The notes under the pieces are model-generated. The model saw only the letters and a list, made by a program, of their open reading frames with translations. It was not told where the DNA came from and searched no databases. Made by a program: the position numbers and the translations under genes. Positions 1 through 64,000 of a DNA stretch of 64,000 nucleotides are shown here, piece after piece. This DNA is from Oscillatoria princeps RMCB-10 (lineage in GTDB: Bacteria > Cyanobacteriota > Cyanobacteriia > Cyanobacteriales > Oscillatoriaceae), in NCBI GenBank assembly GCA_019359235.1, contig JAHHHT010000022.1:62001-126000 (forward strand), in the 5' to 3' direction. Each line of letters begins with the position of its first letter. Position 1 is the first letter of the stretch.

Positions 1-1503
1 GATATACTCCTTCCAGGTGACTTCGGCTTCTATCCAGTCCGGAGTGTGCTTGACACCGGCTGGCTGGCGTGCCGGCAGTTTTTCACTCTGGGCTGGGGCG
101 TACCGCACCGGCTCGCCGGCATCCTTGGCGGTGGAAGGCAAAAATTTCTGCACCGATTGCCGGTAGCGCCCGACTGGGTGGCCTGCGGCTCGCCCCGCCG
201 GCACGCCTTCCGGCGAGTGCGGCACAGCTGTTGCCGGTGCTTGCTGTCCGAAAATATCGCTGCCGGTGAGCCACAAGTCCGCTTCGGCGTCGGAAGCTTG
301 ACTCAGCTGAGACGCCGGCGCGTCCGCCGCTCGCCCGCTCAATTGCTCGCCCCGCTCTCCAAAAAAGTAATTGATGGCTGAGCGAATCAGCGCTTGCATG
401 CTGTTCCCCTCCGCCGTCTCTCGGAGTTCCGGCGGTTTTGAATGTGCCGGTGAGTCGGTCACCAGAGCGATGAAAGGCTTTTGCGCTCGCTGCAGCAGTT
501 CGGAACTCCCCTCCGCTACCGCAGTGGTTATGGCGGACATGGCGGGCAGGCTCAGCGCTGCCATCACCGTTACCGTGCGCTCTAAGACTGCTAGCGCCCC
601 TGCCGGGATCAGATTCTGGATTTTGATGGGCGGCTCCCACTTCTTGACAAGTCGCGGCAGGGGGTGTATAATGTCACCCCCCATATACGACTTGGGGGAT
701 TGGCCGCTGGGGAGGGGAGCCGGGATTGGGGGATTTGGGGATTGAGAATTTTCCTGAGCCGCTGTTTGTTGGGGTTCTGGCTGGCTGGGCTGCCAAACGA
801 GGCTCGATTGCCCCAAGCGGTTGAGCGCAGCTGCTATGGGGTTGGTTTGTATCCAAGCCATGACATTGGCAAACAGGCGCGCCGGCGCGACTGGATTGGC
901 TTGCGCAGCCGCTGGCGCAGCGGGCGGGGCGGCGAGCCTGCGAATCCGCCAGTAGTCATCCACTTCCCTGCTGATTTGCTGATCCAGGAAAAGCTGTTGC
1001 TGCGGGGTGAGGATGTTTGCAATTTGGTTTTGACCGGCGACCAGTACCAGGGTTTGTGTCGCTAGCAGGGTGGCGAATCCCCGGATGGCAGCACTGTTAG
1101 CGCCCCCAACTTTTGCCGGTTGCGCCAGTGCCGGTGTTGCTTCTGTCGGGCTCGGGCTGTCTTCCGACGGAAACTCCTTGACAAAACTCTCTGGCAGTGA
1201 TAAACTTCGTGCTGCTTCCAGCACTCGCATCAGGGGAGTGTCAGCTGCGAGCTGCTGTGGTGACTGAACCCGAGACTCCGACTGGGGTTGCGGTGACGGC
1301 GACTCACCGGGTAGCAGGTTTTTGCTGGCAAGTCGGGCTGCTTCAAACAGTGCGTAAAACGGATATAGGAATATTTGCGCACTCCAAGTTGTGGCGACTT
1401 TGACGTGCCGCAAGGCGCGGGCGCACTCGTCAGCAAACCGGCGGGTTTGCTGGTTTATCAGGTTAAATACTCTGCTTTGATAGCGACCAGAAGAACCGGA
1501 CAT
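1..1503 (-). CDS. Conserved cyanobacterial protein of unknown function (3' end outside window)
   Basis: An ATG at 1503 opens a frame that stays open for 501 codons to the left window edge, so the C-terminus is missing. The protein begins MSGSSGRYQSRVFNLINQ. It has a moderately hydrophobic, possibly amphipathic N-terminal third, proline- and glutamine-rich linkers around codons 240-275, and a last visible stretch containing TPDWIEAEVTW. That ending resembles the aromatic C-terminal part of a large cyanobacterial hypothetical family I recall, but no function is known to me. No enzyme motif is visible. It is transcribed divergently from the mannosidase gene, with 56 bases between the two starts. 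The uninterrupted frame, normal codon use and clear start make it a real gene; the family assignment is from memory. Confidence 0.8.
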   Translation of the reverse strand, partial: MSGSSGRYQSRVFNLINQQTRRFADECARALRHVKVATTWSAQIFLYPFYALFEAARLASKNLLPGESPSPQPQSESRVQSPQQLAADTPLMRVLEAARSLSLPESFVKEFPSEDSPSPTEATPALAQPAKVGGANSAAIRGFATLLATQTLVLVAGQNQIANILTPQQQLFLDQQISREVDDYWRIRRLAAPPAAPAAAQANPVAPARLFANVMAWIQTNPIAAALNRLGQSSLVWQPSQPEPQQTAAQENSQSPNPPIPAPLPSGQSPKSYMGGDIIHPLPRLVKKWEPPIKIQNLIPAGALAVLERTVTVMAALSLPAMSAITTAVAEGSSELLQRAQKPFIALVTDSPAHSKPPELRETAEGNSMQALIRSAINYFFGERGEQLSGRAADAPASQLSQASDAEADLWLTGSDIFGQQAPATAVPHSPEGVPAGRAAGHPVGRYRQSVQKFLPSTAKDAGEPVRYAPAQSEKLPARQPAGVKHTPDWIEAEVTWKEYI

Positions 1504-1559
1504 ATCTTTTAGACGCGACAGGCTGCCATCTCTATTTTCTGCTATAAGGGGCGTAAATT

Positions 1560-4500
1560 GTGAGTGACTCTGAAATTTCTGAATCGATTGACAGGTTGCG
1601 CCGGCTGACTCGGTTTAATGTCCAAGACGGCTGGCGGTATTGCTTGGCAGATTTGCCGGTGGCTGAGGTGTTCGCCACATCTGTGCAGCACTCGCCTGTT
1701 GCCGGGCTTAATGCTAAAGGTTACATCATCTGGCCCGCTGGCCGTCAAGTGCTCTGGCTTTTTCAGCGCCTGACTGTTCCCCACGACTCGCACGGCTATC
1801 CTTTACAAGGATTAACCATGCGGCTGTCGCTGAGTTGGTGGGCTGAAGACGCCCGCGTTTTCGTCAATGGCGAGCTAGTCCTGACGGGAGATTTGTTTGA
1901 TTCCTCATCGAGACTGCTGCTGGCCTGCGAGGCCAGCCCGGGCGAAGAGTTTGCGGTGGCTTTGCGGCTGGTGAGCCCCGGACACGATGCCGGCGCTTTG
2001 GTGCGCTCCCTCTGTCTGTATGAAGCTCCCGATCTCAACTGTCTCGATCCCGGTTTTGTCGCTGATGAATTAGAGGTCTTGCAGGAGTGGGGTTTGACAA
2101 ATTCCCAATATCCCCCCACTGATATCGTATCCTCTGCGCGTCAAACTGTCAAGGGGGAAACGATAAAATCTCAAATCGATTTAATTGACTGGGCAGCGCT
2201 GCCGGACCGGCAGCAGTTTGACGCTTCTCTGTCTCGGATGCGGCAAAAGATTCTGGAGGTTTTGGAACCGCAGATGAGCGCAGATGAGCGCGGATGTGCG
2301 GGAGATGAAAGGATCGGTATTTATGCGCGTGCGTCTGCGGTTGACTGTTACAAAATTTGGCTGTTGGGGCACGCTCATTTGGATTTGGCGTGGCTGTGGC
2401 CGGTGAGTGAAACCTGGTCAGCGGCGCAGCGAACTTTTGAATCGGCTTTGGGGCTGCAGAAAGATTTTCCAGACCTGATTTTTTGCCACTCGACACCGGC
2501 ACTCTACGCTTGGGTTGAAGAAAACCGCCCTGACTTGTTTGCGGCGATTCAGGAGCGGGTAGCCGCCGGCAAGTGGGAAGTGGTGGGCGGAATGTGGGTG
2601 GAGCCGGATTTAATTCTGGTTGACGGCGAGTCGATTGTGCGGCAAGTTCTGTACGGACAGCGCTACGCGCGAGAAAAATTCGGTCAGGTGATGCCGGTGG
2701 TCTGGGTTCCCGACAGTTTTGGGTTCTGCTGGCAGCTGCCTCAAATTCTCAAGCAGGGCGGGGTAGAATATTTCGTGACTCAAAAGTTGCGCTGGAATGA
2801 CACGACGAAGTTTCCCTATGGGGCTTTTTGGTGGGAAGCGCCGGATGGCAGTCAGATATTCAGTCTGATGTCGGCTTTGATTGGGGAAAGTATTGAGCCG
2901 GTGAAAATGGCTAAGTATTCCTGTGAGTGGGAAAGGCAAACGGGTTTGAAAGACGCGCTCTGGTTGCCGGGAGTTGGCGATCACGGCGGCGGACCGGCAC
3001 GCGACATGTTGGAAATCGCCCAGCGGTGGGAGCAGTCTCCGTTTTTCCCGCGTTTGGAGTTTACAACGGCTGTGGATTATTTGCGTCGCGTACAGGCAAG
3101 TTTGTCTGGGGGCGCACCGGCACAGCCAACCCCACCCCCTAACCCCCTCCCCGCTAGCGGGGAGGGGGAAAAGAGGGAAAAGAGTGGGGCGATTCCCGTC
3201 TGGCGGGATGAACTGTATTTGGAATTCCACCGGGGTTGCTACACGACTCACGCTGAACAGAAGCGGTGGAACCGCCGGTGTGAGGGGTTGCTGTACCGGG
3301 CGGAACTGTTTGCCTCGCTGGCGGCTATCAGTGCCGGTGCGCCTTACCCAAAAGCTGAATTAGAAGATGCCTGGAAGAAGGTGCTGTTTAATCAATTTCA
3401 CGATATCCTTCCCGGTTCTTCGATTCCCCAAGTCTATGTCGATGCGAATCAAGCTTGGGTGGAAGTGGCACGGGTTGGCTCGCAAATCTTGCAGGGGGCG
3501 CTGAGCGCTATCGCCGCGCAAATTTCTCTGCCCCATCCGCCGCAACCGGGCGCAATTCCTGCGATTGTCTTCAATCCTCTCAACTGGAGGCGTTCAGAGG
3601 TGGTTGCAATTTCCCTGCCGGCATCCCCCCCTTTTCAAGGGGGGGTAGGGGGGGAGCCAAACTGGGCAGTTTGCGACTTGCAAGGAGAGCCGCTACCCTC
3701 CCAGCTTTCTGACAGCGGGACGCTGCTGTTTCTCGCTGCGGATATCCCGCCTGTTGGCTACTGCGTCTTCTGGCTAATCCGCCGAGAGGCTGATGATAGG
3801 GACAGGGGGGACGCCTGTCCTGCGCCGGATGCCGGTGCGGAGAAAGAGTGGGTTTTAGAGAATGAGTTTCTCCGGGTGGCTGTTGAGGGTGAAACTGGAA
3901 ATCTCCGCAGTGTTTTTGATAAGGTGAATTGCAGGGAAGTCCTGCAAGCCGGTGGAAATCAGCTGCAAGCTTTCGCAGACAGTGGCCAGTATTGGGACGC
4001 CTGGAATATTGACCCGAATTACGAACAGCACCGGCTGCCGGCACCTCAGCTGAAATCGGTGGAATGGGTGGAGCGAGGCGCTGTGCGTTCGCGCCTGCGC
4101 GTTGCGCTGCAGTTGGGCGAGTCGGAGTTGCGCCAGGATTATATTTTGGATGTGGGGCTGCCGGTGCTGAAAATTGCCACGACTGCAGACTGGAAGGAGC
4201 GTCACGTTTTGTTGAAAGCTGCTTTTCCGCTGAACTTGGAAGCGGATTTCGCGACTTATGAAATTGCCTGCGGCGCGATTCGGCGAACGACTAAACCCCA
4301 GACGCCGAGTGAGAGGGCAAAATGGGAGGTGCCGGCGCTGCGCTGGGCAGATTTGAGCGAAGAGCCCAGCCCAACTTCGGGGATGTCTTACGGGGTGAGT
4401 TTGTTGAATGATTGCAAATACGGTTACGACGCTAAGCCGAATCAGTTGCGCTTAACGCTGTTAAGAAGTCCGAGCTGGCCAGATCCAGACGCAGATCGGG

Positions 4501-4922
4501 GGTCGCACGAATTTACTTACGCCGTGTATCCTCACGCCGGCACCTGGCAATCTGCTGGCACAGTTCGCCGGGGTTACGAGTTAAATCAGCCGCTGCAGGT
4601 GATGATTCTGCCTGAGGTTTCTCGCCCCCCTGGCGCAATCGAGCTGCCGGCTGTTGGCTGCTTGTTGGATTTGTCCGCTGAGAATTTAATCTTGATGGCG
4701 TTTAAGCAGTCGGAGGACAGTCCCAATCGGTGGGTTCTCCGGTGTTATGAGTGTCACGGGGAGGAAGCGCAGCTGAGGCTGGAGAGCGATTTGGGGCTGG
4801 AAATTGAGCGGACGGTGGATTTATTGGAGCTGCCGGCATTAGCGCCGGAACCAGACGGGCATGATTGCCGAATTGCGCCTTGGAAGATTGCCAGTTTCGC
4901 GGTGGCTGCCGGTGTTGAGTGA
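1560..4922 (+). CDS. Alpha-mannosidase, glycoside hydrolase family 38
   Basis: Zinc-dependent retaining alpha-mannosidase of 1120 residues that would release mannose from glycans or storage oligosaccharides. The start is GTG, preceded by AAGGGG eight bases upstream. The GH38 zinc/active-site motif GHAHLDLAWLWP lies near residue 270. The catalytic aspartate motif VWVPDSFGF is near 384, and the conserved FHDILPGSS is near 613. The C-terminal half is the usual beta-rich GH38 region. There is no signal peptide, so it is probably cytoplasmic. The gene is unusual in containing four in-frame stretches that match repeat families found elsewhere between genes in this window: residues about 236-251, 520-545, 686-702 and 745-760. 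These add low-complexity segments such as PTPPPNPLPASGEGE between conserved blocks without breaking the frame. The specific substrate cannot be told from sequence. Confidence 0.93.
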   Translation: MSDSEISESIDRLRRLTRFNVQDGWRYCLADLPVAEVFATSVQHSPVAGLNAKGYIIWPAGRQVLWLFQRLTVPHDSHGYPLQGLTMRLSLSWWAEDARVFVNGELVLTGDLFDSSSRLLLACEASPGEEFAVALRLVSPGHDAGALVRSLCLYEAPDLNCLDPGFVADELEVLQEWGLTNSQYPPTDIVSSARQTVKGETIKSQIDLIDWAALPDRQQFDASLSRMRQKILEVLEPQMSADERGCAGDERIGIYARASAVDCYKIWLLGHAHLDLAWLWPVSETWSAAQRTFESALGLQKDFPDLIFCHSTPALYAWVEENRPDLFAAIQERVAAGKWEVVGGMWVEPDLILVDGESIVRQVLYGQRYAREKFGQVMPVVWVPDSFGFCWQLPQILKQGGVEYFVTQKLRWNDTTKFPYGAFWWEAPDGSQIFSLMSALIGESIEPVKMAKYSCEWERQTGLKDALWLPGVGDHGGGPARDMLEIAQRWEQSPFFPRLEFTTAVDYLRRVQASLSGGAPAQPTPPPNPLPASGEGEKREKSGAIPVWRDELYLEFHRGCYTTHAEQKRWNRRCEGLLYRAELFASLAAISAGAPYPKAELEDAWKKVLFNQFHDILPGSSIPQVYVDANQAWVEVARVGSQILQGALSAIAAQISLPHPPQPGAIPAIVFNPLNWRRSEVVAISLPASPPFQGGVGGEPNWAVCDLQGEPLPSQLSDSGTLLFLAADIPPVGYCVFWLIRREADDRDRGDACPAPDAGAEKEWVLENEFLRVAVEGETGNLRSVFDKVNCREVLQAGGNQLQAFADSGQYWDAWNIDPNYEQHRLPAPQLKSVEWVERGAVRSRLRVALQLGESELRQDYILDVGLPVLKIATTADWKERHVLLKAAFPLNLEADFATYEIACGAIRRTTKPQTPSERAKWEVPALRWADLSEEPSPTSGMSYGVSLLNDCKYGYDAKPNQLRLTLLRSPSWPDPDADRGSHEFTYAVYPHAGTWQSAGTVRRGYELNQPLQVMILPEVSRPPGAIELPAVGCLLDLSAENLILMAFKQSEDSPNRWVLRCYECHGEEAQLRLESDLGLEIERTVDLLELPALAPEPDGHDCRIAPWKIASFAVAAGVE

Positions 4923-4982
4923 GTCGTTTTAATAATGAACCGCTCCTCAGCCAAGGACGCCAAGAAAGAAGAAGTAATTTCC

Positions 4983-5377
4983 TCGTTCCCAGGCTCCGCC
5001 TGGGAACGCCTTTTTGGAGGCTCTGCCTCCTTCTCTCCAACCAATTACAGCAATGGACAAGGACATTGGGACAGGCAAGATGCCTGTCCTACGAGGTATA
5101 TCCGTAGGGCAGGCGAGACGCCTGCCCTCTATGTCTAATACCATCTCAAAGAAACTGGGTTTCTCAGAAGTCGCTCTCTCGCCCCGCCGCTGGGTTGCAG
5201 CCACCGGCTTGCGCCAACTCTGGCAGGGGTCAAACTGCCAGATTTCCGGTGCCGCAGCAGGTGCCGGCGCAAATCTAAAGACTTAGTTAAATTAACAGCT
5301 TTGTGGTTCAATTGCTGTAAAATAGGATACGTTTGAAAGAGAAGTAGGGTGCGTTCCCCTTGGGGAACGCACCCTAC
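4983..5377. repeat. Cluster of three dispersed palindromic repeat families
   Basis: The 490-base gap after the mannosidase is nearly all repeats. At 4983-5030 there is CGTTCCCAGGCTCCGCC followed by GGAGGCTCTGCCTCC. At 5068-5128 two palindromes of the type GGGACAGGC-n-GCCTGTCC occur in tandem. At 5344-5377 there is TAGGGTGCGTTCCC facing GGGAACGCACCCTAC. Each family recurs at other places in the window. No gene is seen in this interval. Confidence 0.85.
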
Positions 5378-5413
5378 AGACTGCTTTAAATGAGATATTC
5401 AGGGAGTTTTTTT

Positions 5414-5863
5414 GTGAGAGTTAAAACGCAAAGTTTAGCAAAAACCATCTGGAGTGTGCCGGTAGCAGCCGCACTGGCAATGAGCGGTTTGCTGGTGCCG
5501 AAGCTAGGGGAGGCGCAAGCCGCAAGCGAATTTAGAATACACTGCATGAGCCGGCTGATGTACGCTGTCGATCGCCGCCGCTCGGAGATAACCGAAATGG
5601 CAGCAAATTCCGCTTGTCAAAACGCTGCAACTGCAGAGCAAAGTGTGGCGGTAAGCGACTGCGTGAAGGAAACAATGTACAATTCTAGCAATCGCCTGCG
5701 GGATGGGATGACTGCCGGCGCAGCCGCACAGGTTTGTCAGCGAGCGACAACCAAAACGTTAAGCCAGCAAATCAGTAAATGTATGAGAGAGGTTATGTAC
5801 GACGAGCGCAGTCGCTTGCGCCAGGGTATGACTGCACAGGAAGCCGTCAGGCAGTGCGGTTGA
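5414..5863 (+). CDS. Small secreted protein with a repeated cysteine/CMREVMY-type motif
   Basis: Protein of about 149 residues, not recognised as a named family. I chose the GTG at 5414 because AGGGAG sits seven bases upstream; an in-frame ATG at 5390 has no ribosome site. The N-terminus is a typical signal peptide (basic residues, then VPVAAALAMSGLLV, then AQA-A cleavage), so export is likely. The mature part holds three imperfect repeats of about 35-40 residues, each with a cysteine and a Met-Tyr followed by an Arg-rich segment: HCMSRLMYAVDRRRSE, DCVKETMYNSSNRLRDGM and KCMREVMYDERSRLRQGM. Cysteines also lie between the repeats (SACQN, QVCQR), suggesting paired disulfides. Repeat palindromes flank the gene on both sides. 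Function unknown. Confidence 0.75.
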   Translation: MRVKTQSLAKTIWSVPVAAALAMSGLLVPKLGEAQAASEFRIHCMSRLMYAVDRRRSEITEMAANSACQNAATAEQSVAVSDCVKETMYNSSNRLRDGMTAGAAAQVCQRATTKTLSQQISKCMREVMYDERSRLRQGMTAQEAVRQCG

Positions 5864-5877
5864 GCTGTAGTTGAGCA

Positions 5878-5945
5878 GTAGGGTGCGTTCCCAGAGGGAA
5901 CGCACCCTACTGAGCTGTTAGGTTTCTTCAAGAAACCCGGTTTCT
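5878..5945. repeat. Two adjacent dispersed palindromes
   Basis: TAGGGTGCGTTCCC facing GGGAACGCACCCTAC (5878-5910) is followed by TTTCTTCAAGAAACCCGG (5921-5945). The rest of the 5864-6217 gap shows no gene. Confidence 0.8.
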
Positions 5946-6217
5946 GGCCCCCCTGTTCGGGTTAATTAGGTTAATTATGTCCACCTACTTACAACCTCTA
6001 CCGGCTGGCGTAAAGAGCTAAAGCCAAAAACAAAAAAAGCTAGCAAGTGGGTGCGCGAGATCTGCGCACAGCACCCTACAAGTCGGGTTACAACCCGAAC
6101 CAAAATGCTCTTTTGCCAAAAGTGAGACGCTCCCACCCCATTCCAAGTTCCCCACCCCTCGCAGACAGCGCTTTGCCGTTCTATAATAAAATCAGGGAAA
6201 TTCTAAGTTATACAGCC

Positions 6218-6937
6218 ATGAAACTTGAAAACTTGCTTAAATTAACCCTCACCGGCACCCTGCTAGGCGGCTTAATGCTTTCGGCAAGCTTACCCGTTAA
6301 AGCCAACCCTATAGACCCAAATGGCCTTAACAATATCCCTGAGACAGGATGGAGTTCTTGGCAGCGCTGGGACAACATGAATGCTTCAGATTTGCGGTTT
6401 GGACAGTCGAAGAAGGACACAGCTGCCCTGATGTCTCTGGAGAATTTGTGCTTTGGAGAAATTGAAACGCCCTATACAGAGAAGAAAAAGGCAGAAAATT
6501 ACTGGTACAGAATTAACTCTCAGCTGATTAATACCAGTACGGGAGAAATCCAAATCGGCTGCTGGGAAAGTGGCCGGTTCAGATCTACCGTAACCATCAC
6601 CGCCCGTCGCATGTCTCGCACAGGTGAAATGCCGCCAACCTCTGCAGAGCCTCCGAAGCCAGCGTCTCCGACAGCTGAAGTGTCTGGCGCAGAAGAGCGC
6701 TGTCGCCGAGTCCAGGCACCCGTCAAAGAAGGTCTGGCAATCCGCTCTGAACCGACCATTAACTCAGCCTGGATTGGCGGTGTGGGGAATGGAGAGACGG
6801 TCACCATCACCACTAATCCGGCAACCATTGTAACGGTCGATGGTCGCAACTGGGTGGCAATCGAATCTCCTGTAAGTGGGTGGGTTACGAACGGAAAAAT
6901 CGGTGACAAAGGCAACCTTATATTGTGCAAGCCTTAG
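6218..6937 (+). CDS. Secreted SH3b-domain protein
   Basis: Protein of 239 residues when started at the ATG at 6218, where a good signal peptide begins (MKLENLLKLTL...LSASLPVKA-NP). The reading frame is open further upstream but that part is repeat-derived and lacks a ribosome site. Residues about 30-125 form an unrecognised region with two cysteines (NLCFGEIE, QIGCWESG). A Pro/Ser/Thr linker follows, then a C-terminal bacterial SH3 domain from about residue 160, recognised by LAIRSEPTINSAWIGGV, GETVTI and GRNWVAI..SGWV. Such domains bind peptidoglycan or other envelope partners, so a periplasmic or wall-associated role is likely. The exact role is unknown. Confidence 0.8.
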   Translation: MKLENLLKLTLTGTLLGGLMLSASLPVKANPIDPNGLNNIPETGWSSWQRWDNMNASDLRFGQSKKDTAALMSLENLCFGEIETPYTEKKKAENYWYRINSQLINTSTGEIQIGCWESGRFRSTVTITARRMSRTGEMPPTSAEPPKPASPTAEVSGAEERCRRVQAPVKEGLAIRSEPTINSAWIGGVGNGETVTITTNPATIVTVDGRNWVAIESPVSGWVTNGKIGDKGNLILCKP

Positions 6938-7017
6938 TGCTGCGCCCCGTTTCGCACTCCTCTCACCGCGAGCGCCGAGGATCGTTATATCATATTAAAT
7001 GAATTCTGTCAAGGGTC

Positions 7018-7049
7018 AAAAAACAAGCCGGTGCTTTTAACCACCGGCT
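7018..7049 (-). terminator. Rho-independent terminator of psbN
   Basis: On the minus strand AGCCGGTG, an 8-base loop and CACCGGCT form a perfect 8-bp stem followed by TGTTTTTTG. It lies about 110 bases after the psbN stop. Confidence 0.8.
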
Positions 7050-7158
7050 ACCGTTTGGGGCGAATTCAGGGACTATCTCAAAAATGGCCGAGCCGCGCCA
7101 CCGGCAGCAGAAGGCCACTGCTCGTCGCAGACCGGGTGCCGGCAGCGCCGGTGCCACC

Positions 7159-7290
7159 TCAGTCCTCGTGGTCGTCAAAGGGATCGGCCAGCTGCTTGGA
7201 AGGTGGCCCAAACGAGGTGTAGATAGAGAAACCGGTGATGGCCACCAGGACGGCCCCAATCGAAATGATCAGAACTGTTGCAGATTCCAT
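7159..7290 (-). CDS. psbN: Photosystem II assembly protein PsbN
   Basis: A 43-residue single-pass membrane protein: MESATVLIISIGAVLVAITG, then FSIYTSFGPPSKQLADPFDD, then HED and a stop. This is the near-invariant PsbN sequence. The family is needed for early assembly and repair of photosystem II and is not a stable subunit. It is encoded divergently from psbH, the arrangement conserved in cyanobacteria and chloroplasts; 84 bases separate the two starts and must hold both promoters. A dedicated terminator follows on the same strand. The gene is easily missed because of its size. Confidence 0.97.
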   Translation of the reverse strand: MESATVLIISIGAVLVAITGFSIYTSFGPPSKQLADPFDDHED

Positions 7291-7374
7291 GTTGGAATTA
7301 AATTTATGAGTGCTGTTCCTTATACAATATTACAAAACATTAAAAAATCTGTCGCAACTAATCGCAGGTGACCT

Positions 7375-7578
7375 ATGGCACAACGGACTTGGCTGGGAGA
7401 CGTCCTCAGACCCCTGAACTCGGAATACGGTAAAGTCGCCCCCGGTTGGGGCACCACCATCCTCATGGGGGTGTTTATGGGGCTGTTTCTCGTCTTCTTG
7501 CTGATTATTCTGCAAATCTACAACTCCTCGCTGCTGCTTGACTCGTTCCAGGTGGATTGGAAAAGCCTAGGCAACTAG
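7375..7578 (+). CDS. psbH: Photosystem II reaction-centre protein H
   Basis: A 67-residue single-span thylakoid protein. The stromal N-terminus is [20 protein letters not shown], followed by one transmembrane helix ([19 protein letters not shown]) and a short lumenal tail. PsbH stabilises the CP47/D1 region and QB-site function. Length and sequence match the cyanobacterial form, which lacks the phosphorylated plant extension. It lies next to divergent psbN and is followed by its own terminator before tatA. Confidence 0.97.
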
Positions 7579-7621
7579 CCTCCTGCGCTCTCCAAACCAA
7601 GCTGGCACAATCGTGCAGCAG

Positions 7622-7644
7622 TCCCGGCTCGACCGGGATTTTTT
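7622..7644 (+). terminator. Rho-independent terminator after psbH
   Basis: TCCCGG, loop CTCGA, CCGGGA, then six T residues. It separates psbH from tatA. Confidence 0.85.
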
Positions 7645-7687
7645 GTCAGTTCTATACTAGAGCCAGAAGTCGCAGCGAGGTTGGCAC

Positions 7688-7957
7688 GTGAACATTTTTG
7701 GGATAGGCTTGCCGGAGATGGCCGTGATCCTGGTCGTGGCCCTACTGATATTTGGCCCCAAGAAATTGCCAGAAATCGGTCGCAGTCTGGGAAAGGCGAT
7801 TCGAGGCTTCCAGGAAGCTTCCAGGGACTTTGAGACCGAGATCAAGCGAGAAGTGGAGCAGCTGGAGGCGGTGAAGACCCCTCCCCCCGCTAAACCTGAG
7901 AAAATGGCTACCCCTGTCCCTGAGGAGACTGCCGCCGGCCAGTCTCAGCAGACCTAG
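7688..7957 (+). CDS. tatA: Twin-arginine translocase subunit TatA
   Basis: An 89-residue TatA/Hcf106-type protein. The start is GTG. A short N-terminal membrane helix (GLPEMAVILVVALLIFGPKK) contains the conserved FGPKKLPEIGRSLG hinge, followed by an amphipathic helix (GKAIRGFQEASRDFETEIK) and a polar Pro/Glu tail. In the family, TatA oligomers form the pore for folded proteins in the plasma or thylakoid membrane. TatA and TatB types are hard to separate in cyanobacteria, which usually have one such protein of this length. It lies between psbH and pth; no tatC is in the window. Confidence 0.93.
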   Translation: MNIFGIGLPEMAVILVVALLIFGPKKLPEIGRSLGKAIRGFQEASRDFETEIKREVEQLEAVKTPPPAKPEKMATPVPEETAAGQSQQT

Positions 7958-8058
7958 GGGCGAGTTCCCCCAAGCACGCCCGGATGCCTGGATTCGGGAT
8001 TTTACCATAAATCTAAACTCTAAAATCTCTCGCCCTGCAATCTCCAATCGCAAATCCA

Positions 8059-8697
8059 ATGACACAAGCTACGGCACCACCGGCTCTGGTGATTCCCCAG
8101 CTGATTGTAGGTCTGGGGAATCCAGAGCCAAAGTACGACCGAACCCGGCACAATATCGGCTTTGCCGCCGTTGACTCCTTGGCGCGTTCCTGGAACATTT
8201 CCCTAGCGGAAAACCGCAAATTTCAGGGGCAGTTCGGAGAAGGCGTGGGGCCAAAAGGTGATAAAATCCGCCTGCTCAAACCGCTGACCTACATGAACCT
8301 CTCCGGACAAGCCATTCGAGCGGTGACGGACTGGTACAAACTGCCGCCAGAATCCGTGCTGGTGATTTATGACGATATGGACTTGCCCTTGGGGCGGCTG
8401 CGGCTGCGGCTGTCTGGATCTGCCGGCGGTCACAATGGCATGAAGTCAACCATCGCCCACCTCGGCACCCAAAACTTTCCCCGCCTGCGCATCGGCATCG
8501 GCAAACCCAAGGAGCAAGACAGCGATTCCGCTACGGTTTCCTATGTTCTGGGAAAATTCTCGTCCGCTGAAACCCAGCTGGTGTCAGAAGTCCTGCAAAT
8601 AGTCGCTGATGCCGTGGAACTCAGCCTCAAGCAGGGGGTTGAGAAAGCTATGAATCTGTACAACAGCCGTACAGTAACGGCCACAGCAGGAGGTTAA
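8059..8697 (+). CDS. pth: Peptidyl-tRNA hydrolase
   Basis: A 212-residue Pth that cleaves peptidyl-tRNA released from stalled ribosomes. It shows the family signature LIVGLGNPEPKYDRTRHNIG, whose His is the catalytic base, then KPLTYMNLSG, the catalytic-site Asp region VIYDDMDLPLGRLRLR and the GSAGGHNGMKS loop. The N-terminal 14 residues before LIVGLGNP are a little longer than usual. It is co-oriented with tatA about 100 bases upstream. Confidence 0.96.
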   Translation: MTQATAPPALVIPQLIVGLGNPEPKYDRTRHNIGFAAVDSLARSWNISLAENRKFQGQFGEGVGPKGDKIRLLKPLTYMNLSGQAIRAVTDWYKLPPESVLVIYDDMDLPLGRLRLRLSGSAGGHNGMKSTIAHLGTQNFPRLRIGIGKPKEQDSDSATVSYVLGKFSSAETQLVSEVLQIVADAVELSLKQGVEKAMNLYNSRTVTATAGG

Positions 8698-8760
8698 ATC
8701 CGGATAATTAATTTATGATTATTCCGGCAGGGGGAGGCGGGTTTCTGGTGTTTCCAATTC

Positions 8761-8870
8761 AGAAACCCGGTTTCTCAAAAAAACCGGGTTTCTCAACCGC
8801 TGCGGCTTGCTTCCGGTGCTAGCAGCAAAAAAGAAACCAGGTCTCTCAAACAAACCCGGTGTTCTCAAAG
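8761..8870. repeat. Clustered AGAAACCCGGTTTCT palindromes
   Basis: Several full and degenerate copies of the AGAAACCCGGTTTCT motif in both orientations fill much of the 250-base gap between pth and the DUF3146 gene. A separate inverted repeat (CCGGATAAT facing ATTATTCCGG) at 8700-8727 lies just after pth. Confidence 0.8.
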
Positions 8871-8947
8871 GGTGGTGAAATATTCTAGAGTCAAGGAACT
8901 CTCCCCCTCCCCCCAGGGGAAATAGAAACTATAAAGACGGATGTTGT

Positions 8948-9211
8948 ATGAGTCCTAACCGTCTGCCCAGAACCACAGCACATATCCGGGTCACTCAACA
9001 GTCTTGGCACCAGGGCACCCTTGCAGGTGAAGTGAGTGCCGGCCAATTTGTCTGGCAGTTCCAGTGGTGTTTCAAGCGCGGCGAGCTGGCCATAGAGCCT
9101 TCCCGAGGGCGAGCCTTAATACAGGAGCCTCTGGGGCGCTTCTTGGAGAAATGCGACTACCAGCTGGAGCCTGGGGGAGACTATTCTTTTACAATTCGGG
9201 CTGACTTGTAA
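8948..9211 (+). CDS. DUF3146-like cyanobacterial protein
   Basis: An 87-residue soluble protein recognised from memory as the small cyanobacterial DUF3146 family, by TTAHIRVTQQSWHQGTLAGE, GQFVWQFQWCFKRGEL, EPSRGRALIQEPLGRFLE and LEPGGDYSFTIRA. It is predicted to be a compact beta-rich domain. No function is known. Its neighbours, a YqgF-like nuclease and a DUF3084 protein, lie on the opposite strand. A C-rich repeat and a TAGGGTGCG palindrome follow at 9244-9329. Confidence 0.75.
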   Translation: MSPNRLPRTTAHIRVTQQSWHQGTLAGEVSAGQFVWQFQWCFKRGELAIEPSRGRALIQEPLGRFLEKCDYQLEPGGDYSFTIRADL

Positions 9212-9243
9212 GATTATTTACGGGTGATTAGTTTTACTTCAAA

Positions 9244-9329
9244 CCCCTCACCCCCCAACCCCCTCTCCCACAAGGGGAGAGGGGGACGTGAGAAAAAGTA
9301 GGGTGCGTTCCGCTGTTCGAGCGCACCCC
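9244..9329. repeat. C-rich hairpin repeat plus TAGGGTGCG palindrome
   Basis: CCCCTCACCCCCCAACCCCC faces GGGGAGAGGGGG (9244-9285), followed by TAGGGTGCGTTC facing GAGCGCACCCC (9298-9329). Both recur elsewhere in the window. Confidence 0.8.
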
Positions 9330-9344
9330 AGTGATGGAGTGCTC

Positions 9345-9773
9345 TCAATCGGTTTCGCACCCGCTCTGAGCCAAATATCGCTCAATCAAGACAATGGCCA
9401 CAATGTCATCCACCGGGCGGGGAGGGACTCGCATGCCTTTGGGGATGAGACGCGCCAAGCCGGTGGGGGGGTACATTTGCCAGTAGCGCTCGCGAGCCTC
9501 CAAACTGCTGTAGCGCTCATCCACCAGCACAACCCGCACCGGCTCGGGCAAATGGCCGGCGAGTTGCTCAAACCAGTCTTTCGCCGAGGTTTGATCTCCG
9601 ATCACCACCAGCTCGACCGCAAACTGCCGGCACAGAGACTGGATAGTTTCTAGCGCCCCGGCAGCCGGCACAACTTGGTGGTAGACCGGCTGCCGGTCCG
9701 ACGCCATCACAGCTAAACCGCACTTCTGGCGTCCCGGATCGAAGCCTAAAATTGAACTCTTTGAATTAATCAT
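9345..9773 (-). CDS. YqgF/RuvX-like RNase H-fold nuclease
   Basis: About 142 residues from the ATG at 9773; the open frame continues upstream, but that part reads through an unconserved region. ILGFDPGRQKCGLAVM is the first acidic strand of the YqgF/RuvC-like RNase H fold. LVVIGDQ and VVLVDERYSSLEARERYW match the second block. PVDDIVAIVLIERYL near the C-terminus supplies the last acidic residues. In bacteria YqgF matures the 16S rRNA 5' end. This subfamily differs from E. coli YqgF (FDPG instead of LDVGT), so a Holliday-junction or other nucleic-acid role is also possible. It lies downstream of DUF3084 and ntcA on the same strand. Confidence 0.8.
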   Translation of the reverse strand: MINSKSSILGFDPGRQKCGLAVMASDRQPVYHQVVPAAGALETIQSLCRQFAVELVVIGDQTSAKDWFEQLAGHLPEPVRVVLVDERYSSLEARERYWQMYPPTGLARLIPKGMRVPPRPVDDIVAIVLIERYLAQSGCETD

Positions 9774-9880
9774 AATTTGCTTGGAGGAGGGGGGGAGGCG
9801 TCTCTTGTAGGGACAGGGGTTGATCGCGTCTTGCCGGTGGGGGGAGATCCCCGTTTTCGTGCATTTAATTTGCGCTATCA

Positions 9881-9912
9881 CAGGAGCCACTTAGGTTAGG
9901 ACGTAGGACAGG
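9881..9912. repeat. CCACTTAGGTTAGGACGTAG repeat in the 9774-10120 gap
   Basis: The motif CCACTTAGGTTAGGACGTAG followed by GTTCCCTCCG recurs at 39583-39615. Otherwise the 347-base interval between the YqgF-like gene and DUF3084 shows no gene. Confidence 0.7.
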
Positions 9913-10120
9913 CGTTCCCTCCGATCCCAGGTGTAATAACCTGTGTAATAAGCAGATTAAAAGCCAAACGCCTTTTAAAATGAGTGATTAACCCAAAATG
10001 CTTTAATTATTGGGAATAAATCTGATTGATGGCAGTCGTCAGAGAGTATATAGCAACATTATATCCGTTTGATTGGTTAGGAAAGGGGCTGCTGGCGTGA
10101 CGGCAAGGTGACAGGAGAGG

Positions 10121-11701
10121 TCAAGCACAAGCTCGGGCGGTCACGGAGTTAGGAGAGCAGGTGTGAAAAATCACCTCACCACTGACAGTAGCCACGAGTT
10201 CAATTTTGAGAGGGCCTGCCATGTGGGTGACATCTGCAGCAACAGCCTTCAAATCCACCAGCTGGTTTTGCTGCTGGAGCTGTTCGAGAAAGCGAATCAG
10301 GGTTTCGATGCGACCGTCTCCCACCTGGACAGTCTCAGTCAGAACGCCGGCTTTGCGGGAGCGAAACATAGAAGCGCCGATCAGCACCTCGATGCGCTCG
10401 CGCAACTGGCTAGCCGTCATCGTTGCGGGATCGATGGAAGTCGCCGCCACCACATCGCCAGTCAAAAACACAACTTGATTCTGCGCCGCATCCGCAAAGA
10501 CTTGCACCCGCTTTTCCCCCAGCAGGTAGTTAGCAGCCGAGAGAATGCGCACCACATAGTCCTGACCGTCATCAATGCGATCTATCAATTCCTCAACTTC
10601 AGCCCGGCTCATTTGAATCACCGGCTCGCCGAACGTGTCCCGACCGGGCTGAGTCAGCTTGACAGTAACTTGGTTAGCTTCGTGCAGCAGTTGCTGCACC
10701 GCTTGCGGGGCGGCGCTGGGCTTAACGACGCGCAAGACACCAGAGGCGAGGACTTGGTTGCGGCGGATAACAATCGTGCCCTCCTTGAGCACTTGCAAGT
10801 CCCTCTCCAAGAGTTTCACTTCCCGCTCTCGGACATTCTTTTGGGTTTGCAGTTCCTTGAGCTGAGTTTCCTGCTGAGCGATGACTTGGGTTTGCTGAGC
10901 CACCTGCTGCTCCTGCTCGGCGAGCAGCTGCTTTTGCTGAGCCACCTGTTGCTCCTGCTCGGCGAGCAGCTTCTTCTGCTGAGCCACCTGTTGCTCCTGC
11001 TGGGCGAGCAGTTGCTTTTGCTGAGCCACCTGTTGCTCCTGCTCGGCGATCTGCCGGTCTTGCTGAGCGATCTCGCGGTCGCGCTTGGCGATCTCAAGCT
11101 GGCGCTCAGCCAGACGCCGGTCGCGAAGGGCGATCTGAGCTTTAACCCGCTCCTGTTGCTGCAGCAGCGCTTGGCGTTCCGCCTGCAGCTGTTCGATTTC
11201 CTTTTGCAGAGCCTCCTTCTGAGGAACCGTCTGGCTCAGCTGGCGCTGAGTTTCCTGCAGTTGCTTCTCAGTGCGGGATCGTTGGGCCACAGCTTCCGAG
11301 AGCTTGGCATTGGCAGCCTGCAAAGACCGATTAATATCATCCAAGCGCTGCTGGGCAGGGGCTTGCTCGGAGCGCACCAGATCTAGCTCAGCCTGTACCT
11401 GACTTTTCTCAGCTTGAGCTTGCGCCAGCTCCCGGCGGGCGGATCTGAGTTTTTTCTGAGTGCGGTCGTATTCAAAGACACCCTTGCGCAGTGGCTCGCT
11501 GGTGGCAAACAAAATTCCCAGCGTCATCGCCGAAATCGTGACGCCGGTCAAAGCAGTGACTAGAGTTGCGGTTTTTTTGGGGCGCAGATTGAAAAGGCTG
11601 AGCCGCGCCTTGCCAACTTTTGTGCCAATCCGGTCGCCCGCCGTGGCGATAGCGCCCCCTAAGATTAAAATGGACAAAATCAGGATGTATCCGATGGTCA
11701 T
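10121..11701 (-). CDS. DUF3084 membrane-anchored coiled-coil protein
   Basis: A 526-residue protein. Two N-terminal membrane helices (IGYILILSILILGGAIATAG and TLVTALTGVTISAMTLGILF) flank a short cytoplasmic loop. Residues about 80-310 are a long Gln/Glu/Ala-rich coiled coil, followed by a globular C-terminal domain of DUF3084 type (GTIVIRRNQVLASGVL ... VVFLTGDVVAATS). The coiled coil contains a tandem 14-residue unit, AEQEQQVAQQKQLL, repeated about four times and visible as a 42-bp DNA repeat around 10890-11045. The family is essentially cyanobacterial and of unknown function; the architecture suggests an envelope or scaffold role. It lies between ntcA and the YqgF-like gene, all on the minus strand. 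Confidence 0.88.
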   Translation of the reverse strand: MTIGYILILSILILGGAIATAGDRIGTKVGKARLSLFNLRPKKTATLVTALTGVTISAMTLGILFATSEPLRKGVFEYDRTQKKLRSARRELAQAQAEKSQVQAELDLVRSEQAPAQQRLDDINRSLQAANAKLSEAVAQRSRTEKQLQETQRQLSQTVPQKEALQKEIEQLQAERQALLQQQERVKAQIALRDRRLAERQLEIAKRDREIAQQDRQIAEQEQQVAQQKQLLAQQEQQVAQQKKLLAEQEQQVAQQKQLLAEQEQQVAQQTQVIAQQETQLKELQTQKNVREREVKLLERDLQVLKEGTIVIRRNQVLASGVLRVVKPSAAPQAVQQLLHEANQVTVKLTQPGRDTFGEPVIQMSRAEVEELIDRIDDGQDYVVRILSAANYLLGEKRVQVFADAAQNQVVFLTGDVVAATSIDPATMTASQLRERIEVLIGASMFRSRKAGVLTETVQVGDGRIETLIRFLEQLQQQNQLVDLKAVAADVTHMAGPLKIELVATVSGEVIFHTCSPNSVTARACA

Positions 11702-11813
11702 CTACCTGTCGGAAGAGGAACGCCCTCTACCGCTGCACGCCAACCCAGATACAGCTTAACGCCTCGGCGACACCAAAAGCCAAGAGCGCTCCTGCGGGGA
11801 GTGGCCAAGTCGG

Positions 11814-12491
11814 TCAGGTAAATTGCTGGCTTAACATAACCGGGTTGTGAACCGTGATCTTTTTCTTGTAGATCGAGATCATTTTTTGATCCCGCAGATC
11901 CCCCAGCAGCCGGGTGACGGTGACTCGGGTTGAGCCAATTGCTTCTGCGATTGCTTGATGGGAAAGCTTTAAATCCACAGTAATCCCTTCCGGGCCTGGA
12001 ACCCCAAAATCGCGGCAAAGAATCAGCAGAAAACTCACCAGCCGCGAGCCCATATCCCGGTGGGCCAGGGTTTCAATCATCATCTCGGTTTGCAAGATCC
12101 GCGAAGACAGCCCCCGCAGCATCACCATTGACAGGTCGGGATCTTCCTTGAGCGCCTTTTCCACCTGCTCAATCGGCACCGAGAGCAATTCCACTGGCGT
12201 AAAGGCAACCGCATGGTAAAACCGGTCAGAGCGGTGCCCGGTAATCAGCGACAGCACCCCAAACACGCTGTTTTCCCGCAGCAGCGCCACGGTAATTTCC
12301 TCGCCCGCCTCATAAACCCTGGAAAGTTTCACCGCGCCTTTCAGCAGAAAATAGACCCGTTCTGCCGGATCTCCGGGAAAAAAGATAGTCTTGCCCCGTT
12401 CGTACACTTCCACCACCGGCGGGAACGCGGCACCCCCCATCTGACGGAACACAGTTGCGAGCGGTCTATCTTGCGTCATGACCCTATCCAT
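11814..12491 (-). CDS. ntcA: Global nitrogen regulator NtcA
   Basis: A CRP/FNR-family activator of 225 residues when started at the ATG at 12491; a start at 12479 is also possible. It activates nitrogen-assimilation genes in response to 2-oxoglutarate, with PipX as co-activator. The effector domain carries the invariant [20 protein letters not shown] and [20 protein letters not shown]. The long dimer helix includes [19 protein letters not shown]. The helix-turn-helix is [20 protein letters not shown], near residues 175-200. Sequence identity to known NtcA is very high throughout. The upstream region holds a GTA-N8-TAC site with a well-placed -10 box, fitting the known autoregulation. It diverges from fabI. 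Confidence 0.97.
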
Positions 12492-12567
12492 TGCCTTCAC
12501 CCGTGTCCTCAAAAGTTTGCCAGATACGACGAATTCCCCTATTGTGAGGATTCTTTGACTTTACAAC

Positions 12568-12609
12568 AGATAAACAGACTCCCTGGTGTTTTTTTGTACA
12601 ATTCGATAC
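12568..12609 (-). promoter_or_regulatory. NtcA-activated promoter of ntcA (GTA-N8-TAC plus -10 box)
   Basis: Read on the minus strand, GTATCGAATTGTAC (12609-12596) is a perfect GTA-N8-TAC site. Exactly 22 bases later comes TTATCT (12573-12568), a -10-like hexamer. This spacing is that of class II NtcA-activated promoters and predicts a start near 12560, about 70 bases before the NtcA ATG. It implies positive autoregulation. The remainder of the 12492-12822 gap contains no gene. Confidence 0.85.
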
Positions 12610-12822
12610 ATAATTTTTGAGGTGCCACAAACAACAGGAAGATTAAGGGAAAGCAGACTGCCAGCTGTGCGCTGCCGGTTTGAAAGCGCCGGCTGCTGGT
12701 CTAAGCTTGACACATATCCTAGCGACAAGCCGAGATATCCGCCCGGTCATTCCGCCATTTAATGGCCATTTTGGCCGTTTGGGCTGGAAGTGGCATCCCC
12801 GTTACTCATAAAATCGATGTCT

Positions 12823-13599
12823 ATGCTAGATTTAACCGGAAAAAACGCCCTCGTCACCGGCATTGCCAACAATCGCTCGATTGCGTGGGGCATCGCCCAA
12901 CAGCTGCACAAAGCAGGAGCCAATCTCGGCATTAGCTACTTGCCAGACGAGAAAGGGCGCATGGAGAGAAAAGTTGCCGAACTGGTAGATCCCCTGAATC
13001 CCAGCCTGTTTGTCCCCTGCAATGTCCAAGATGACGCCCAAATTCAGTCTACCTTTGAGACGGTGCGCGACAAGTGGGGCAAGCTCGATATCCTGATCCA
13101 CTGCCTCGCCTATGCCGGAAAGGAGGCGCTTTCAGGTGATTTTAGCAAGACTTCGCGGCCAGACTTTCTCCAGGCTTTGGACATCAGCGCCTACTCCCTG
13201 GTTCAGCTGACCGCTGCAGCCAAACCCCTGATGGCGGAAGGCGGGAGTATTGTCACCCTCAGCTACCTGGGCGGCGTGCGAGTCGTTCCTAACTACAATG
13301 TTATGGGAATTGCCAAGGCGGCGCTGGAAATGAATGTCCGCTACCTGGCAGCTGAACTGGGCCCGCAAAATATTCGGGTGAATGCCATTTCTGCCGGGCC
13401 CATCCGCACCCTGGCCTCCTCGGCGGTGGGCGGCATCCTCGACATGATCCACCACGTTGAGAAAGTGGCACCGCTGCAGCGTACCGTGACTCAGCTGGAA
13501 GTGGGCAACGCGGCGGCTTTCCTGTGCAGCGATTTGGCGAGCGGGATTACCGGCCAGGTCCTGTATGTGGATTCCGGCTATTCCATCATGGGAATGTAG
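12823..13599 (+). CDS. fabI: Enoyl-[acyl-carrier-protein] reductase (NADH)
   Basis: A 258-residue FabI that reduces trans-2-enoyl-ACP in the last step of each type II fatty-acid elongation cycle. I chose the ATG at 12823 (MLDLTGKNALVTG) because it gives the standard length; an ATG six bases earlier is possible. The nucleotide-binding segment is GIANNRSIAWGIAQ. The catalytic Tyr-X6-Lys is YNVMGIAK, with the conserved SYLGGVRVVPNY before it and NAISAGPIRTLA after it. It is transcribed divergently from ntcA and followed by a strong hairpin. Confidence 0.96.
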   Translation: MLDLTGKNALVTGIANNRSIAWGIAQQLHKAGANLGISYLPDEKGRMERKVAELVDPLNPSLFVPCNVQDDAQIQSTFETVRDKWGKLDILIHCLAYAGKEALSGDFSKTSRPDFLQALDISAYSLVQLTAAAKPLMAEGGSIVTLSYLGGVRVVPNYNVMGIAKAALEMNVRYLAAELGPQNIRVNAISAGPIRTLASSAVGGILDMIHHVEKVAPLQRTVTQLEVGNAAAFLCSDLASGITGQVLYVDSGYSIMGM

Positions 13600-13607
13600 C
13601 CGGTGAT

Positions 13608-13635
13608 GTCAAAGCCCGCCCGCGCGGGCTTTGAC
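13608..13635. terminator. Strong hairpin after fabI
   Basis: GTCAAAGCCCGC, loop CCGC, GCGGGCTTTGAC: a perfect 12-bp stem eight bases after the fabI stop. It is followed by AAAAATTT and not a T run, so termination is likely but not textbook. Confidence 0.6.
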
Positions 13636-13762
13636 AAAAATTTGATTGTGTGTTAAGAGCCGCGTCCGGGATGCGCGGCGCGGTGTGCCGGTGCTGGTGT
13701 CATGTCAGGGAAGATTCAAGAGTTTTTAGCGGTTTCGCTGGTGGCGTTGAGCGCTGATTTAT

Positions 13763-13833
13763 AAAGAAACCGGGTTTCTTGTGGTGGGGAAGCGGGAAAA
13801 TTCTGCTTTCCTTTAGAAGAAACCCGGTTTCTG
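13763..13833. repeat. 71-bp composite hairpin element
   Basis: AAAGAAACCGGGTTTCTT, a spacer containing GGTGGGGAAGCGGG and TCTGCTTTCCTTT, then AGAAACCCGGTTTCT. A 72-bp relative with the same spacer pattern lies at 44401-44472. Nothing else is seen in the 13636-13857 gap. Confidence 0.75.
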
Positions 13834-13857
13834 CTCCCCATTCAGGCTAAACACTAA

Positions 13858-14304
13858 CTAAATTCTAAAAACCGGCCCGTTAGGATGTGCGGGATTGGGG
13901 ATGACGCGCTGATTTTCCTCATCCACAACCAAATCTAGCAGCTCCAAGACCACCTGACCAATCACAACTTCATCTCCCGCAACGATAGCACCCACAGAAG
14001 TCTCACGCCCCAGCAATTCAATTTTCACCGATTCGCTGTGACTCAGCACTTTTTCACTCCCATCAGCGAATTTAACAACCTCCTGCCTCCAAATTCTTAA
14101 ATCCAGTTGCCGCACCACATCCACCGGCAGGAAAGTACGCATCCTCCGCCTGTCCACAAGGGCGTCAATTTCACATGTATGAACCTGACTGGGGTCAAGC
14201 TGTCCTTGTTCGACGAAATACTCATCAAGAGTATTCGTTAACTTGACCTTCACTCTAACTGCCCCCAGACTCGGATTTACCACCGCCTGATTAGCACTGC
14301 TCAT
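13858..14304 (-). CDS. Retropepsin-like protein with a lost active-site motif
   Basis: A 148-residue protein started at the ATG at 14304, which has AGAGG eight bases upstream; a TTG at 14325 is in frame but unlikely. It is a clear paralogue of the next gene upstream: both share SLxxVRVKVKLTN, a CEIDALVD strand, LPVDVVRxL and a VxIGQxVLExLDLxVD ending. In the paralogue the strand carries the aspartic-protease triad DTGA. Here the same position reads DRRRMRT, so the catalytic Asp-Thr-Gly is broken. The aspartate itself remains. It may be an inactive partner or a degenerating copy. Residues after 40 keep the retropepsin beta pattern. It is 43 bases from the paralogue and probably co-transcribed. 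Confidence 0.75.
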   Translation of the reverse strand: MSSANQAVVNPSLGAVRVKVKLTNTLDEYFVEQGQLDPSQVHTCEIDALVDRRRMRTFLPVDVVRQLDLRIWRQEVVKFADGSEKVLSHSESVKIELLGRETSVGAIVAGDEVVIGQVVLELLDLVVDEENQRVIPNPAHPNGPVFRI

Positions 14305-14347
14305 CTTTGCGACCTCTTCCCTCAACTACAGTTATAACACTCCTATT

Positions 14348-14794
14348 TTACAGCGGTTCTTCGGGATTGGCTGTATGGACAACTAAACGCTGCCGCTTGC
14401 AATCCACAAGCAAATCTAACTCTTCTAATACAGCCTGACCAATCAAAACTTCCGTCCCAGTCACGACGAGTGCCGGTTGAAGACTTACAAAACCTAACAC
14501 CTCAACGATCAAAACCTCAGTCAAACCAAGCACTTCCTGCCGGCCATCAGCATAGGTTGCTAGCTGCTGGCCCTGAATCCTTATCCCAAGCGCCCGCACC
14601 ACATCCACAGGGAGTACCAGACGCGCCGCACCAGTATCCACAAGTGCCTCTATCTCACACACCCGCACCAGACTTGGATTGAGCAGCCCCCGACCGGCCA
14701 ACCTCTCATCGATTTCATTCGTTAGCTTTACCCGCACTCGAACCGACCCCATACTCTCACTTCCCGCCTTACTGTACCTCCTCACACTTATCAT
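14348..14794 (-). CDS. Retropepsin-like (clan AA) aspartic protease
   Basis: A 148-residue single-domain protein of the bacterial retropepsin-like type. EIEALVDTGAARLVLPVDVV contains the active-site DTGA. IRIQGQQLATYADGRQEVLG forms the flap-region strands, and VLIGQAVLEELDLLVD is the second hydrophobic turn. Retroviral-type proteases act as homodimers, each subunit giving one Asp. The physiological substrate is unknown. An alternative start at 14752 (MGSVRVRV, with GGGAAG upstream) would give 134 residues. The gene overlaps no other and lies upstream of the catalytically altered paralogue on the same strand. Confidence 0.78.
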   Translation of the reverse strand: MISVRRYSKAGSESMGSVRVRVKLTNEIDERLAGRGLLNPSLVRVCEIEALVDTGAARLVLPVDVVRALGIRIQGQQLATYADGRQEVLGLTEVLIVEVLGFVSLQPALVVTGTEVLIGQAVLEELDLLVDCKRQRLVVHTANPEEPL

Positions 14795-14828
14795 TATATA
14801 GCGAGTCTAAATCATTTGTGGGAATTTA

Positions 14829-14861
14829 AGACCCCCGGTTTCTCAAAGAAACCGGGGGTCT
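14829..14861. repeat. Perfect 14-bp palindrome, variant of the AGAAACCCGG family
   Basis: AGACCCCCGGTTTC, short loop, GAAACCGGGGGTCT. The stem is extended compared with other copies, with compensating changes on both arms, so the pairing appears to be maintained. Confidence 0.75.
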
Positions 14862-15069
14862 GGGCCCCCAGCGGTTGCGCCAATCATCTAGAACTGCTAT
14901 ACCTTTTTCTCCCCTCTCTCCTTAACCTTAATTTTCCAACACCTCACACCCGTGAGAGCGACAGCGAAACAACTCTCTCTACCCTCTTCCTTGGCGAAGC
15001 GTCTATGGCGGTTCAAAACCTCCCAAACTTCCCTAAAATAAAAAATATAAACCCTCCCAATCTCCCCCC

Positions 15070-16590
15070 ATGCGCCAACCCCGCGTCAGAGCGCCCGAAT
15101 TTCCCAAAAACAAAACTTGGCTCAACACAGAGCGCCCCCTCTCCCTAGCAGAATTAAAAGGGCGAATCGTCCTCCTTGACTTTTGGACATACTGCTGCAT
15201 CAACTGCACCCACATCCTCCCAGACCTGAAATACCTCGAACAAAAATACAGAGACAGCCTCACCGTTATCGGCGTACACTCCGCCAAATTCGACAGCGAG
15301 AAAGAAACGGAAAACATCCGCCAAGCTATCCTGCGCTACGACATCGAGCATCCGGTTGTGGTTGACAGCAACTTGGCAATTTGGCGGCAGTACGCGGTCA
15401 GAGCGTGGCCAACTTTGATGGTGATTGACCCGCAAGGCTATGTCACCGGCAGCGTCTCAGGCGAAGGCCATCGAGAGGTGCTCGACGAACTGATTGAGCA
15501 GCTCATCCGCCAGCACAAACAGCAAGGCACCATCAATTTTCAGGAAGTCAGCCTGATTCTGGAAAAACACCGGCAGCCCTTAATAACACCCCTGGCTTTC
15601 CCCGGAAAAGTGCTAGCGGATGAAACAGGAAATCGCCTGTTTGTCGCGGATTCGGGACACCACCGGCTCGTCGTCAGCACCCTCGACGGTGAGGTTTCGC
15701 ACGTGATTGGCACCGGCAAGTCCGGTTTAGCGGACGGTTCATTCGAGTCAGCCCAATTTTCCGCACCGCAAGGCATGGCGCTGGATGGGGAAAATCAAAT
15801 TCTCTACGTCGCTGATACCGGCAATCACGCCTTGCGGCGGATTGAGTTGAAGGCGCAAACGGTGGGAACGATCGCCGGCACCGGCACCCAAACCCGCCAC
15901 ATTCGCCCCCACGGCGGGCGCGGTGTGGAAACGGCGCTCAATTCCCCTTGGGATTTGCAACTGGTGGGGGACCGGCTGTATGTGGCAATGGCGGGATCTC
16001 ACCAAATCTGGGAAATGCAACTGGCAGCCGGCACGGTACAAACTTATGCCGGCACCGGCGCGGAAGGTTGCGCTGACGGTTCAGTCACGGAAGCTGCCTT
16101 TGCCCAACCGGGCGGCATCACCGCCGGCGGGTTGGAACTGTTTGTCGCCGACAGCGAAATTAGCTCAATTCGCGGTGTCAGTTTGGGGGCAAACCCCGCA
16201 GTGCGGACAGTGTGCGGGAGTGGGGAATTATTCGGTTTTGGGGACAGGGATGGCACCGGCACAGAAGTGCGGCTGCAGCACTGTTTGGGTGTGGGATATG
16301 CCGGCGGGTTTCTCTGGGTTGCGGACAGTTACAACCACAAAATCAAAAAGGTTGACACGCGCACGGGAGAGTGCTATTCTGTGCTAGGAGATGGGTCAGC
16401 CGGATTGCGAGATGGGCGGGGTGCCGGCGCTCGGTTTTCCGAGCCTGCCGGTTTGAGCGCTGCCGGCGCTTACCTCTACATTGCAGATACCAATAACCAT
16501 GCGATTCGTCGCGCCGAAATCGACACGATGACCGTCACGGCGCTGCAATTTCCAGGGCTGTGCGCGCCAGATGTTTGCGTTCCTGTGTAG
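15070..16590 (+). CDS. Thioredoxin-like/NHL-repeat protein (NHLRC2-type)
   Basis: A 506-residue two-domain protein. Residues about 12-150 are a TlpA-like thioredoxin fold with the active-site segment WTYCCINCTH, GVHSAKFDSEKE and the cis-Pro region VRAWPTLMVIDPQG. Residues about 170-500 hold NHL-type beta-propeller blades, recognised by recurring LFVADSGHHRLV, LYVADTGNHALRRIE, LWVADSYNHKIKKV and LYIADTNNHAIRRAE. The order and the CCINC motif match bacterial and animal NHLRC2. No signal peptide is visible, so it is probably cytoplasmic. Redox or scaffold function is likely, but the substrate is unknown. It stands alone between the retropepsin pair and the kaiB-like gene. Confidence 0.9.
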   Translation: MRQPRVRAPEFPKNKTWLNTERPLSLAELKGRIVLLDFWTYCCINCTHILPDLKYLEQKYRDSLTVIGVHSAKFDSEKETENIRQAILRYDIEHPVVVDSNLAIWRQYAVRAWPTLMVIDPQGYVTGSVSGEGHREVLDELIEQLIRQHKQQGTINFQEVSLILEKHRQPLITPLAFPGKVLADETGNRLFVADSGHHRLVVSTLDGEVSHVIGTGKSGLADGSFESAQFSAPQGMALDGENQILYVADTGNHALRRIELKAQTVGTIAGTGTQTRHIRPHGGRGVETALNSPWDLQLVGDRLYVAMAGSHQIWEMQLAAGTVQTYAGTGAEGCADGSVTEAAFAQPGGITAGGLELFVADSEISSIRGVSLGANPAVRTVCGSGELFGFGDRDGTGTEVRLQHCLGVGYAGGFLWVADSYNHKIKKVDTRTGECYSVLGDGSAGLRDGRGAGARFSEPAGLSAAGAYLYIADTNNHAIRRAEIDTMTVTALQFPGLCAPDVCVPV

Positions 16591-16838
16591 AGCGGCTGTC
16601 AATTTGATCAGAGACAGAGGGTTAGAAAAAGGGATGCCTGCCCAAAACAGGTGTGGGAACGCGACATCGGCGTTCGTACAATTCTCTTGCAGAACGCGAG
16701 TGGCTCGTCTGGGAGTCCCGGATGAGTCCCACTTCAGTCAAGAGGATCTTTAGGCAGTTTCCGTCTGGGATGGTCGCACCCTACTGCTGAACCCTTAACA
16801 GCACCCCGCCGGCAAATGACAAACTTATTAAGCGGAAA

Positions 16839-17135
16839 TCATTCAATTTCCACAGATTCGAGCAGCCGCAGAACAGCGTCTGCATTTTCCAACTCACCGA
16901 CAATCCGCCGAAATGGTTCCGGCGATAGTTTAAGGAGGGTGGGGGTTGCAGAGACTCGATCTGCTTCTGTTTGCTCTGGGTGTGTGAAAATATCAATAAC
17001 TTTCAAGGTATAAGGGGAAGCGCTCCCCTGCTCCAACAGCTGGTGCAAGCGCTTCAGGGTGCGCTCGGTAGCAGCAGTGTGCCCGCAAACAAATAAACGC
17101 AGTACATATCCGTAAGTTTCCGATGGGTCGCGCAT
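16839..17135 (-). CDS. KaiB-fold protein (KaiB paralogue)
   Basis: A 98-residue protein started at the ATG at 17135, with AGGAAG eight bases upstream; the frame is open for 43 more codons upstream without support. YVLRLFVCGHTAATERTLKR is the thioredoxin-like first strand and helix of KaiB, followed by YTLKVIDIFTHPEQTEAD, VSATPTLLKLSPEPFRRIVG and a C-terminal helix (LENADAVLRLLESVE). It diverges from canonical clock KaiB (which has YVLKLYVAGNTPNS), and there is no kaiA or kaiC nearby, so it is more likely a KaiB2/KaiB3-type paralogue than the core clock component. Confidence 0.8.
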   Translation of the reverse strand: MRDPSETYGYVLRLFVCGHTAATERTLKRLHQLLEQGSASPYTLKVIDIFTHPEQTEADRVSATPTLLKLSPEPFRRIVGELENADAVLRLLESVEIE

Positions 17136-17513
17136 AGGTGCCACTTCCTGTATGTGAGAGCTGTGATAAGATAAGATGCGCTCAACTGGCATGACTGGGG
17201 CAGGCTCTTCCCAGCGCTGAGAAAACTGCGGACGACAGGTGGCCAGCACTTTGGGATTGCGCAACTCTTCTGACGGAGAGGCAATTTGTCAGAGCCATTC
17301 CCTCATCTCAACCATAGCATTCAGCTATGCAGGGCATGAATTACGTTTAATTAATTTTTTATAAAAACTTTGGGGGCGGGGTAACCGCCCCCTGCAAGCG
17401 CACCAGTCGGGGCTGGCACTGAGAAATGGGGTGTCCCTGAGACGCCGGCACAGAACCAAATTGCAGAAACTGTCAGGCTAAGCTGTTAGGCTAATAATGC
17501 TGCTTGTCTGCCC

Positions 17514-17655
17514 TTTGGAGGCAGAGCCTCCTGAACGGCGTTCCCAGCCTCCGGCTGGGAACGAGGGGAACTGTCAGGCTAATAATGGTGCGTGTGGTCG
17601 AAAGGAGGCGGAGCCGAAACAGCCGCGTTCCCAGTCTGAGGCGGGGAACGAGGGG
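17514..17655. repeat. CGTTCCCAG / CTGGGAACG repeats between kaiB-like and pilT-like genes
   Basis: Two copies of the GGAGGCAGAGCC plus GTTCCCAGCCTCCGGCTGGG family lie at 17514-17570 and 17605-17655. The rest of 17265-17679 shows no gene. Confidence 0.75.
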
Positions 17656-17679
17656 TAACCAGGGGAAACCCGCCCCTAT

Positions 17680-19221
17680 TTACTCGCGACCTCGGAGGAA
17701 CTGAGCCATTTCATTCGGAGTCGGCGACATTTCCAAGGCGATTTCTTCTGTAATGCGGCCTTCTTTATAGAGCTTCAGCAGAGCCTTGTTCATAGTCGTC
17801 ATGCCGTCAAACTCAGCTTTCAGCATCACTAGGTTGATGTTGTCATAATCACCTTTGATGATGTATTCCTTAATCGCGTCAGTGGCGATCAGGATGTCGT
17901 GGAAAGCTGCCCGCTTGCCGTCCGTTGTTTTGCACAAACCCTGGGCGATGATACAGATCAGGGATTCTGCCAGTGAAATCCGCAAGGGTGGCTGCTCTGC
18001 GGGCGGGAACATCCCCAGAATCCGTTCAATGGTTTTAATAGCGCTGTTCGTGTGCAGCGTGCCCGCGACCAAGTGACCCGTGGAGGCGGCTTTCAGGGCG
18101 ATATTCATCGTTTCTTGGTCGCGGATTTCCCCCACCAGCATCAAGTCTGGGTCTTGGCGGAGAGCGCCTTTGAGGGCGTTTTTAAATTCCAGGGTGTGCC
18201 GGCCCACTTCCCGGTGCTTGATCAAGGCTTTTCGACTGACGTGAACGAATTCAACCGGGTCCTCAATGGTGATGATGTGTTTGGCAAACTCCTTATTCAT
18301 GTAGTCAATCATCGCCGCCATTGTGGTGGACTTACCGGAACCGGTGGGCCCTGTCACCAGGAGTAGCCCTTTGTGGTAGTGGCAGACATCCTTGAACACC
18401 GGCGGCAATTTCAACTGCTCCATCGTCAATATCGTCGCCCCGATCAGCCGCAGCACCATCGCCGGACCGGCCAGGGAGTCAAACAGGTTGATCCGGATGC
18501 GCACGAAACCGAGGTCCGCCACCGCGTCAAAGTCCAGGCTGTCTTGAAACCGCTGAATTTCTTCATCCGTGAGGATTTCCCGCAGCCAGCTCATAAAGGT
18601 GTCCAGATTCGTCACCGGCCACTCTGTGGGCGTGATGTCGCCCCGCTTGCGGAATCGGGGGGCTTCATTGACGCCCAAGTGAACGTCAGAACACCCGTTT
18701 TCGTTCGCTGTCCACACAATATCCCTTAATGTGGGGTGTCCCGGACTGGGCCCCGGGCCTCTAACAGGTTGGGGGTCCGGGGCGACCACTGCCTTAATCG
18801 GCGGCAGATCCGAGTACATCATTGCCGCTGTCGGCTCCGAAACCACTGCCGGGGCTCGTGATGATGCCGGTGCCGCTGCCGGTGCTGGCGGTGCCGGTGG
18901 TGGGGGTGCTGGTGGTGGGGGTGCTGGTGGTGGGGGTGCTGGTGGTGCTGCCGGTGGGGCTGCAGCTGCCGGGGGTGGGGGTGGCGACGATTGAGGTCTG
19001 GGGACACCGGGCGGTGGCGGTGCTGCCGGTGGGGGTGGCGGTGCTGCCGGTGGGCCGCTTGCCCCTGGGGCGCGCATCGTTTGTGCCTGTCCCTGAGTGG
19101 CCCCAGGCACTCCCATACTGCCGGGAGGAGCCGGTGGTCGCCCACCAGGTGGGGGTGGCATGGGTGGAATGCGAGGTGGACCAGGAGGGGGTGGAACGGG
19201 TGGACGATTGGATTGTGTCAT
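17680..19221 (-). CDS. PilT-like twitching-motility ATPase with proline-rich N-terminal extension
   Basis: A 513-residue protein. Residues about 1-155 are an unusual Pro/Ala-rich low-complexity leader with runs such as PPPPPAAPPPPG. The PilT core follows: LRDIVWTANENGCSDVHLGV, the Walker A motif GPTGSGKSTTMAAMID near 290, the Asp box ITIEDPVEF, Walker B PDLMLVGEIRDQET, and the His box TGHLVAGTLHTNSA. PilT hexamers power type IV pilus retraction. The retraction signature AIRNLIRE is here AIKEYIIK, so the protein is a PilT-family paralogue and may not be the main retraction motor. The end, MAQFLRGRE, is family-like. No other pilus gene is adjacent. The leader encodes a repetitive GGTGGGGGTGCT-type tract on the plus strand. 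Confidence 0.88.
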   Translation of the reverse strand: MTQSNRPPVPPPPGPPRIPPMPPPPGGRPPAPPGSMGVPGATQGQAQTMRAPGASGPPAAPPPPPAAPPPPGVPRPQSSPPPPPAAAAPPAAPPAPPPPAPPPPAPPPPAPPAPAAAPASSRAPAVVSEPTAAMMYSDLPPIKAVVAPDPQPVRGPGPSPGHPTLRDIVWTANENGCSDVHLGVNEAPRFRKRGDITPTEWPVTNLDTFMSWLREILTDEEIQRFQDSLDFDAVADLGFVRIRINLFDSLAGPAMVLRLIGATILTMEQLKLPPVFKDVCHYHKGLLLVTGPTGSGKSTTMAAMIDYMNKEFAKHIITIEDPVEFVHVSRKALIKHREVGRHTLEFKNALKGALRQDPDLMLVGEIRDQETMNIALKAASTGHLVAGTLHTNSAIKTIERILGMFPPAEQPPLRISLAESLICIIAQGLCKTTDGKRAAFHDILIATDAIKEYIIKGDYDNINLVMLKAEFDGMTTMNKALLKLYKEGRITEEIALEMSPTPNEMAQFLRGRE

Positions 19222-19966
19222 AGAGCACTATTCTGATTGACCAGCAAAGCTTTAAAATGCAAAAGACTCATCAGAGTGTGGGTATTAGCCCACAGATGCC
19301 CTCTTGGCCTGTGCGCAAGAGTCTGTAGATTCCGGTTGCTTGACCCCCAGCGATGGGTGCCGTGCCTCAAGACTAAACTGAACAACTCCTGATCTCAAAG
19401 GTTATTTTCACTCTTTTTCCGGCGCAGATGTCCGCACGAGCAATTCTGCACTGACCATATTGTTTAGGTTTCCCAGGTTTCTCCGCCCAGCATCAGTTTA
19501 GTGGCAAAACCACCGCAAAGCGCCGGCATGCAATCTGTCCCGACGGAGTTCCAGCAGCTGGACTTGTTCTGGCTGGCTGCATGAAAGTTAGCCGCAGTCA
19601 AGCTGGTTTTCTACTTTTGTAATTTTATTTAACATAACTAGCCCGGTTGGGCCACCGGCAAGCCCCTCCCCTCCCGCCTTCAGCGTCCGCACCTCCTTAT
19701 ACAAAATAGGATACAAGCCCCTGCGATCCTTACATCCGCACAATTGCGGACTTTTTGTTGTGTGGCTGGAGAATCCTGCTGATTTTTACCAGACCTCCGC
19801 CGGGAGCGTCCCGTTTTTGCAAGTCCCGCCGAGAAGCCGGGTGCCGTGGGCAGAACCCAGGCACCCAAACAGCCGGTTCCCAACTAAACCCCCTCGGGTT
19901 TTTATTCCTTCTTGGCAATCTTAAGTAAGAGGACATAAATAAACGGAACATCACGGAACATCAACA
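19222..19966. other. Long non-coding upstream region of the pilT-like gene
   Basis: About 745 bases with no convincing gene on either strand; short open frames lack ribosome sites and family features. The stretch 19380-19660 is relatively AT-rich and could carry the promoter of the pilT-like gene. I see no named site. Confidence 0.5.
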
Positions 19967-20103
19967 GGGAGTATCCCATTTTTGTAATCCCCCTCACTCC
20001 CAACCCCTCTCCCACAAGGGGCTACTGTTTATACATATCTTGGGCAAGTGACTGCAGCGTTGCCCTGAGGGGGTGACAATCTTTGCCAAAATGGGATGCT
20101 CCC
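19967..20103. mobile_element. 137-bp mini-element with GGGAGYATCCCATTTTTG ends
   Basis: Left end GGGAGTATCCCATTTTTG and right end CAAAATGGGATGCTCCC are inverted copies. The interior carries the C-rich CTCACTCCCAACCCCTCTCC hairpin. Related ends occur at 23228-23360 and 29159-29255. There is no transposase, so it is MITE-like. The following 20104-20402 bases, upstream of wecB, hold a degenerate AGAAACC palindrome and no clear gene. Confidence 0.65.
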
Positions 20104-20402
20104 ACATCAACAACCCAGGTTTCTTAAAGAAATCTGGTTTCTGGCACAGGGTTCAATCAGCGTCAGTCAGGCGGCTGACTGATTTTCTCGCAAGTATGGA
20201 TTTATTGTGCCCTATTCATTATACTGAAATTCCTGAAAGCTGGGGAGGGGTGTGGGATGATAGGAAAGCCAAAGCCGGGGTGATTGAGCTTCAATCCCTG
20301 AACGGGATTGAGCATTCGCGCTTGACGCACCCCCTTTTTTACAGCCTATTATTTGACACGCTCGATTTGTCGCTGTCCTCTGGTAAATTAGTACCCACTT
20401 CA

Positions 20403-21518
20403 ATGCCGAAGTCTCCTATCTCTGTCTGCATCACTCTGGGAACCCGTCCAGAAGCTATTAAACTAGCGCCGGTCATCCAACTGTTCCAGCGCTCCCCATC
20501 TTTTGAGACGCGAGTGGTTTTAACCGGCCAGCACCGAGAAATGGTCGAGCAAGTCATGCAACTGTTCCAGCTCAGTGCCGACCGTGATTTGGCCATCATG
20601 CAGCACCGGCAAACCCTCACCGACATTACCTGCAGGAGTTTGCAGGGGCTGGAAGCACTGTTTCAAGAACTGCTGCCGCAACTGGTGCTCGTGCAGGGAG
20701 ACACCACCACCGCCTTTGCCGCTGCGCTGGCCGCCTTTTACCAGCAGATTCCAGTGGGCCATGTGGAGGCCGGACTGCGGACAGATGACCTGTTCAATCC
20801 CTACCCAGAGGAGGCGAACCGGCGTCTGATCTCCCAGCTGGCTCAGCTGCACTTTGCGCCCACTTCCCAGGCGGTGGAAAACCTGCGCCGCTCCGGCGTC
20901 ACCGGAGAAATTCACCACACCGGCAACACCGTGATTGACGCCTTGCTTGCAGTGGCCAAGCGCCAGCCCGAGTGCCATATTCCCGGTTTGGACTGGAACC
21001 AGCACCGCACCCTGCTAGCAACAGTCCACCGGCGAGAAAACTGGGGCGAACCCCTGCAAGACATCGCTCGCGGATTCCTGCAAATCTTAGACAGCTTTCC
21101 AGACACAGCGTTGCTCTTACCCCTGCACCGCAATCCCACAGTGCGCGAACCGCTGACGGCGCTTTTGGGCGAACACCCCAGAGTTTTCTTGACTGAACCT
21201 TTGGATTACGCTCAACTCGTCGGGGCAATTCAGCGCTGCTATCTCTTACTGACAGATTCTGGCGGATTGCAAGAAGAAGCGCCGGCACTCGGCAAGCCGG
21301 TGCTCGTGTTGCGAGAAACCACAGAAAGACCCGAAGCAATCGACGCCGGCACTGCCAAACTCGTCGGCACCAACCCAGCCCAGATTGCTGCTGTCGCCGG
21401 CGAACTTCTGAGTGACCCCGCTGCCTATCAAGCGATGGCAACCGCTATCAATCCTTTTGGAGACGGTCACGCCGCCGAGCGCATCCTGCAAATTGTGGGG
21501 AATTACTTCAACCAATAA
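20403..21518 (+). CDS. wecB: UDP-N-acetylglucosamine 2-epimerase (non-hydrolysing)
   Basis: A 371-residue enzyme that interconverts UDP-GlcNAc and UDP-ManNAc for cell-surface polysaccharide synthesis. I chose the ATG at 20403 (MPKSPISVCITLGTRPEAIK); the frame is open upstream, but that part reads repeats. Family motifs are TLGTRPEAIKLAPV, VQGDTTTAFAAALAAFY, GHVEAGLRTDDLFNPYPEE, VHRRENWG and TDSGGLQEEAPALGKPVLVL. The conserved Asp, Glu and His residues of the active site are present in these motifs. It stands alone between repeat-rich DNA and the convergent SLOG-type gene. Confidence 0.95.
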   Translation: MPKSPISVCITLGTRPEAIKLAPVIQLFQRSPSFETRVVLTGQHREMVEQVMQLFQLSADRDLAIMQHRQTLTDITCRSLQGLEALFQELLPQLVLVQGDTTTAFAAALAAFYQQIPVGHVEAGLRTDDLFNPYPEEANRRLISQLAQLHFAPTSQAVENLRRSGVTGEIHHTGNTVIDALLAVAKRQPECHIPGLDWNQHRTLLATVHRRENWGEPLQDIARGFLQILDSFPDTALLLPLHRNPTVREPLTALLGEHPRVFLTEPLDYAQLVGAIQRCYLLLTDSGGLQEEAPALGKPVLVLRETTERPEAIDAGTAKLVGTNPAQIAAVAGELLSDPAAYQAMATAINPFGDGHAAERILQIVGNYFNQ

Positions 21519-21606
21519 CTCCCCACTTTCTCGTTTTCTCGTTCCCAGTATCCCTCTGGGAACGAGAGAAACTCTTGGCGCTCCTTCACGGCGGCGGTAA
21601 AAAAAA

Positions 21607-22110
21607 TTATCCTAACACCTCTCTAACTCTCCCAATCGCCTCTTCAGGAGTCCCAGCCACAAAAACATTTTGTGGCGAAAGGCTTTTGAAAAACACCTGA
21701 CTGCCGGCGTCATCATTTAACAAAATGACTTTCTTGTTCGCCTTGAGGGCGAGGGCAATTTCTGAGGCCGTACCGGCACCCATACCGCAGGCAATCAGCA
21801 CATCACTCGACAGAACATTGATATTATTGCGAGCGCTGCCCATGCCGGTGAAAATGGCAATATCGACCGCCTCAGAAATCCCCTCATAAATCGTGCCGGT
21901 GCCGTCAGTGGGGAGGATGCCGACAGTGAGGCCATTCGCCTGTTTGGCCCCCTGACTGGCGGCATCCATGACACCGGCATTTCTCCCGCCGGTCAGCAAA
22001 ACCCAACCTTCTCTGGCGATAATTTGGCCGATTTGAAAGGCATTTTGCAGGTCAGCCAGGGTCGCGCCGGCACCCGGACCCATGACCCCAATCGCAATTT
22101 TTCTGATCAC
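21607..22110 (-). CDS. TIGR00725-type SLOG-fold protein
   Basis: About 167 residues from a GTG at 22110 (GTGATCAGAAAAATT) with GGTGGG upstream. IAIGVMGPGAGAT, EGWVLLTGGRNAGVMDAASQ, the GMGSARNNINVLSSDVLIAC stretch and GAGTASEIALALKANKKVIL show a Rossmann-like SLOG/LOG fold with the GG-x-G-VM-A nucleotide loop and the catalytic-type GxGTxSE motif. It resembles the TIGR00725 family, related to cytokinin-activating LOG proteins and DprA-like nucleotide binders. The substrate is unknown. It is on the same strand as ubiA, whose stop is downstream across a short repeat at 22157-22190. Confidence 0.82.
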   Translation of the reverse strand: MIRKIAIGVMGPGAGATLADLQNAFQIGQIIAREGWVLLTGGRNAGVMDAASQGAKQANGLTVGILPTDGTGTIYEGISEAVDIAIFTGMGSARNNINVLSSDVLIACGMGAGTASEIALALKANKKVILLNDDAGSQVFFKSLSPQNVFVAGTPEEAIGRVREVLG

Positions 22111-22156
22111 AGAAATCCCACCCCTTTCGCCACGCCGGCACTTCCCAGATGCCAGT

Positions 22157-22190
22157 CCTTCATCTGCGTCCATCCGCGTCCATCTGCGGT
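22157..22190. repeat. CATCTGCGTCCATCCGCGTC repeat
   Basis: Tandem CATCYGCGTC units between the SLOG-type gene and ubiA. The reverse complement (GCAGATGgaCGCGGATG type) also occurs inside the mannosidase gene at 2265-2312. Confidence 0.7.
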
Positions 22191-22193
22191 TTT

Positions 22194-23129
22194 TTATCTT
22201 GTCAAAATCCCGACAATCATGCCGGCGAGTAAAATAAAGCCAATCCAGACATTCTGGCCAAATATCTTCCCGTACACCGATTTGGGGAGATTTTCATTTC
22301 TCAGCTGGATGTACTGCCAAGTCCACGCCGCGACAGACACAGCCAAAGCTATCCAAAAAGTAACGTAAAGGTGCATCAGCCCCCCCACACAGGCTAGCAT
22401 GGCGGCGGTGCCGGCAAAGAAAAAGGCCACAGCCTCGGGGGCGTACTCCCCAAAGAACAGGGCGCTGGAGTTCACCCCCAGTCGTCGGTCATCTTCCCGG
22501 TCGCTCATCGCGTACACGGTGTCGAAGCCCAAAGTCCAGAAGACCGTGGCCGCCCAGAGCAGCCAAGTTTGCAATTCTAATGTGCCTGTCACCGCAGTCC
22601 AGCTGATGAGAACGGCAAAGCCCCAGGCTATGGAGAGCACGAGCTGGGGAACTGGAAACACTCGCTTTGCCAGGGGGTAGAGGACAATCACCGGCACGGC
22701 GGCGACGGAGAGCACGAAACTCAGGGGAGTGAGGTACAGCGCCACAACGGCGGCGCAAGCCAAGGTGAGAATCGCCAAAACAATGCCGGTGCGCAGGCTG
22801 AGGGCGCGGGAAGCCAGGGGGCGATTGCGCGTCCTTTCCACTTGCGGGTCAATATCTCTGTCCCAGAGGTCGTTGATCGCGCAACCGGCGGCGCTGGTGG
22901 ACAGAGTTCCCAACACAATCACGCCCACGAGGGGTGCCGGTGGCTTCCCGCCGGCGGCCAAAAACACAGCCCAGAGGGCGGGAATCATCAAAATCAGGCG
23001 TCCAGATGGCTTGTCCCACCTGAGAAGTCTAACGATCCTCAGCCAAATCGGTTCGGGTTTGCCTTCTTGCTCGGTTAGCATGGTTGTGTCTAAAGTGCCA
23101 ACAGGAGAATTCGGAATTAGGAGACTCAC
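22194..23129 (-). CDS. ubiA: 4-hydroxybenzoate polyprenyltransferase (plastoquinone pathway)
   Basis: A 311-residue UbiA-superfamily membrane enzyme with about eight helices. In cyanobacteria it attaches the solanesyl chain to 4-hydroxybenzoate on the way to plastoquinone-9. The first Asp motif is NDLWDRDIDPQVERTRNRPL near residue 86, and the second is DREDDRRLGVNSSALFFGE near 210. LRWDKPSGRLILMIPALWAV is the conserved N-terminal part. An alternative start at 23081 (MLTEQEGKPEP) would give 295 residues. It diverges from ppx. Confidence 0.93.
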   Translation of the reverse strand: MSLLIPNSPVGTLDTTMLTEQEGKPEPIWLRIVRLLRWDKPSGRLILMIPALWAVFLAAGGKPPAPLVGVIVLGTLSTSAAGCAINDLWDRDIDPQVERTRNRPLASRALSLRTGIVLAILTLACAAVVALYLTPLSFVLSVAAVPVIVLYPLAKRVFPVPQLVLSIAWGFAVLISWTAVTGTLELQTWLLWAATVFWTLGFDTVYAMSDREDDRRLGVNSSALFFGEYAPEAVAFFFAGTAAMLACVGGLMHLYVTFWIALAVSVAAWTWQYIQLRNENLPKSVYGKIFGQNVWIGFILLAGMIVGILTR

Positions 23130-23227
23130 TGGGCTGCTGTAGCCCCGAGCAGTATATCATTGATTTGTCCGGTTTTCACGCTGAGTCGCTATAACTTTTT
23201 AGATTGCTCCGCAGGGGAGTTGGCGTC

Positions 23228-23360
23228 GGGAGCATCCCCATGCATGCAAAGATTTTCACCCTCACCCCCCGTTCCCCCCCTCTCCCATGAAGGGAGAGGG
23301 GGGAAGAAAAATAAAAAATTCGGTTGGGGGTGGCAGGGAGAGCAAAAATGGGATGCTCCC
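23228..23360. mobile_element. 133-bp mini-element with GGGAGCATCCC ends
   Basis: GGGAGCATCCCCATGCATGC on the left and AAAATGGGATGCTCCC on the right are inverted. The interior has the C-rich hairpin CTCACCCCCCGTTCCCCCCC facing GGGAGAGGGGGG. It lies in the 23130-23623 gap between ubiA and ppx, where no gene is seen. Confidence 0.65.
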
Positions 23361-23623
23361 GTTGCCGTCAGGCAAAGCGCAAGACTTCCGCACAGCGATC
23401 GAGTGCCGGTGCCAGCAAGCCGAATTCTGAGAGAAAACAGTGAGGGGATCGGTCGCCTCATCCGGGAGCACCCGGCGCTGATAATACCTCTCACCCCTCA
23501 CCCCCATCCCTGGCGGAGGGCAGCGAGCCTGAGAAGAAGCGCCTGCCGGGCTGAAAAAGACCCCTTTTAAGATATGCTGAATCTGGAAGTATGGGCTGGG
23601 GTTGTAACCCTAGATATACTGGG

Positions 23624-25267
23624 ATGGTCAATACAGTTCCTTTAGTTAAGATTTCCGCTCCATCGGTGGAGCAAGACCGGATTATCGCTGCCCTCGATTT
23701 GGGGACTAACTCCCTGCACATGGTGGTGGTGCGGATTGAACCCAAACTGCCGGCTTTTACGATTATTGCCAGAGAGAAGGAAACGGTGCGGCTGGGCGAC
23801 CGGTGTCCGGAAACTGGCGACCTCAAACCGGCGGTGATCAAACGCGCTACGGACACTCTGCGGCGCTTCCAAGAAATCGCCAAAAGCCTGAATGCGGAAA
23901 CGGTTGTGGCTGTGGCTACCAGCGCCGTGCGCGAGGCTCCCAATGGGCGAGACTTTTTGCAACAGGTGGAAGAGGAGTTAGGTCTGTCCGTCAGCTTAAT
24001 CTCGGGTCAAGAAGAAGCCCGGAGAATTTATCTGGGCGTCCTTTCGGGGATGGAATTCAACAACCAGCCCCACATTATTGTTGATATTGGCGGCGGCTCT
24101 ACGGAATTAATTTTAGGGGATGGGCACGAGCCTCGCTCCCTGAGCAGCACCAAAGTGGGCGCAGTTCGGCTGACTGCGGAATTCATCACCACCGATCCGA
24201 TTAGCAATGCTGAGTTTCAGTACCTGCAAGCTTTCGTGCGGGGTACGCTGGAGCGACCGGCTGACGAGTTGCGGGCGCACTTGCTTGCGGGGGAGCAACC
24301 CCGTTTGGTGGGGACATCTGGGACGATTGAAACTTTGGCGGGGATTATCGCCCGCGAAAAGCAGGGCGTGGTTCCCAGTCCGCTCACCGGCTTCCAGTTC
24401 ACCCTGAAAGACGTGTCGAACCTGGTGAATCGGTTGCGCAAGCTTTCCAACTCAGAGCGTTCGGCTATTCCAGGGATGTCGGATCGCCGGTCGGAAATTA
24501 TTTTGGCCGGTGCTCTGATTTTACAGGAAGCGATGACGCTGCTGGGGGTGGAGTTGCTGACGGTTTGCGAGCGAGCCCTGCGGGAAGGCATCGTGGTAGA
24601 CTGGATGCTCGCCCACGGCTTGATTTCAGACCGGCTGCGTTTCCAGAGTTCTGTGCGCCAGCGCAGCGTTATCAAAATCGCTGAGAAATACGAAGTCAGC
24701 CTGGAATCCGCTGAGCGAGTGGCTGCTTTTGCGCTCGACCTGTTTGACCAAACTCAGGGCGTCCTGCACAACTGGGGTTCGGAAGAGCGGGAACTCTTGT
24801 GGGCGGCTGGGATTTTGCACAACTGCGGCTTGCACGTCAGTCACTCCGCGCACCACAAGCACTCTTATTATTTGATTCGCAATAGCGAGCTGCTTGGGTA
24901 CACGGAAACTGAGATAGAAGTGATGGCTAATATAGCCCGTTACCACCGCAAGAGTGGGCCGAAGAAAAAGCACGAGAACTACCGGAATTTGCCTAGCAAA
25001 CAGCACCGGCAGATGGTGAGTCAATTGAGCGCTTTGCTGCGGCTGGCGGTGGCGCTCGACCGGCGGCAAATTGGCGCTATCGCCCAGGTGAAGTGCGAGT
25101 TCCGTCCGGCGCTGCGAGAACTGCACTTGCGGATTCTGCCGTCACTTCCCTTGGATGAGTGCGTTTTAGAGCGCTGGAGTTTGGAGCAGAAGAAAGCTGT
25201 CTTTGAGGCGGAATACGGCATCAAATTGGTGGCTAGCTTGGAGCCGGTGCCGGTGCCGGTTGGCTGA
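23624..25267 (+). CDS. ppx: Ppx/GppA family exopolyphosphatase
   Basis: A 547-residue enzyme that removes phosphate from polyphosphate or pppGpp. I chose the ATG at 23624 (MVNTVPLVK); upstream codons are unsupported. The ASKHA ATPase core is seen in IAALDLGTNSLHMVVV, ATSAVREAPNG, the catalytic-Glu region ISGQEEARRIYLGV, IVDIGGGSTELILG, and LVGTSGTIETLAGI. The C-terminal domain (from about residue 330) is HD-like: LWAAGILHNCGLHVSHSAHH, HSYYLIRNSEL, IARYHRKSGP. The length fits the long Ppx class. A repeat-derived hairpin with a T run follows. Confidence 0.94.
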   Translation: MVNTVPLVKISAPSVEQDRIIAALDLGTNSLHMVVVRIEPKLPAFTIIAREKETVRLGDRCPETGDLKPAVIKRATDTLRRFQEIAKSLNAETVVAVATSAVREAPNGRDFLQQVEEELGLSVSLISGQEEARRIYLGVLSGMEFNNQPHIIVDIGGGSTELILGDGHEPRSLSSTKVGAVRLTAEFITTDPISNAEFQYLQAFVRGTLERPADELRAHLLAGEQPRLVGTSGTIETLAGIIAREKQGVVPSPLTGFQFTLKDVSNLVNRLRKLSNSERSAIPGMSDRRSEIILAGALILQEAMTLLGVELLTVCERALREGIVVDWMLAHGLISDRLRFQSSVRQRSVIKIAEKYEVSLESAERVAAFALDLFDQTQGVLHNWGSEERELLWAAGILHNCGLHVSHSAHHKHSYYLIRNSELLGYTETEIEVMANIARYHRKSGPKKKHENYRNLPSKQHRQMVSQLSALLRLAVALDRRQIGAIAQVKCEFRPALRELHLRILPSLPLDECVLERWSLEQKKAVFEAEYGIKLVASLEPVPVPVG

Positions 25268-25342
25268 CTTGAAAAACCGGGTTGGTTGAAGAAGTTGGCT
25301 GACTTGAAAAACCGGGTTTCTTGAAGAAACCCGGTTTTTTTG
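25265..25342 (+). terminator. Repeat-derived terminator after ppx
   Basis: AAAACCGGGTTTCTT, loop GA, AAGAAACCCGG, then TTTTTTT (25306-25341) is a strong intrinsic terminator made from the AGAAACCCGG repeat. The preceding 36 bases are a degenerate tandem duplicate of its left half (TTGGCTGACTTGAAAAACCG occurs twice). Confidence 0.8.
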
Positions 25343-25420
25343 TAGAGGGAGTGCCGGGAAAGCGTGGCGTTTTTTTGCAGATATGCCCTGCCTCTAAGAG
25401 ACTGTTTATAAGAGAGTGTT

Positions 25421-25530
25421 TATAAAGACAAAGTGAAGGTTCTAGAAACCGGGGGCAGTCGTCGGTAGCCGCCCTGCGGCTAGGAGCCTAAAAACCGTTT
25501 CCCTGTGAGGGCTCAACTTTTGTCTTTATG
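25421..25530. repeat. 110-bp element bounded by TATAAAGACAAAG inverted ends
   Basis: TATAAAGACAAAG at the left and CTTTTGTCTTTATG at the right are inverted with one mismatch. The interior has AGAAACCGGGGGCA and GTAGCCGCC facing GCGGCTAG. It resembles the element at 61017-61165 in layout. Confidence 0.55.
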
Positions 25531-25562
25531 CCACAAATTGCCGAAGCCGGAGGACAAGTTTT

Positions 25563-26697
25563 TTAGCTTGACCATCCCCCCCAACCAAGTCGATAGGAAG
25601 CAAACCTTTTCCCATCTTGACACATAAATTCCGCATCAACAGCGCCAGTATCATCGCCGCTCCCTTGAGGTCCTTCAATTCTTAACTGCACACCAGTTAC
25701 ATACTTATCACCACAATTTACTACATTTATTTTGTCTCCCCACCCTCCAGTTCCAGATGATATTTCTGTTACACTTCCTTTGTCTTCAACTGTTCCGCAC
25801 AACAAATAAATACCATTGAGGGCAGTATCATCACCTTTCTTCTGTTCTGGCTCTATCTTCAGCGAAGCACCTAACACCCACTGTCCCGTTGGACATCTTT
25901 CCTCGGTCGTCCAATCACCATAGGGACCCCCAAATGGCCCAATCTTGCCAACAGCGACATAATCTCTCTTTGGGGGCTTTGGCGGTTTGCCGGTAGGATA
26001 ATTGGTAGTGCAGCTTGATTATTTCGCTGTTTATCTGGGTTAACTCCCACATTCCGCCCGCCCCACTCAAGTACGATCTGCGGTCCTTTATTTGGGTTCA
26101 TTGCCCGAATAACCTGTTTCAGTTCTGGACTTTGCAGATCCAGTACAAGCTGATAGTTGTGAGGAATTGCTACAAAGCCTACTGCTTGCTTCCCCGTGCC
26201 ATCTGCATATTGCACATAGGCATTAAATGGTTTGTCTGGCTGATTAAACTCCTCCTGAAAATCGAATCCGTATAACACTAACAAACTGGTATCTAGCGTA
26301 ATACTATCGGATGGATTAGTAGAGCAAAAAACTGGTAATATATCAGGATATGGGAAACGATCTTTATCTATTTAATGCCCAATTTTCTACAGTCGCTGCT
26401 CTAGCCGTATAACAACTAAATCTGACCGGCAGGAAAATTCACTGCCTGTTTGCCCAGCGATACTATTGTAGGTCGAACGAACTTCCTTAGCCACTTGCTT
26501 CGCTACTTTGTAGCTTGACTCTTCCAACTGTTTAACTGTGGCAAGCATCGTTTCCTACCAGCGATCCGGCTGTCGCCCTAACTCCTCAATACCTTGTTTA
26601 AAAACATCTAGAGTTTTATTCTCAACTCCTACTTCTACATCCGCACCGCATTTTGTTTCTACGAGTTGGCTTGCGAGAGAGCAGTTGCCTCACTCAT
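25563..26697 (-). pseudogene. Decayed gene ending in a VMO-I-like domain
   Basis: Minus-strand remnant starting at an ATG at 26697 with AGGGGA upstream (MSEATALSQ). Readable stretches are SQLVETKCGADVEVGVENKT, LATVKQLEESSYKVAKQVAK, GQTGSEFSCRSDLVVIRLEQ, ILPVFCSTNPSDSITLDTSL and DGTGKQAVGFVAIPHNYQLV. They lie largely in one frame but are cut by in-frame TAG, TAG and TAA codons (near 26548, 26390 and 26375). A frameshift comes early and another near 26010. After the second shift the frame reads YGDWTTEERCPTGQWVLGAS, KKGDDTALNGIYLLCGTVED and DDTGAVDAEFMCQDGKRF, the pattern of vitelline membrane outer layer protein I (VMO-I) domains. I conclude a once-intact protein with a C-terminal VMO-I-like domain. 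The domain call is from memory. Confidence 0.7.
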
Positions 26698-26721
26698 GTT
26701 TTCGTTCCCCTGTGCCGCATT

Positions 26722-26883
26722 CTAGGTCGAGCTATCATTAGCTCCTCCTTTGTAGAACTGGCGAACCCAGCGCCGGTATTGCGCGATCTGCTCGTCGTCC
26801 TTACTGAGCAAGGGATGGCTCCGGTAAACCTTGTTCTTCCAAATTCAGATGTCCTGTTCGAGGTCTGCGCTCACCTCCGCCAT
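26722..26883 (-). pseudogene. Fragment of a Rieske-type oxygenase gene
   Basis: A short minus-strand frame starting at the ATG at 26883 (MAEVSADLEQDI), then an in-frame TGA, then IWKNKVYRSHPLLSKDDEQI and AQYRRWVRQFYKGG. This matches my recollection of the C-terminal tail of KshA/Neverland-like Rieske oxygenases (IWENK-Y-P-L---DG-I--YRRW--QFY). The Rieske and iron domains are absent, so it is a 5'-truncated and interrupted remnant. It directly precedes the VMO-I pseudogene. Confidence 0.55.
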
Positions 26884-27121
26884 AGTGTTTTTCTCTAAAT
26901 CGAAAGTTCGATGTTAGCGAACCAGTATAACTTTTCCCATCCCCTATGCCCTAGCACCTGTGCCCAAAAATTGCTGCAAGCCTTTCTCTGGGCGCGTCTA
27001 GCGATTGCAACAGAGCAGTAAGTCTGCCCCGGTCAAAGGAGCGGTCATTAGATTGGCCCTCTTCTGTACGAGATTAAGTTTTGCGCCAGATATATGAGAA
27101 GCATTGCCTCTTGTTACGACC

Positions 27122-27150
27122 ATTCTATTGGGCAGCCATTTTGCTGTCAA
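27122..27150 (-). promoter_or_regulatory. Consensus sigma-70 promoter upstream of the decayed genes
   Basis: On the minus strand TTGACA (27150-27145), 17 bases, TAGAAT (27127-27122): a near-perfect housekeeping promoter pointing into the Rieske/VMO-I remnants. Between it and 26884 I see no intact gene, only a 16-codon frame beginning MTAPLTGADLL. Confidence 0.7.
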
Positions 27151-27370
27151 GCCTTTTTTGTAAAATTATGTGACATTCAGAAAATAATTGCTAGCTGGTG
27201 AGCTGCTAACAAATCTAATGACTTTTATCATTCACTTGCTGCAAAATATACTTAGAGCGTTTTGTCAATACCCGCATGAAACCCATATATGGCAGTGGTG
27301 TGGGTTGAAGCAGAAAAAGGAGTCACAAATCAGAACACAGAATGATCCAGCCCCACCACCGCTGGAGGTA

Positions 27371-27643
27371 GGAGCTCCATCGGTCGAGCTCAGAGCTCCA
27401 TCGGTCGAGCTCAGAGCTCCATCACCCGAGCTCAGAGCTCCATCACCCGAGCTCAGAGCTCCATCACCCGAGCTCAGAGCTCCATCGGTCGAGCTCGGAA
27501 CTCCATCACCCGAGCTCAGAGCTCCATCGGTCGAGCTCAGAGCTCCATCACCCGAGCTCAGAGCTCCATCGGTCGAGCTCGGAACTCCATCACCCGAGCT
27601 CAGAGCTCCATCACCCGAGCTCAGAGCTCCATCGGTCGAGCTC
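27371..27643. repeat. Minisatellite of thirteen 21-bp units
   Basis: Thirteen units of the type AGCTCCATCRSYCGAGCTCR, each 21 bp. They come in two main versions (CATCGGTCGAG or CATCACCCGAG) and two junction versions (AGAGCT or GGAACT). On the plus strand they read as (R)APS(V/P)EL heptapeptides in a frame that runs from a TTG at 27188 (or ATG at 27218) to 27718. On the minus strand they also form a long open frame (SSTDGAL/SSGDGAL). Coding in either direction is unproven. The array ends about 75 bases before the MlaE-type gene. Confidence 0.9.
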
Positions 27644-27718
27644 GGAACTGGGACTGTGGCGTTTCTGGAACAGCCAAAGGAACGAAGACTGGGAGGCTCT
27701 GCCAGAATTAAGTTGTAG

Positions 27719-28534
27719 TTGTGCGATAGTCCCCCCTTGAGTGAGACCAATTCTAGATCCAGCCTGGGATTGTGGTTGCAGCGCTTACTGGCCGCTATTT
27801 TTCTGGGAGGCCAAGTAATAGTGCACCTGATTGCCGGCAAAATTCACCGGCGCAACACCCTCGACCAAATGGCAGCAGTGGGTCCGGAGTCCCTCCTGAT
27901 CGCCCTGCTAACCGCCACCTTTGTCGGTTTGGTGTTCACCATCCAAGTTGCGCGAGAATTTATCAACTTTGGCGCAGCGAGAGCTGTGGGAGGCGTGCTG
28001 GCCCTCTCCCTCACCCGCGAACTCGGCCCAGTCCTGACCGCCGTGATCATTGCCGGTCGCGTCGGTTCCGCCTTCGCCGCAGAAATCGGCACCATGAAAG
28101 TAACCGAGCAGATTGACGCCCTCTACATCCTCAAAACCGATCCGATTGATTACCTGGTGATTCCCCGCACGATCGCCTGCTGCGTCATGCTGCCGGTGCT
28201 GACAGTGCTGTCCCTGCTCACCGGCATGGCTGGGGGGATGCTCATCGCAACCACCATGTACGGCATCCCCGCAAGAGTGTTCATCGATTCCGCCCGCAGC
28301 TTCCTCGACGTTTGGGATCTGTGCAGCGCCGTCATCAAAGCCGTCTGCTTCGGTGGCTTAATCGCCGTCATTGGCTGCAGCTGGGGTTTGACGACCACAG
28401 GGGGAGCCAAAGGCGTCGGACAGTCCACCACCACCGCAGTTGTCACCTCCCTGCTGGCCATCTTTATGTTCAACTTTGTTCTCTCGTGGCTGATGTTTCA
28501 GGGAACCGGCAGCGCCGTCATGCGGGGCTTGTGA
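27719..28534 (+). CDS. MlaE-type lipid ABC transporter permease
   Basis: A 271-residue permease of the MlaE/TGD1 family, which moves lipids between the outer and inner membranes together with an MCE protein and an ATPase (neither is in this window). The first codon is TTG at 27719; homologues start close to this point, and the next ATG would remove the conserved first helix. Family features are IHRRNTLDQMAAVGPESLLI, the FVGLVFTIQVAREFINFGA coupling region, LTRELGPVLTAVIIAGRVGS, EIGTMKVTEQIDALYILKTD and about five to six membrane helices. It heads a probable operon with the DUF3119 gene 64 bases downstream. Confidence 0.93.
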   Translation: MCDSPPLSETNSRSSLGLWLQRLLAAIFLGGQVIVHLIAGKIHRRNTLDQMAAVGPESLLIALLTATFVGLVFTIQVAREFINFGAARAVGGVLALSLTRELGPVLTAVIIAGRVGSAFAAEIGTMKVTEQIDALYILKTDPIDYLVIPRTIACCVMLPVLTVLSLLTGMAGGMLIATTMYGIPARVFIDSARSFLDVWDLCSAVIKAVCFGGLIAVIGCSWGLTTTGGAKGVGQSTTTAVVTSLLAIFMFNFVLSWLMFQGTGSAVMRGL

Positions 28535-28598
28535 GGATTTAACCCTCTACAATTAAAAGCAGAGTAACGTTAGTTTACATAAAGCGGGATTAAAGCCT

Positions 28599-28988
28599 GT
28601 GACTGCTACCACGTCCTCTCCCCTATCGGCACAAACCGTTGAACTGGCTCCCAGCTATACGCTGCCGGTCGTGTTAGCGATCGCAGCCCTTCCCCTGCTG
28701 CCGGTTCAACCCCTGGCAGCAATCGCCATCGCTCTACTGGGGCTGTTTCTCCTGTTCCAGACTGCCACCATTCGTTTGAAATTCACCGAAACCGCCTTGG
28801 AGGTCTGCCGAAATGACAAGTTGCTCCGGCGCTTTCCCTACCAGGAGTGGCAAAATTGGCGGATTTTTTGGCCCCCAGTTCCCATTCTCTTCTACTTCAA
28901 AGAAGTAAAGAGCATCCACTTCCTGCCGATTTTGTTTGACCCCAAAATGCTGCGAACCTGCCTGGAACAGCGCTGTCCGCGCACTTAG
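28599..28988 (+). CDS. DUF3119 membrane protein
   Basis: A 129-residue protein with a GTG start. It has two close membrane helices (TLPVVLAIAALPLLP and AAIAIALLGLFLLFQ) followed by a PH-like beta region: TATIRLKFTETALEVCR, FPYQEWQNWRIFWPPVPIL, FYFKEVKSIHFLPILFDP. This fits the cyanobacterial/plastid DUF3119 family of unknown function. Its place between mlaE-type and DUF3086 genes is a common cyanobacterial order as I recall it, suggesting an envelope-lipid role. A hairpin follows. Confidence 0.85.
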   Translation: MTATTSSPLSAQTVELAPSYTLPVVLAIAALPLLPVQPLAAIAIALLGLFLLFQTATIRLKFTETALEVCRNDKLLRRFPYQEWQNWRIFWPPVPILFYFKEVKSIHFLPILFDPKMLRTCLEQRCPRT

Positions 28989-29094
28989 CAATCCGTGCCG
29001 CACGCCGGGCGCACGCGCAGGCGGGAAAGTGGGAGAGTCAGAAAGTCAGCGCCCGACACGAGGTCGAGGATTCAAACTCTTTGCAGGTATCCGG

Positions 29095-29124
29095 AGAACC
29101 CCACCCCCCGGCGGGTGGGGTTCT
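29095..29124. terminator. Hairpin after the DUF3119 gene
   Basis: AGAACCCCACCC, loop CCCGGC, GGGTGGGGTTCT: a perfect 12-bp stem about 105 bases after the DUF3119 stop. It lacks a clear T run. Confidence 0.5.
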
Positions 29125-29158
29125 TCATCCCGCGCTCTGTGCAGCGCCCACTTTCAAT

Positions 29159-29255
29159 GGGGGCATCCCACAAACAGCGCCCCCGCAGGCATAGCTTCAT
29201 GTCTGAGCAGCCCGATTTAAATTGCCCCAGTATTTGCAAAAACGGGATGCCCCCC
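29159..29255. mobile_element. 97-bp mini-element with GGGGGCATCCC ends
   Basis: GGGGGCATCCCACAAA on the left and TTTGCAAAAACGGGATGCCCCC on the right are inverted. These are the same end type as at 19967 and 23228, but the C-rich tract lies just outside the right end (29262-29295). It sits immediately before the DUF3086 gene. Confidence 0.55.
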
Positions 29256-29313
29256 TTTCTCACTCCCTCACCCCCTCCCCCTCCCCCCAACCCTTCAATT
29301 GCTTTTATCTTCT

Positions 29314-30738
29314 ATGAGTTCCGACGAAACCCAAACCCCCGAACAGCAGCAGCAAGCAGTTGAGTCAGTGGCAAAGCCGGCACCGCCAGAGCCAGCACCG
29401 CCACAGGCTTTGCCAGCAACCCAAACCGTGCCGGTGGAGCTTTCCGCCCCACCCCCAGCCCCACCGGCACCCCCAGAAAAGCAAACCGTGCCGGTGGAGC
29501 TTTCCGCCGCACCCCCAGCCCCACCGGCACCCCCAGAAAAGCAAACCGTGCCGGTGGAGCTTTCCGCCGCACCCCCAGCCCCACCGGCACCCCCAGAAAA
29601 GCAAACCGTGCCGGTGGAGCTTTCCGCCCCGCCAGCCCCACCGGCACCGCCAGCAACCCAAACCGTGCCGGTGGAGCTTTCCGCCCCACCCCCAGCCCCA
29701 CCGGCACCGCCAGCAACCCAAACCGTGCCGGTGCAGCCGCCTGCGGACGCAACAGAGCGTGACGCGGCGGCGCTGGCGCAGCGAGTGGTCTCCTTGCTGT
29801 GCCAAGAAGCGGAATTGAAAGAACAGATAGCCCAACTGCAAGCCTCACGCGCCCAGTTGCTGCAACTTCAGGCAGAAACCCAAGCCTCACTGGGGCGTCT
29901 GGTGCAAGAAGGGCTAAGCGAACTCGAGCAGCGCAAGCAAGCGCTACAGATATCCGTAGAGCAACTCGAACGGCGTCAGGAACGCATCCGCCAAGAAATG
30001 CGAACCACATTCGCCGGCGTTTCCCAAGACCTAGCCATTCGCGTTCAAGGCTTTAAAGACTACCTAGTCGGAAGCTTGCAAGATTTGGTCAGCGCCACCG
30101 AGCAGCTAGAACTAGCCCCGCCGCCGCAGCCACCGCAAAAGCAAACAGCGGCGAAAGAACCCAAAGCCGAGCAAAAGCCCTCCGCACCCAGATTTGCCGA
30201 ACAGAGCTTCCAAGAGCAAACCAAACAAATTCGCCGGCTCCTCGACCAGTACCGCAACATGCCCGACTACTACGGTCCCCCCTGGCAGCTGCGCCGCACC
30301 TTCGAGCCCATTCACGCCGAGCGAGTCTCCAACTGGTTTTTCACCCAAGGCGGGCGAGGAGCCTTGCGCACAATGGGCAGCCGGTTGCAAAATATCCTCA
30401 TCTCCTCCGCAGCCATCTCCGTACTGCGCAGCATCTATGGCAATCGCCTGCGCACCCTCGTCCTCGCCGCCACCCCAGAACGTCTCGGAGAGTGGCGGCG
30501 CGGCTTGCAAGACTGCCTCGGCATTACCCGCAGCGATTTTGGCCCAGAGCGGGGAGCTGTCCTGTTTGAAGCCGCCGAACCCCTAGTGCAAAAAGCCGAC
30601 CGGCTGCTCAAAGACGGTTTAATGCCCATGATTGTCATTGACGAAACCGAAGACCAAATCAATCTCTCCCTGCTGCAATTTCCCCTGTGGCTCGCTTTCG
30701 CACCCGACCCCCAGTCTGTGACTGTTCGGGAAATCTAG
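29314..30738 (+). CDS. DUF3086 protein with a 20-residue proline-rich repeat
   Basis: A 474-residue protein started at the ATG at 29314 (MSSDETQTPEQQQQ). Residues about 20-145 are a tandem low-complexity region built from QTVPVELSAPPPAPPAPPEK-type units, seen as near-identical 60-bp DNA repeats (29431-29730). Residues about 150-265 are a coiled coil (EAELKEQIAQLQASRAQLLQ and on). The conserved DUF3086 region follows: FKDYLVGSLQDLVSATEQLE, IRRLLDQYRNMPDYYGPPWQ, RTLVLAATPERLGEWRRGLQ and the LMPMIVIDETEDQI end. The family is cyanobacterial, of unknown function, and soluble. It is followed by plsY. Confidence 0.87.
   Translation: MSSDETQTPEQQQQAVESVAKPAPPEPAPPQALPATQTVPVELSAPPPAPPAPPEKQTVPVELSAAPPAPPAPPEKQTVPVELSAAPPAPPAPPEKQTVPVELSAPPAPPAPPATQTVPVELSAPPPAPPAPPATQTVPVQPPADATERDAAALAQRVVSLLCQEAELKEQIAQLQASRAQLLQLQAETQASLGRLVQEGLSELEQRKQALQISVEQLERRQERIRQEMRTTFAGVSQDLAIRVQGFKDYLVGSLQDLVSATEQLELAPPPQPPQKQTAAKEPKAEQKPSAPRFAEQSFQEQTKQIRRLLDQYRNMPDYYGPPWQLRRTFEPIHAERVSNWFFTQGGRGALRTMGSRLQNILISSAAISVLRSIYGNRLRTLVLAATPERLGEWRRGLQDCLGITRSDFGPERGAVLFEAAEPLVQKADRLLKDGLMPMIVIDETEDQINLSLLQFPLWLAFAPDPQSVTVREI
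29431..29730 (+). repeat. 60-bp tandem repeat inside the DUF3086 gene
   Basis: About five copies, three of them nearly identical and in exact 60-base register. One copy is three bases shorter, so unit changes keep the reading frame. Confidence 0.9.
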
Positions 30739-30821
30739 CAACGAGCCGCCATTCCCAGGTTTGTAGTTGGGCTTTAGCCCTACCAGCTCGCCCCGCCTCC
30801 AAGACAATTTTCATTTGCGAT

Positions 30822-30916
30822 CTCGTTCCCAGGCTCCGCCTGGGAATGCCGAGCAGGAGGCTCTGCCTCCTTTTGCTCTCCCTAGAAATCCCGAGCAGGA
30901 GGCTCTGCCTCCTTTT
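30822..30916. repeat. GTTCCCAGGCTCCGCC / AGGAGGCTCTGCCTCC repeats
   Basis: One full copy of the CGTTCCCAGGCTCCGCCTGG family plus two GAGCAGGAGGCTCTGCCTCC units in tandem. They occupy most of the 276-base gap before plsY; no gene is seen. Confidence 0.75.
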
Positions 30917-31014
30917 CTATTGCGATCACCACTAACAGAATAATCCCTTTTTCCCAATCCCCAAATCCCCAAATCCCGGCACCCATTCCCAACCCCCAAC
31001 ACCCAACAAAAACA

Positions 31015-31701
31015 ATGGCTCTCTGGTTGAGTTTAAATATAGCCCTGTTACTAGCAGCTTATCTGCTCGGTTCCCTTCCCACCGGCTACACAGCCGCAAA
31101 ACTGCTCAAAGGCATTGACATTCGGGAGGTCGGCTCTGGCTCCACCGGCGCGACGAACGTGCTGCGAACCCTGGGAAAAGGACCGGCGCTGGCGGTGTTG
31201 CTGCTTGACGTTTTGAAAGGCGTAGCGGCGATTGCGCTGGTTCGCTGGGCTTACACCCGAGAGGCGGTGGATATGCTGGCTGCGCCGCCGGTACTTGACA
31301 ATTGGCTGCCTTGGATGGTAACTGGTGCCGGTTTAGCAGCGGTGCTCGGTCACAGTAAATCCATCTGGTTAGGCTTCACCGGCGGCAAATCTGTGGCGAC
31401 AAGTCTGGGGATTTTGCTAGCATTATACTGGCCGGTGGGTTGGGCAACTCTCGGCGTTTTTGGGATAGTTATAGCCCTTTCGCGGATTGTGTCGCTCAGT
31501 TCCATTTCGGGGGCGATAGCCTGTCCGGTACTGATGATAGTTGCCGGTCAGCCTTTGGCTTACTGCTTGTTTGCCCTTGCCGGCGGTTTGTACGTCACTG
31601 TGCGTCACCGCAGCAATATTGAGCGATTGCTTGCCGGTACTGAACCCAGAATTGGGGCAAAGCTGCAGCAGCAGGAGGCAGAAACAAGCGCATCGCAGTA
31701 A
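31015..31701 (+). CDS. plsY: Glycerol-3-phosphate acyltransferase PlsY
   Basis: A 228-residue membrane enzyme that transfers an acyl group from acyl-phosphate to glycerol-3-phosphate in the first step of phospholipid synthesis. The three PlsY motifs are present: LLGSLPTGYTAAK, EVGSGSTGATNVLRTLGK and GHSKSIWLGFTGGKSVATSLG. There are about five membrane helices. The polar tail after residue 205 is not conserved. It may be co-transcribed with the upstream DUF3086 gene. A CCCCCC-TTTAAAAAA-GGGGGG palindrome follows at 31741-31770. Confidence 0.94.
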   Translation: MALWLSLNIALLLAAYLLGSLPTGYTAAKLLKGIDIREVGSGSTGATNVLRTLGKGPALAVLLLDVLKGVAAIALVRWAYTREAVDMLAAPPVLDNWLPWMVTGAGLAAVLGHSKSIWLGFTGGKSVATSLGILLALYWPVGWATLGVFGIVIALSRIVSLSSISGAIACPVLMIVAGQPLAYCLFALAGGLYVTVRHRSNIERLLAGTEPRIGAKLQQQEAETSASQ

Positions 31702-31740
31702 ATAACTCAAGTTGCTACCTACAAGTTTAAGCATCCAGAT

Positions 31741-31770
31741 CCCCCCAAACCCCCCTTTAAAAAAGGGGGG
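31741..31770. repeat. CCCCCCTTTAAAAAAGGGGGG palindrome family
   Basis: CCCCCTTTAAAAAAGGGGGG between plsY and the APH-fold gene. Relatives lie at 38307-38368 and 43050-43110, and inside the mannosidase gene at 3627-3655. Confidence 0.75.
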
Positions 31771-31868
31771 CTTTGAGAATGCGCAAGAGAATTCCCCCCC
31801 CTTTTGTAGTGCCGGGGGCACAAAAGCCCGCCCTGGCTAGGGGGGGATCAAACAGCAACCTGGAAACT

Positions 31869-33257
31869 TTAATAAACCCCACGCAATGAAAGCTGCAAAT
31901 AAGTCGCAACTTGAAATATCAGCCTTTTAATATAAAAACGCACCGGCGCAAAGCTCTCCCATTTAACGCTCCCTTCCAGGTTCGCGGTGAGCCGGCGATC
32001 GAGAATTGCTTGATAAAGTGAAACCAGCGTCTGCGAGCACAGATCAAAAGCCGAAATCAAGCGCTCCACCGGCTCGTATACCGCCCACGGCTCCAGATAG
32101 GCATTGCGCAGGCGCGTCCGCGCATCCGGCACATCAGTCAGCTCCATTTCAATCTCGTACAAAAACCGAACTGTGTCGAAAAAAGGATGTGAAATGCAGC
32201 TGTCAGACCAGTCAAAATAGATATAATTATCGCCAGTAAAATAGATATTTCGAGGCGATAAATCGCCATGCACTAGGGTGTGGGGGACACCCAGCTGCGC
32301 TAATTCCTCCCACAGGGCTGCCAGTTGCGGAGCAAAGGCGAGAAGTTGGGCAATTTCTGGCTCGCGCAGAGCATCTTGAAACAGCAGGTGGATTTGGGAT
32401 GCCAGCCGGTCGAGCCTCATATCCAGCCAGCCTTGAGCTATTAAGCTATCCAGGTGCTGAACGGAGTCGATTTGGATTTGGGCGAACCGGCGCAGTGCAG
32501 CTTCCCACATCAAAATATCAGGAACCTGTTGCAGGATTTTGCCGCCCACATCCCGCATCAAAATCCAGCGCTTTTCAAAGTCAGCTGCCAAAACCACGGG
32601 AAGGTGGGCGGGGTAATATTTAGTTAGGGCTTGAGTGAGTTGCGGCTCTCGGGCAAAGAGAGCCGGTGTTGCCTTGAAATAAACGTTTCCCGCAGTTGTT
32701 TTCACCCGCAACACACAAGCAAGCTTCCAAGCTTTTAATTGCTCAATTGCAGAGAGAGCGCCCAACCTTTGGCGATTGAGTTGCTCGTGAATCCAGCCAG
32801 AAGCCAGATCGAACCAGCCAGGAATTGCCCAAGGCACGTCACCCTCTCGGATCGCAACCCCTTCCGCCTCGTCAAACCAAGCTTTCAACAGATCAAGGTG
32901 TTCGGGAACCGCCAGTTTGAGCTGATTCAGTTCGTACCGGCTAACCCAGCGCCCCCATGCCGGTGGATTCCAGCTAGAGCTGTGGTTTTCCAGCGCATAC
33001 ACCCGTTGCAGATATTTCTGGCGATTCAAGTGATGGTAGACGCAGCGCAGCACCGTTACTTCTATGCCCAACTGAGCTTGCATTGCCCGGTTGATATGAC
33101 CGACAGCGCCAAAGTGTTGCTCAACCGGCACGAAATGCGGTAAAATCCAGCCATCCTCACCCGACAGCAGCAGCACCAGCGGCTCACTCCTGTGGGGAAT
33201 GATAGTGTAATAGTGAAATTTAATCTCCGGGAAGTGACACACCGGCGTTTGACTCAT
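31869..33257 (-). CDS. Phosphotransferase (APH/choline-kinase fold) protein
   Basis: A 462-residue protein started at the ATG at 33257 (MSQTPVCHFPEIKFHYY); the frame runs on upstream through GCCTGTCCC repeats, which are not part of the gene. The C-terminal half has the aminoglycoside-phosphotransferase catalytic loop VPHTLVHGDLSPRNIYFTG and the metal-binding IYFDWSDSCISHPFFD. The N-terminal 160 residues (LVLLLSGEDGWILPHFVPVE ... AVGHINRAMQAQLGIEVTVL) resemble a Nudix-like sensing domain, without the full Nudix box. The substrate is unknown; small-molecule or sugar kinases are the usual family members. It is probably not an antibiotic-resistance gene, given its length and chromosomal setting. 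Confidence 0.82.
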   Translation of the reverse strand: MSQTPVCHFPEIKFHYYTIIPHRSEPLVLLLSGEDGWILPHFVPVEQHFGAVGHINRAMQAQLGIEVTVLRCVYHHLNRQKYLQRVYALENHSSSWNPPAWGRWVSRYELNQLKLAVPEHLDLLKAWFDEAEGVAIREGDVPWAIPGWFDLASGWIHEQLNRQRLGALSAIEQLKAWKLACVLRVKTTAGNVYFKATPALFAREPQLTQALTKYYPAHLPVVLAADFEKRWILMRDVGGKILQQVPDILMWEAALRRFAQIQIDSVQHLDSLIAQGWLDMRLDRLASQIHLLFQDALREPEIAQLLAFAPQLAALWEELAQLGVPHTLVHGDLSPRNIYFTGDNYIYFDWSDSCISHPFFDTVRFLYEIEMELTDVPDARTRLRNAYLEPWAVYEPVERLISAFDLCSQTLVSLYQAILDRRLTANLEGSVKWESFAPVRFYIKRLIFQVATYLQLSLRGVY

Positions 33258-33338
33258 CCTTAAATTCCCACTGTATTGTGCCGGCGCACTTTGGCATCCT
33301 GAAAGGACGTAAGATTCATTTTCTCCCCCCTTTTTGTG

Positions 33339-33419
33339 TGTGGGACAGGCGAGACGCCTGTCCCACGCCTTCGAGACGGACAACGCCTTTGGGACAGGCG
33401 GGACGCCTGTCCTACGCCT
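33339..33419. repeat. Two GGGACAGGCGAGACGCCTGTCC palindromes
   Basis: GGGACAGGCGAGACGCCTGT and GGGACAGGCGGGACGCCTGT, separated by about 30 bases, lie between the APH-fold gene and proC. Confidence 0.8.
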
Positions 33420-33444
33420 TCCTCGACAGGTCAGCGATCCCCGG

Positions 33445-34263
33445 CTAACTCCCCAGTTCCTTGGAGCGCTCGCTAGCCGCTCGAATCGCCTCAATCAGCG
33501 CCGAACGCAAACCGGCACGCTCCAGCTCAGCGATCCCGGCAATCGTCGTCCCCCCCGGACTGGTCACCTTGTCTTTCAGTTCAGCAGGGTGCATTCCCGA
33601 GTCGCGCAGCAGTTGGGCTGTACCCAGGACGGTTTGCAGGGCGAGTTTAGCGGCGACCGCTCTCGGCAGACCAGCACAAACGCCGCCATCTGTCAAGGCT
33701 TCGATGACAATGGCCACATAACCTGGGCCAGAGCCAGACAGGCCGGTGACTGCATCCATGAGGGATTCTGGGACTTCTACCACCTCACCCACAGCCTGAA
33801 GAATGCGCTGGGCCCGCTCGATGTGGGCGGGGCGGACGCCGGTGCCGGGTGCGATGGCGGAGATGCCGGCACCGACGGTAGCCGGCGTGTTGGGCATGGC
33901 CCGGATTGCCGGCCACCCTGGAAAAGCAGCTTGCAGCTTGCTGAGGGGGACGCCGGCTAAAATCGAAACCAGCACTGGAGGTTCCATGCCGGTCAGACCG
34001 GCAACCGTACCCGAGATATCAGCCGCCACGGACTCAAAAACTTGAGGTTTAATGGCCAAGAGCAGCACTTCTGTAGCGCACGCAGCGGCTCGATTGTCTC
34101 CCGTGACAGCAACTCCGTATTGCTGTCCCAGAACACTGCGGCGGTGCGGTTGGGGTTCGCTCACCAGCACTTCCTCGTGCCGGTAAATCTGTTGAGCGAC
34201 GAGGCGGGACAGGAGAGCTTCTCCCATGACCCCGCCCCCAATGATGCCAAGCTTTACAGTCAT
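33445..34263 (-). CDS. proC: Pyrroline-5-carboxylate reductase
   Basis: A 272-residue enzyme that makes proline from pyrroline-5-carboxylate using NADPH. The N-terminal Rossmann motif is LGIIGGGVMGEALLSRL. The family signature follows in the central part (LLAIKPQVFESV, RAMPNTPATVGAGISAI), with the substrate region LSGSGPGYVAIVIEALTDGG and the C-terminal VTSPGGTTIAGIAELERAG. It lies downstream of sepF by 78 bases on the same strand, in the conserved pipX-pipY-sepF-proC order of cyanobacteria. Confidence 0.96.
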   Translation of the reverse strand: MTVKLGIIGGGVMGEALLSRLVAQQIYRHEEVLVSEPQPHRRSVLGQQYGVAVTGDNRAAACATEVLLLAIKPQVFESVAADISGTVAGLTGMEPPVLVSILAGVPLSKLQAAFPGWPAIRAMPNTPATVGAGISAIAPGTGVRPAHIERAQRILQAVGEVVEVPESLMDAVTGLSGSGPGYVAIVIEALTDGGVCAGLPRAVAAKLALQTVLGTAQLLRDSGMHPAELKDKVTSPGGTTIAGIAELERAGLRSALIEAIRAASERSKELGS

Positions 34264-34341
34264 TTTTTGTTTCTCAGTTGCCAGCAGTCAGCAGTCAGAT
34301 ATTCAGTTCTTGCTGCTAACTGCTGAGAGCTGACCCCTTGT

Positions 34342-34953
34342 TTACTGAGCCATGCGCGTTTGTTCTGGCGACCAGTTTGCGCCCGGTGCCGGTGCCGGTG
34401 GGCGAGACGCGCGCAGGTGGGGCTGGAGGACATCGTGAACCACCCCGGATTGAGTGCTCACCTGAACGCAGCTAGGCGTGAACAGGAAGATGCTTTCGCC
34501 GATCCGCTCTTGGTGGCCATCGAGGGCGTAGGTGCCGCCGGCGATAAAGTCCACAGCCCGTTGCGCCTGGTCAGGGTCCATCAGCGTCAAATTGAGAACC
34601 ACAGACTTGCGCTGGCGCAGTGCTTGAATAGCCTGAGGCATTTCCTCAAAAGAGCGGGGCTCCATCACCACCACTTCAGAAATGCCATTAGCCGCTCCCG
34701 GCATACCGATCACATTATTCATCGCTGTTCCCATTCCCGATCCCGAACCCATCATACCACTGGCAGAAGCCCCGAGTCCTTGAGTCCGCAACCGATTGCG
34801 ATTGGAGCGATCTTCTGCGGGTGCAGGGGGGGCATTTTGCTCGGGGTAGGCATTTTGATACCTGTCCGCTTCCATCTCGTCGTAATCGTAATCGTAATCC
34901 ACGGGCTGATTTAGACCTACAAAATCTCTGAGCTTGGAAAAAATTGTGTTCAC
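34342..34953 (-). CDS. sepF: Cell-division protein SepF
   Basis: A 203-residue FtsZ membrane anchor. The N-terminal amphipathic helix [17 protein letters not shown] binds membrane. A disordered, acidic and Gly/Met-rich linker follows (residues about 18-90). The SepF core includes [60 protein letters not shown] and [13 protein letters not shown]. Cyanobacteria rely on SepF (Cdv2) together with ZipN because they lack FtsA. It is placed between pipY and proC. Confidence 0.95.
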
Positions 34954-35289
34954 GGTTAACGCTCCACTACAACTAGGGTTAAGTCTGGCAGACAGCTTTC
35001 AGCCAAGGCAACAGCTTGCATGACAGCGACTGGATTTCACTCACAGCAACCTTTACAGCACCCAGTTTAAGCTTTAGAATCCGATGTTATTGATAAGCTT
35101 TCCACATTTTTATATATCCTTTATAGGAATTTGTGGGCTGAGTCGCGCTTTTGAGGGTGACATTGGCACCTTGAAAGCTGTTTCCGGGCCGCTCTGGGTG
35201 ACGCTCGCTGCTTTGCTGTAAACTTGTGTTGCGCTCCAGGCTTCCCAGTTTAACTTGCTTATTCTATACCGCAAAGGGCTAGGTTGGTG
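34954..35289. other. Promoter-sized gap between pipY and sepF
   Basis: About 336 bases with no gene. On the minus strand it includes GGTATAGAATAAGC and GGATATATAAAAATG, AT-rich boxes that could be -10 elements for sepF. This suggests sepF-proC has its own promoter and is not purely read through from pipX-pipY. Confidence 0.45.
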
Positions 35290-35973
35290 TCAAGGGGGAG
35301 AGGATGTCTGCCGCTCCCCAAACAGAACTGTCCCCAGCCGCACTGCAGTTGCGCCGGCTTTGACTGCCAGATGGTAATCTGCGGACATTCCCATTGACAG
35401 CTCCTGCATTCGGATATTTGGCCAATTTTGCTCCCTGATTTTCTGGGCCAGTTCCCAGGTGCCCTCAAACACGGCAAGGGTTTCTGACTCGTCAAGCCCC
35501 AAGGGGGGAATTGTCATCAAACCTTGAATTTGCAGGTGTCGGCACTGATTGAGGGCGCACAGATCGGCGAGCAAGTCCGGGATCGTCCAGCCGTGTTTGT
35601 TGGGATCGCGGAGTATTTTGACTTGCAGGCAAACTTTTGGCTTTTGCTGCAGCGGCTCGGCCAGTCGATCTAAGCGCTGAGCTAATTTTAAGCTATCCAC
35701 TGAGTGAATCGACTCAAATAGCTGCAACGCTTTTTGGGCTTTGTTCGCCTGGAGATGGCCAATGAAGTGCCAGGCGATATCTGGCAGATCTTGCAGCTGG
35801 ATTTGTTTGGGCTCGGCTTCTTGGACTCGGCTTTCGGCAAAATCCCGGATTCCCGCTGCGTAGGCTTCTCGGATGGCGTCGGAGGGCACCTGCTTGGTGA
35901 CAGCAATCAGCCGGACATGAGCAGGCAGCCCGGAGCGAATCAAGGCAATCCGTTCGGCAATCGATAGGCTCAT
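35290..35973 (-). CDS. pipY: PLP homeostasis protein PipY (YggS/PROSC family)
   Basis: A 227-residue single-domain alanine-racemase-fold protein that binds pyridoxal phosphate without catalysis and keeps vitamin B6 and amino-acid pools balanced. The PLP lysine is in VRLIAVTKQVPSDAIREAY. Other signatures are FAESRVQEAEPKQIQLQ, IAWHFIGHLQANKAQKALQL, the GLMTIPPLG strand and the MGMSADYHLAVKAGATAVRLG phosphate-binding end. It follows pipX by 12 bases, the known cyanobacterial pipX-pipY operon. Confidence 0.95.
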   Translation of the reverse strand: MSLSIAERIALIRSGLPAHVRLIAVTKQVPSDAIREAYAAGIRDFAESRVQEAEPKQIQLQDLPDIAWHFIGHLQANKAQKALQLFESIHSVDSLKLAQRLDRLAEPLQQKPKVCLQVKILRDPNKHGWTIPDLLADLCALNQCRHLQIQGLMTIPPLGLDESETLAVFEGTWELAQKIREQNWPNIRMQELSMGMSADYHLAVKAGATAVRLGTVLFGERQTSSPP

Positions 35974-35985
35974 AACAGCAAGCCC

Positions 35986-36255
35986 CTATTGAAATGTGCG
36001 GTGATGAATCGCTTGCAGTTGCTCGTACTCCTGAGATTGGCCGGTGCGGCGGAGCAAGCGCAAGCGATTTTCCACCATGAGGCGAGCGTCGGTGCGGCTA
36101 ATCGGCTCAAATTTGAGGCCCGCAGGTCCAGTGGTCACGAGAAAAAATAAGCGCTGGGCGTAGAGTGTCGTGAACAATTCCTGGTGTTCCCCAAGCAAAC
36201 ATACCCGGTAAAGCAGGCCAAAAGTGGGATGATTCAGGTAAGTTTCGTTGTCCAT
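35986..36255 (-). CDS. pipX: PII-interacting protein X, co-activator of NtcA
   Basis: An 89-residue protein with the invariant PipX Tudor-like domain: ETYLNHPTFGLLYRVCLLGE, then HQELFTTLYAQRLFFLVTTG, then FEPISRTDARLMVENRLRLL. In the family, PipX swaps between the PII protein at low 2-oxoglutarate and NtcA at high 2-oxoglutarate, coupling NtcA activity to the carbon/nitrogen state. Its partner ntcA is in the same window about 24 kb away. It is the first gene of the pipX-pipY pair. I found no GTA-N8-TAC site just upstream. Confidence 0.96.
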   Translation of the reverse strand: MDNETYLNHPTFGLLYRVCLLGEHQELFTTLYAQRLFFLVTTGPAGLKFEPISRTDARLMVENRLRLLRRTGQSQEYEQLQAIHHRTFQ

Positions 36256-36548
36256 GCAGTGTCCGATTCGCCTCTAGGATAGCTCCAGCTTAGATATTAA
36301 GAGACTTTGGCTCTGGGTGGATTGGCACTGGGCGGGATCGCGACCGTCGGGCGCGGCAACACGGGTTTGAGGGCGAGTAGCTACGCATTTAACTTGCCGA
36401 GTGCACTCCCACTCTGCCGGCGCGTATGTGCGATGATAGAGGCTGATAGTGCGACATGGGTAGAGTAATTGATGGTTGAAAACCCTTCGATATAAAAGCA
36501 AATTAGATGTGCAAAAGCTGAGATGGTTTGACCGCCGGTGCCATGCAA

Positions 36549-36656
36549 GTAGGGTGCGTTCCCAAAGGGAACGCACCCTTTGGCTGCGGGGTAGTGCCTT
36601 TGGAAGCAGTGATTTTATCAACCGCAGAGGGCACAGGCGAGACGCCTGTGCTACGG
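36549..36656. repeat. Repeats in the gap between the chorismate enzyme and pipX
   Basis: TAGGGTGCGTTCCC facing GGGAACGCACCCT (36549-36582) and ACAGGCGAGACGCCTGTGC (36629-36652). The full 36256-36716 interval shows no gene. Confidence 0.75.
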
Positions 36657-36716
36657 GCGAGGACTGCACGGATCCCCGCAGCACAGAGCGCTTCGGGAGC
36701 GCCCCTCTAGGAAAGA

Positions 36717-38222
36717 TTAAATGAAAGCACGCATCCGGGCTACCCTGAGGGCAGCGAGTTGAGCCTGAGCTTTGTGCAAAGACTCATACCATTCTTTCTC
36801 AGGGTCGCTGTCGGCGACAATACCCGCACCGACTTGACCCCAAACGATATTTGAGGGAGCAAATTGAGACTCGGAACTCAGTCGGGGTTCCTCTGTTGTG
36901 TGCACGAGGGTGCGGATGAGGATATTTAAGTCCAGATTGCCGCGCCAGTCCAGATAGCCACAAGAGCCATAAAATAAGCTGCGGCGCACCGGCTCTAGCT
37001 CTTCAATGATTTCCAGGCAGCGCACCTTCGGGCAGCCGGTAATTGTGCCGCCGGGGAACATGGCGCGGATCAGGTCAGCGGCGTCAAATTCGGGGCGCAA
37101 GGTGCCTTCGACGTTGCTGACCAGGTGCATGACGTGACTGTAGCGCTCAATGCTGAGCAATTCACTGACGCCTACCGATCCCCACTGGCAAACTCGCCCC
37201 AAGTCATTGCGCTCCAAGTCAACGAGCATGATGTGTTCGGCTCTTTCTTTGCTGTTGCTGATTAACTCTTGCGCCAGTTCCTCGTCTTGAGCTGGGGTAG
37301 TCCCCCTCGCTCGCGTGCCGGCTATCGGTCGCGTCTGGGCTTGACGCCCTGTTAGCTGCACTAATCTTTCCGGAGAGCAGCTAATCAGGTCGCCCCACGG
37401 CGTCTGCCAGTAGCTGGCAAAGGGGGATGGATTGATCTGCTGCAAGGCGCGATAAATAGACCAGCTGTCCGCTGCAGTGCGAGCTTCAAACCGCAGGGAC
37501 AGATTGGCTTGAAAGATATCGCCGGCACGGATGTATTTTTTGGCTTGCCAGACAGCGGTTTCGTAATCCGCTTGGGACATGTGGAAATGGGGCCCTCGGA
37601 ATTGCCCGGTTTCTTCTGCTCTCGCGCTCGATTGAAATTCAGAGGCGATTCGGCGCTCTACAACAGACTCCCCTGTTTTCCCTTCCCACCGGCTCTGCAA
37701 ATTGTCGAGCTCTGCGGGATCGCTGGCGGCGAGCCACAGCACTTGCTCCTGGCGGTCGAGGACAGCAAAGCATGCCGGTTCGTACCAGTAGGCGACTGGA
37801 AAGGGCAGGGGATCGGCTTTCAGGCGGGGCAGCCGCTCAATTTCCCAGGCCAGGTCGTAGCCCAGCCAGCCCAGCCAGCCGCCGGTGAAGGGCAGGTTTT
37901 CCGGCGGGGAAGGGGCGAAATTCTCCCCAGAACTAGCGCCACCGAACTCCCCTGCCCTCGGGCGTTGCAGCAGGCTTCGCAGAAATGGGAGTATTTCTCC
38001 CACCGGCGGTGCCCACAGCTTGTAGCGCCCATCTGCAATCCGGGGAGCACCGGCACAGATGGAGTATCTGGCTTCCGGTTGACAGCCGGCTAGATTTGTG
38101 CTAGGACTTTCTAGCAATGTGGCAATCTCATGGTGGCGGCGAAATAGGGCGTCAAATACTTGCGAGCCGGTGCGACAAAGCAAAGGCAGCGACCGCCAAT
38201 ACCAGGGCTGTACGGGTTTCAT
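36717..38222 (-). CDS. Chorismate-binding enzyme: component I of anthranilate or aminodeoxychorismate synthase
   Basis: About 501 residues from the ATG at 38222 (MKPVQPWYWRSLPLL). The chorismate-binding C-terminal domain is complete: AGDIFQANLSLRFEA, FASYWQTPWGDLISCSPERL, RPIAGTRARGTTPAQDEELA, EHIMLVDLERNDLGRVCQWG, FPGGTITGCPKVRCLEIIEE and GAGIVADSDPEKEWYESLHK. The PIAGT motif has Ala where E. coli-type PabB has the catalytic Lys (PIKGT), which favours anthranilate-type chemistry, but many bacterial PabB also have Ala. No glutaminase subunit is adjacent. TrpE-like or PabB cannot be settled from sequence. Confidence 0.88.
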   Translation of the reverse strand: MKPVQPWYWRSLPLLCRTGSQVFDALFRRHHEIATLLESPSTNLAGCQPEARYSICAGAPRIADGRYKLWAPPVGEILPFLRSLLQRPRAGEFGGASSGENFAPSPPENLPFTGGWLGWLGYDLAWEIERLPRLKADPLPFPVAYWYEPACFAVLDRQEQVLWLAASDPAELDNLQSRWEGKTGESVVERRIASEFQSSARAEETGQFRGPHFHMSQADYETAVWQAKKYIRAGDIFQANLSLRFEARTAADSWSIYRALQQINPSPFASYWQTPWGDLISCSPERLVQLTGRQAQTRPIAGTRARGTTPAQDEELAQELISNSKERAEHIMLVDLERNDLGRVCQWGSVGVSELLSIERYSHVMHLVSNVEGTLRPEFDAADLIRAMFPGGTITGCPKVRCLEIIEELEPVRRSLFYGSCGYLDWRGNLDLNILIRTLVHTTEEPRLSSESQFAPSNIVWGQVGAGIVADSDPEKEWYESLHKAQAQLAALRVARMRAFI

Positions 38223-38306
38223 CAGAATGCAGGATTTTGGATGTCCCGATTTTAGATGAATCTTAAACAAATAGGACTTACCCACGCTTGAGTCTCACTC
38301 CCCAGA

Positions 38307-38368
38307 TCCCCCCTAGCCCCCCTTAAAAAGGGGGGAAGAATACTAGCCCCCCTTTTTAAGGGGGGTTG
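38307..38368. repeat. CCCCCCTTTTTAAGGGGGG palindromes
   Basis: Two tandem copies of the CCCCCTTAAAAAGGGGGG type between ecfT and the chorismate enzyme. Confidence 0.75.
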
Positions 38369-38444
38369 GCGGGATCTAACACGCTGTAGTGCCTGCGGAA
38401 AGTCCTGACAAATCTAAAATCTAAAATCTGAAATCTGAAATCGA

Positions 38445-39443
38445 TTAAGCTTTCCAACCCCAAACCAAGCGGGTGCCCCAGAGAAGGGCCAAACCGGCTA
38501 GGGCCAGCCAGTCGAGGGTTTTCAGGCGCAGCGCGTGCCACTGGACTCGATGCCGGTCGGGACTGGTAAAGCCGCGCACCTGCATGGCGCTAGCCATTTG
38601 CTCAGCCCGCAGCAGCAAGTTTTCCAGCAGCCTTTCGGCAACGATCAGCCAAACCTGAGTGGCACCTTTGATCCCCAGTTTTTTCCAGTTAATTGCCCGC
38701 GTCCATACAGACCGAACTAAGTTCTGCACTTCTTCGAGGACGAGGGGGATAAACCGCAACGATAGAGTCAGAGTTAGGGAAATTTCTGTCACCGGCCAGT
38801 TTAACCGGCGCAGCGGCTGCATCAAGCTCTCAATGCCTGAGGTAATTTCTTCTGGGGCTGTGGTTAGCAGGTACAGGTTGCTGCTGTAAATTAGCGTAAA
38901 GTACAGGGTACTCAGCCCAAGACCTATATCCAGAGAGCGGCGCGTAATTTTTAACCGCCCCAGACGCAACAGGACGTAATTGTAGTCGGTAGGCTGCGGC
39001 AGATTTACGATCTTAGAGTCCTCTGCTTTTGTGTTTTGCCGCTCCCCTGCCTTCTGCCCCCAACCAAAGGGCCAGGAGTTGCCGGCGGGCGGTGCCGGTG
39101 GGGTTTCCGGCTGCTGGGCAAAGGCTAGCTCATCAGCAGGGAGGCGGGTCTGGTGGCCAACCGCGAGTCCGTCGGGAGCGATCGCACTCAAAACAAACAG
39201 AAAAAAACAGAACACCAGCAGCCACCCCATCTGCTTTTGCCACACCCGCAGGGGAATCATCGCACTCAAGGTGAGCGCAATCAGCAGCACCGCCAGCCCG
39301 ATGCGCCACACCGGACTGGCCAGGATCGGGGCAATCAGAAACGTCATCAGCCACGCTATTTTCACCCGGGGGTCGAGGTGATGCAGCCAGGTTACAGGCT
39401 GTTCGAGGTACAGCCCCAGGGGCAGCGATCTGAGTAAATCCAT
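38445..39443 (-). CDS. ecfT: Energy-coupling factor transporter T component (CbiQ/EcfT family)
   Basis: A 332-residue membrane protein that couples ATPases to a vitamin- or metal-binding S component. It has five to six helices. Family features are WLHHLDPRVKIAWLMTFLIA at the N-terminus, LTLTLSLRFIPLVLEEVQNL, the coupling segment AERLLENLLLRAEQMASAMQ and VRGF. A hydrophilic insert of about 55 residues (residues 95-150, Pro/Ala/Gln-rich) is longer than in most relatives. No S component or ATPase is nearby, so the substrate is unknown. It lies between der and the chorismate enzyme on the same strand. Confidence 0.92.
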   Translation of the reverse strand: MDLLRSLPLGLYLEQPVTWLHHLDPRVKIAWLMTFLIAPILASPVWRIGLAVLLIALTLSAMIPLRVWQKQMGWLLVFCFFLFVLSAIAPDGLAVGHQTRLPADELAFAQQPETPPAPPAGNSWPFGWGQKAGERQNTKAEDSKIVNLPQPTDYNYVLLRLGRLKITRRSLDIGLGLSTLYFTLIYSSNLYLLTTAPEEITSGIESLMQPLRRLNWPVTEISLTLTLSLRFIPLVLEEVQNLVRSVWTRAINWKKLGIKGATQVWLIVAERLLENLLLRAEQMASAMQVRGFTSPDRHRVQWHALRLKTLDWLALAGLALLWGTRLVWGWKA

Positions 39444-39464
39444 GTTGCGATTTTATATCAGGTG

Positions 39465-39815
39465 TTAGGGGTTGGGGGTTAGGGGTTAGGGTTTAGGGGT
39501 TAGGGGTTAGGAGTTAGGGGTTAGGGTTTAGGGGTTAGGGGTTAGGGTTTAGGGGTTATATATACCACCTATAGCAGTAGCCACTTAGGTTAGGACGTAG
39601 GAATTGCGTTCCCTCCGTAAGCGTTGCGGGACGCGACAGCGTCCTTCCCTGTCCCTACTAGCAAGTCAGATGCCTTGTCCATTACTGATCTGTCTATTGC
39701 TATAACACCTAAAACCTAAAACCTAAGACCTAAGGTTAGGGGTTAGGAATTAGATATACCACCTAATACCTAAAACCTAAAACCTCAGACCTAAGGTTAG
39801 GGGTTAGGGGTTTCC
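39465..39815. repeat. Telomere-like TTAGGGG/TTTAGGG repeats in facing arrays
   Basis: GGGGTTAGGGTTTAGGGG-type heptamers and octamers run from 39465 to 39557. Complementary CCTAAAACCTAAAACCTAAG units occur at 39707-39740 and 39765-39800, interleaved with AAGGTTAGGGGTTAGG. Between them lie TATATACCACCTATAGCAG, a CCACTTAGGTTAGGACGTAG copy and GCGTTGCGGGACGCGACAGC. The 39444-39961 gap has no gene. Confidence 0.85.
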
Positions 39816-39961
39816 TCGCTCCCGACCGGCAGTCCAGAAAATAGAAATAACCGCTGAAGTACAAGGATAAACGCAGACAGTCAAGAGCATCTTAATTTAT
39901 CCTACTTCTGCGGTTTCAATTGCCGACTTCTAGCTCAATCCCAAATCCCCAATCCCCGATT

Positions 39962-41320
39962 TTACACTCGGGTGGCTCGATTGCTGGAGCGCTCTACTTC
40001 GCGGGTTTTCTTCCCTCGCCACAGCAAGCGAACTGGCGTGCCCGTGAAGCCCAGCTGCTTGCGGAATTGACTTTCCATGTAGCGGCGGTAATTGTCGTTA
40101 ATGCGTTCGGGATCGTTGACAAACAGGGCAATCGACGGCGGTTGGGAGCTGACTTGGGTGCCGTAATAGATTTTGCCCTGACGCCCCTGCCGGGTGGTTG
40201 GCGGACTGTGCCACCTGATCGCTTCTTCTATCACTTCATTAATCACGGCGGTTGTGACGCGGCGTTTGTGCTGTTCGGCTGCGGTGTTGACTAATTCTAG
40301 AATCTTTTCCACACGCTGGCCGGTTTTGGCGCTGACAAAGATGATTTCCGCCCACTCGACAAAACCGAGCCGGTCTTTGACGTGCCTTTCGTAGTCGTAG
40401 ATGGTGCTTGAGTCTTTTTCAATCACATCCCATTTATTAACGACTATGATGCAGGCGCGTCCTTCTTCGGCGATGCGACCGGCCAGTTTTTGGTCCTGTT
40501 CGGTAACGCCATCGAGGGAGTCAATTACCAGCAAGACGACATCTGACCGGCGGATGGCTTTGAAGGCGCGGTTAATGCCAAAGAATTCTGGCCCGTACTC
40601 GACGTTTTTCTTTTTCCGGATGCCGGCTGTGTCTATCAGCCGGTAGGTTTTGCCGCTGCGCTCGACGACGGTATCGATAGCGTCGCGGGTGGTGCCGGAA
40701 ATCGGGCTGACAATGGCGCGATTTTCCCCGACAAAGGCGTTGAGCAAGCTGGATTTGCCGACGTTGGGACGCCCGACAATGGCGACTTTAATTTCTTCGG
40801 TTTCCGGGATTTCGCCCGCCGGCGGCAGGTAGGCAACCACGGCGTCGAGCAAGTCGCCGGTGCCGCTGCCGTGAATGCTCGATATCGGATAGGGTTCCCC
40901 CAGTCCGAGCTCCCAAAACTGGGCGGCTTGGGCCAATCCCTGTTCCGGGGATTCGCACTTGTTGACGGCTAGCAGCACCGGCACGGGTTGGGTGCGCAGC
41001 CAGTTGGCGATTTCTTCATCAGCCGGTGCGGGCCCGCTCTGTCCGTCCGTGACGAATATGGCGGCGCTGGCTTCCGCTAAAGCTGTCATTGCTTGCTCGC
41101 GGATCAGGGGCAGAAATTCCGTGTCGTCGTTGAAGATTAAGCCGCCGGTGTCCACCACCATGAATTCCCGGTCGCCCCAGAAGGCTTGCCGGTAGGTGCG
41201 GTCGCGCGTCATTCCCGGTTCGTCGTGCACGATGGCATCTCGGACGCCGGCGAGCCGGTTGACCAGGGTGGATTTGCCCACGTTGGGGCGTCCGATAATA
41301 GCAACAATGGGCAGGGACAT
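39962..41320 (-). CDS. der: Ribosome-assembly GTPase Der (EngA)
   Basis: A 452-residue double-GTPase required for maturation of the 50S subunit. I chose the ATG at 41320 ([18 protein letters not shown]); upstream codons read a C-rich repeat. Domain 1 has [32 protein letters not shown] and VNKCE. Domain 2 has [35 protein letters not shown] and VNKWD. A C-terminal KH-like domain follows and ends in a basic tail ([20 protein letters not shown]). It is the most upstream gene of the minus-strand run that continues into ecfT. Confidence 0.97.
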
Positions 41321-41411
41321 AGTTCTGTGTTCAGTGCTGTGGAGAGAAAGGTTGATGGGTTTTTTGCCCGCGATCAGCGGGACTGTCCCGATAAAGTATA
41401 GCGAGCTTGAG

Positions 41412-41458
41412 CCCTCACCCCCCTGCAACCCCTCTCCCGAGCGGGGAGAAGGGGAAAA
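41412..41458. repeat. C-rich hairpin repeat
   Basis: CCCTCACCCCCCTGCAACCC faces GCGGGGAGAAGGGG. The adjacent AAAAGTGGGATGCTGCC at 41510-41526 resembles the right end of the GGGAGCATCCC elements. The 41321-41766 gap shows no gene. Confidence 0.7.
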
Positions 41459-41766
41459 ACCCGGTTCTCTTTCTCCCTTTTTGGGCTGGGTGGGGGATCG
41501 GGGCACACAAAAGTGGGATGCTGCCGCAACGGAAGCTGGCAGCACACTCAAGGAGTGCTTTCACCGAGAGTCCTGTTTTTGCTCCGGTCTTTTATTGTAG
41601 CCAAATTTAATGGCAGTCTGGCTGACAGGGATGTTAAATTTTATATTTGGGATTAGGGGCTGACTGGTCAAACCCGAGCCCGAGCTAGAGTGTCAACTTT
41701 TAGCCCCTCAACTTGCAATCAATCCCAATCAACCGGATTTTTCTCAAGGATTGGTATTGGGGGTTT

Positions 41767-42975
41767 ATGGAACGGGCGATTTCGTTACTGGGGCTGGCAG
41801 TTTTTGTCGGGCTGTCCTACGCCTTTTCGGTAAACCGGCGGGCTGTGCGGTGGCCGCCGGTGCTGTGGGGGATTGCTTTGCAGCTGTTTTTGGCGCTGCT
41901 GATTATCAGGACTGATGCCGGTTTTCGGGCGTTTAAGTTCCTGGGCGACGTGATGACGGGTTTTTTGAATTTTTCTGACGCCGGTGCTAAGTTTGTTTTT
42001 GGCGACAACTTTGCCGAGCATTTCATTGCCTTCAAGGTGCTGCCGACGATTATCTTTTTCTCGGCGTTCATCACCGTGATGTACCACTACGGCATTTTGC
42101 AGCAGGCGGTGCGGGGTGTGGCGTGGGTGATGCTGAAGACGATGAAAACATCAGGCGCTGAGACGCTGTCTTGCGCCTCCAATATTTTTTTGGGCCCGAC
42201 GGAATCGCCCCTGCTGATTAAGCCGTATGTGGCGACTATGACGCAATCGGAATTGCACTCGGTGATGACAGCGGGATTTGGCACGATTGCCGGTGGGGTG
42301 ATGGCGGCTTATCTTTCTTTTGGGGTGCCAGCCAGTCACCTGATTGCGGCTTCGGTGATGTCGGCACCGGCATCTATGGCGATTTCAAAGCTGCTTTACC
42401 CAGAAACTGAAGAACCGCTGACCGCCGGCAAGATGGATGTTGAAATGAAGACCACCTACAGCAACGCCATCGACGCCGCCGCTGCAGGGGCTTCGGAAGG
42501 AATGAGGCTGGCGCTCAATGTTGCCGCGATGCTGATTGCTTTTTTGGGATTGCTGGCGTTTGTGAATGCGCTGCTGGGCTGGGCGGGAGCCCAAGTCGGT
42601 TTGCCGCAGCTGTCTTTGGAGTGGCTGCTATCTTTTTTGATGGCACCCGTGGCTTGGCTGATGGGCGTTCCTTTCGCTGACTGCGGGCAGGTGGCAATTT
42701 TGTTGGGTAAGAAGACAATATTGAATGAGTTTATTGCTTATTTGGATTTAAAAAAGTTGATTGACGCTAAGGCGATTTCGGAACGGTCGGCGCTGATCGC
42801 GACTTACGCACTGTGTGGGTTTGCCAATATTGGCTCGATTGGCATTACAATCGGCGGAATTGGCGGTATGGCTCCGGAGCGCCAGCACGATTTGGCGCGG
42901 CTGGGTGTGCGAGCAATGCTGGCGGGAGCGCTGGCTAATTTTATGACGGCTTGTATTGCGGGAATGCTGCTGTAA
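41767..42975 (+). CDS. Concentrative nucleoside transporter (NupC/CNT family)
   Basis: A 402-residue permease started at the ATG at 41767 (MERAISLLGLAVFVG). It couples nucleoside uptake to a proton or sodium gradient in the plasma membrane. CNT signatures are the N-terminal helices, FVFGDNFAEHFIAFKVLPTI, the substrate-site hairpin SCASNIFLGPTESPLLIKPY, TAGFGTIAGGVMAAYLSFGV, and the late ALCGFANIGSIGITIGGIGG plus MAPERQHDLARLGVRAMLAG. GPTESPLLIKPY corresponds to the conserved nucleoside-binding region. It stands alone, divergent from der. Confidence 0.94.
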   Translation: MERAISLLGLAVFVGLSYAFSVNRRAVRWPPVLWGIALQLFLALLIIRTDAGFRAFKFLGDVMTGFLNFSDAGAKFVFGDNFAEHFIAFKVLPTIIFFSAFITVMYHYGILQQAVRGVAWVMLKTMKTSGAETLSCASNIFLGPTESPLLIKPYVATMTQSELHSVMTAGFGTIAGGVMAAYLSFGVPASHLIAASVMSAPASMAISKLLYPETEEPLTAGKMDVEMKTTYSNAIDAAAAGASEGMRLALNVAAMLIAFLGLLAFVNALLGWAGAQVGLPQLSLEWLLSFLMAPVAWLMGVPFADCGQVAILLGKKTILNEFIAYLDLKKLIDAKAISERSALIATYALCGFANIGSIGITIGGIGGMAPERQHDLARLGVRAMLAGALANFMTACIAGMLL

Positions 42976-42990
42976 CCTGGGGAGACTTGT

Positions 42991-43120
42991 AGCGTTCCAG
43001 AGGAACGCACCCTACTTATGGCACTTTTCACTTGAGGAGTGCGCTTCGATCCCCCCAACCCCCCTTAAAAAGGGGGGCTAGCTTCTCCCCCCCTTTTTAA
43101 GGGGGGGTAAGGGGGGGATC
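42991..43120. repeat. GTTCC / GGAACGCACCC palindrome and CCCCCCTTTTTAAGGGGGG pairs
   Basis: GTAGCGTTCCAGAGGAACGC (42991-43014), then two CCCCCTTAAAAAGGGGGG-type palindromes (43050-43110). They fill most of the gap before the site-2 protease gene. Confidence 0.75.
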
Positions 43121-43268
43121 AATATCTGTACCTCACTCAGTTGCAATCTGCTATATATCCCATAACCGAACCGCAACGGACGGGTACCACGGCAGCCGGC
43201 AAACTGAACGGTTTTTTACACTTCGTTACAATGAAAGCAAGTCGAGAGGCGAAAACACCCTCTCAAAG

Positions 43269-44387
43269 ATGAAACAAGAGGTGGCCCCAATGAATGGCTT
43301 TCGCGTTGGCAATCTGTTTGGCATTCCCCTGTACGTCCATCCGTCCTGGTTCTTTATCCTGGGGCTGGTGACGTTTAGCTACGGGAGTGCATTAGCGCAG
43401 GCGTTTCCCGGGTTGGGCGGATCGCTCCCCTGGCTGCTGGGACTGCTCGCAGCGCTGCTGCTGTTTGCCTCTGTGTTGGCGCATGAACTGGGACACAGTT
43501 TTGTGGCTCTGCGGCAGGGAATTAATGTAAAATCCATCACCCTGTTCCTGTTTGGGGGTCTGGCCCAACTGGAAGAAGAGTCAAAAACGCCCGCCGAGGC
43601 GTTCTGGGTGGCCATTGCCGGCCCGCTCGTCAGCTTTGCCCTGTTCGGGATCTTCACCGCCATTGGCGTCAGCACCGGCGTCTCTGGTGCGCCGGCGGCG
43701 ATTCTCACACTCCTAGCCTCTATCAACTTGGCGCTGGCGCTGTTCAACCTGATTCCAGGATTGCCCCTCGACGGCGGTAACATCCTCAAAGCAATCGTCT
43801 GGAAAATCACCGGCAATCCTTATAAAGGCGTCATGTTTGCCGGTCGGGTGGGCCAGGTTTTTGGCTGGCTAGCCATCATCTCCGGGCTGGTTTTCCGTCA
43901 GTTCTGGAATGTGTTAATCGGCTGGTTTTTGCTGGCCAATGCCGGTCGCTCCGCCCAGTACGCCACGCTGCAGAACAAGCTTGCCGGTTTAACAGTTGCA
44001 GATGCCGTGACGCCGGACAGCCCAATTGTGTCAGAGCGTCTTTCTCTGCGGGACTTCGCCAACGATTATATCATTGGCAAGCCCAGCCGGTTAAAGTTCT
44101 TGGTAACGAACGACTTTCGGCAACTTTCGGGTGCGATTGCAGTCGATGACTTGAAAACCGTCCCGACTAATTTATGGCCACACACTCAGGTTCGAGAGCT
44201 GGCGCAACCCGTGGAACTCTCCACCACAGTCAAACCCCATCAGTCGCTGCTAGAAGTGGTGGCGCTGCTGGAAACGCAAAAGTTAACTGAGCTGTTGGTG
44301 ATGAGCGACAATGGCGAGCTGGTGGGACTTGTGGAGAAAGATGAAATTATCCGCCTGCTTCAGGGAGCCCAAGCCAAGCCGGCTTAG
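43269..44387 (+). CDS. Site-2 protease (M50) with CBS domains
   Basis: A 372-residue intramembrane zinc protease. The HExxH motif is SVLAHELGHSFVALRQG, and the third ligand lies in NLIPGLPLDGGNILKAIVWK. About six membrane helices are followed from residue 240 by a CBS-pair region (VADAVTPDSPIVSERLSLRD; ELAQPVELSTTVKPHQSL; LLVMSDNGELVGLVEKDEI). This is the SpoIVFB/Rip3-like class; CBS pairs usually sense nucleotides. Either ATG 43269 (MKQEVAP) or 43290 (MNGFRVG) may be the start. The stop codon lies at the left edge of a repeat element. The substrate is unknown; in the family, anti-sigma factors are typical. Confidence 0.93.
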   Translation: MKQEVAPMNGFRVGNLFGIPLYVHPSWFFILGLVTFSYGSALAQAFPGLGGSLPWLLGLLAALLLFASVLAHELGHSFVALRQGINVKSITLFLFGGLAQLEEESKTPAEAFWVAIAGPLVSFALFGIFTAIGVSTGVSGAPAAILTLLASINLALALFNLIPGLPLDGGNILKAIVWKITGNPYKGVMFAGRVGQVFGWLAIISGLVFRQFWNVLIGWFLLANAGRSAQYATLQNKLAGLTVADAVTPDSPIVSERLSLRDFANDYIIGKPSRLKFLVTNDFRQLSGAIAVDDLKTVPTNLWPHTQVRELAQPVELSTTVKPHQSLLEVVALLETQKLTELLVMSDNGELVGLVEKDEIIRLLQGAQAKPA

Positions 44388-44607
44388 AGCGGGTTTGTGT
44401 AAAGAAACCGGGTTTCTTCTGGTGGGTCAGCGGTGAAACTCAGCTTTCCTGCAAAAGAAACCCGGTTTCTGGCCCCCTCGCGCCTTTAACAATTACTTTA
44501 TAGCGTTTCTCATCCTTTGTGAGGTACTGAGAAACCCGGTTTCTTAAAGAAACCGGGTTTCTGGGCCTTCGTTCATCCAACTGAGAACCGCTATATAAAC
44601 CCGCTCT
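44386..44607. mobile_element. Mini-element with AGAGCGGGTTT ends, split by a second element
   Basis: Left end AGAGCGGGTTTGTGTAAAG (44386) and right end TAAACCCGCTCT (44607) are inverted. The interior contains the 72-bp composite hairpin (44401-44472) and TTAACAATTACTTTA. The 97-bp TATAGCG element at 44499-44595 interrupts it near the right end. A relative without that interruption lies at 61017-61165. Confidence 0.65.
44499..44595. mobile_element. 97-bp TATAGCG mini-element, copy 1
   Basis: Ends TATAGCGTTTCTC and GAGAACCGCTATA are imperfect inverted repeats. The interior is CATCCTTTGTGAGGTACTGA, then GAAACCCGGTTTC facing GAAACCGGGTTTC, and TTCATCCAACTG. It has exactly the same length as the copy at 47040-47136 and nearly the same sequence. 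There is no coding capacity. Confidence 0.8.
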
Positions 44608-44732
44608 CAGGCAGATACCGGGAACAACGAGAAAAGCTAATTTGTCTTAAAAAACAACTCACACAAACCCGCGCTCTCGCACAACATTGGCTGCCCACTA
44701 AAAAGTCAGGGTGCTAGCATAAATTAGTAGCT

Positions 44733-45701
44733 ATGTCGTTAAAAAAAATATCGATGGTTCCCGCCAGCGCTGCTTTCGCACTGGCCACAATTTTGGGAGT
44801 TTCGAGCGGAGCTTCCGCACAAAAGATTGATGAGATTTATGTCTTTGGCGACAGCCTTTCAGATGTTGGCAAGGTATTTGAAGCTACCCAAGGGAAGAAT
44901 CCCCCAAATCCCCCCTACTTTCCCGGGCGCTATTCCAATGGCCCAGTTTGGGTGGACTATCTCGCCTCTCAGCTGAAATTAACCTCCAATCCAGGCACCA
45001 ACTTCGCCGTTGGTGGCGCGACAACCGGCAATTTCAAGAAAGATATCCCCGGATTGCTCGCGCAGATCGAGCGGTTCAAAGCAACCCGTTCCTCCGCCGA
45101 TCCCGACGCTCTCTATCTTATATGGGCCGGCGCTAATGATTACCTGGGTGGCGGGACAGATCCAGCTGCGCCGGTCAGCAATTTAACTCTGGCGGTGCAG
45201 TCGCTGGAGGCGCTTGGCGCTAAAAATATCGCGGTCGTCAACTTGCCGGATTTAGGAAAGCTTCCAGAGACGCGCACGAGTGAGCGCTCCGCATCTCTCA
45301 CCTATGTGAGCCGGGAGCACAACTCCCGATTAGCCACAGCTATCAGCAATTTGCGCCAGAATATCAGCCCCGATATAAAGATAGCCTATCTGGACGCCAA
45401 TTCTATCTTTAATCAAGTCCTCAAGGCTCCTGAAAAATTTGGTTTCAAGAATGTCACCCAGCCGTGCCTCAGTCCGGGGAGTATTTGCGATAACCCGAAC
45501 GAATATTTCTTCTGGGACGGCATCCATCCCACAACCGCCGCCCACAAGCTGTTCGTAGAATTAACCTTTTCAGCGCTGCAAGCCGGCTCGGAAACGCCCG
45601 CTCTTTCTGCCTTTGACTTCACTGTCCCGCTGGGCGTGTTTGTCTTTGGCGCGTTAGGAACTGCCGGTTTGATAGTGAGGGGCAAAAAACCCAATAAGTA
45701 G
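44733..45701 (+). CDS. Secreted GDSL/SGNH hydrolase with C-terminal anchor
   Basis: A 322-residue esterase/lipase-like protein. A signal peptide (MSLKKISMVPASAAFALATI ... ASAQ) precedes the SGNH domain. Block I is IYVFGDSLSDVGKVF with the catalytic Ser, block III is IWAGANDYLGGG, and block V is FFWDGIHPTTAAH with the Asp and His. Block II is YSNGPVWVDYLASQL with NFAVGGATTGN. The C-terminus has a Phe-rich hydrophobic helix then basic residues (AFDFTVPLGVFVFGALGTAG, LIVRGKKPNK), resembling cyanobacterial PEP-CTERM-like sorting tails. It is probably periplasmic or surface-attached. It is flanked by repeats. Confidence 0.9.
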   Translation: MSLKKISMVPASAAFALATILGVSSGASAQKIDEIYVFGDSLSDVGKVFEATQGKNPPNPPYFPGRYSNGPVWVDYLASQLKLTSNPGTNFAVGGATTGNFKKDIPGLLAQIERFKATRSSADPDALYLIWAGANDYLGGGTDPAAPVSNLTLAVQSLEALGAKNIAVVNLPDLGKLPETRTSERSASLTYVSREHNSRLATAISNLRQNISPDIKIAYLDANSIFNQVLKAPEKFGFKNVTQPCLSPGSICDNPNEYFFWDGIHPTTAAHKLFVELTFSALQAGSETPALSAFDFTVPLGVFVFGALGTAGLIVRGKKPNK

Positions 45702-45747
45702 GTTTGCCCAATTAAGCCTAACAGGGCGGCTGCCAGAAACGCCAGCC

Positions 45748-45789
45748 AGAAACCGGGTTTCTTAAAGAAACCTGGTTTCTTGTTTTATT
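45748..45789 (+). terminator. AGAAACCGGGTTTCT palindrome acting as terminator
   Basis: AGAAACCGGGTTTCTT, AA, AGAAACCTGGTTTCTTG, then TTTTATTG. It lies about 45 bases after the GDSL hydrolase and could end its transcript. Confidence 0.55.
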
Positions 45790-45921
45790 GATGTCAGCGT
45801 TTATTTTTGCCCCCCTACTGAGCCGGGGCGGGGAATGCCGGTAGGAGCCTGGGGAGGGAAGCAGTATGCAGTGCTGCCCAATCCCCCATGCCCAATGCCC
45901 AATTCCCAATGCCCAATGCCC

Positions 45922-46116
45922 TCAGTAGCTGTCTTGTCCGGGAACCCCGTCATTTTCAGGCTTGAACAAGTCCTGATTGACCGAGGCGTCGCGGATAGCC
46001 TGCCACTGACGGAGGAGTTCAGCACCGCTGAGGTCAGTAGATTTGTAGCGAGCAATGGCCTGTTCCAGTTCTTCCAAAGTGCTGAGAGTGGGAACTGTTA
46101 AGGTAAGTTCTGACAT
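45922..46116 (-). CDS. Small hypothetical protein
   Basis: A 64-residue acidic protein with an ATG at 46116 and a strong ribosome site (AGGAGAGG, 7-8 bases upstream). The sequence MSELTLTVPTLSTLEELEQA is followed by a helical stretch (IARYKSTDLSGAELLRQWQA) and a polar end (PENDGVPGQDSY). It is predicted to be mostly helical and soluble. I do not recognise a family. Antitoxin-like small proteins have such composition, but no toxin partner is adjacent. It marks the start of the accessory block that reaches 51 kb. Confidence 0.65.
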   Translation of the reverse strand: MSELTLTVPTLSTLEELEQAIARYKSTDLSGAELLRQWQAIRDASVNQDLFKPENDGVPGQDSY

Positions 46117-46804
46117 GGGTAAACCTCTCCTTTTAGGACTGAGACCGCAGTAAAACTCTCTGACCTATAGTGCAGTAAAATTTTTAGGCTGACTGTATCA
46201 GATTTAACAATTTTTCAAAAAACTGAGGCGTGAGGGCATCAAAAGAAATACCAGAGCTCTAGCGGTTGCTGTGGGAGCATTGTCTGCAAAGTCTCTTCTG
46301 CAATTTATCACAGTGCGATAGAAAATTTGGTGCTGTCGAGGTGGCCAGAAAGCGCTTTCCTCAGGCAGACCCCCACTCACCGGCACCGGCACTCCCTCAT
46401 ACTGGTTTCCGCCGGCAGCGCCTGCAGCGCCCGCCGGCGATCCAATTCTGGCCTTCCACCGGCACTCGGCTGACAGCCGCGAGCTTGGATATGAATCTGC
46501 TGCCAGTGGGCCATTTCTGGCAACTGGTTCGCCGGCTCCTTGCTAGCGCTCAAAAAGGTTATGGCTCAGAGCGCTCCAACAAATGTCTTTCCACCGGCTT
46601 CCCGCACTTGATGAGGGCCACGCCTGCATCTATTACACTGACTCAGCTGCTGCTTTGCTCGTGGGGCGAGACGGAGCGGAGCAATTGCCGGTGGGAGGGC
46701 GCTCACGACTGCAAAGACTGCATCGCGGCTTACGTCGAGCTGCACCGCAAATACAAGCTGGATGTGGCCATCAACGCTGGCTTTTGGTGGGACGCGCCGG
46801 TGCA
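46117..46804. other. Accessory DNA without a convincing gene
   Basis: About 690 bases next to the truncated WD40 copy. Two overlapping plus-strand frames cross it, but neither has a ribosome site or a recognisable motif. 46117-46260 is AT-rich. The region may be remnants of an older gene. Confidence 0.45.
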
Positions 46805-47258
46805 AGTGGAGAGAGTGCGCCGCACCGCGCCGGTCGCCGCGTCCAGCAGCTGGACATTGCCGCGCCCATCGCTGCCGATCAGCTCCTTCCCATCCGGACT
46901 GAAAATCACCGGCCCGAAACCGTCCACCGTCTGCCGCAGTTCGCCGCTGGTTTTATTCCACAGCTTCAGCTTGCTGTAAGCGCTCGCCACCGTCTGCCCG
47001 TCCGGACTGATGGCGACAAAATTCACCCAGCTTCCCTGCTATAGCGGTTTTCATCCTTTGTGAGGTACTGAGAAACCCGGTTTCTTTAAGAAACCGGGTT
47101 TCTGGCACCTACTTCATCCAACCGAAAACCGCTATACAAACTGCGCATCTGCTTGCCGGCAGCCAAATCCCACAGCTTAACCGTCGTGTCGCCACTGCAG
47201 CTCGCCAGAGTCTGCCCGTCCGAGCTAATCGCCACAGACCAAACATTGCCCCCGTGTT
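46805..47258 (-). pseudogene. Truncated duplicate of the SLH-WD40 gene
   Basis: About 357 bases closely match 48899-49256 within the intact WD40 gene, in the same orientation. The match translates to the same blades (FVAISPDGQTVASAYSKLKL, WNKTSGELRQTVDGFGPVIF). The homology starts at GTGGAGAGAGTGCG and ends at CCCCCGTGT on the plus strand. It is interrupted at 47040-47136 by a 97-bp mini-element. Both ends stop abruptly, so it is a fragment left by a partial duplication. High similarity suggests a recent event or gene conversion. Confidence 0.88.
47040..47136. mobile_element. 97-bp TATAGCG mini-element, copy 2, inserted in the WD40 fragment
   Basis: Perfect 13-base inverted ends: TATAGCGGTTTTC and GAAAACCGCTATA. 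The interior matches copy 1 at 44499-44595. The uninterrupted parent sequence at 49128-49137 (GTGCGACAAACTG) gives an empty-site comparison: CCTGC, element, CAAACTG. No transposase is present, so a trans-acting enzyme would be needed. Confidence 0.88.
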
Positions 47259-47329
47259 TAGGATTAGGTTCGGAGCTAAAATTAGGATTAGGATCTAAAA
47301 ATATGAGCTAAAATTAAGGAATAAGAAAT

Positions 47330-48202
47330 ATGCCCGCAATGCCAAAGGCTACTGTGCGTCCCGGTTACAAGCCGCAGTCTGAAGACACCAGCATTGATGC
47401 TGATGTTCTTATGTTTAACCTGTTGCGAAACCTAACCCCGCTGCAAAAAGCGCAGCGCCTGATAAATTTTAACAGGTCATTGAGGCGTTTGGCGCTGCTA
47501 GGAATAAAAGCCCAATATCCAGATGCTACGCCGGCGCAAGTGAGGCAGGAATTTATCAAACGGTGTTTGGGAGCGGAGTGGCTCGCTGTTCTTAAAAATG
47601 AGAAGGGGAGAGAGCTAGTGATTGAAGACCCCATTGGACTGGCGCAAAAAATTGCGGACATCTTGGACTCGCTGAATATTCCCTATGCGGTGGGCGGCTC
47701 TGTCGCCAGTTCCCTGCTGGGAGAAAACAGGGGGACGCAAGACATTGATATAGTTATTGATGTGAGCGCCTCTCAATCGCAACTGGGAGAGCTGGCACAC
47801 AATCTGGTCAGGGCGATGGAAGAAAATGATTTCTATGTCAGCTTTTTAGCGGTAGAAGATGCGCTGAAAGCGTCCATGTCGTTCAATGCCATCCAGAGGT
47901 CATCTCTGGAGAAAGCGGATATTTTTGTGCTGGGCCAAGACCCTTTCTCTGTGTCTAAAATAAGTCGCAGACAGATGCACGACACCGGAATTTACATCTA
48001 TTCTCCAGAAGACATCATCCTGCAAAAACTCAGGTGGTACAAGATGTCGCCAACGGAGTCGCAAAAGCAGTGGCGCGATATTCTTGGAGTCTTGAAAGTG
48101 CAGGGCGAGCGTCTGGATTTTGACTATTTGTGGCAGTGGGCTGAAAAACTTGGGCTGTCGGAACCGTTCGGTCAAGCTGTCACCGATGCGGGTCTGGCCT
48201 AG
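47330..48202 (+). CDS. Nucleotidyltransferase-fold protein fused to a small helical domain
   Basis: A 290-residue protein. Residues about 25-85 (LLRNLTPLQKAQRLINFNRS, LRRLALLGIKAQYPDATPAQ) resemble small helical proteins that, in other cyanobacteria as I recall, are encoded just upstream of a nucleotidyltransferase gene. Residues about 100-290 form the nucleotidyltransferase fold: LDSLNIPYAVGGSVASSLLG, then RGTQDIDIVIDVSASQ with the metal-binding Asp pair, then YSPEDIILQKLRWYKMSPTE and LDFDYLWQWAEKLGL. The family is related to AbiEii/MNT-type enzymes, some of which act as toxins or antitoxins. The activity here is unknown. It lies between the WD40 fragment and the intact WD40 gene. Confidence 0.75.
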   Translation: MPAMPKATVRPGYKPQSEDTSIDADVLMFNLLRNLTPLQKAQRLINFNRSLRRLALLGIKAQYPDATPAQVRQEFIKRCLGAEWLAVLKNEKGRELVIEDPIGLAQKIADILDSLNIPYAVGGSVASSLLGENRGTQDIDIVIDVSASQSQLGELAHNLVRAMEENDFYVSFLAVEDALKASMSFNAIQRSSLEKADIFVLGQDPFSVSKISRRQMHDTGIYIYSPEDIILQKLRWYKMSPTESQKQWRDILGVLKVQGERLDFDYLWQWAEKLGLSEPFGQAVTDAGLA

Positions 48203-48277
48203 GCTTCTCTGGCTCTGTTTCCGCCCCTGGCTAGTCCGTATTTTGCCCGCAGGCGCTGGTCCGGTGAAGAGCAGGAG

Positions 48278-48404
48278 ATATCCCTCTTCTGTCACTTTGG
48301 GGCAATTTGACTTTCTTTGCGCCATTTCAGGCAACGACAGAAGGACGCTATCGCGTCCCGCTTGCGCTTAGGGCTTTCACCCTTGTTTGACAAAAGAGGG
48401 ATAT
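48278..48404. mobile_element. 127-bp sequence with ATATCCCTCTTCTGTCA inverted ends
   Basis: Left ATATCCCTCTTCTGTCA and right TGACAAAAGAGGGATAT are 17-base inverted repeats with one mismatch. No reading frame of note is inside. It is single-copy in this window. The rest of the 48203-48508 gap shows nothing. Confidence 0.55.
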
Positions 48405-48508
48405 ATAAATGGTCTGGCAGCAGGGCGAGAGCAGTTTATTTATATTTCCCTAACGCTCACGCCCTGCCCCCGCTTTGCCGCATCTGGGCAAATTAGACGC
48501 CGGACATC

Positions 48509-51124
48509 TCAAGAGGGCAGCCGCCAAGTTTTGATACTCATCGCGCCTTGCGGACTGTCATTGGTTTTGTCAGCCCCGACGCTAACCAGCAGCCGGTCGG
48601 GCCCAAAAGTAAGCCCGCTCACCTGTTGCGAATGGCTCTCGAAAGACAGCGCCAGCTCACCGGCACCCAAGTCCCACACCTGAATCTTGCCGGTGCCAGT
48701 AGCACTCGCCAGCAGCTTCCCATCCGGGCTGATGGCGATAGCGCTAATTCCCTCCACCTTGCCGTCGAGAGTGCGCTGCATGTCGCCGGTGTTGAGATTC
48801 CACAGCTTAATCGTATTCGAGCCACTCCTGAGACTCGCCAGGGTTTGCCCGTCCGGACTGATGGCCATCAACTTCATCCCCTCTCCAGAATGCTCTGCAG
48901 TGGAGAGAGTGCGCTGCACCGCGCCGGTAGCCGGGTCGAGCAGCTGGACATTGCCGCGCCCATCGCTGCCGATCAGCTCCTTCCCATCCGGGCTGAAAAT
49001 CACCGGCCCGAAACCGTCCACCGTCTGCCGCAGTTCGCCGCTGGTTTTATTCCACAGCTTCAGCTTGCTGTAAGCGCTCGCCACCGTCTGCCCGTCCGGA
49101 CTGATGGCGACAAAATTCACCCAGCTGCCGTGCGACAAACTGCGCACCAGCTTCCCCGCAGCCAAATCCCACAGCTTAACCGTCGTGTCGCCACTGCAGC
49201 TCGCCAGGGTCTGCCCGTCCGAGCTAATCGCCACAGACCAAACATTGCCCCCGTGTCCGGACAGCGTGCTTCTCAATTGGCCGGCACTGAGATCCCACAG
49301 CTGGATATCCTTATTAGAGCCAACCGCCAGAGTTTTGCCATCCGGACTGACGGCGACAGAAAACGCCGGGTTTGACACCCCCGTGAAGGTGTTGAGCAGT
49401 TCCGGCTTTTTCTCCGGGGCGCTCGCTGTGACATAGCCGAAGGTGGCAAACAGCTGGCGCAGCTGTGCGAAGTACGACTCCCGATCTGTGCCCTGGTAAA
49501 CTTGCCCCACCAGCTGCCAGCCCTCGGCGTCTTCACCCAGCAAGTGTTTGTTCGCCAAGTAAGCCGCCAAAACCCCTCTCACCTCTTGATTTTGGTTGCG
49601 CCGCTCTAAAAAAGTTTGCCACAGCTGTTTGGCTTGCTCGTAGACTAACTGGGGATACTGCCTGGTCACATCCACCATCTCACCCTGCCGGTAGTGCCAG
49701 ATGCGCTTCGGCAAGCGAACGTCTTCAGAGGGGATATCCAAAGCGCGGGCAAATCGCTCATCCTGGCTTTCAAACTCTGGGATGCCATCCCCCTCCACAT
49801 CTTTGACCTGGTAGCCTGCATTTCCCCAAAACTGTTCGATGAACGTGTATTTGTTGAGGATGGGCAAGAAATCATAAATCAAGGAATAAGAACAGCAGCC
49901 ATCGCCGCTTTTGCCTGCTAGTAAATCCAGAATCACTTCCGGTTCTCGATCGGCATCGATATCCCGCACCACCAGATTTAACAGCCGGCCTTCTGACACC
50001 CGCTGCGCCTCCCCAATGCGGCTGCCTGCTTGTCCCCGAGCTGACACCAGCACCGGCTCGTCTATCAGCGTTTTGCCCCCCCGGAGGATTTTCAAACGCC
50101 AGTTGCTGCCCGTGTCGCTGCCCTCTTTTATCTGGTAAGAAAATTCTGCCCGCACGTTGCCGGTTTCAACAGTCTGTATCTTGGTGGCCGTCCCCGGAGC
50201 CGCCTGCGCTGCAGGAGCGGGTGTTGCGGGAGCCGGTGTTGCAGCTGCCGGTGTTGCAGCTGCCGGCTTTGGCGCTGCCGGTGTTGCAGCTGCCGGTGTT
50301 GCAGCTGCCGGTGTTGCAGCTGCCGGTGTTGCGGGAGCCGGTGTTGCAGCTGCCGGCGCTGCTCCGGCTGGCTTTGGCGCTGCCGGCGCTGCAGCTGCCG
50401 GCGCTGGAGCTGGCGGTTTCGCCCCAGCAATATACTGCACCGGCACCAAAGCCGTCTGTCCGGGTTTGAGCAGCGCTTGACAGAGAAACGCCGCCACTTC
50501 TGCCCGAGTCGCTGCTTGACCGCCATTGAACTGCTTGGGATTGGGATAATTAACCACCAGACCTTTTTCTGTCGCGGCAGCCACGGCATTCTGGGAGGCA
50601 TTGGGAATGCCAGCAGCATCCTCATAAACCGCCTGCAAAGTTTCGCTGACCGGCTTGGCAGGCGAATACTTCAACCCATTGACCAAACTCTGCACAACTT
50701 GCAGGCGAGAGATAGGTTTGTTAGGGTTGAATATGTCTAGGGAATAGGTTGATAGAAAGCCGGTGCGATAGCTTCGCTCAATAGCCGCAGCCGCCGCGTA
50801 ATCGGTGGGGATATCCGCAAATCTGATCGCCTCGCGTACCGGTGCCGCATCCGGGAAAGCCTTGTCAATCATCACTGCAAACTCTGCCCGCTTTACCGGT
50901 GTGGAAGGGCGGAAGGTGCCGTCCTGGAAGCCGCTGATAATCTGTTTGGAAGCCAGCTGCTCCGCGCAGGCTTGCGCCCAGTGGCCTTGCATGTCGTTAA
51001 ACTTCGCTTGAGCGAGTGCCGGTGGTGTCAGCGCCCAAGGCATAACTGCGCCGGCGGCTACCAGCCATGCTGCCGGCAAGACGAATTCAGACTGCCAGTT
51101 GTGCGCGTTCAGCATAAAAATCAA
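48509..51124 (-). CDS. SLH-domain surface protein with C-terminal WD40 propeller
   Basis: An 871-residue exported protein. A signal peptide (LPAAWLVAAGAVMPWALTPP ... ALAQ) is followed by three S-layer homology repeats (FNDMQGHWAQACAEQLASKQ; FADIPTDYAAAAAIERSYRT; EDAAGIPNASQNAVAAATEK) up to about residue 220. An Ala/Pro/Thr linker of AATPA-type 15-bp repeats runs over residues about 235-315. A central domain has a calcium-type DIDADREPEVILDLLAG and GDGCCSYSLIYDF. WD40 blades from about residue 595 read SPDGKTLAVGSNKDIQLWDL, SSDGQTLASCSGDTTVKLWD and so on, about seven. SLH domains tether proteins to the wall. A start at 51112 is also possible. Part of its WD40 region is duplicated at 46805-47258. 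Confidence 0.9.
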   Translation of the reverse strand: MIFMLNAHNWQSEFVLPAAWLVAAGAVMPWALTPPALAQAKFNDMQGHWAQACAEQLASKQIISGFQDGTFRPSTPVKRAEFAVMIDKAFPDAAPVREAIRFADIPTDYAAAAAIERSYRTGFLSTYSLDIFNPNKPISRLQVVQSLVNGLKYSPAKPVSETLQAVYEDAAGIPNASQNAVAAATEKGLVVNYPNPKQFNGGQAATRAEVAAFLCQALLKPGQTALVPVQYIAGAKPPAPAPAAAAPAAPKPAGAAPAAATPAPATPAAATPAAATPAAATPAAPKPAAATPAAATPAPATPAPAAQAAPGTATKIQTVETGNVRAEFSYQIKEGSDTGSNWRLKILRGGKTLIDEPVLVSARGQAGSRIGEAQRVSEGRLLNLVVRDIDADREPEVILDLLAGKSGDGCCSYSLIYDFLPILNKYTFIEQFWGNAGYQVKDVEGDGIPEFESQDERFARALDIPSEDVRLPKRIWHYRQGEMVDVTRQYPQLVYEQAKQLWQTFLERRNQNQEVRGVLAAYLANKHLLGEDAEGWQLVGQVYQGTDRESYFAQLRQLFATFGYVTASAPEKKPELLNTFTGVSNPAFSVAVSPDGKTLAVGSNKDIQLWDLSAGQLRSTLSGHGGNVWSVAISSDGQTLASCSGDTTVKLWDLAAGKLVRSLSHGSWVNFVAISPDGQTVASAYSKLKLWNKTSGELRQTVDGFGPVIFSPDGKELIGSDGRGNVQLLDPATGAVQRTLSTAEHSGEGMKLMAISPDGQTLASLRSGSNTIKLWNLNTGDMQRTLDGKVEGISAIAISPDGKLLASATGTGKIQVWDLGAGELALSFESHSQQVSGLTFGPDRLLVSVGADKTNDSPQGAMSIKTWRLPS

Positions 51125-51335
51125 CTAGGGAGTAAGGATAACAGAAGCCCAGTGGCCGTGCAACTAAAGGGAGCATCAAGGGTTGTGCAAAGAAGCCGAA
51201 ATAAATGCGATAATCATTCCAGCAGGCGGCAGGAGAGGCATATTTTTGGCCAGATGAATCCCGGCAACGGGATTGAAACAATTCTACTGCGGCGCTCTGC
51301 TGTGCTCAACGTCAAAAAGTTGCCGCCGGCTCCCC

Positions 51336-51617
51336 TCACTCCTCTCCTGCCCCTGTCACATCTCCCCTCTCCCCCGCCCCCTTGCGGGTGGCCAGTCCCC
51401 CCGCAAACGCCCCCAAGATACTTCCCACCCACAAACCCGCAGTGCTGCCTCGCCACAGAGCGGCAGGCGTCACCACAACCGTGCAGACAGATTGAAATCC
51501 CGGCGGCACCCCCTGGCACTGGCCTGTGCCAGAAGCCATGCTGATTTGCCCGCCCAGGTAGGAGCCAGACAGTCCCGACACCACCGCCACAAAACTGCAA
51601 ACCAGCATTCTCTTCAC
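51336..51617 (-). CDS. Small membrane or secreted protein
   Basis: A 93-residue protein with GTG at 51617 (or ATG at 51608) and a purine-rich GGGGAGGGGAGA immediately upstream. It has an N-terminal hydrophobic segment (MLVCSFVAVVSGLSGSYLGG), two cysteines (GQCQGVPPGFQSVCTVVVTP) that could pair, and a second hydrophobic helix (GSTAGLWVGSILGAFAGGLA) ending in basic residues. Small proteins of this plan seem familiar from related cyanobacteria, but I know no function. It lies between ppc and the SLH-WD40 gene on the same strand. Confidence 0.6.
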   Translation of the reverse strand: MKRMLVCSFVAVVSGLSGSYLGGQISMASGTGQCQGVPPGFQSVCTVVVTPAALWRGSTAGLWVGSILGAFAGGLATRKGAGERGDVTGAGEE

Positions 51618-51712
51618 TCTCCCCTCCCCTATATCCGCTTAATTGCTATTTTTTTTAACTTACCTTTTCCCTTTGCTTACTTTGCGTTTTGGCGTTTATT
51701 TATACAAACCAA

Positions 51713-54700
51713 TCACCCGGTGTTTCGCATACCGGCAGCGATGCCATTAATCGTCAGCAGAGCCCCGCGCAGCAATTCCGCCTTGCTGTAGCGCGAGTGG
51801 ATCACCCCCGGCACAGCACTGCTGCCGTGCTGGCGCAAGCGTTTCAGGAGAGAGACTTGCAGCAAACCGAGAGGGACAATAGTGCCATTGCGGAGCTGCA
51901 CAGAGCGCTGGAGGACAGGATCGCCATCCAGCAGGCGCTTGTGGCCGGTGATAGCCAGAACCAAATTGCGGATCAGGTGGTATTCGCTGGAAATTTGCTC
52001 AAACAAAGCCTCAAAGCGAGCCTTATCCGCCGGTTTAGCCAATTCCCGCACATAGTGGTGGGCGATCTCCATGTCCACTTTCGCCAGAGTCATTTCCACC
52101 TTAGAAATCACCATTTTGAAGAAAGGCCACTTGAAATAGAAATAGCGAAGCAGTTTCATGTGCTCTTCGGGCTGTTCGTCCAAGAACGTTTGCAGCGCCG
52201 TGCCCACTCCGTACCAAGACGGCAGCAGGAAGCGAGTTTGCGTCCAGCTGAACACCCAAGGAATCGCCCGCAGAGTGCCCAAATCCTTCTTGCCGGTGCG
52301 CCGGCGAGCCGGTCGCGAGGAGATTTGCAGCTGGCTGATTTCATCAATCGGCGTCACTTGGTGGAAAAATTCGATAAAATCCGGCTGCTCGTAAATCAGG
52401 GCGCGGTAGTGAGCCCGGGAGCGGTCTGACAGCTCCTCCATGATTTCGTTCCAAGGCTGGATGTCGTCAAAGCCGGTGCCGAGCAAACTCGATTGAATCA
52501 CAGCAGTGGCGATACTTTCCAGGTTGTAAATCGCCAAATCCGGCAGCGTGTACTTCGACGCCAGCACTTCCCCCTGTTCGGTAATCTTAATCCGCCCGTT
52601 GACGCTCTCCGAAGGTTGCGCCAGGATCGCCTCATACGCTGGGCCACCCCCGCGCCCCACAGAACCCCCGCGCCCGTGGAAGATCCGCAATTGGACGCCA
52701 TACTCCTCAGCCATCTTCTGCAGCGCTTTCTGAGCTTTATGGATTTCCCAGTTACTGCTGAGGAAACCCGAATCCTTGTTGCTGTCGGAATAGCCCAGCA
52801 TCACTTCCTGTAAAGACTGCGCCGGACCGGCATTGCTCCGGCGGTCTACAGTGCAAGAGATCCCCTGCAGCTTGGCATAGCCGCCGGCGAGCATAGCGCG
52901 ATAGAACGGCAGTTCAAACAAACTTTGCATCACCGAGGGTGCGTTTTTCAGGTCTTCGACCGTTTCAAACAGGGGAACCACCTGAATGGTGCAAATGCCA
53001 GTAGCTGGGTCGTAGAGGCCGGCTTCTTTGGCCAGCAGCAGCACTTCCAGCAAGTCGCTGGCATCGTGGCTCATGCTGATGATGTAAGTTTGGCATATTT
53101 CCTGGCCAAACTCTTGCTGCAGGGCTCGCACGATGCGGAAAGTTTCGATCGTCTCGCGGGTTTTTTCGGAAAAAGGCAGTTCCCCCGGGATCAGCGGGCG
53201 TCGGGTTTGCAGTTCCGTAGCCAGCCACAGAGAGCGCTGAGCTTCCGACAGTTCCCTGTAAGGAAGGTGCAAAACTTGCAGGTATTCGCCGATTTCCGTG
53301 AGGGCGTCACAGTGGAGAGACGATTCCTGACGGATATCCAGCCCCGCCAGCGAGAAGCCAAAAATTTCCACCTGACAAATCAGCGTTTCTAAGTCGCGAC
53401 AGCTCAGTCCCGTTGCCGCCAAGTTGCGCTGAATCAGCCGCAATTCTGCCAAAAATTCGGCTCCTGAGCGGTAAATGGAGGCCGAGCTCGTTTCTGGGCT
53501 GCGGCGCTGCCAGTCTTCTTCGCCTGTGTGCAGACGCCTGTTGCGCTCGCGGGTTTTCTCCAGCCGCTTGCAAACGTAAGCCAGCTTCAGGCGGTAGGGT
53601 TCCTGCCGGTAGCGAATCGCCAGCTGCTCGTAAACTTCTGGCATCTGCAGCCGGTCTTGTTCCAGCGATTCCAGCAGTTCCGGCAAGACATCGCTCCAGT
53701 GCAGGGACACGCTCAACTGCCGGGTCAAGAACCCTACGGAGTAGGTGTACTTGTCCAAAACCTGCTGGCGCTGGTAGCAGGCGGTTTGCCAGGTCACCGC
53801 CGGCGTGCACGAAGGGTTGCCATCCCGGTCCGCCCCCACCCAGGAGCCGAAGGTGCAGAAGTTGTACTTGGGAGCCTGCAGGTGGGGGAAAGACGCCTGC
53901 AAACATCGCTTCAGGCGCTGGTAAAATTGCGGCACCACATCAAACAGCACCTCGTTGAAGTAGTGCAGGGTGTATTCCACCTCATCGAGGACTGTCGGTT
54001 TGAACTGGTGCAGCTCGTCAGTGCGCCACCAGAGGCGAATTTCCTCGGTTAGCTGTTCGCTGAGGGCTTTGGCTTCCAAGGAAGACTCCCAGGCGCAGTT
54101 CATCTGTCCTCCCCCCGCCTGCAGGGGATGCAGAGCGTCGAGCTCCGTCCCCACACCGGCGCTTTCTTCCAAAGCGTCGAGCTGTTGCAAAATTCTGGCG
54201 ACGCGCCGCTGCTTGTCGCGGATCGTCTGGCGGACAATTTCCGTGGGGTGAGCTGTAAACACCAGCCGCACGTCCAGCCCGTCGAGCAATTTCTGGATCT
54301 TGTTCGGCGGAACGTTGAGGCTGTGCAATTTGGGAAACAGTGCCTGGAAGCTGGCGGCTTCCCGGCGCGGCATGTTGGAATCCTGCCAGCTTTTTTCCAG
54401 CAAGTCCGCTTCCGGTCCGCCACTAAAGCGCTCTACCTCTGGTTTGGGGAATACCTGAGCCCCCACCCCGTTGCCCGGAGCGCTCGCCCGCCCGCCCCTG
54501 CCGCTTCGCAACTGTTCGCGCTGCTCGTAGTGCTGTTCGAGAATATTAATCAGCTGGAAGTACAGGGCAAAGGCGCGAGCGGAACGAATGGCGTCATTAA
54601 TATCCAGCTTTTCCACGACCTGCAAGACTTCTGACCCCATGAAGTTGGGCGCTTGTCCTTCCGGCGAGCACAGGTCGCGCAGCCTCTGGAGCAGGTCTAC

Positions 54701-54832
54701 GAGTTGCTGACCGCACTCGGATCGCAGCACAGATTCCCACAGGTCTTCTACGATTTTGAGGCGATGTCGCAGAAAGAGATCGGATGGGGTGACAGAAATG
54801 GCCTGATCTGAAGATTGCAGTAGCGAACTCAT
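51713..54832 (-). CDS. ppc: Phosphoenolpyruvate carboxylase
   Basis: A 1039-residue enzyme that adds bicarbonate to phosphoenolpyruvate to give oxaloacetate, the main anaplerotic step feeding nitrogen assimilation. The catalytic His lies in [20 protein letters not shown] near residue 194. [37 protein letters not shown] and the glycine-rich [14 protein letters not shown] near 720 are intact, as are the effector-site [12 protein letters not shown] region and the C-terminal [11 protein letters not shown] non-conserved stretch of about 35 residues (residues 107-140, Gly/Arg-rich) is typical of cyanobacterial variation. It is preceded by a long gene-poor region. Confidence 0.97.
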
Positions 54833-55329
54833 AGGGTCTTATCAAGCGTTGCTTCGGCTATCTCACAATTTTAGGGCTAAGTCTTCCTTTTGTAGCCTTA
54901 ACAACAAGTAACATTGCGATTCGCTTTTCGGGTCGGACAGCGCTTCCCGCCTACTGTATGGCATAAAAAGGCTGCCCCGCTCGGGCTGCCCCCTCTCACA
55001 GTTTGTGTGGGAATCTTGACAATTTCTCAGCTAGGGGCGGGGCAAGCAGACAATCTTTCCCAAGAAAAGCTATCTGGGGTGAACCCGCCCGAAGCAAGCC
55101 ACCTGCTTCCTTGAGGGCAAACCGGCCCCTACAGGGTTTGGCTGATGTCGCTATCCACTAGGACAGTTGGGTCCGCCCGGGGTTTACTGGCTGTCGCTGC
55201 TGCCATCGGAAGTGGTGGTGCGGGCAACAGTCCCGCCTTGCCCCGCCACAGACACCAGGTTGCCTGGATCAAAAGGATTCCAGATGGGGTGGGGGCGGGT
55301 TTTTCGGTCTTGTCTTTGTGTCCCACGCT

Positions 55330-55454
55330 GGGCGTTGCACATTTGTGGGATGAACCCCACCCCCCAACCCCCTCCCCGTGTACGGGGAGGGGGAGTTTGA
55401 GGGGGTTTTCAATGAGGGAAAAAGTTTCAATCATCCTTCTACTGTGCAACGCCC
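55330..55454. mobile_element. 125-bp C-rich element with GGGCGTTGCAC ends
   Basis: Perfect 11-base inverted ends (GGGCGTTGCAC ... GTGCAACGCCC) enclose the CCCACCCCCCAACCCCCTCC hairpin facing CGGGGAGGGGG. It adjoins the RTX remnant. Confidence 0.65.
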
Positions 55455-55469
55455 CACGTTGTTCGGGCG

Positions 55470-55640
55470 AGCCCGCCCCTACTGACGCCGCTGCCATCCA
55501 GGCGCAGGGTGTCGGTGCCCGCACCGCCTTTGATGCGGCGGAAATTCAGGTCGCTGAGTGCCAATATATCATCGCCGGCACCTCCGTACAAGAGGTCAGC
55601 GCGTGGCCGGCATCGCCAAACAGCGACTCAACACCGGCAT
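55470..55640 (-). pseudogene. Remnant of an RTX (calcium-binding nonapeptide) protein
   Basis: Minus strand: GVESLFGDAG in one frame continues as LLYGGAGDDILALSDLNFRR, IKGGAGTDTLRLDGSGV in another, so a frameshift near 55597 splits two RTX GGxGxD units. The sequence ends at the C-rich element. Upstream minus-strand DNA to about 55870 (for example AGIALVAAGSGGGG) may be more of the same gene but is not readable. The interval 54833-56217 otherwise has no intact gene. Confidence 0.6.
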
Positions 55641-56217
55641 TCCCGCTCTCGGCTGTCCGAAGCTGGCTGTGCCGGACACGAGTGATGCTCGATAGGCTTG
55701 TTACTCTCGGGTGAGCGGGGTCAGGGGCCACTTCCACCGACCCGCTCCGCACCGCCACTGTTTTTGACAGGGTACAGCTATATCCCCTAAAAAGCTGCCC
55801 CCACCCCCGCTCCCGGCAGCCACAAGGGCTATGCCGGCGCAATTTTCATCCCGCTTGGCAGCTACCTCGGCATCCGTTGAGAGCCCACTCCGTCCAGCCG
55901 GTTGCCACAATCCACCCACTCCGTTACAATGCCTGCGGTGAGTGGAGAAGCCGCACCCTTTGCGGTGCGAGCCGGTATTGTGGCCCTCCGCGCCGCCTTT
56001 TCCCTTTTGCCGGTTGCGCCGCGCCTGCTGTGCCGCTGTGTGAGGCGCTCGACAAGGTTCCGCAGTAACTTTAGCACATTAGTGCAGCGGGCGCAAGACT
56101 TGCAAAACTTTATTAAAAAATGTAAACAGCAGAAAGTCGCATAAAACTTCTGCTTTAATAGCGGAAGAGTGGTTGGCCTATGCTCAACTCCCTAAAAGGC
56201 TATATGAAGGAAGGATC

Positions 56218-57315
56218 ATGACATTAACCGGCCAGTTTGAAGTTCCTGGGAATTCCGACACTGGGGTTGAATTTACCAATCCCCAAACTGCGGAACTAGC
56301 TTATACTTTTTCAACGTCGGGAACCTGGGCGTCGGATGTAAGCAATCCCAGTTTGCAAGCCTGTACCGCTGAAGGATTTTCCAGTCTCCACCCGCAGATT
56401 CAAGAAGGGATTAAAGCCGGGTGGCCCGATTTTGGCAAATACATGAAGTATACCAGCAGTAACCCTTACGGTTTAGTCGCCGAAAACCTGAAAACGGGTG
56501 CGGTCATCAATGTGGGCAAAAAAGCGACAGTCGTTCTCAAGCCCGGCGAAACCTTACGCTTCGTTCTGAATGATTACTCTTGGGACTACGGCAATAATAG
56601 TGGCAGCATCAGCGTCAACTGGTCAGCCAGCAATTTAGTTACTAAAGTTATCAGCTTTGACGGGAGCCGAGATTATATCACTCTTCCCGAAATGGAGATC
56701 GTTTGCGGTGAAGGCTTCACGGTAGAAGTCTGGGTTTGTTTTGCCAGCTTCACCAAAGAGTTTTCGAGAATAATCGAATTAGACAACTTCAAGAACAAAC
56801 CCCCCTACATCGTCTTGACCGCTTCGCAGACAAAAAACGACCTGTACCTAGGACTCCAATGTGTGGGGGGAGCCCACACCAGGTTAATTGCGCCCTCAGT
56901 TATAGAAATAGGGCAGTGGGCGCAGCTAGCAGCAACGGTTGACACGTCAGGAAATGCTATAATTTACAAAAATGGCGAGTTTATTGCTTCTGGTCCCGTT
57001 GAATTACCCTCGCAATTGAATTGCCAGAAAAATGCTATTGGCGCAGATTTAGGCGGCTGCAGCTACGGTTTGCGTGAATTTCACGGCAAGATGGCTGAAG
57101 TTCGGATTTGGAACAAAGCCCGCACCCAAGCTGAAATTCAGGCTGATATGTCCAACCGGCTCACCGGCAAAGAGCCGAATTTAGTCGCGTATTGGCCATT
57201 AGATGATGTCAGAGTGGAAGGTTCAGCTCTTAAAGTTGCAGACCTGACCGGCAACTACCCCGGTACGGTAACAGGAGCGACCTCAGTCGAAGACAGCACC
57301 TTCCCTGTTCGCTAA
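56218..57315 (+). CDS. LecA-like lectin domain fused to a LamG/concanavalin-type domain
   Basis: A 365-residue protein started at the ATG at 56218 with AAGGA upstream. Residues about 1-125 resemble the PA-IL (LecA) galactose-binding lectin: TGQFEVPGNSDTGVEFTNPQ at the start and RFVLNDYSWDYGNNSGSISV at the end. Relative to LecA (NDVPGTYGNNSGS), the calcium ligands Asp, Asn and Asn are kept and Thr is replaced by Asp. Residues about 150-340 form a LamG-like jelly roll: VISFDGSRDYITLPEM, FTVEVWVCFASFTKEF, IIYKNGEFIASG, FHGKMAEVRIWNKARTQAEI, NLVAYWPLDD. No signal peptide is visible, so it may be cytoplasmic or leave by another route. A GC hairpin (GGCGGGC/GCCCGCC) follows at 57332-57351. Confidence 0.72.
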   Translation: MTLTGQFEVPGNSDTGVEFTNPQTAELAYTFSTSGTWASDVSNPSLQACTAEGFSSLHPQIQEGIKAGWPDFGKYMKYTSSNPYGLVAENLKTGAVINVGKKATVVLKPGETLRFVLNDYSWDYGNNSGSISVNWSASNLVTKVISFDGSRDYITLPEMEIVCGEGFTVEVWVCFASFTKEFSRIIELDNFKNKPPYIVLTASQTKNDLYLGLQCVGGAHTRLIAPSVIEIGQWAQLAATVDTSGNAIIYKNGEFIASGPVELPSQLNCQKNAIGADLGGCSYGLREFHGKMAEVRIWNKARTQAEIQADMSNRLTGKEPNLVAYWPLDDVRVEGSALKVADLTGNYPGTVTGATSVEDSTFPVR

Positions 57316-57497
57316 CGGGTGAGCAACAGGTGGCGGGCACTTTCGCCCGCCCCCACTCTCTGCAGAAAGCGGGTTGAGAGGTTGGGTTCCGCCCGACAGC
57401 CGCCAGCGGTTTCCTTAAGCAATCAACCGGATTACATGAAACATAAAAGTTTGTAAAATATCTTTATTAAAGATAGCACTTAAAAAAGTGCCATAAA

Positions 57498-58202
57498 TTA
57501 CGATTGAAGACTGATCGAAATGGCGTTCGGGAGCAACCGTTCTAGATCCAAATCGGAGGCAGCTTTGGCCAGCTTGGCGGTGTCAGTAGGGTCATCGAGA
57601 TAGGGCAAACAGCCGAACACCGGCACCTGAGTCAGAGACTCGATTAAGTATGCCGGTGCCCAACTGGCAATTTCCTCCTGCGAGCAAGGCGCGACACAAT
57701 TGAGGACAATGCCGGAGAGGGAAACACCGGCTTGCCTTGCCAGAGCGACATTGGCCACAGCCTGACCGATGGCCCCCAGACGGGCAGGCACGGCCAAAAC
57801 AGCCGGCAGCCGCCAGTCCCTAGCCAAATCGGCCACAGTCAGCTCGGCAGTCACCGGCGAGCCCAGTCCGCCGAGCCCTTCCACCAAAACCAGATCGCAG
57901 CGGCGCTGCAGCGCTGCAAAAGCCCGCCACACCGGCGCGAGATCCACCGTCCGCCCCTCTCTCTCAGCCGCCAGGGGGGGAGCCAGGGGCGCTTGGAAAT
58001 ACAGCGGCGTCATTTCCTCTGGGGACTGGTTCAGAGAAAACAGCCGCAAGTACAGCTCGCGGTCGCCCGCACCCGACTGCACCGGCTTCATAATGCCGAG
58101 AGTTTTCCCCGTGCAGTAAGTCTGCCAGTAAGCAGCCAGAGCCGCTGTCAAAACTGTTTTGCCGGCATTGGTATCGGTTCCAGAAATCAGAAGTGCGTTC
58201 AT
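57498..58202 (-). CDS. bioD: Dethiobiotin synthetase
   Basis: A 234-residue ATP-dependent enzyme that closes the ureido ring of dethiobiotin in biotin synthesis. The P-loop is LLISGTDTNAGKTVLTAALA. KTLGIMKPVQSGAGDRELYL supplies the substrate Lys, and LVLVEGLGGLGSPVTAELTV contains the VEGxGGL signature. PAVLAVPARLGAIGQAVANV and LNCVAP complete the fold. It lies 41 bases downstream of the kinase gene on the same strand; no other bio gene is in the window. Confidence 0.95.
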   Translation of the reverse strand: MNALLISGTDTNAGKTVLTAALAAYWQTYCTGKTLGIMKPVQSGAGDRELYLRLFSLNQSPEEMTPLYFQAPLAPPLAAEREGRTVDLAPVWRAFAALQRRCDLVLVEGLGGLGSPVTAELTVADLARDWRLPAVLAVPARLGAIGQAVANVALARQAGVSLSGIVLNCVAPCSQEEIASWAPAYLIESLTQVPVFGCLPYLDDPTDTAKLAKAASDLDLERLLPNAISISLQS

Positions 58203-58243
58203 TGGGCGCGTGTGACAGTGCGAGTTGACGGTTGAGTTTGGAA

Positions 58244-60220
58244 TTAAAAAGAAGGGAGAGCCGGTTCCCGTGTGGGAGCCGGTGTGGGAAGGGGAGCGGG
58301 TTCCGGAGCGGGAGCCGGCGCGGGAAACGGTTCCGGAGTCGGAGTCGGAGTCGGAGTCGGAAACGGTTCCGGAGCGGGAGCCGGTGTGGGAATCGGAGCC
58401 GGTGTGGGAATCGGAGCCGGTGTGGGAAACGGTTCCGGAGTCGGAGTCGGAGTCGGAGTCGGAGTGGGAAACGGTTCCGGAGTCGGAGTCGGAGTCGGAG
58501 TCGGAGTCGGGGTGGGGGTCGGGGTGGGAATCGGTTCCGGAGTGAAAGTGGGAATCGGTTCCGGAGTGAAAGTGGGAGTCGGAGTCGGAGTCGGAGTCGG
58601 AGTCGGAGTTGGTTCCGGAGTTGGTTCCGGAGTGAAAGTGGGAGTCGGAGTCGGTTCCGGAGTCGGAGTGGGAGTGGGAGTCGGTTCCGGAGTCGGAGTG
58701 GGCAGGGGCGCGAACTGCAACTTCACCTCCAGCTCGTACTCAGCTTTCGACTGCCCTGGCGCGGGTTTGAGCTGCAGGGTGTAGTCGCCGATAGACGGGA
58801 CAGTGAGCTGCCACACAGACACCCCTAGCGACTGCCCCGGCAGTGGCTGCCCGTCGGGCCCCAACACTGTCATCTGGACATCTTTGCCTGTTACCTTAGC
58901 GCTCAGCTCTATTCCTGAGAGAGCCTGAACCTGATAGCTAGCGGTTTCGCCAGCTTGCAGGGTGCCGCGAACAGTCGTGGGGGTGCCCAGCAGCACATCC
59001 AGGCGCTTGCTGGACTGTGGCGTGGGGGTTGGGCTGGGCAGGCGAGTCGGAGACGGTGCCGGTGTCAGTGCCGGGCTGGAAAAAACGACCGGCGCGGGAG
59101 GCTCGGGTGCCGGCGGACGGCGCATCAGCGATTTGACCAGCGCCCAGGAGCCAAAGCCGGTTAAAACTGCCAAGCCGGTGCCAATCAGTATCACCCCCAC
59201 AGGGTTTTCCCAGATCGCACCTTCAGGCTGATCGTCATCTGGAGGCGGAGGGGGCGGAGTGGGGGAAGGCAGTTGGTTTCCACCGGGGGCATAACTGGGG
59301 CGTCCGACGGCTACCGTTTGCACTTGCGAGAGGTTGGGATCTGGGGGTGGGGGCGGAGAGGGGGAGGGCGCGGGGGTTGGGTTGAGCAGGGGAGAGAGCG
59401 CCGCAGCGATTTCCCGAGCGGACAGGTAGCGATCGCCCGGTCTGTAGCTCAACATTTTATCCAGCACCGCCGCCAGTTGCGGGCTAACCTGGGCCCACCG
59501 CTGCCAGTTCCAAGTCAGCTCCACGTCATCAAACAGTTCCAGGGGCTCTCGACCGGTGAGCAGCACAATGGCTGTAGCGGCTAAAGCGTAGAAATCGCTG
59601 CTGGGGTAGGCGCGACCGGTTTGCATTTGTTCGCTGGGGGCGTAGCCCATTTTGCCGGCGCTGGTGGCCGGTGGTGGCCCGTCGGGGGACAGCACGCGGG
59701 TAGCAAGTTCTTTGACAACGCCGAAGTCAATCAGCACCGGCAAGCCGTCGGACGCTCGCTGAATGATATTTTCTGGGGAGATATCCCGGTGGATGATGCT
59801 GCGGTCGTGGATGTATTCCAGCACCGGCAGCAGATTATTGAGCAATTGCAGCACTTCGGCTTCTGAGAAGGTGCCTCCTGCTGCCTTGCGCTCCAAAAGC
59901 AGGGTGCGATAGGTTTTGCCGGCAACGCAGTCCTGCACCAAAAACAGGCGGTCGCTTTCTTCAAAGGTGGCCCGAAACTGGGGAATTTGCGGGTGCTGAA
60001 TTTGATAGAGAACCTGGGCTTCCCGCCCGAACATCTCCCGCGACTTTTCCAGGGCGTAGGCGCTCATCTGAACGGGAATCAGTTCCTTGAGGGCGCACAG
60101 TTCGTTAAAGCGCCCTTGGTCTTCTGCTAGATAGGTGCGGCCAAACCCCCCTTGACCCAAAATATCGATCAGGCGGTAGCGGTTTTGCAGGACAGTGCCG
60201 GTGGCAAGGGGTGGTTGCAT
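58244..60220 (-). CDS. Membrane-spanning Ser/Thr protein kinase with a Pro-Thr-rich tail
   Basis: A 658-residue Hanks-type kinase. The glycine loop is [20 protein letters not shown], with the Lys in [10 protein letters not shown], the catalytic loop in [19 protein letters not shown], and DFG in [19 protein letters not shown]. The kinase domain ends near residue 275. A Pro-rich linker precedes one membrane helix ([20 protein letters not shown], residues about 340-360). Outside lies a PPC-like beta domain ([20 protein letters not shown] ... [18 protein letters not shown]). The tail of about 140 residues is built of [15 protein letters not shown] runs. The target is unknown. The kinase lacks PASTA repeats and so differs from PknB-type wall sensors. 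Confidence 0.92.
58270..58700 (-). repeat. Hexanucleotide repeat encoding the Pro-Thr tail
   Basis: Imperfect GGAGTC/GGAACGG hexamers, read on the minus strand as CCGACTCCGACTCC, encode alternating PT and PE residues. Unit gains or losses of six bases keep the frame. Confidence 0.88.
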
Positions 60221-60446
60221 GGCTCAAAGGCTCAAAGGGGGGGTGGGGTGGAAAGCAAAGGAGCGGTGTCTTCGCCCAACAGGAATCTTAGCAGGGGCGA
60301 CAAATCTAGAGTTCAGCCAACTGGATGAGAAAAACCGGATTTTTTGCCGGTGGCGAGGTCTGCTGCCGCCCGCCCGCCCGCCACCGGGGGAGCAGGCGGG
60401 CGGTGAAATCCGCTGTTAGCGGCCAGTTTTGGCCCGGGGGGTTTGC

Positions 60447-60905
60447 CTAGCCGCTCAGCTTGGCTTTTACGAGCTCTTGCACTTTTTTGCCGTCTGCTTT
60501 ACCCTTGAATTCTTGCATGGCCGGTCCCATGACTTTGCCCATGTCTTTGGCGGTGGTGGCACCGACTCGGGCGATAATCTCGTCGAGTGCGGCGCTCAAT
60601 TCTTCATCGGAGAGCTGTTTTGGCAGATACTCCTCGATGATGGCCAATTCCTGGGCTTCTTTGGAGGCCAGATCCTCCCGTCCCGCTTGCCGGTATTGCT
60701 CGATCGACTCCCGCCGCTGTTTGGCCACCTGGGCCAGCACTTCCAGTTCTTGGGCTTCCGTCAGCTGTTCTTGACCTGCAGGACGGACGCTGACTTCTTT
60801 TTCCAGCAGCACTTTTTTGATGCTGCGCACCGTTTCCAGGCGGAGTTTATCCTTAGATTTCATGGCGGCTTTGATATCTTCGCCAATCCGATCCTTCAAG
60901 CTCAT
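60447..60905 (-). CDS. GatB/YqeY-domain protein
   Basis: A 152-residue all-helical protein of the YqeY family. MSLKDRIGEDIKAAMKSKDK is followed by LRLETVRSIKKVLLEKEVSV, RRESIEQYRQAGREDLASKE and LAIIEEYLPKQLSDEELSAA, ending in TTAKDMGKVMGPAMQEFKGK, the C-terminal domain shared with the GatB amidotransferase tail, which binds tRNA. The function of stand-alone YqeY is unsettled; a tRNA-linked role is inferred. It lies upstream of the kinase on the same strand. Confidence 0.92.
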   Translation of the reverse strand: MSLKDRIGEDIKAAMKSKDKLRLETVRSIKKVLLEKEVSVRPAGQEQLTEAQELEVLAQVAKQRRESIEQYRQAGREDLASKEAQELAIIEEYLPKQLSDEELSAALDEIIARVGATTAKDMGKVMGPAMQEFKGKADGKKVQELVKAKLSG

Positions 60906-61016
60906 AAATCTTAAGGTTTCTTTACAGATATTAAGAAGTTAATCCCTCAGGGGCGTTCCCGACATGTTTTCATTTTATTTTTATTTTTCCCCAGCGCGGG
61001 TGCGCCGCGACTCTGA

Positions 61017-61165
61017 GAGCGTGTTTGTAAAGAAAAAGTCAAGGAGCCAGAAACCGGGCACGCCTCGGCTAGAGGCGGTGGGCCATTACGGAGCCGTTTC
61101 GCCACCAAAAGAAACCCGGTTTCTCCCCAGGTGCCGGTCTTAACAATTACTTTACACGCACGCTC
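61017..61165. mobile_element. 149-bp element with GAGCGTGTTTGTAAAG ends
   Basis: Left GAGCGTGTTTGTAAAG and right CTTTACACGCACGCTC are inverted with two mismatches in 16. The interior carries AGAAACCGGGCACGCC, GCTAGAGGCGGTGGGCC and AAGAAACCCGGTTTCTC. TTAACAATTACTTTA next to the right end is shared with the element at 44386-44607. The rest of the 60906-61444 gap shows no gene. Confidence 0.65.
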
Positions 61166-61444
61166 CTCTTGGGGGCAATTCCATGAGATTAGCAGAAAAT
61201 CCCACCTGACAAGCCGAGCGAGGCTTGGGCCGTTAAGTTATTTTACTCACCGGGGACAGTGCTGGCTCCCCGCGAGCAGCCCTTTGAGCGGGTGGGCCGG
61301 GAGGGGGTGCGGTCAGTCAAGATTATCGATTGCATAAAAAAATGTTACTGCCGGTGCCGGTCTCTGTTTCCGTGAAATCTCAGGCAATAATTTTAAATAA
61401 GGATGATAAGATGTCGGTGAATGAAGGCGCTGCGAGGGTCTGCT

Positions 61445-62437
61445 GTGATCCGTTCTGCTACTTTAACTATTGAGAGTGCTCTGCCATCTGTTGCCGATCA
61501 GAACCGGCTGCGGCTGTTTTCAGGGTCAGCCAATATTCCTCTGGCCCAGGAAATCGCTCGTTACCTGGGTCTCGACCTGGGGCCAATGGTGCGAAAGCGG
61601 TTTGCAGATGGAGAAGTGTACGTTCAAATTCAGGAATCCATCAGGGGCTGTGACGTTTATCTGATCCAGCCGACTTGCCACCCGGTCAACGATCACCTGA
61701 TGGAATTGCTGATCCTGATAGATGCCTGTCGCAGGGCTTCGGCTCGGCAAATTACGGCAGTTATTCCTTATTATGGCTACGCCCGGGCTGACCGGAAAAC
61801 AGCTGGGCGGGAGTCGATTACGGCCAAGCTGGTGGCCAACTTAATCGCCCAGGCGGGAGCGAATCGCATTCTGGCGATGGATTTGCACTCAGCCCAGATA
61901 CAGGGATACTTCGACATTCCCTGCGACCACGTCTACGGCTCGCCTGTGATCCTGGATTACCTGCACAGGAAACAGCTGTCAGACTTGGTGGTGGTCTCAC
62001 CGGATGTGGGCGGTGTGGCGCGAGCGAGGGCGTTTGCCAAAAAGTTAAATGATGCGCCTCTGGCGATTATTGACAAGCGCCGCCAAGCGCACAATGTGGC
62101 GGAAGTCATGAATGTGATTGGTGACGTGAAGGGCAAAACAGCAGTCCTCGTGGACGACATGATCGACACGGCTGGCACCATGACGGAAGGGGGCCGGCTT
62201 TTGCGCCGAGAGGGTGCCAGTCAGGTTTATGCCTGCTCCACCCATGCGGTTTTTTCCCCACCGGCAGTTGAGCGCCTCTCAAGCGGCGTTTTTGAGGAAG
62301 TAATCGTCACCAATACGATTCCTGTGCCGGATGAACACCGCTTTAAACAGCTGACGGTACTCTCGGTGGCTAACTTGCTCGGTGAAACCATCTGGCGCGT
62401 TCACGAAGATTCTTCCGTCAGCAGCATGTTCCGCTAG
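61445..62437 (+). CDS. prs: Ribose-phosphate pyrophosphokinase (PRPP synthetase)
   Basis: A 330-residue enzyme that makes PRPP from ribose-5-phosphate and ATP for nucleotide, histidine and tryptophan synthesis. The GTG at 61445 with GAGGG upstream gives the standard cyanobacterial length; an ATG at 61421 adds eight residues. Motifs are RLRLFSGSANIPLAQEIARY, RFADGEVYVQIQESIRGCDV, the ATP/flexible region PYYGYARADRKTAGRESITA, AMDLHSAQIQGYFDIPCDHV, VVVSPDVGGVARARAFAK, and the PRPP loop TAVLVDDMIDTAGTMTEGG. A hairpin follows. Confidence 0.96.
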   Translation: MIRSATLTIESALPSVADQNRLRLFSGSANIPLAQEIARYLGLDLGPMVRKRFADGEVYVQIQESIRGCDVYLIQPTCHPVNDHLMELLILIDACRRASARQITAVIPYYGYARADRKTAGRESITAKLVANLIAQAGANRILAMDLHSAQIQGYFDIPCDHVYGSPVILDYLHRKQLSDLVVVSPDVGGVARARAFAKKLNDAPLAIIDKRRQAHNVAEVMNVIGDVKGKTAVLVDDMIDTAGTMTEGGRLLRREGASQVYACSTHAVFSPPAVERLSSGVFEEVIVTNTIPVPDEHRFKQLTVLSVANLLGETIWRVHEDSSVSSMFR

Positions 62438-62446
62438 GCCGCACCT

Positions 62447-62473
62447 TTCCGAGGCAGCCGGCCTGCTTCGGAA
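62447..62473 (+). terminator. Hairpin after prs
   Basis: TTCCGAGGCAG, loop CCGGC, CTGCTTCGGAA: an 11-bp stem with one G-T pair, 10 bases after the prs stop. There is no T run. Confidence 0.5.
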
Positions 62474-63135
62474 ATGCCTGCGGCAGCGCCGGCAAGTCAG
62501 CCAAGGCCATAAAATCCGGTTAATTGCTTGTTAAATAGTTATTTGGGGTTACGGCGGTAAAAGCGCAGATGCGCTGATTTAGGGGGAATGTTTCGGGCTT
62601 TCCTTGCCGCTACCCTCGGGATAAGATTAATAGGAATTAAACGGATTTAATAGTATAGTGTGGTGCCGGCGGCCCTTTGTCAGACGGTTAAGAGCGACCG
62701 GCGGCGGACGCAGGCGGTGGGGAAAGTGCCGTATCATTCAGGCAAAGGCGTTTGTCCTGAGGCGGGTGAGCGGTGCGCTGCAACCGAGTCAAGCGATCGC
62801 CTAAATTGCTCCCCGAACTGCTCCCTTGCGCTCGTCAAACCGAGAGTGCCGGCTGTAGAGTGCGGTTAAAGGCCGGTCAAAGAGCCCACAGGCACCCGAT
62901 GCCTGAACACCAGCACCCACACGCCGTGGGAGGCCGGCGGGCCTCAAATGGCCTGTTTGGGGAGTGGAGCTCGCCGGTGCCGGCTTTAATTGAGGACTTT
63001 CAGGGATTTATCAAATGCGCTGACAGGCTGGCGAAACAGATTTCAGCAGCCGCGCTGGTGCCCTTTGTGCCGGGGAAAATAACGCGCTCTTGAAGAGACA
63101 CGACCGGCTGGCGGGAGTTAGCGCACTCCGCAGTT
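62474..63135. other. Gene-free interval
   Basis: About 660 bases between prs and the convergent membrane-protein gene. One GCGATCGC (HIP1-type) octamer lies near 62793. Short open frames show no ribosome site or family motif. I see no RNA gene. Confidence 0.5.
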
Positions 63136-64000
63136 TTAACGGCCCTGTCTAATTATTCTGGAAACTTCCCTCAGACCTTCCCGGTAATGGACGGCAGTTA
63201 CGACCGCCGCTACTAATAAATAGAAGCCTCGGATGAACCAGCCGGCAATCGCAAATATCTCGCCCATTCTCTTTGGGTTTAGCCGAGCTAAGCTAGCGAA
63301 TCTTGATGCGACTTCTTCTTTTTCATTGGCTGAGCTTTCCATCTGGGAGCTTCTGGTGGGGAGCAGAGGGTAGTCTGCCGTATGTAAATAGAAACCTAAA
63401 AACCCTTTAGTGCCGGCACGTTTCATCAAAAAAGAGTCCGTGATTTCTGCGGCTTGCTGGTAGGAAATTTTTTCTTGGATCGCTACTTGATCTACCCAAT
63501 GATAGTACCCGTAGATATCGCTAGTGGTAGCGATTAGGGGGACTAAAATAATTAATAAAATAGTGCTGGCATAGCGGGGGCGACCCGGCGGCAAGAGGGC
63601 GGTAGCAGCGCCGAAGCCCATCCCAAAAATAGCAAATACCATTATATTTAAAATTTCCACAATTTGAATAGCGCGAAACAGGTCTCCCAGGACTTGAATG
63701 CTGTAAAGATAAAGTTCTGCCAGTTCTATGGCCACCCACTTGATACTGAATGCTAGAGCCACCAAACTAACAGTAACGAGAGCGTACACTCCGAGCGCAA
63801 GGGGAAGTTTAATAGACTCCAGAGCTGGATTAAAGGGGCCAGGTTCGCTCTGGGGCTGGCTCCTGAGAGGGTCGGCTGTTTCCTCGATCGGGGCTGGGCT
63901 GAGTGTCTGGCTTTCAACCGGCCCAAACGGGTTATCAGCGCTAACTTCAAACGGCGGCTCCGCGGTTCGAGCCTCTCGCTCGGAATTCAAGTCAAACCCA
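63136..64000 (-). CDS. Conserved membrane protein of unknown function (5' end outside window)
   Basis: The frame is open to the right edge (reading GFDLNSEREARTAEPPFEVS from there), so the start may lie beyond it; the nearest candidate codon inside is a TTG at 63990. The N-terminal 60 residues are acidic and Pro-rich. About four to five membrane helices follow: LALGVYALVTVSLVALAFSI, EILNIMVFAIFGMGFGAATA, STILLIILVPLIATTSDIYG and IFAIAGWFIRGFYLLVAAVV. A polar loop between the last two contains FLMKRAGTKGFLGFYLHTAD. I do not recognise the family. Confidence 0.8.
   Translation of the reverse strand, partial: GFDLNSEREARTAEPPFEVSADNPFGPVESQTLSPAPIEETADPLRSQPQSEPGPFNPALESIKLPLALGVYALVTVSLVALAFSIKWVAIELAELYLYSIQVLGDLFRAIQIVEILNIMVFAIFGMGFGAATALLPPGRPRYASTILLIILVPLIATTSDIYGYYHWVDQVAIQEKISYQQAAEITDSFLMKRAGTKGFLGFYLHTADYPLLPTRSSQMESSANEKEEVASRFASLARLNPKRMGEIFAIAGWFIRGFYLLVAAVVTAVHYREGLREVSRIIRQGR

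Follow-up and report, generated by a model that had tools for sequence, protein, structure and literature searches.

The GH38 alpha-mannosidase gene of Oscillatoria princeps RMCB-10 contains four segments which we consider, with a probability of roughly 0.87, to be in-frame insertions of dispersed repeats, inserted recurrently and surviving only in tolerant loops. Dispersal of the repeats, their location in loops, one presence/absence difference, reuse of the loops across genera and near-neutral change of the inserted residues were all observed. The window, i.e. the whole stretch of 64,000 nucleotides that was analysed, corresponds to C44:62001-126000 of the 8.49-Mb genome.

The GH38 gene and its in-frame repeats

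The genome search matched no second gene of this kind. Pfam recovered Glyco_hydro_38N (1.2e-86), Alpha-mann_mid, Glyco_hydro_38C and Glyco_hydro38C2, with matches far above the cut-off, and the complete domain set (N, middle and C) is kept despite the four inserts. The best structural folds are GH38 enzymes, e.g. Ams1 and Bl_Man38A. Positions H271, H273, D275, D385, H614 and D615 are invariant columns among the homologues, and we take them to be the residues with catalytic roles in GH38. Among named organisms, the gene has its closest relatives in Oscillatoria sp. Prado101 and Oscillatoria sp. PCC 10802, each 89% identical, and the dN/dS outside the inserts is 0.22 and 0.26, respectively; the gene is under purifying selection. 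The Rfam search of the gene did not find any known RNA family. The features discussed below are the following.

1560..4922, forward strand: GH38 alpha-mannosidase gene, 1120 aa, GTG start, intact ORF
2269..2297, forward strand: site 1, F1 repeat, decamers GCAGATGAGC/GCAGATGAGC/GCGGATGTGC, loop 236-260
3128..3176, forward strand: site 2, F2 C-rich hairpin repeat, encodes TPPPNPLPASGEGEK, loop 513-543
3624..3655, forward strand: site 3, F3 palindrome TCCCCCCCTTTTCAAGGGGGGGTAGGGGGGGA, encodes SPPFQGGVGGE, loop 688-700
3799..3820, forward strand: site 4, F4 palindrome GGGACAGGGGGGACGCCTGTCC, encodes RDRGDACP, loop 744-758
Stretch within the GH38 inserts, predicted from the open frame: PASPPFQGGVGGEPNW
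5068..5127, forward strand: two intergenic F4 copies 3' of the GH38 gene, for comparison
38317..38365, unstranded: intergenic F3 in its usual form of two inverted units, for comparison

The sequence-only reading had placed four repeats in frame inside the mannosidase gene and stated that they add codons without a stop or frameshift. All four were found as claimed, with slightly refined extents, and the open reading frame runs through every one of them. In the window, the F1-F4 patterns were each above every dinucleotide-preserving shuffle. Genome-wide searches resulted in 179 forward matches for F3 (CCCCCCTTTTNAAGGGGGG, at most one mismatch; controls 0 forward and 1 reverse), 200 forward matches for F4 (GGGACAGGC..GCCTGTCC; control 0) and 96 + 103 matches for the C-rich hairpin F2 (control 0). 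F2, F3 and F4 are high-copy dispersed palindromes with about 200 or more matches each. F1, with its GCAGATG decamers, is a low-copy, poor palindrome and the weakest case among the four; its exact matches number only 13 over the two strands of the genome (control 0). The F4 copy at site 4 has one degenerate arm (ACAGGgggGACGCCTGT). F3 occurs mostly in doublets and is read in several frames (SPPFQGG, PPLFKGG and APLFKGGW); F2 and F4 are mostly single.

Further copies of F4 were noticed elsewhere in the window. The region 4923-5300 holds F4-type copies at 5068 and 5106 and further repeat-like sequence. The N-terminal part of an ORF with an APH (phosphotransferase) domain at 31869-33494 on the reverse strand overlaps two F4 copies, and the start of this ORF may be misplaced.

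Comparison within Oscillatoria

We aligned the DNA of the GH38 gene from the window strain, Prado101 and PCC 10802. The window strain and Prado101 carry the F3 copy at site 3, which PCC 10802 lacks. This difference of 27 bp, which keeps the frame, is the sole presence/absence case within the genus. PCC 10802 has approximately 11 bp of unrelated sequence at this place, compared with approximately 38 bp in the filled allele. Neither a target-site duplication nor a clean junction was seen at site 3 in this alignment. The genome of PCC 10802 (8.6 Mb) contains 26 forward F3 matches, about seven-fold fewer than the window genome, and that of Prado101 (4.4 Mb, incomplete) contains 115.

The F1, F2 and F4 inserts are common to all three Oscillatoria, and parts of the palindromes have eroded in one strain or another; in the congeners, decay affects the palindrome arms of sites 2 and 4. 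Sites 1, 2 and 4 are polarised as probable additions by outgroups only. Within the inserts, dN/dS was 1.06 against Prado101 and 1.30 against PCC 10802, values obtained from just 57-66 codons of uncertain alignment. The inserted residues evolve near-neutrally while the rest of the enzyme is conserved.

The same loops in other cyanobacteria

We compared 78 further cyanobacterial GH38 homologues. Most of them are without all four inserts, and their loops are shorter at all four sites. The prediction that the inserts should be absent in some strains was thus borne out within the genus for site 3, empty in PCC 10802, and not for sites 1, 2 and 4, which are filled in all three congeners. The same residues in all homologues had been named as the outcome speaking for ancestral segments; this was not what we found, given the empty site 3 of PCC 10802 and the many homologues without inserts.

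The loops are also occupied by repeats in other genera. In Microseira, the GH38 gene contains F3 three times at site 3, and in Nostoc relatives F3 lies at site 1 in another frame (APLFKGGW). L020, L026, L029 and L049 have another palindrome, GAGACGCGATTNATCGCGTCTC (RDAINRVS), at site 2 or 4 of GH38, and their genomes contain 68-241 forward copies of it. Among other genomes, 15 of 20 have 0-2 copies, and 11 of the 24 tested overall have none; some genomes with copies, e.g. those of the window's congeners, are without this palindrome in GH38. Tandem heptamers and AAATCC repeats occupy these GH38 loops as well. When 81 GH38 genes were searched for 12 repeat patterns, 43 of the 45 matches fell inside the four loops, which comprise 10% of residues, a figure that is descriptive because part of the list of patterns was drawn from the loops. 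The site 1 loop in L069, L074 and L009 (Microcoleus, Phorm 6) displays a large tandem expansion (..FSGDLDEGTAEGAE..ENSNSTSIYIGESG..), and in L074 an F4-like copy lies within it.

Loop tolerance and protein structure

Among the GH38 homologues outside Oscillatoria, we ranked 44 variable-length segments by the variance of their length, and sites 1, 2, 3 and 4 took ranks 1, 2, 3 and 4. The AlphaFold2 model of the mannosidase has a mean pLDDT of 84 and falls below 50 in the segments 182-196, 245-259, 519-542, 751-754 and 757-760. Three sites (1, 2 and 4) therefore coincide with low confidence, at 245-259, 519-542 and 751-754/757-760, and site 3 falls in the block 691-700 with a mean pLDDT of 52. 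The model has one further disordered segment, 182-196, in which none of these repeats was seen.

It is strongly supported that the insert sites tolerate extra sequence as loops, and these loops are presumably surface-exposed. Tolerance at loops was one of two explanations offered from the letters alone, and it agrees with the variance ranks, the low pLDDT, the neutral change and the other repeats found in other genera. The second, that the repeats can donate protein segments, held up in so far as the repeats lie in the open frame, but a selected function of the inserted residues is not evident.

Repeats in other genes of the genome

In a 1.65-Mb sample of the genome (L090-L169 and the window), intergenic-enriched 12-mers were used as repeat words. 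These words cover 10.95% of the DNA outside ORFs and 0.72% inside. An interior repeat cluster was present in 59 of the 777 ORFs of at least 200 aa; because ORF calling was mechanical, these numbers are approximate, and several of the short ORFs may be spurious. The commonest short repeat in the sample, ahead of F1-F4, was AGAAACCSGGTTTC; one 14-mer of it has about 268 matches. We also asked whether the repeats are unusually stop-free, and this did not hold in general: F4 and F2 exceed random genomic DNA in open frames, and F3 and the GAGACGCGATT palindrome have fewer open frames than such DNA.

We dropped the view of GH38 as an exceptional gene, since a CobN-type protein (Pfam CobN-Mg_chel; L114:6948-10949, G000:C29:86948-90949; L191, L192) has more repeat clusters, with five in frame. 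At the corresponding loops of this protein, the congeners have other repeats or no repeat. A hydantoinase A-B fusion (L168:9669-13442, G000:C26:169669-173442; L195) has HTLTPNPSPIKGEG versus ETRFLGETRFLG in PCC 10802, and its linkers contain F4/F1-type residues. In both proteins the repeat at a given loop differs between congeners, one example being F3 twice in the window strain versus HPSPLMGEGLGVRVG in Prado101. Dispersed palindromes were identified in frame also in kinase-WD40 and CHAT proteins.

An earlier comparison of indels in 72 pairs around GH38 showed GH38 site 3 as the sole case of palindrome presence/absence, and a wider syntenic sample was needed for the general pattern. We sampled 338 orthologue pairs between the window strain and PCC 10802, considering indels of at least 5 aa and counting an indel as repeat-bearing when repeat words made up 14 nt or more. 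Out of 77 internal indels, 20 (in 12 genes) contained repeat words, with 0/77 in the reversed-word control, and the words covered 6.9% of the indel loops versus 0.8% elsewhere. Proline- or alanine-rich indels free of any dispersed repeat also occur in several other places.

Origin of the inserts

Short repeats, mostly palindromes, crowd the intergenic DNA, and we propose that they spread through the genome. A copy entering a gene would usually disrupt it and hence be lost, but it may persist if it keeps the frame, is free of stops and lies in a tolerant loop or an inter-domain linker. In GH38, four tolerant loops would have taken up repeats that were then tandemly duplicated, eroded and replaced by new ones, independently across many cyanobacterial lineages, and the residues would drift neutrally after insertion as an unstructured linker. 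We infer both that the repeats are actively mobile and that a survival filter acts on the copies. The genome has six matches to Y1 transposases, and a link between these and any of the repeat families was sought but could not be established; Y1 genes of L087 and L089 have F3 and GGGAACGCACCC repeats close by, but DNA outside ORFs is rich in repeats throughout. A broader proposal, that short dispersed palindromes are a leading and ongoing cause of loop and linker length change in cyanobacterial proteins and that specific loops are recurrent landing pads, with unrelated families succeeding each other there partly through mobility favouring such sites, seems to us possible but doubtful.

The mobility process could also have a target-site preference that adds to survival in tolerant loops. 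The F3 copies of Microseira and Oscillatoria share their first codon, the one following LP[A/D], as well as orientation and frame, and the gene tree does not show Microseira as the sister of Oscillatoria. However, unrelated families (tandem heptamers and AAATCC repeats) share the loops and a survival filter suffices, and we regard such a preference as rather unlikely.

Selection for the inserts, either as useful linkers or as mRNA hairpins which pace translation at domain boundaries, would fit their positions, as three of them immediately precede a domain (N beginning at 265, middle at 555 and C at 766). Three of the four inserts also form RNA hairpins better than shuffles, with z = -3.9 at site 2; the fold at site 3 (z = -1.4) does not clearly outdo the shuffles. 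The insert dN/dS near 1, the arms decaying at sites 2 and 4 and the short loops with which most homologues manage all argue against this explanation, which we find very improbable.

The segments might instead be ancestral parts of GH38 that were lost elsewhere, with the intergenic repeats derived from the gene, and the presence of sites 1, 2 and 4 in all three Oscillatoria would fit such a history. It is made extremely improbable by the prevalence across the tree of homologues without inserts and with shorter loops, by the short-loop homologues from outside the genus that branch basally on either side in the tree, by the different repeats that other genera have at the same loops, and by the many intergenic copies along with those in unrelated genes. 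Chance or compositional convergence, in which proline/glycine-rich linkers of a GC-rich genome come to resemble C/G-rich repeats, fits the low-complexity linkers at the insert sites and the proline/alanine-rich indels without a repeat, but it is scarcely credible given that specific 19-32-bp palindromes match with controls near zero, that the reversed-word control gave 0/77 and that Nostoc-type genomes put a different palindrome in the same loops in step with their own repeat load.

Relation to known repeats

The inserts behave like Rickettsia palindromic elements (RPEs), although the elements themselves differ. For the RPEs (Ogata et al. 2000, reviewed in PMC10969869), section 4.2 of the review describes several dispersed palindromic families lying in frame in unrelated metabolic genes, with inserts that, by prediction, the protein structure can accommodate. 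The palindromes studied here are likewise dispersed and in frame in unrelated genes (GH38, CobN-type, hydantoinase fusion, kinase-WD40 and CHAT). However, RPEs are about 150 bp long with a conserved peptide, whereas our units are 20-50 bp and are read in several frames within a family; moreover, they are mostly intergenic, come from unrelated families and reside in a cyanobacterium.

The small dispersed repeats (SDRs) of cyanobacteria (Elhai et al. 2008, Genome Res. 18:1484, cited in PMC3116915) are very short, high-copy and probably mobile. F2-F4 are also very short, high-copy and dispersed, and plausibly of the SDR kind. The REP/REPIN and RAYT (Y1) systems (PMC3116915) have short palindromes often in inverted pairs; F3 is usually a doublet of this sort, but F2 and F4 are mostly single. 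They differ in that no RAYT could be tied to the families here, where a minority of copies lie within genes. Finally, in-frame length variants inside genes of related bacterial strains, in some cases several per gene, have been reported (PMC2884548). Our case differs in that about a quarter of the indels of at least 5 aa trace to dispersed repeats and that loops are reused across genera.

In-frame palindromic elements in metabolic genes, for which Rickettsia is the best-known case, and very small mobile repeats in cyanobacteria are already known. New here are the several unrelated short families, the reuse of loops across genera and the estimated share of protein indels. Related cyanobacteria fill the same loops with other repeats, and non-coding DNA thus keeps supplying spare protein loops. 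The comparison of two congeners (338 pairs) gives a first estimate, with repeats in about one quarter of the indels of at least 5 aa, and the contribution of non-coding repeats to protein evolution becomes directly countable and testable.
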